Shown one piece after another: positions 1-12,797 of a stretch of DNA of 12,797 nt. Positions within the stretch are counted from its first letter, which is position 1, and the number at the start of each line of letters is the position of its first letter. Made by a program: the position numbers and the translations under genes. Location of the stretch: contig DAOVVV010000052.1 in NCBI GenBank assembly GCA_030637025.1, forward strand, positions 1 to 12,797, read 5' to 3'. The notes beneath the pieces were generated by a model. That model worked only from the letters and a program-made list of their open reading frames with translations, was not told where the DNA came from and did not search any database. This DNA comes from JAGLHV01 sp023143305 [NCBI: Clostridia bacterium]. Its GTDB lineage: Bacteria; CBDUZB01; JAGLHV01.

Positions 1-111
1 ATTCTACAAATTTTAAGTATATCCACATTTGAAAAAACACCGCTTTTACAGGCATTTTCAGATTTTGATATTCAAAGAACAGAGCCAGATGCTCAAATGC
101 CCTTATTTTAA
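1..111 (+). CDS. C-terminal end of an IS4-like transposase (partial, cut by window edge)
   Basis: Frame 1 of the plus strand is open from the first base to a TAA at 109-111, giving 36 residues. They contain ILQILSISTFEKTPLLQAF and end in MPLF. From memory, a tail of the form LQILS-x-FEKTP-x-LQ followed by a short hydrophilic stretch and a final Leu-Phe is characteristic of IS4-type DDE transposases. The catalytic part would lie to the left, outside the window. It is the only plus-strand coding piece I can support, opposite in direction to all other genes, as expected for an inserted element. The family is assigned by recognition of a short tail only. It could also belong to a related DDE family such as IS1634 or IS1380. 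Confidence 0.6.
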   Translation: MLQILSISTFEKTPLLQAFSDFDIQRTEPDAQMPLF

Positions 112-137
112 AGGCAAAAACATCGGGACAGTAGTGC
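1..137 (+). mobile_element. Right end of an insertion sequence (IS4-like), boundary inferred
   Basis: After the transposase stop at 111 there are about 25 non-coding bases (AAGGCAAAAACATCGGGACA and a few more). Then sequence homologous to the G/C-run palindrome at 5462-5505 begins at about 137. This suggests that the element ends at about 134-137 and that the bases ending in CATCGGGACAGTAGTG are its terminal inverted repeat. The left end lies outside the window, so the inverted repeat and the target duplication cannot be verified here. Confidence 0.4.
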
Positions 138-166
138 CCTAACCCCCTTTTTCAAAGGGGGGAAAA
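137..166. repeat. G/C-run palindrome, copy 1 (interrupted on its left side)
   Basis: CCCCCTTT (143-150) pairs with AAAGGGGG (154-161) around a three-base loop. The same palindrome occurs in the opposite orientation at 5471-5490. The outer arm present in that copy (CCCCC preceded by AAATAAAT) is missing here, where IS-like sequence abuts. The palindrome lies 3' of the metallopeptidase gene, but no T-run follows the stem on the minus strand, so I do not call it a terminator. Palindromes of the form CCCCCTTTGAAAAAGGGGG are, from memory, common intergenic repeats in many bacteria. Confidence 0.65.
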
Positions 167-180
167 CTATTGTTTAACTG

Positions 181-300
181 TAGTCTTTGTGTCTTTTATC
201 TTTGTCTTTTGTTTTTATCTGTTGTCTGTAATCTGTAATCTATGGACTATGGACTGTCGACTATGGACTTTTGTTTCTTTTTTTAATCTATGGACTATTT
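181..300. repeat. Tract of degenerate 7-nt tandem repeats 3' of the metallopeptidase gene
   Basis: At 240-269 the unit CTATGGA/CTGTCGA is repeated about four times in register. It is flanked by a T/G-rich tract (181-239) made of TTTGTCTTTTATC-like and TCTGTAA units and by a further CTATGGA at 287-296. The tract begins directly after the stop codon of the minus-strand metallopeptidase gene (303). The 30 bases at 240-269 recur exactly at 6727-6756 and with two differences at 10189-10218. No coding potential is seen. This tract, the palindrome and the IS end account for the whole gap from 1 to 302. Confidence 0.85.
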
Positions 301-302
301 AT

Positions 303-3032
303 CTATTTCACCACCACTATCTTTTTCGTGTCTTTAAATCCCGGAGCTATTATATGCACTAGATATAACCCACTGGCTACGAATTTACCGTCTTTATTTC
401 GGCCATCCCAGTTTATTGACCCGGCGCCCTCAGATTCTTCCCCATCCACCAGTACACAAACCAATTCTCCGGCTATATTATAAATTTTAATACTCACCCG
501 GCCGGCCTGCAACAACTCATATCTGACCGTAACCGGTCTATCTTTTACGGGATTAAAAACATTATTCCAGAGAATGAGTTTGTTAGCAGATGCTGAGGTT
601 TTTAAATAATTAGAAGGCCCTGTTAAATAATTATTTCCCCATTTATTTTTAAGGCTAATTTCTACATATATTGTTCCTACTGCCGGATAATTTGTCTTTA
701 TATCGCCTAAACTGATTATCCCGTCTATTTCCCCTTTATCCCCATCCAAAGTCAATCCGGAAGTATCAATTCCCCTGGTTAAAATATATCCCGTCTTGTC
801 CTTTACCCGGATATTTTCAATACTCTTAGATCCTATTTCCACCAAACCGGAAAGAATAACCGTCTGACCCTCCCCTCTGCTAATCTGAATACCCCCGGGT
901 ATAAATTCTACCTGTAAGGTATACGGTTTCCATCTGGTAGAAGTAGAGGAAATCCCTGAAACCATAATATAATAAAAATCCGATTGACTAATTCTACTAT
1001 TAATCTCCAGAAGAGGAGAAGGTGTGTAATAATTATAATAACCATCCCAAAAGACCTCATTCGGCCCCTGATAATCAATCCAGTTATGGTCAGAATCAAA
1101 AAGAGATATATCAAAAGCATAATATAAGTTTCCGTACCAAGGATCCGTATTATAAAAAGGCAATCCCAGAGAAATACGAATATTTCCCGGCGCAGCACAA
1201 ACACGATAATAATCACAATCACCGCTATAGGAAATAAAAGAACTGAGGGTCTCTCCTGTTTTTATATCGTAACTTTCAGAAAAAGCATTATTAGGCTCAT
1301 AAGTGTCATTCTCGTCGGCAACAGGATCATTCATATCTTCCAAAGTAATTCCGTGATTGGCAAAAGCCAGCTCTATTACCATCTGATTAGGTGTCCCGTT
1401 AGAAAGGTCGTTATCATCATCATCCGCAAGTAAAATCGCCTGCAGGCCGGTCTGAAAACTATCAGGCTGGAAAAACAAAGAATCAAAAATTGTTTCATTA
1501 ACCGTAGTAGAACTTACTACTGTTCTAAACTCCCACAATGCCCCGGAGTAAATTAAACTATCATCGTGTACTTCTCCTACCCAGTGATCCGGATACTTTT
1601 TAAAGTCAGCTGATAAATCCCTCTGATAAACAACAGGTAAGACCCAATCTCCGATAACAGAATCCTCCGTATAAGTAGCTGCAAAATAATCTGCTAAGGC
1701 CTCATCCATTGCCCCTGACTGCCCATAATAAACTAACTCATAAATATGATGAACTACCGCATGGGTATATTCATGATAAATTACATCACAGGCGTGAGCA
1801 AAATTTCCAAATACCCCTCCTCCATCACCAAAATAAATATTACCGTTAGAAGGGTCGTAATAACAATTAAACGCCCCATCCGATCCAGCCCCATTATTAT
1901 GTACCCAGGCCTCCATCTGATAATCTACCCCAGTAAAGGAACTCACTACCTGGCTAAAATAACGGTGAATAGAGTTTACATGATAAAACATATTTACTTC
2001 AGATGTTTCACTATCTGCGGGCAAATAACTCCAGGTAAAACTGGCTACATCCGTAGAAATAGATACCTCTGGCTGGTCATCATTATAAACCTTAACATAC
2101 GGGCCGGTTAATTGGGAAGTAAAACTGGTTCCGCTGCCTTCACTGTAATATCCATTCTCATCCGTAATTTCTGTTATTGTACCATCTACAACAACATATT
2201 CCCCGGCAAACGGCCTACTTACTAAAGTATCATCTCCATCATTAGGAAAAATCATACCTGAAACCGTGCCAAAACGCAGATTATTATATTTAAATAAAAT
2301 TTCACCCGTATTTGCCTCTACAAAACAAATCCAATCCCCTAAAGGATTGTTTAAACGTATCCTTACCTTCCAGGCTAAGTAATATTTTTCTTTTTCCCGG
2401 TCAGGAAAGACCACCAGTATACTCTGAGGGGTTTTAAGCGGAATGGATTTAATTTGCAAGTCACTTTTTACTAAAGCTAAGGCTTTTTCTTTAGAAATAC
2501 CCGGTTTTGTTTCTAAATCAATCTCGGTAAAATAAGAGGAATTCACTGCCACAATACTATTATCCGCTAAAAGATGAACTAAAACCTTTCCTCTTTCTAC
2601 CGGAATCCCCTGGTAGGTTTGCCTGTATTTAATGTGCCGGTATCTTTTATGCCGGCTTGTTTCTTTTAAATTAAGATTATCAAAATTTATTCTAAATAAA
2701 TCTTTATTTTTAATAATGAAGTTTTTCGCTGCTTCTTCCGGCTTTCCTGCCTGAGGCAATGTTTTATAACCCCAGATACTTTTTATCGCCCCGGTTAAGT
2801 GATTATACTGCATTTTCCATTTTTTACCGTATTTTTCCCTAAAGCGAGTACAGTGCGCAAAGCAGTTGAGATAGGCCTGACTGTTTTTATAAGCGGTTTT
2901 TTTTGCAGTCTGAGTAATAATTTGCCTTTTGCTTTTTTTATATGTTCCGGGAACAATCAAAGCTAATGTTTTTCCTACAGGCAAAAACAGCAGTAAAAGC
3001 AATAAAATAATAATTTTATTTATTCTCTTCAC
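303..3032 (-). CDS. Secreted thermolysin-like (M4/M36-type) zinc metallopeptidase with PPC and FlgD-like C-terminal domains
   Basis: This 909-residue exported endopeptidase has a signal peptide at residues 1-24, with a long Leu/Ile core. An FTP/PepSY-type inhibitory propeptide covers roughly 90-250. The catalytic domain covers roughly 255-565: H420-E-Y-T-H424 is the zinc-binding HExxH, and E444 in GAMDEALADYF is the third ligand, 24 residues after the first His as in thermolysin. His489 in GEVHDD probably matches the thermolysin transition-state His231. NGTPN (545-549) followed by AFANHGI is common in this clan. Residues about 577-710 look like a PPC domain (starting DTYEPNN), 713-810 is an Ig-like region, and about 825-909 is a FlgD-like/T9SS-like module also present in the propeller protein. 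The start is GTG with only a weak Shine-Dalgarno (AAAGAG). The codon before it is a stop, so no earlier start exists in frame. It begins 28 nt after birA and may be co-transcribed with it. M4 versus M36 is not settled. Confidence 0.9.
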   Translation of the reverse strand: MKRINKIIILLLLLLFLPVGKTLALIVPGTYKKSKRQIITQTAKKTAYKNSQAYLNCFAHCTRFREKYGKKWKMQYNHLTGAIKSIWGYKTLPQAGKPEEAAKNFIIKNKDLFRINFDNLNLKETSRHKRYRHIKYRQTYQGIPVERGKVLVHLLADNSIVAVNSSYFTEIDLETKPGISKEKALALVKSDLQIKSIPLKTPQSILVVFPDREKEKYYLAWKVRIRLNNPLGDWICFVEANTGEILFKYNNLRFGTVSGMIFPNDGDDTLVSRPFAGEYVVVDGTITEITDENGYYSEGSGTSFTSQLTGPYVKVYNDDQPEVSISTDVASFTWSYLPADSETSEVNMFYHVNSIHRYFSQVVSSFTGVDYQMEAWVHNNGAGSDGAFNCYYDPSNGNIYFGDGGGVFGNFAHACDVIYHEYTHAVVHHIYELVYYGQSGAMDEALADYFAATYTEDSVIGDWVLPVVYQRDLSADFKKYPDHWVGEVHDDSLIYSGALWEFRTVVSSTTVNETIFDSLFFQPDSFQTGLQAILLADDDDNDLSNGTPNQMVIELAFANHGITLEDMNDPVADENDTYEPNNAFSESYDIKTGETLSSFISYSGDCDYYRVCAAPGNIRISLGLPFYNTDPWYGNLYYAFDISLFDSDHNWIDYQGPNEVFWDGYYNYYTPSPLLEINSRISQSDFYYIMVSGISSTSTRWKPYTLQVEFIPGGIQISRGEGQTVILSGLVEIGSKSIENIRVKDKTGYILTRGIDTSGLTLDGDKGEIDGIISLGDIKTNYPAVGTIYVEISLKNKWGNNYLTGPSNYLKTSASANKLILWNNVFNPVKDRPVTVRYELLQAGRVSIKIYNIAGELVCVLVDGEESEGAGSINWDGRNKDGKFVASGLYLVHIIAPGFKDTKKIVVVK

Positions 3033-3059
3033 TCAGTTTTCTCTTTTCATTTTTTTTAA

Positions 3060-4052
3060 TCAATTCAATAAATTTATCTCTCCGGCAACTACTCTTTCCT
3101 TTTTTCCTCCGGATTTTAAAATCAATGCTCCTTCTTTATCAATGTCCACCGCTTTTCCGGTAACAACCTGCTTATCCGGAAAAATTACCTTTATTTTTTT
3201 ACCCAAAACTATTGAATTTTTTTTATACTCTTTTAATAAAAATGTAGTATTTCCTTCTTTAAACTTTAAATAAACTTCTTCCAGATTTCGCAATAGTTCT
3301 TTTAAAAAATTTACCCGGGAAATTTCTCTGCCTAATAATTCATGCAAAGAAACAACTTTATCCCTAAGGCTGACAGGAAATTGTTCTCCGGTAATATTCA
3401 CATTAATACCAAAACTTAAAATAAGATGGTTAATTTTATCCATTTCGGCATTCATTTCTATTAATATTCCGCAAATTTTTTTAAACGGATAATCACCTTT
3501 TTTTTGACATTTAATTACTACATCGTTAGGCCATTTTAAACATGCTTCTATCCCTGTCCTGCTTTTAATCGTCCTGGCTACCACCAGTGCACTAATCAGG
3601 TTCAACTGGGGAATTAAAGCAGGCAAAACATTCGGTTTTAAAAAAACAGAGAACCATACTCCCCCAAACGGAGATTCCCATTTTCTTTGCAACCTCCCCC
3701 TGCCTTGCAACTGTCTTTCAGCAACGACCAAAGTCCCTTCGGGTATCTGCTTTTCAATTAATTTTTTCATCTGGTCAATAGTAGAATCGGTCTGAGAAAA
3801 ATAATAAATTTTTTTCCCTAAAATTTTGGTTCTTAAATTGTTTTGTATTTCTTCGGGCAAAAGAAGATCGGGAATTGCTTCTAATACATATCCCCTTTTC
3901 TTATGTGCGGCGATACTATATCCTTCTTTTCTTAAAGCTCTGATATGTTTCCAAACAGCAGTACGGGAAATCTTTAATTGTTTAGCCAATTCCTCTCCGG
4001 AACAAAACTCATCTTTATTTTTTCTTAGAATAGAAAGAACTCTATTGCTCAA
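3060..4052 (-). CDS. birA: Bifunctional biotin--[biotin carboxyl carrier protein] ligase / biotin operon repressor
   Basis: BirA activates biotin with ATP and attaches it to the carrier-protein lysine of acetyl-CoA carboxylase and related enzymes. With its DNA-binding domain it usually also represses biotin genes. The protein has 330 residues (E. coli 321). It has an N-terminal winged helix (about 1-60, with AKQLKISRTAVWKHIRALRK), the biotinyl-AMP loop GRGRLQRKW (117-125), KWPND with the catalytic lysine (173-177), CGILIEMNAE, and a C-terminal SH3-like domain from about 283. I choose a TTG start at 4052 because AAAAGGGGG precedes it by six bases and the protein then begins as in relatives. 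The frame is open back to an ATG at 4136, but those 28 codons run into intergenic repeat sequence. nadC lies upstream, a common pairing. No biotin operator is recognisable. A TATATAAA box upstream could be a weak private promoter. Confidence 0.93.
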   Translation of the reverse strand: MSNRVLSILRKNKDEFCSGEELAKQLKISRTAVWKHIRALRKEGYSIAAHKKRGYVLEAIPDLLLPEEIQNNLRTKILGKKIYYFSQTDSTIDQMKKLIEKQIPEGTLVVAERQLQGRGRLQRKWESPFGGVWFSVFLKPNVLPALIPQLNLISALVVARTIKSRTGIEACLKWPNDVVIKCQKKGDYPFKKICGILIEMNAEMDKINHLILSFGINVNITGEQFPVSLRDKVVSLHELLGREISRVNFLKELLRNLEEVYLKFKEGNTTFLLKEYKKNSIVLGKKIKVIFPDKQVVTGKAVDIDKEGALILKSGGKKERVVAGEINLLN

Positions 4053-4147
4053 AATATTCCCCCTTTTTTCAATTTTTATATAGACTTCTGCAAAATACAA
4101 TATTCTGCTTGCCTGCCAGACAGTAAGGCGGGTCATTCCGCACTCGG

Positions 4148-4163
4148 AGACTGTGTCGTAATT
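4148..4163 (+). repeat. Dispersed 16-nt motif AGACTGTGTCGTAATT (MITE/IS-end-like)
   Basis: The motif matches, with one difference, the right arm of the MITE-like element on the other strand at 9997-10012, and more loosely its left arm at 9870-9885. Here it stands next to the REP-like hairpin, so the two may travel together or this may be the remnant of an element end. The motif resembles terminal repeats of some transposons, but I cannot assign a family. Confidence 0.5.
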
Positions 4164-4175
4164 CTGATTTTTATG

Positions 4176-4243
4176 TGGTAGCCGCAGGCTTCAGCCTGCG
4201 TTCTCGACGGAGAAATTCCGCAGGCTAAAGCCTGCGACTACCA
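4176..4243. repeat. REP-like nested double hairpin between nadC and birA
   Basis: Two 25-base arms (4176-4200 and 4219-4243) are inverted copies with two mismatches. Each arm is itself a palindrome (CGCAGGCT, two bases, AGCCTGCG). The 18-base connector contains a third small stem, TTCTC-GACG-GAGAA. The element can therefore fold either as one long hairpin or as separate hairpins, the layout of REP/BIME elements. It is GC-rich in an AT-rich setting. It lies after nadC and before birA, where it could stabilise or attenuate a shared transcript. It lacks a T-run, so it is not a classical terminator. No REP-associated transposase is in the window. Confidence 0.85.
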
Positions 4244-4264
4244 AAAATTTGTCTTTTATCTTTT

Positions 4265-4316
4265 CCAACCAATAAAACCAATAAAACCAATCTAAACCAA
4301 TTCAACCAATTAAACT
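4265..4316. repeat. Tract of 9-10-nt tandem repeats (AACCAATAA type) 3' of nadC
   Basis: AACCAAT occurs five times with 9-10-base spacing, ending 17 bases from the nadC stop codon. On the transcribed strand the unit reads ATTGGTTTT. Related, more degenerate tracts lie just 3' of the membrane protein gene (6781-6820) and of PEP-CTERM gene 1 (8139-8168). No coding sense is seen. Confidence 0.75.
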
Positions 4317-4333
4317 GTCTTTATCAACCGTCT

Positions 4334-5254
4334 TCACTTTATCTCCATACTTATATCCAACGCCTTTGGTTCGGAAGTAAGCTTGCCAATGGAAATTCTC
4401 TCTATCCCCAACAAAGCAAGTTGTTTTATATTTTCTAAATTTATTCCCCCGGAAACTTCAATAAGAGGCAGCAAAACGCTTTCTTTATTCCTCTTTTGAT
4501 GTATCATTTCTACTGCTTTCCTGAGTATTTCTCCCCTCATATTATCCAACATAATAATATCCACATCCAGTTTTATTACCTGTTTTAGTTGACTTATATT
4601 TTCTACTTCAACCTCAATCTTTATTTTTTTAGGCATTTTTTTTCTTACTTTTTTTATTAAACTTTCTAATTCTTTTCCATTCTCCAACGAATTAAAGGCA
4701 GACTTAATTACCTGCAAGTGATTATCCTTTACCAATACCATATCATAAAGTCCCATCCGATGATTATGGCCTCCTCCGCAGCGTACTGCATATTTTTCTA
4801 AATATCTTAAACCCGGGGTCATCTTCCTGGTATCAATAATTTTCGGAGAATGTTTGAGCTTCAGGGAACTAACTACATCAACATAACTACCGGTTAAAGC
4901 AGCAATCCCGGATAAACGCTGTAGAAAATTTAAAGCCACTCTCTCCGCAGTCAGAATCACTCTCGCATCTCCGGAAATTTCCGCTATTTTCTGCCCTCTT
5001 TTTACCCTTTCCCCGTCTTTCACCTTTGCAATAAATTTGACGCCTTTACCCTGATGATTTTTGTTAACCACCTCAAAGACCCGACGAGCTATAGTCATAC
5101 CACAAATTACCCCCGGCTCATGCACTAAAACCATCGCCTTAGTTTTTGCCCGGGCAGAAACTAAAAATCCGGTAGTAATATCCCCGCTGCCAATATCCTC
5201 CTCCAGGGCTAACTTAATAATCCGCTCTACCTGCATATTTTCTTTTTTATTCAT
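4334..5254 (-). CDS. nadC: Nicotinate-nucleotide pyrophosphorylase (carboxylating); quinolinate phosphoribosyltransferase
   Basis: NadC converts quinolinate and PRPP to nicotinate mononucleotide, CO2 and pyrophosphate, the step where de novo NAD synthesis joins the common pathway in the cytosol. The 306 residues show the full family pattern: N-terminal helix ending EEDIGSGDIT, the alpha/beta sandwich with EPGVICGM, then the barrel with DTRKMTPGLR (141-150), GGGHNHRMGLYDMVLVKDNH (160-179), EVEVE (214-218), IMLDNM (234-239), EVSGGI (266-271) and the C-terminal ISIGKLT-x5-LDIS. The start is either the ATG at 5254 (weak AGGT upstream) or the ATG six codons later. Neither has a strong ribosome site. 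A promoter-like TTGCAA-N17-TAAAAT lies just upstream. Neither nadA nor nadB is in the window. birA follows after 281 bases of repeats. Confidence 0.96.
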   Translation of the reverse strand: MNKKENMQVERIIKLALEEDIGSGDITTGFLVSARAKTKAMVLVHEPGVICGMTIARRVFEVVNKNHQGKGVKFIAKVKDGERVKRGQKIAEISGDARVILTAERVALNFLQRLSGIAALTGSYVDVVSSLKLKHSPKIIDTRKMTPGLRYLEKYAVRCGGGHNHRMGLYDMVLVKDNHLQVIKSAFNSLENGKELESLIKKVRKKMPKKIKIEVEVENISQLKQVIKLDVDIIMLDNMRGEILRKAVEMIHQKRNKESVLLPLIEVSGGINLENIKQLALLGIERISIGKLTSEPKALDISMEIK

Positions 5255-5290
5255 AAATTAAACCTATATTTAAAATAATTAACAAAATAT

Positions 5291-5319
5291 ATTTTACCAG
5301 TTTAATTTATTTTTTGCAA
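5291..5319 (-). promoter_or_regulatory. Putative sigma70-type promoter of nadC
   Basis: On the minus strand TTGCAA (5314-5319) and TAAAAT (5291-5296) are separated by 17 bases, about 37 bases before the nadC start. The surrounding sequence is AT-rich, so chance matches are fairly likely. The spacing and position are the main support. Confidence 0.5.
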
Positions 5320-5461
5320 TAACAAAAAAACAATTAAATCAATTTTATTAATAATGAAAAAAATTAATAGGCAACTAGATTATAGGCATTTTTTTTAATA
5401 GGGAAAAACAAGTACTTTTAACAAAAAACTTTGAACTTATTCCAGCTATAAATGAATTGAT

Positions 5462-5505
5462 AAATAATTTCCCCCTTTGAAAAAGGGGGGTAGGGGGATT
5501 TATTT
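5462..5505. repeat. G/C-run palindrome, copy 2 (apparently intact)
   Basis: CCCCCTTT (5471-5478) pairs with AAAGGGGG (5482-5489). Alternatively, the longer left arm AAATAATTTCCCCC can pair with GGGGGATTTATTT (about 5493-5505), so two folds compete. It lies 3' of the TPR lipoprotein gene on the minus strand. It is an inverted copy of the element at 137-166. The rest of the 344-base gap (5255-5598) holds the nadC promoter and otherwise AT-rich sequence in which I see nothing else. Confidence 0.7.
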
Positions 5506-5598
5506 AGGGAGTTAAAATACAACGTGAATTTAAAACAGTGTTATGGGCACACGGTTATGGGAAAAACAATCAAGCCTCTGTGGTTATTACTAATGGGT

Positions 5599-6471
5599 TT
5601 AATCGGATGAACTCGTCGGGGATTTTTCTGTATCCCCTTCTTTCAACCGTTTAATAACGGTTTTCAAGGCAGAAGCCATTTTAGTCTTGGGATATTTTTC
5701 AATATACATCTCATACATTTCTATTGCTCTTTCTAATTGATTAAGCCCTTTTTGATAAACTAACCCTATACTAACTAACGCTCTCACTCCTTCCGGTGTC
5801 TTCGGGTAATCATTATGTAATACCCACAAACCGTCTATTACTTTTTCCCAGTTTTTTTGGCTTTCATAACAGCGAATAATAAACCCCTGGGATAAATAAG
5901 CCAACGGGGTTTTGGGATTTTCTTTTATTAAATTTCTATAATTTGCAATTGCATCCTCAAGTTCTCTTTTTGCTTCAGAAGGAGGCCTTTTACGCTGAGA
6001 ATAACCGACAATATAAAAAGGAATAGCTAATCCCGCACGGGTCTGGGTATAATTATTAAATGCTTTTTTATATTCAACATAAGCTTTCTCCCAATTGTCT
6101 CTTTCCTCATAACATTTACCAATATTTACCTGAGAACTGGCACATATTTTTTTATTCTCCGGATGTTCTTCTAAAACCTTTCTAAACATTTCTTCGGCTG
6201 TTTTAAAATCCTTTTTAGCCACATAAAGCAAACCCATTTTAAACCTTGCTTCTCCGGAGTATATTTTTTTAGGGTATTTCTTTATTATCTTTTCATAAGC
6301 GGTAAAAACCTCTGCATACTGTCCTTCAGGAATTACTTTAGGATCCTGAAATATCTTATTGGCCTTTTGATTGGCTTTCCATAATAACCGCTCCGCATTA
6401 TAGCTTCTGCTACAACCGGTTAAAAACAACCCCACAAAAATTATCATCAACCCCAATAAAACTTTCTTCAT
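5599..6471 (-). CDS. TPR-repeat outer-membrane-type lipoprotein (BamD/YfiO-like architecture)
   Basis: The product is a predicted lipoprotein of 290 residues. A short signal peptide ends in the lipobox LTGC, with Cys20 as the lipid site. Ser at the next position favours outer membrane sorting over inner membrane retention (known rule, inferred here). The mature part is built from tetratricopeptide repeats at about 50-68, 75-108, 111-145, 165-188, 193-225 and 230-262, seen as repeated xxxA-x3-Y-x3-I-x3-YPKT patterns. This layout resembles BamD, the TPR lipoprotein of the outer-membrane beta-barrel assembly machine, and also generic TPR scaffolds, so a BamD role is not proven. A short Ser/Thr-rich tail follows the last helix. 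The start at 6471 is chosen because GAGGAGGAAAG precedes it and the lipoprotein signal begins there. The frame is open to 6546, but that stretch has no ribosome site. Confidence 0.82.
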   Translation of the reverse strand: MKKVLLGLMIIFVGLFLTGCSRSYNAERLLWKANQKANKIFQDPKVIPEGQYAEVFTAYEKIIKKYPKKIYSGEARFKMGLLYVAKKDFKTAEEMFRKVLEEHPENKKICASSQVNIGKCYEERDNWEKAYVEYKKAFNNYTQTRAGLAIPFYIVGYSQRKRPPSEAKRELEDAIANYRNLIKENPKTPLAYLSQGFIIRCYESQKNWEKVIDGLWVLHNDYPKTPEGVRALVSIGLVYQKGLNQLERAIEMYEMYIEKYPKTKMASALKTVIKRLKEGDTEKSPTSSSD

Positions 6472-6539
6472 CTTTCCTCCTCTTTCACACAAACAACCAA
6501 TAATAATAATTAAATCCGAAATTATCCGTCTCCCAAATG

Positions 6540-6589
6540 GTGTCACAAATAGTCATATACTCACTTCGTTCGTGTCACACATTGTCATA
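6540..6589. repeat. Imperfect direct repeat GTGTCACA...GTCATA upstream of the TPR gene
   Basis: The 18 bases at 6540-6557 and 6572-6589 match at 15 positions and are offset by 32 bases, separated by ACTCACTTCGTTC-like sequence. They lie upstream of the lipoprotein start. They could be a tandem regulator-binding site or simply another degenerate repeat, since tandem-repeat tracts begin immediately to the right. Confidence 0.45.
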
Positions 6590-6600
6590 AACTATATTTA

Positions 6601-6780
6601 ACTATTACTTGACTACTTGTGACTATTTATTAATACTATTTGCCATTCGCCATCTTTTGTCTTTTGTTTTGAATTTAGTATTTTGGATGTAGAATTTGTC
6701 TTTTGTCTTTTATCTGTTGTTTTTGTCTATGGACTATGGACTGTCGACTATGGACTATCCTTTGCCGTTGTCCTATCTTT
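6601..6780. repeat. Tract of 7-nt tandem repeats between membrane protein and TPR lipoprotein genes
   Basis: This holds the same elements as 181-300: the CTATGGA/CTGTCGA core (6727-6756, identical over 30 bases to 240-269), a TTTGTCTTTTATC-like tract, and heptamers of the TTGCCAT/TCGCCAT and GACTATT kinds. It fills most of the 367-base gap between the two genes. Confidence 0.85.
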
Positions 6781-6820
6781 TAACCAATAAAACAAATCTA
6801 AACCAATACAACTAACTAAT
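6781..6820. repeat. AACCAATAA-type repeat tract 3' of the membrane protein gene
   Basis: There are four degenerate units (AACCAATAAAACAAATCTAA and following) with 9-10-base spacing, beginning about 20 bases after the stop codon on the transcribed strand. The tract is related to the one behind nadC at 4265-4316. Confidence 0.6.
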
Positions 6821-6848
6821 AGAAAAATAATTAAAAAATTATTTTTCT
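6821..6848 (-). terminator. AT-only perfect palindrome over the stop codon of the membrane protein gene (possible weak terminator)
   Basis: AGAAAAATAATT (6821-6832) and AATTATTTTTCT (6837-6848) are perfectly complementary around AAAA. The palindrome includes the TAA stop codon at 6839-6841. The stem has almost no G/C, so it would be a weak hairpin. It could end transcription inefficiently or protect a 3' end. No better terminator is visible after this gene. Confidence 0.35.
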
Positions 6849-7705
6849 TCTATATCCTTATTCATCAAAAACAAGGTTGTCACCGAAGTAGTAACTATAT
6901 AATTAGCGAATAAAGAAACAATAATCCCCAAAACCAAAATACAAAGGGCTATCTCCGGAAAAAACTGCCTCATTAAATAAGGAATCTTCCATTTTACGAT
7001 AGACATTAAGAAAATTAAAAAGACAGGTATTGCCACCAACATAAAAGTAGGAAATAAAAATTTCTTAGTCATAAAAAAACTTCTCTTTATCGCCTGCCAG
7101 GCATTTTTGCCTTCAATCATTACCACCGGGGCTGTATAAGCAAAAAACATTTCTATCAAAATACTAATTAAAATACTGCCGGTAAAAGCCATTCTGAATA
7201 TATTCCCCCGGTTAAAAAAACCTGTTTTTTGAAAATAATATTTCAAAATAAAAAATTTCGGCAATCTAAAAACAATAGACACCAATATAAAAGCTACTAT
7301 CCAAACAGCCACCAGGGTTACATATTTTTTAATTGACTTCTTTAAATTACTGCGCACGCCGGGAAAAATATTTTTATTTACCTGATAAATCATACTTACC
7401 ATCATTCCGGTCATCCAGGACCCAATGAAAAGGGAAATTATTATATTTCCATAATTAAACAACCGAGGCATAAGCAAAAAATTAGCCGGATAATGCAAGT
7501 ATAATTCTCCAAAAAAAGCTCTAATCGGCGGGGCTAAAACAATGGAAAAAGGAAATTGAGTAGCCCAAAATAATAAAAGAAGCAACGAACCCTGGAAAAA
7601 AGCAACTACACCAAAGGGCACAAGAACACGAAAATGATTACCCATAATTTTAAAACTTGTTTTCCACACCAAAATAATTAATTTCAATTGCTTTAAAATA
7701 ACCAC
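6839..7705 (-). CDS. Six-helix integral membrane protein of unknown function
   Basis: The 288-residue protein has six likely transmembrane segments, at about residues 25-48, 84-107, 127-146, 172-196, 218-238 and 251-282. The loop VVMIEGKNAWQAIKRSFFMTKKF between helices 4 and 5 resembles a loop seen in uncharacterised membrane families related to the membrane domain of glycerophosphodiester phosphodiesterases (EG-x2-x-x-AI+RS pattern). There are no catalytic motifs, so it is probably a helper or transport-related membrane protein. The start is GTG at 7705, eight bases after a perfect AGGAGG. A consensus promoter stands about 50 bases further up, so expression is probably constitutive and strong. 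It is a single-gene unit: the PEP-CTERM unit before it ends in a terminator and a repeat tract follows it. I do not recognise a named gene. Confidence 0.85.
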   Translation of the reverse strand: MVILKQLKLIILVWKTSFKIMGNHFRVLVPFGVVAFFQGSLLLLLFWATQFPFSIVLAPPIRAFFGELYLHYPANFLLMPRLFNYGNIIISLFIGSWMTGMMVSMIYQVNKNIFPGVRSNLKKSIKKYVTLVAVWIVAFILVSIVFRLPKFFILKYYFQKTGFFNRGNIFRMAFTGSILISILIEMFFAYTAPVVMIEGKNAWQAIKRSFFMTKKFLFPTFMLVAIPVFLIFLMSIVKWKIPYLMRQFFPEIALCILVLGIIVSLFANYIVTTSVTTLFLMNKDIEEK

Positions 7706-7757
7706 TTAATTAACCTCCTAAAAACAAAAAAAGTCCAAAAACCCTAACCTAAAATGA

Positions 7758-7786
7758 ATTATACTAACTCACATCCCCTTTGTCAA
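7758..7786 (-). promoter_or_regulatory. Perfect-consensus sigma70 promoter of the membrane protein gene
   Basis: TTGACA (7781-7786), a 17-base spacer and TATAAT (7758-7763) are on the minus strand. The transcript would start near 7751, about 45 bases before the GTG codon, with AGGAGG in the leader. This is the strongest promoter match in the window. Confidence 0.85.
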
Positions 7787-7850
7787 TAAAATTCACTTCC
7801 CTGTCGATATCTTTTTTTCCTATGCTATCCTTCCAAAAAAACATAGTTGC

Positions 7851-7886
7851 CTGATGAACTTGTACTGAGTGTAATTGAAGTATCAG
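7851..7886. repeat. Degenerate copy of a palindromic intergenic repeat
   Basis: CTGAT (7851-7855) and ATCAG (7882-7886) pair, with ACTT/AAGT extending the stem after a small bulge. Read on the minus strand, CTTCAATTACACTCAGTACA resembles, from memory, the common repeat CTTCGACTACGCTCAGGACA with several changes, so it may be a decayed copy. The rest of 7787-8070 is AT-rich with no gene, apart from the 35-nt repeat at 7998-8032. Confidence 0.35.
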
Positions 7887-7997
7887 ACCTTCTTTACTTT
7901 ATTCCTTTAAAGTTTAAAGTCTCTCCTGTTGTTCATCCATTCTAACCCTAAAAAATCAAACCTATTTTCTTTTATTTCCTTATTGTAGTTACTCCTT

Positions 7998-8032
7998 TTA
8001 CCTGTCCGCCGTTAGTTTGCAGGATGAAGCTA
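7998..8032 (+). repeat. 35-nt dispersed repeat, copy A (TGTCCGCCGTTAGTTTG core)
   Basis: These 35 bases match the minus strand of 9946-9980 at about 30 positions. The identical core is TGTCCGCCGTTAGTTTG. The G/C content of the core stands out from its surroundings. Copy B lies inside the MITE-like element, so copy A may be a fragment of a second, decayed element. Confidence 0.7.
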
Positions 8033-8069
8033 TCTTTTAATATTCCCACCAGATAAAGGATTCCCTTTC

Positions 8070-8111
8070 TAAATAAAAAGAGGCAAAAGAGTTACCCTTA
8101 ACTCTTTTGCC
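8070..8111 (-). terminator. Intrinsic terminator of PEP-CTERM gene 1
   Basis: On the minus strand GGCAAAAGAGTTA, loop AGGG, TAACTCTTTTGCC (13 perfect pairs, 8082-8111) is followed by TCTTTTTATTT. It lies 65 bases after the stop codon. This is a textbook rho-independent terminator and the only clear one in the window. Confidence 0.92.
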
Positions 8112-8138
8112 CATAATCAACTTTTAAAATTTTTTCCC

Positions 8139-8168
8139 ACCAATTTAAACAAATAAAACTAATAAAAC
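8139..8168. repeat. Degenerate AACCAATAA-type tract between PEP-CTERM gene 1 and its terminator
   Basis: ACCAATTTAAACAAATAAAACTAATAA-like units with 9-10-base spacing lie just after the stop codon at 8177. It is a weaker relative of the tracts at 4265-4316 and 6781-6820. Confidence 0.45.
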
Positions 8169-8176
8169 AGCTCAGC

Positions 8177-8803
8177 TTAACTTTTCTTTAATTTTCTTTT
8201 TCCAAATCCAACCAGACCCAAAAGCCCAGTACCCAAAAGCAACATACTCGCCGGCTCAGGAATCGGAGGACCATCAATATCATATTTTAAATCATCCCAG
8301 GCACAACCCCACATAATTTGAGTCAAAATTACATACTTAATATTACTATAAGGTAAAAGCTGCGTTCTATAATCCCCAAAATAATGATCAGGAGACAACA
8401 CTGATCCCCCAAAAACACCTGTATCAACCAGACCTAATGATGTCATACCAGAATCAAATGCTTCCATGGAAAATCTATCAAGGTCACTACCCTTATCTCC
8501 TCCAACTATTGACACATTACTAACAAGAGAATCAAAAGTAAGTGTAAGATATCTTCCCGCAGACCAACTTGAAGCAGCTATGCAATTATAAGGAGAACTA
8601 CAACCAGTTCCTTCAACCCCACCAGCAAAAACTTCCACCATCCCATCTGTCCCGGTAATAGTGACATCTCCCAAATCCAACCCATGAATATTATCGCCAC
8701 CACTAAATGAATCAAAATTAACTACAACAGCTCCAGCGTCTAAAACTCCTACTGCACCAAAAACTAACACTGTCATACAAAACATTACCAAAAACTTTTT
8801 CAT
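8177..8803 (-). CDS. PEP-CTERM sorting-signal surface protein 1
   Basis: The 208-residue exported protein has a signal peptide at about 1-25 (cleavage probably after DAGA). The mature beta-rich domain starts VNFDSFSGG and ends IMWGCAWDDLKYDI, a common style in PEP-CTERM proteins, and contains three cysteines (68, 74, 166). The C-terminal tag is complete: PEP at 182-184, hydrophobic helix ASMLLLGTGLLGLVGF, basic tail GKRKLKKS. In the known system an exosortase recognises this tag and the protein is displayed or released with exopolysaccharide. No exosortase is in the window. The domain function is not recognised. The start has AAAGGAGGTG seven bases upstream, nearly a perfect anti-16S match. 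It has its own promoter about 100 bases upstream and a strong terminator. The 3' end of the gene is almost identical in DNA to that of PEP-CTERM gene 2. Confidence 0.93.
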   Translation of the reverse strand: MKKFLVMFCMTVLVFGAVGVLDAGAVVVNFDSFSGGDNIHGLDLGDVTITGTDGMVEVFAGGVEGTGCSSPYNCIAASSWSAGRYLTLTFDSLVSNVSIVGGDKGSDLDRFSMEAFDSGMTSLGLVDTGVFGGSVLSPDHYFGDYRTQLLPYSNIKYVILTQIMWGCAWDDLKYDIDGPPIPEPASMLLLGTGLLGLVGFGKRKLKKS

Positions 8804-8860
8804 TTTTTTTCACCTCCTTTTTTTTATAATCAATAAAATATTTACTAAAAAAACAACCAA

Positions 8861-8875
8861 TAACAATTGATGTTA
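8861..8875. promoter_or_regulatory. Small inverted repeat in the leader of PEP-CTERM gene 1
   Basis: TAACA (8861-8865) and TGTTA (8871-8875) flank five bases, between the promoter and the ribosome site of the gene. It could be an operator or a leader hairpin. AT-rich sequence makes chance occurrence likely. Confidence 0.2.
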
Positions 8876-8909
8876 ATTAATAAATCTTCTATATAATAAA
8901 CCACACCTT

Positions 8910-8938
8910 ATTTTACTAAACTACATATTACTTGTCAA
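8910..8938 (-). promoter_or_regulatory. Sigma70-type promoter of PEP-CTERM gene 1
   Basis: TTGACA (8933-8938), 17 bases, TAAAAT (8910-8915) are on the minus strand. The predicted start near 8903 gives a leader of about 100 bases. There is no sigma54 (-24/-12) element, although PEP-CTERM genes in some characterised systems depend on sigma54. Confidence 0.8.
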
Positions 8939-8977
8939 GAAAATTTTTTATACATAATTTATCGATTATAAACGATT

Positions 8978-9037
8978 TTTTTTGTCTTTTATCTGAGGGC
9001 TATCAACTTTTGTTTAGTTTTTTGTCTATGGACTATT
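8978..9037. repeat. Short 7-nt repeat tract overlapping the stop codon of PEP-CTERM gene 2
   Basis: TTTGTCTTTTATCTG, TTTTGTTTAG and TTTGTCTATGGACTA resemble the tracts at 181-300 and 6601-6780 but are shorter. The TAG stop codon of PEP-CTERM gene 2 (9033-9035) lies inside the last CTATGGACTA, so the repeat reaches the coding region. Confidence 0.65.
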
Positions 9038-9650
9038 TCTTCTTCCTCAATCCAACCAAACCTAATAAACCCGTCCCCAAAAGTAACATACTCGCCGGCT
9101 CAGGAACCGGAGGACAAGAAGAAAGATGACAATTCCCATCAAATAAAGCATAACTATCTTCATCATTACCAGTATTTACACCTAATTCAAAAATATATTT
9201 ACCCCTAATATTTGAACCTGCTGTCCACTCCCATTCAAACCAACCCGATTCCATAACATCCCTCTCACAAAGAATTCCAACATAATCGCTATCAACCCCA
9301 AATATCTTCACCCACAAAGAAGTATTACTACCACTCCCAAATGCTGTGAATCCGAATAAAGTATCACCTTTATTTAATTCAATGGTCTGACGAAGAATAG
9401 TAGAACTTCCCACCCCGTCTGTTTTTAGTAAAGCAAAATAGTTTCCTCCCACTTCTTTGGGAAAATAATCTACACCATTTGATGAGTATTGGTTAACAAC
9501 TTCGGCAGATCCGCCTACAGGAACATTTTGTGTCCACCCATAAAAATCTCCTGTTTCAAAACCACCGTTTACCAATAAAGCACTTGCCGGTAATTGAACT
9601 AAACTTACTGCCAGAACGGCCAGAACTAATACTAATATCCCCCTTTTCAT
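9033..9650 (-). CDS. PEP-CTERM sorting-signal surface protein 2 (carbohydrate-binding-like fold)
   Basis: The 205-residue exported protein has a signal peptide at 1-24 (ending PASA). The mature domain opens LLVNGGFETGDFYGWT, the usual beginning of jelly-roll domains of the CBM4/9 or DUF642 type in PEP-CTERM and cell-wall proteins, and stays beta-rich throughout. The C-terminal tag has PEP at 183-185, helix ASMLLLGTGLLGLVG and tail LRKKK. It is probably sorted by an exosortase and may bind extracellular polysaccharide. The binding role is inferred from the fold style only. The start ATG has AAAGGGGG six bases upstream. It has its own promoter. No terminator is seen, so transcripts may continue into PEP-CTERM gene 1, 229 bases further on. 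The tag-coding DNA is nearly identical to that of gene 1 although the mature domains are unrelated. Confidence 0.93.
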   Translation of the reverse strand: MKRGILVLVLAVLAVSLVQLPASALLVNGGFETGDFYGWTQNVPVGGSAEVVNQYSSNGVDYFPKEVGGNYFALLKTDGVGSSTILRQTIELNKGDTLFGFTAFGSGSNTSLWVKIFGVDSDYVGILCERDVMESGWFEWEWTAGSNIRGKYIFELGVNTGNDEDSYALFDGNCHLSSCPPVPEPASMLLLGTGLLGLVGLRKKK

Positions 9651-9708
9651 CTATTTCCCCCTTTTTAAAACTCCCAAATTTTTTAAATTATAATTTTAAA
9701 ATCTCTTA

Positions 9709-9749
9709 ATTATAACAAAATTGTAACAAATTTATACAGCATTTGTCAA
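9709..9749 (-). promoter_or_regulatory. Promoter region of PEP-CTERM gene 2, two overlapping -10 elements
   Basis: TTGACA (9744-9749), 18 bases and TACAAT (9720-9725) form one promoter. Eleven bases further downstream TGTTATAAT (TATAAT at 9709-9714 with the TG extension) forms a second candidate. Transcripts would begin near 9713 or 9702, giving leaders of about 50-60 bases. Confidence 0.75.
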
Positions 9750-9825
9750 CGAAAATTTGACCTTTTCCCCATTTTAAATTTCTTTTCCAACCCATACAAT
9801 CAATCGCATCTAATAATGAACCTCC

Positions 9826-9841
9826 CCGCAGCAAGCTGCGG
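9826..9841. repeat. Small GC-rich palindrome CCGCAGC-AA-GCTGCGG
   Basis: A perfect seven-base stem with a two-base loop stands in AT-rich DNA at the edge of the repeat island that separates the propeller gene from PEP-CTERM gene 2. It is probably a REP-like fragment. Confidence 0.6.
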
Positions 9842-9868
9842 AGTATCAATCAATGTCACTCCTGCGAA

Positions 9869-10013
9869 CAGATTGTGTCACAACTCCATTTTTTGAGGCA
9901 ATTGTAGGGGCGACATTCATGGCGCCCGTCGAAAAAGGTATTCATTAGCCCAATCCTCCAAACTAACGGCGGACAAGTAAATTGGGCAACTACATCAATT
10001 ATGACACAGTCTG
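9869..10013. mobile_element. MITE-like element of about 145 bp with imperfect terminal inverted repeats
   Basis: CAGATTGTGTCACAACT (9869-9885) is the inverted counterpart of 9997-10013, with 14 of 17 bases matching. Inside are a GC-rich hairpin (9908-9916 with 9919-9927: GGGCGACAT, TC, ATGGCGCCC, one mismatch) and the 35-nt repeat copy B (9946-9980). There is no transposase. A 71-codon minus-strand frame crosses the whole island but is explained by these palindromes. The 584-base gap 9651-10234 otherwise contains the PEP-CTERM gene 2 promoter, the small palindrome at 9826 and the repeat tract at 10081. The element call is an inference from structure. Confidence 0.5.
9946..9980 (-). repeat. 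35-nt dispersed repeat, copy B
   Basis: This is the inverted copy of 7998-8032, with about five differences in 35. It sits within the MITE-like element. Confidence 0.7.
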
Positions 10014-10080
10014 GAAAGTGGGAATCATTCCCCAATAAAAAAAGCGGAAGAGCTATTTCTAACCCTCCCACCCCTCATTA

Positions 10081-10234
10081 ATTTTTTGTCTTTGACTTTA
10101 TTTTTGTCTTTGTTTTTGTTTTTTGTTTTTGTTTTTTATTTCTTTAATTCATAACTTATAACTATTAACTCATAACTGTAGTTTCTGTCTATGGACTATC
10201 GACTGTGGACTATGGACTTTTGTTAGTCTGTTAT
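10081..10234. repeat. Low-complexity and 7-nt repeat tract 3' of the propeller gene
   Basis: It begins with TTTTTGTCTTTG/TTTTTG units (10081-10145), continues with NATAACT heptamers (about 10150-10178) and ends with the CTATGGA/CTGTGGA core (10189-10218, 28 of 30 bases as at 240-269). It stops directly at the stop codon of the propeller gene. On the transcribed strand it is A-rich and has no hairpin. Confidence 0.85.
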
Positions 10235-11932
10235 CTATTTCAAAATTGCCGCCTTCCTTACATTTTTTATCCCCGGACCATCAATATAAAGAACATAAAC
10301 ACCCGAAGCAACTACAGTTCCTTCTGTATTCTTACAATCCCAGATAATAAAATCTTCTTCCCCATCAGTTTCTTTATTTTTTTCCCAAACCAGCTGTCCC
10401 CGTAAAGTATATATTTTTACTTTAACCGTTCCGGCATGGGCAGCATCAAAATGTATAGTCAGTCCTTCTCCTTTGTTGGGATTTACATATCCTTCTTCTC
10501 CGCCCTGAATCCTTATCCATCCAGCTGTTTTAATTTCAAATCCACCAACTATCGTTCCACTTAATCCATCAACATTAGTCACAGTTATATCCCTTTTTCC
10601 TATAACAGCTTTTTTTGCCAGGGTAATATTTATCTTAAGTTCAGTTGCATTAATAAATTCTGCTGAATTAACCGTCCCCCCGGTACCACTAAAAACTACC
10701 TCTGCTCCGGAAAAAAAGTTTGACCCGAATATAGAAACATCCAGTGTCTCTCCCTGATTGGCAAATGACGGAGAAACCGAAAAAATCTCCGGGGAAAGAC
10801 CATTATATTTTATAGTAAAATAATCATTATTAGTCATTGCGTTATAACTATACCCTGTAACAATAATATTTCCTTGTCCGTCTATTGCAACTCCATAAGA
10901 ACCATCTCTATTAGTCCCGCCATAGGCAGCTGAGGAAACAACAACAAGATTTTGATCATATTTTATGGTAAAATAATCAGTATCATTCAATTCTTTACGA
11001 CTCGCCCCGCTAACAATAATATTCCCTTGTTCATCAACATCTACTCCATAAGCATAATCATAGTTATTACTACTCCCGTTATAGCTTGTTGAGCAAAGTT
11101 GACCGAGATTTTGGTCATATTTTATGGTGCAGTAATCAAAACCTGTTGTTCCATTATAACTAAATCCGGTAACAATAATATTGTTATTACTATCTACTGC
11201 TATACCTTGAGCAAAATCAAAAGTAGACCCGTTATAAACAGTAGAACAAACTTCATTAAGGTCTTGATCATATTTTATGGTAAAGTAATTACTATCACTA
11301 CACCCGGTAACAATAATATTTTCCATGCTGTCTACAGCTACTGCTTGCGCAGAATCATTACCGATTGAAACATAGGCCACCGAGGAAAGAACAACTAAAT
11401 CTTGATTATATTTTATGGTAAAATAATCATCGTCTGTTCCATTATTACTATATCCGGTAACAATAATATTTCCAACCCCATCGACCACTATTCCACTAGC
11501 ATAATCATTACCCCCTCCATCATAGGTTACCGAAGAAAGAACAACTAAATCAGAATCATATTTTATGGTAAAATAATCATTTCCCGAGACAGTACTAGAG
11601 CTGGTTCCGGTAACAAAAATGTTTCCCCCATCATCTACCGCCACCCCATAAGCACAATCACTATTCCCCCTATCATAAGCTGCGGAACAAAGCTGATTAA
11701 AATTCCGGTCATACTTTATGGTAAAATAATCATCATTACTACTACCGGTAACAATAATATTTCCTTCCCCATCAACAGCCACTGCCCAGGCACGATCATT
11801 CCCTGCTCCGGCATAAGCTACCGAAGATAGGGGAATTAAACTCCCTTCTGCCCAGACTTTAATAGCTTTAAAAAGAAAAATAGTTATAACTATCAAGCTT
11901 ACTCTCAAAAACTTTAAATTTCTTTTCCTCAT
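10235..11932 (-). CDS. Secreted seven-bladed SBBP beta-propeller protein with TIG and FlgD-like C-terminal domains
   Basis: The 565-residue protein has a signal peptide at 1-29. Seven repeats of about 47-52 residues start near 36, 83, 133, 183, 230, 281 and 333. Each has the form AxGVAVD-x2-GNIIVTG-xS-xn-DYFTIKYD, the SBBP (beta-propeller) repeat style, and seven copies fit one closed propeller. Residues about 380-465 form an IPT/TIG immunoglobulin-like domain (SPSFANQGETLDVSIFGSNF). About 470-565 is a FlgD-like/T9SS-like module with VKVKIYTLRGQLVWE and VVASGVYVLYI, matching the end of the metallopeptidase. The role is probably extracellular binding or a surface structure. No enzyme motif is seen. 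The ATG at 11932 follows GAGGAAG by about eight bases. The DNA of the repeats is also alike: TTTTATGGTAAAATAATCA-like stretches recur every 138-159 bases on the plus strand. Confidence 0.9.
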   Translation of the reverse strand: MRKRNLKFLRVSLIVITIFLFKAIKVWAEGSLIPLSSVAYAGAGNDRAWAVAVDGEGNIIVTGSSNDDYFTIKYDRNFNQLCSAAYDRGNSDCAYGVAVDDGGNIFVTGTSSSTVSGNDYFTIKYDSDLVVLSSVTYDGGGNDYASGIVVDGVGNIIVTGYSNNGTDDDYFTIKYNQDLVVLSSVAYVSIGNDSAQAVAVDSMENIIVTGCSDSNYFTIKYDQDLNEVCSTVYNGSTFDFAQGIAVDSNNNIIVTGFSYNGTTGFDYCTIKYDQNLGQLCSTSYNGSSNNYDYAYGVDVDEQGNIIVSGASRKELNDTDYFTIKYDQNLVVVSSAAYGGTNRDGSYGVAIDGQGNIIVTGYSYNAMTNNDYFTIKYNGLSPEIFSVSPSFANQGETLDVSIFGSNFFSGAEVVFSGTGGTVNSAEFINATELKINITLAKKAVIGKRDITVTNVDGLSGTIVGGFEIKTAGWIRIQGGEEGYVNPNKGEGLTIHFDAAHAGTVKVKIYTLRGQLVWEKNKETDGEEDFIIWDCKNTEGTVVASGVYVLYIDGPGIKNVRKAAILK

Positions 11933-12045
11933 TCCAACTTCCTCTATATATTTATTTACTAAATATTTTTTTTATCCCCTAAAAAATAAAAAAAAGATGA
12001 AGGAATACTCTCCCCCACCTTTAATAATCTATTTTATCGTATCCA

Positions 12046-12093
12046 CTCCAAGCTATAATTCATAATTTATAACTATAGACTGTATAGTATCTC
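12046..12093. repeat. Short 7-nt repeat tract between sugar transferase and propeller genes, with a small hairpin
   Basis: TTCATAA, TTTATAA, CTATAGA and CTGTATA follow each other as degenerate heptamers. ACTATA (12072-12077) and TATAGT (12083-12088) form a small stem with a five-base loop. On the minus strand this lies just after the stop codon of the sugar transferase. The remaining bases to 11933 show no gene and no convincing promoter for the propeller gene. Confidence 0.5.
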
Positions 12094-12110
12094 CTTTTTC
12101 TCTGTAATGT

Positions 12111-12785
12111 TTACCTTGCCCCTTTCCCGGTCAACATCCTTCTTGCAGTCCAAAACATTACCCGTGCTTCTCCAAACCATGAGAGATGATCTATATACAA
12201 AAGATCATATTTCACCTTCGTTTTTACATCATCTATTGTCTCATCATATCCATGTCTTACCTGTGCCAATCCGGTAATACCCGGCTTCACCTTCAATCTT
12301 CTTTTATATTTGGGAATAACCCGGTTAAAATTATCCACAAATATAGGCCTTTCCGGTCTTGGACCGATTAAACTCATCTCCCCGATTAAAACATTAAATA
12401 ATTGAGGTAATTCATCCAGATGACTTTTTCTTAAAAAATGTCCTATTTTTGTAACTCGGGTATCATCTTCTTTGGCCCAAACAGGACCGGTTTTTGTTTC
12501 TGCATTTAGTTTCATTGTCCTGAATTTATGCACCATAAATAAACGCCCCGGAGCATTAATTCTTCGCCGTTCTTCCTGTCCTTTTTCTATTTTTTCTCTA
12601 CTCTTTCTCTGATTTTCACCTACCCGTACCTGTTTATAAAAAACAGAACCTTTAGAATCTAATTTTATTAATATCCCAACAAATAAAAACAATGGTGATA
12701 ATAAAACCAATCCTATCCCGGAAAACACCACATCTAAAAATCGTTTCAATTCCTTAAATCTTTTCCGGGCAAAACTACCAATCAT
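12111..12785 (-). CDS. Polyprenyl-phosphate sugar-1-phosphate transferase (bacterial sugar transferase), possibly incomplete at the 5' end
   Basis: This enzyme family moves a sugar-1-phosphate from a nucleotide sugar to a polyprenyl-phosphate lipid at the inner membrane face, the first step of exopolysaccharide or O-glycan repeat assembly. The family pattern is complete: an N-terminal hydrophobic segment at about 17-41, IKLDSKGSVFYKQVRVG, KFRTM (87-91), LRKSHLDELPQLFNVL with the Asp-Glu pair (119-133), MSLIGPRPERP (137-147), KPGITGLAQV (167-176). An unusually charged insertion (about 58-80, SREKIEKGQEERRR) sits between RVGEN and the KFRTM segment. The ATG at 12785 has no clear ribosome site, and the frame stays open to the window edge. 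The gene may therefore start further upstream and be a longer form with extra membrane helices. With PEP-CTERM proteins nearby, a role in the linked exopolysaccharide is plausible. Confidence 0.9.
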   Translation of the reverse strand: MIGSFARKRFKELKRFLDVVFSGIGLVLLSPLFLFVGILIKLDSKGSVFYKQVRVGENQRKSREKIEKGQEERRRINAPGRLFMVHKFRTMKLNAETKTGPVWAKEDDTRVTKIGHFLRKSHLDELPQLFNVLIGEMSLIGPRPERPIFVDNFNRVIPKYKRRLKVKPGITGLAQVRHGYDETIDDVKTKVKYDLLYIDHLSWFGEARVMFWTARRMLTGKGAR

Positions 12786-12797
12786 ACCTATTATTCC

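What the first reader, a model, noticed from the sequence alone, without database searches (positions are those of the whole stretch)
181..300. Seven-nucleotide tandem repeat cassette attached to 3' ends of genes
Degenerate heptamers (CTATGGA, CTGTCGA, NATAACT and a T/G-rich companion) occur at 181-300, 6601-6780, 8978-9037, 10081-10234 and 12046-12093. Each lies 3' of a minus-strand gene, usually starting within a few bases of the stop codon; the 6601-6780 tract lies behind the 9-nt tract and AT palindrome. A 30-base block is identical at 240-269 and 6727-6756, and the 10189-10218 copy differs at only two positions. Uncoordinated slippage would not keep copies this alike, so a copying or conversion process, or a function at transcript 3' ends, seems likely. 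Heptameric short tandem repeats are known from heterocystous cyanobacteria, but a link to gene 3' ends would be worth describing.
Basis: partly seen in the sequence, partly recalled or inferred. Interest (0 to 1): 0.65.

Follow-up and report, generated by a model that had tools for sequence, protein, structure and literature searches.

The report
Heptamer repeat arrays anchored at stops
Seven-letter DNA repeats in this bacterium, and in scattered bacteria of several other phyla, tend to begin right at the ends of genes and to point the same way, which extends a little-known placement rule reported earlier only for G-rich repeats and still unexplained.

Summary
The repeats are real, though two of the five stated tracts are weak. 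All window genes lie on one strand, so the window alone cannot show a 3'-end link; comparative data can.

In 118 loci from Bacteroidota, Cyanobacteriota, Omnitrophota, the window's genus and a few others, CTATGGA arrays lie within 30 nt after a stop codon in sense far more than in antisense (54:2). Arrays of other units follow the same rule: the strand with a motif near RGTNANT reads away from the neighbouring gene, close to stops and, less safely, close to starts; the bias is gone further out. In stretches mostly not chosen for arrays, sense-after-stop is 27 against 13.6 expected (sd 3.0). A TAG stop is often itself in register with the array (33 of 47). In Pedobacter orthologues copy number and unit differ between close species.

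Rehm et al. 2015 already reported this placement for G-rich heptamers and discussed G-quadruplexes. Of my arrays near one stop, 137 of 167 have no GGG on either strand, so quadruplexes cannot be the general cause. Known kind, new variant, mechanism open. Best guess: 7-nt expansion renewed at gene edges, a frame-closing filter, and copying of cassettes.

The parts
181..302 (-). Heptamer cassette behind the M4-peptidase gene 303-3032; in sense: stop, ATAGTCCATAG, A-rich stretch, TAGTCCATAGTCGACAGTCCATAGTCCATAG, then ATTACAG and ACAAAAG-like units
   Evidence: same cassette at the orthologous place in G019, 9-mers there in G020
240..269 (+). 30-mer of CTATGGA/CTGTCGA units, identical to 6727-6756
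6653..6760 (-). Heptamer tract (CTTTTGT-like and CTATGGA units), separated from the stop of gene 6839-7705 by a 9-mer tract
6782..6819 (-). 9-mer tract (AACCAATAA-like), like that at 4267-4315, between the heptamers and the stop
9026..9035 (-). One CTATGGA unit directly at gene 9033-9650; the TAG stop is in register (TAG-TCCATAG in sense)
   Evidence: too short for the lag-7 test
10081..10178 (-). T/G-rich companion (in sense ACAAAAA-like) and ATAACTN units of the tract behind gene 10235-11932
10189..10218 (+). 30-mer of CTATGGA-type units, two differences from 240-269; 16 nt from the stop of gene 10235-11932
12046..12093 (-). Weak ATAACT-like tract 3' of gene 12111; not accepted as an array here
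   Evidence: not found

Best explanation
The tracts are degenerate heptanucleotide simple-sequence arrays, a class known from cyanobacteria, Beggiatoaceae and Xanthomonas. Shown here: a period of 7; a strand-specific motif; a place next to gene edges with the RGT strand reading outward; loss of that polarity beyond about 30-60 nt; turnover of copy number and unit between close species; and, in the window's genus, copying of about 88-nt cassettes between loci. Inferred: units are gained in 7-nt steps at the gene-proximal end, where a TAG stop often serves as first unit and older, more degenerate units are pushed outward. Selection then favours arrays whose sense reading closes the frame (TAGTCCA repeated three times gives TAG in all three frames), so that an array reaching into a gene end only replaces the last codons and the stop. 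Left unexplained: the weaker polarity of units without stop codons, and the polarity near starts.
For: Period 7 dominates: 244 intergenic arrays at lag 7 (181 at lag 14) against at most 23 at any other lag from 4 to 15. Sense after stop within 15 nt: 77 against 24.6 expected (sd 4.1); antisense 10 against 24.7. Sample mostly not chosen for arrays: 27 against 13.6 (sd 3.0), 0 of 2000 permutations reach it. Polarity fades with distance. TAG stop in register in 33 of 47 TAG cases; TAG is the stop of 42 of 91 array genes but 200 of 677 genes overall. Stop-bearing units are more polar than stopless ones after an independent stop (61:8 against 31:15, Fisher p=0.008). Pedobacter: array supplies the last four residues and the stop in at least 9 of 31 rows of one gene, with 2-13 copies and TAGTCCA or TAGTCCG homogenised within a species. 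The first 14 nt of arrays behind stops match their own consensus better than the last 14 nt (0.80 against 0.71; better in 33, worse in 12 of 53). Cassette copying.
Against: Units without a stop codon are still polar after stops (32:14 cross-validated), and arrays 16-60 nt before starts read outward 34:6, which a frame-closing filter does not predict. In the sample not chosen for arrays, stop-bearing units are not more polar than stopless ones (11:5 against 13:4). Behind independent stops the array need not close any frame, yet it is sense 68:14. The sharper proximal end may only reflect the abrupt coding boundary. No mutation was watched.
Confidence: 0.4

Rival explanations
1. The arrays are a functional 3'-UTR element: back-up stop codons in all frames, or a site for an RNA-binding protein or a transcript end.
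For: Sense polarity directly after independent stops 68:14 and 24:9; stop-bearing units 61:8; in Pedobacter gene A the array lies between the stop and a terminator-like hairpin, seen by eye in several orthologues.
Against: Many orthologues have no array; arrays also lie between divergent genes and show outward polarity near starts; many units have no stop; Rehm et al. found no regulatory role for their repeats. Terminator-like hairpins were found at 6 of 101 array genes and 47 of 563 others, with a detector that misses some.
Confidence: 0.2
2. The arrays are the ends of small dispersed inverted-repeat elements (array, core, inverted array) that fill intergenic regions; polarity relative to genes follows from the element.
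For: Adjacent arrays converge 59 times, diverge 5 times and agree 19 times, in tandem, divergent and convergent regions alike. In Saprospiraceae genome G014 19 copies (85-100% identity) of array-hairpin-spacer-array lie dispersed.
Against: The two arms often carry different units; arrays alone in their region are also outward (stop 70:21, start 49:21); the window's tracts are single-armed, all in one orientation; a strong hairpin lies in 6 of 31 gaps only. No transposase or target duplication was looked for.
Confidence: 0.2
3. Repeats are added outward from gene edges by a dedicated DNA process with RGTNANT-like specificity, comparable to telomeric repeat addition.
For: Outward polarity at both gene ends that fades with distance; converging pairs in the orientation of fused ends; units without stops included.
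Against: No enzyme, no free DNA ends known there; local unit turnover in Pedobacter looks like ordinary tandem duplication; the start-side signal is partly open to an ORF-calling artefact.
Confidence: 0.1
4. G-quadruplex formation selects the place and polarity (the setting in which Rehm et al. discuss G-rich heptamers).
For: Units with GGG next to one stop have it in the sense strand 28 times and in the antisense strand 2 times.
Against: 137 of 167 arrays near one stop have GGG on neither strand; those of clear polarity still read outward 105:15. In AGTCCAT the outward strand is the C-richer one.
Confidence: 0.03

Closest known systems
GGGAATC / GGGGA(C/T)T heptamer repeats of Xanthomonas and Nostoc PCC 7120 (Rehm et al. 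2015, PMC4692102; abstract, sections 13, 15, 16 and passages read)
   Same: Seven-nt units, intergenic, within 50 bp of a stop on the sense strand or within 50 bp of a start on the antisense strand, some overlapping the stop, inverted converging pairs, length varying between close species
   Different: Their units are G-rich and discussed as quadruplexes; most units here have no GGG; here a TAG stop in register, cassette copying, and a wider list of phyla
TAACTGA direct repeats of Beggiatoaceae, Cyanobacteria and Bacteroidetes (MacGregor 2015, PMC4679880; abstract, sections 3, 10, 23 read)
   Same: Intergenic heptamer arrays in scattered phyla, often mixed with other heptamers; as the reverse complement of an AGTTATC array it fits the outward rule before starts
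   Different: There mostly just upstream of starts and read as ribosome or regulator sites; here mostly behind stops
STRR sequences of heterocystous cyanobacteria (passage in PMC2670836; older papers recalled, not read) and long simple sequence repeats (Mrazek et al. 2007, seen only as cited in PMC4679880)
   Same: Tandem 7-nt units, commonest long repeat class in many genomes, function unknown, slippage proposed
   Different: No placement or polarity rule in what I saw
REP/BIME palindromes (recalled, not read)
   Same: Dispersed, extragenic, often 3' of genes, in inverted pairs
   Different: Short palindromes, not heptamer arrays

Membership tests
Heptanucleotide simple-sequence repeats (STRR / LSSR class) | Tandem units of 7 nt beyond chance | tested here: met
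Heptanucleotide simple-sequence repeats (STRR / LSSR class) | Mainly intergenic | tested here: met
   lag 7: 1.78 intergenic arrays per kb against 0.10 in ORFs
Heptanucleotide simple-sequence repeats (STRR / LSSR class) | Copy number varies between close relatives | tested here: met
   Pedobacter orthologues
G-quadruplex heptamer repeats (Rehm et al.) | Unit with a G-tract of three | tested here: not met
   137 of 167 arrays near one stop have GGG on neither strand; CTATGGA has none
G-quadruplex heptamer repeats (Rehm et al.) | Sense after stop, antisense before start | tested here: met
   start side less safe
TAACTGA repeats (MacGregor) | TAACTGA unit just upstream of starts | tested here: not met
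   window units are CTATGGA-type behind stops
Inverted-repeat mobile element with array ends | Converging arrays around a core in the window | tested here: not met
   window CTATGGA matches all on one strand; met in G014
Inverted-repeat mobile element with array ends | Target-site duplication and a transposase | not tested
   not looked for

The most novel reading that the evidence does not exclude
Bacterial heptamer arrays are laid down outward from gene edges by a dedicated, sporadically distributed DNA process with RGTNANT-like specificity, a chromosomal analogue of telomeric repeat addition; the quadruplex and ribosome-site readings of earlier papers would be special cases of one rule.
Probability: 0.1. 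Interest if true: 0.88.

Novelty: new variant of a known kind. Interest (0 to 1): 0.52.

Why it matters
The placement of heptamer repeats next to genes has been discussed as quadruplex regulation in Xanthomonas and Nostoc. The same rule for many units that lack G-tracts, with the stop codon often as a unit of the array, takes that away as a general explanation. It also points to culturable hosts (Pedobacter, Mucilaginibacter, Anabaena) in which the old question why bacterial repeats so often come in sevens can be tested.

Tried and rejected
Independent slippage alone: rejected for the window's genus, because 88-nt cassettes with non-repeat parts recur at 88-96% identity. A special cross-phylum word: weakened. 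AGTCCATAGTCCATAG is in 3 of 383 genomes outside the window's genus, 1 of 147 other Bacteroidota and 4 of 145 other Cyanobacteria. The built-in control, the word read backwards, is itself present in 1 genome, in 3 (18, 25 and 109 copies) and in 3, so single heptamers are rare and this one is not unique. All 17 genomes match, but they were chosen for it; the control also matched in 3 of them (4, 1 and 5 copies).

Terminators: detectors were faulty; that also failed to list a hairpin visible by eye, so the lack of association is inconclusive. A hairpin in every gap: 6 of 31 only. Independent polarity test in G603 and G584: 7 arrays of clear polarity, uninformative. Annotated Gloeothece plasmid, 200 kb: 12 intergenic arrays, mixed, too few. 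Viral vehicle: 4 stretches in viral contigs; no match in phages or plasmids, but a low-complexity filter may hide such queries. RNA fold of 181-302, minus strand: better than shuffles (z -3.9) but weak (-10.1 kcal/mol).

Limits: genes come from a greedy longest-ORF script, not annotation. The motif was trained on arrays near stops, so polarity counts and part of 104 lean on it; searches use the literal word and one search is cross-validated. Arrays of unclear polarity were dropped: 61 of 381, 31 of 123. The unchosen sample rests almost wholly on G019 and G002 (86 of 92 arrays), and its G014 contig had been seen in a hit list. Groups were set by hand from record titles.

Full report
The window. 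Nine genes, all on the minus strand: by Pfam an M4-type peptidase, a BirA-like ligase with HTH domain, a quinolinate phosphoribosyltransferase (nadC-like), a TPR protein, one without match, two PEP-CTERM proteins, a beta-propeller repeat protein and a sugar transferase. The heptamer words are far above chance (14 matches against 0.90). Two 30-mers are identical and a third differs at two positions. Two of the five stated tracts are weak.

The genus. The window's own assembly is not held. G001 matches two blocks of the window at 97% and 100%. Three of three same-genus genomes carry the 24-mer with up to one mismatch; 38 of 38 more distant ones do not. G009, reached through a locus titled CSMAG_496, has the same contig coordinates as G019 and is taken as the same genome. 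An 88-nt query from the first tract has 72 matches in G009 and 14 in G001, many of about 84 nt at 88-96% identity. Of 50 distinct arrays from the genus, 9 lie inside called ORFs; among the rest a minus-strand stop lies to the right of the CTATGGA array in 29, within 80 nt in 24 (median 24 nt), and a plus-strand start in 8, within 80 nt in 5. Orthologous 3' ends differ: behind the peptidase gene the window and G019 have heptamer cassettes and G020 a 9-mer tract; behind nadC the window and G001 have 9-mers, G019 and G020 heptamers; behind birA the window has none and G020 has an array. Between the window and G001 the 9-mer tract behind nadC differs by more than 100 nt while the flanks are nearly identical. 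The place stays and the repeats turn over.

Other phyla. Titles name Bacteroidota, Cyanobacteria, Omnitrophota, Endomicrobia, Acidobacteria, Bacillota and others. In these loci 128 arrays were found, 20 inside ORFs; of 91 intergenic ones with both neighbours, a minus-strand stop lies within 30 nt of the right end in 48 of 55 cases (median 3 nt), a plus-strand stop within 30 nt of the left end in 2 of 33. Sense against antisense within 30 nt after a stop: Bacteroidota 27:2, Cyanobacteria 10:0, Omnitrophota 8:0, window genus 7:0, others 2:0, out of 127 arrays in that call, 16 of them inside ORFs.

The general rule. Whatever the sequence, lag 7 and its multiple 14 stand out: 244 and 181 intergenic arrays against at most 23 at any other lag from 4 to 15 (the loci were chosen for arrays). 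In a sample mostly not chosen for arrays, lag 7 leads in G019 (54 against at most 8) and in G002 (80 against 25 at lag 8), not in G014, where lag 8 gives 16 and lag 7 gives 10. Sense arrays behind stops share a motif near RGTNANT; without any TCCATAG unit the orientation is still coherent (score -7.58 per array against -7.91, sd 0.04, for random orientation). When place and polarity are permuted within intergenic regions, 24.6 (sd 4.1) sense-after-stop arrays within 15 nt are expected and 77 seen; antisense 24.7 and 10; without query-bearing arrays 14.1 (sd 3.2) and 38. In five genomes, 1.02 Mb, 92 arrays of clear polarity, within 30 nt: sense after stop 27 (13.6 expected), antisense after stop 10 (13.8), antisense before start 18 (11.0), sense before start 3 (10.9); G014, G004 and G008 contribute 6 of the 92 and show no stop-sense case. 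Pooled by distance, outward to inward: 116:15 within 30 nt of stops, 21:23 beyond; 73:20 within 60 nt of starts, 27:25 beyond. Cross-validated: TCCATAG type 38:1, other stop-bearing units 42:9, stopless units 32:14 (in Anabaena the stopless units are 15:11). After an independent stop, where ORF calling cannot mislead, 68:14 in the chosen loci and 24:9 in the other sample. The start side is less safe, because open CT arrays can be called as ORF extensions, though 34:6 holds at 16-60 nt.

Stop codons. A TAG stop is in register with the array in 33 of 47 cases (6.7 expected); TGA shows no peak, TAA a small one (12 of 46). TAG ends 42 of 91 array genes and 200 of 677 genes overall. In 10 of 90 arrays the repeat clearly reaches into the CDS. 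In Pedobacter, gene B was found in 52 of 79 genomes and gene A in 79 of 79 (30 loci of each aligned with the query loci). In gene B at least 9 of 31 rows have an array whose first units encode the last four residues (VHSP, VRSP or VYSP) and the stop, where array-free rows end in other ways; copies run from about 2 to 13. In gene A the stretch behind the stop holds TAGTCCA, TAGTCCG or TAGTCTT units, or 7/8-nt units of another kind, in some rows and none in others, with a terminator-like hairpin next to it in several, seen by eye.

Pairs and elements. Neighbouring arrays in one region converge 59 times, diverge 5 times, agree 19 times. G014 holds 19 copies of an array-hairpin-spacer-array element. 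Elsewhere a strong hairpin in the gap is the exception (6 of 31, about 1 expected).

Prior art. MacGregor 2015 (PMC4679880; abstract, sections 3, 10, 23 read) describes TAACTGA heptamers near starts in Beggiatoaceae with cases in Cyanobacteria and Bacteroidetes, and cites Mrazek et al. that heptanucleotides were the most abundant class in most genomes, perhaps through polymerase slippage. Rehm et al. 2015 (PMC4692102; abstract, sections 13, 15, 16 and passages) found for GGGAATC and GGGGA(C/T)T the same placement, with converging pairs, and discussed quadruplexes; they found no regulatory role. My arrays reproduce their result (GGG in the sense unit 28, in the antisense 2) and extend it to units without GGG (105:15 outward). 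In searches I saw no paper that states the rule for such units; I saw listings there, and the library lacks most subscription journals.

Verdict. A real repeat of a known class with a placement rule wider than described. I favour 7-nt expansion renewed at gene edges with a frame-closing filter, plus cassette copying in this genus, at 0.4. Placement and turnover are shown; growth direction, filter and copying agent are inferred.

Noticed in passing
window 4148-4247: GC-rich inverted element (CGCAGGCT...AGCCTGCG) behind nadC; listed with many further copies at 79-89% identity in G019 and some in G020 and G001.
   Followed up: no
window 137-164 and 5468-5495: Inverted copies of a CCCCCTTTGAAAAAGGGGG-type hairpin block, also present in G019 and G020 and sometimes beyond the heptamer tract.
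   Followed up: partly
window 4267-4315 and 6782-6819: 9-mer tracts (AACCAATAA-like) behind genes; between window and G001 the first differs by more than 100 nt with nearly identical flanks. In sense they too contain GGT.
   Followed up: partly
window 9854-10026: Dispersed block with several copies in G019 and G020 at 76-85% identity; its part 9946-9994 is inverted at 7984-8032.
   Followed up: no
window 10235-11932: Gene with repeats of about 138-159 nt (beta-propeller, SBBP) and many diverged relatives in G019 and G001.
   Followed up: no
G002 and G014 samples: Period-8 arrays are the second class in G002 (25) and the first in G014 (16 against 10 at lag 7).
   Followed up: no
L351-L369 (G014): Dispersed element of array, GAGTGCCTTTCGGCACTCG-type hairpin, spacer and inverted array, 19 copies at 85-100% identity; left array length very variable.
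   Followed up: partly
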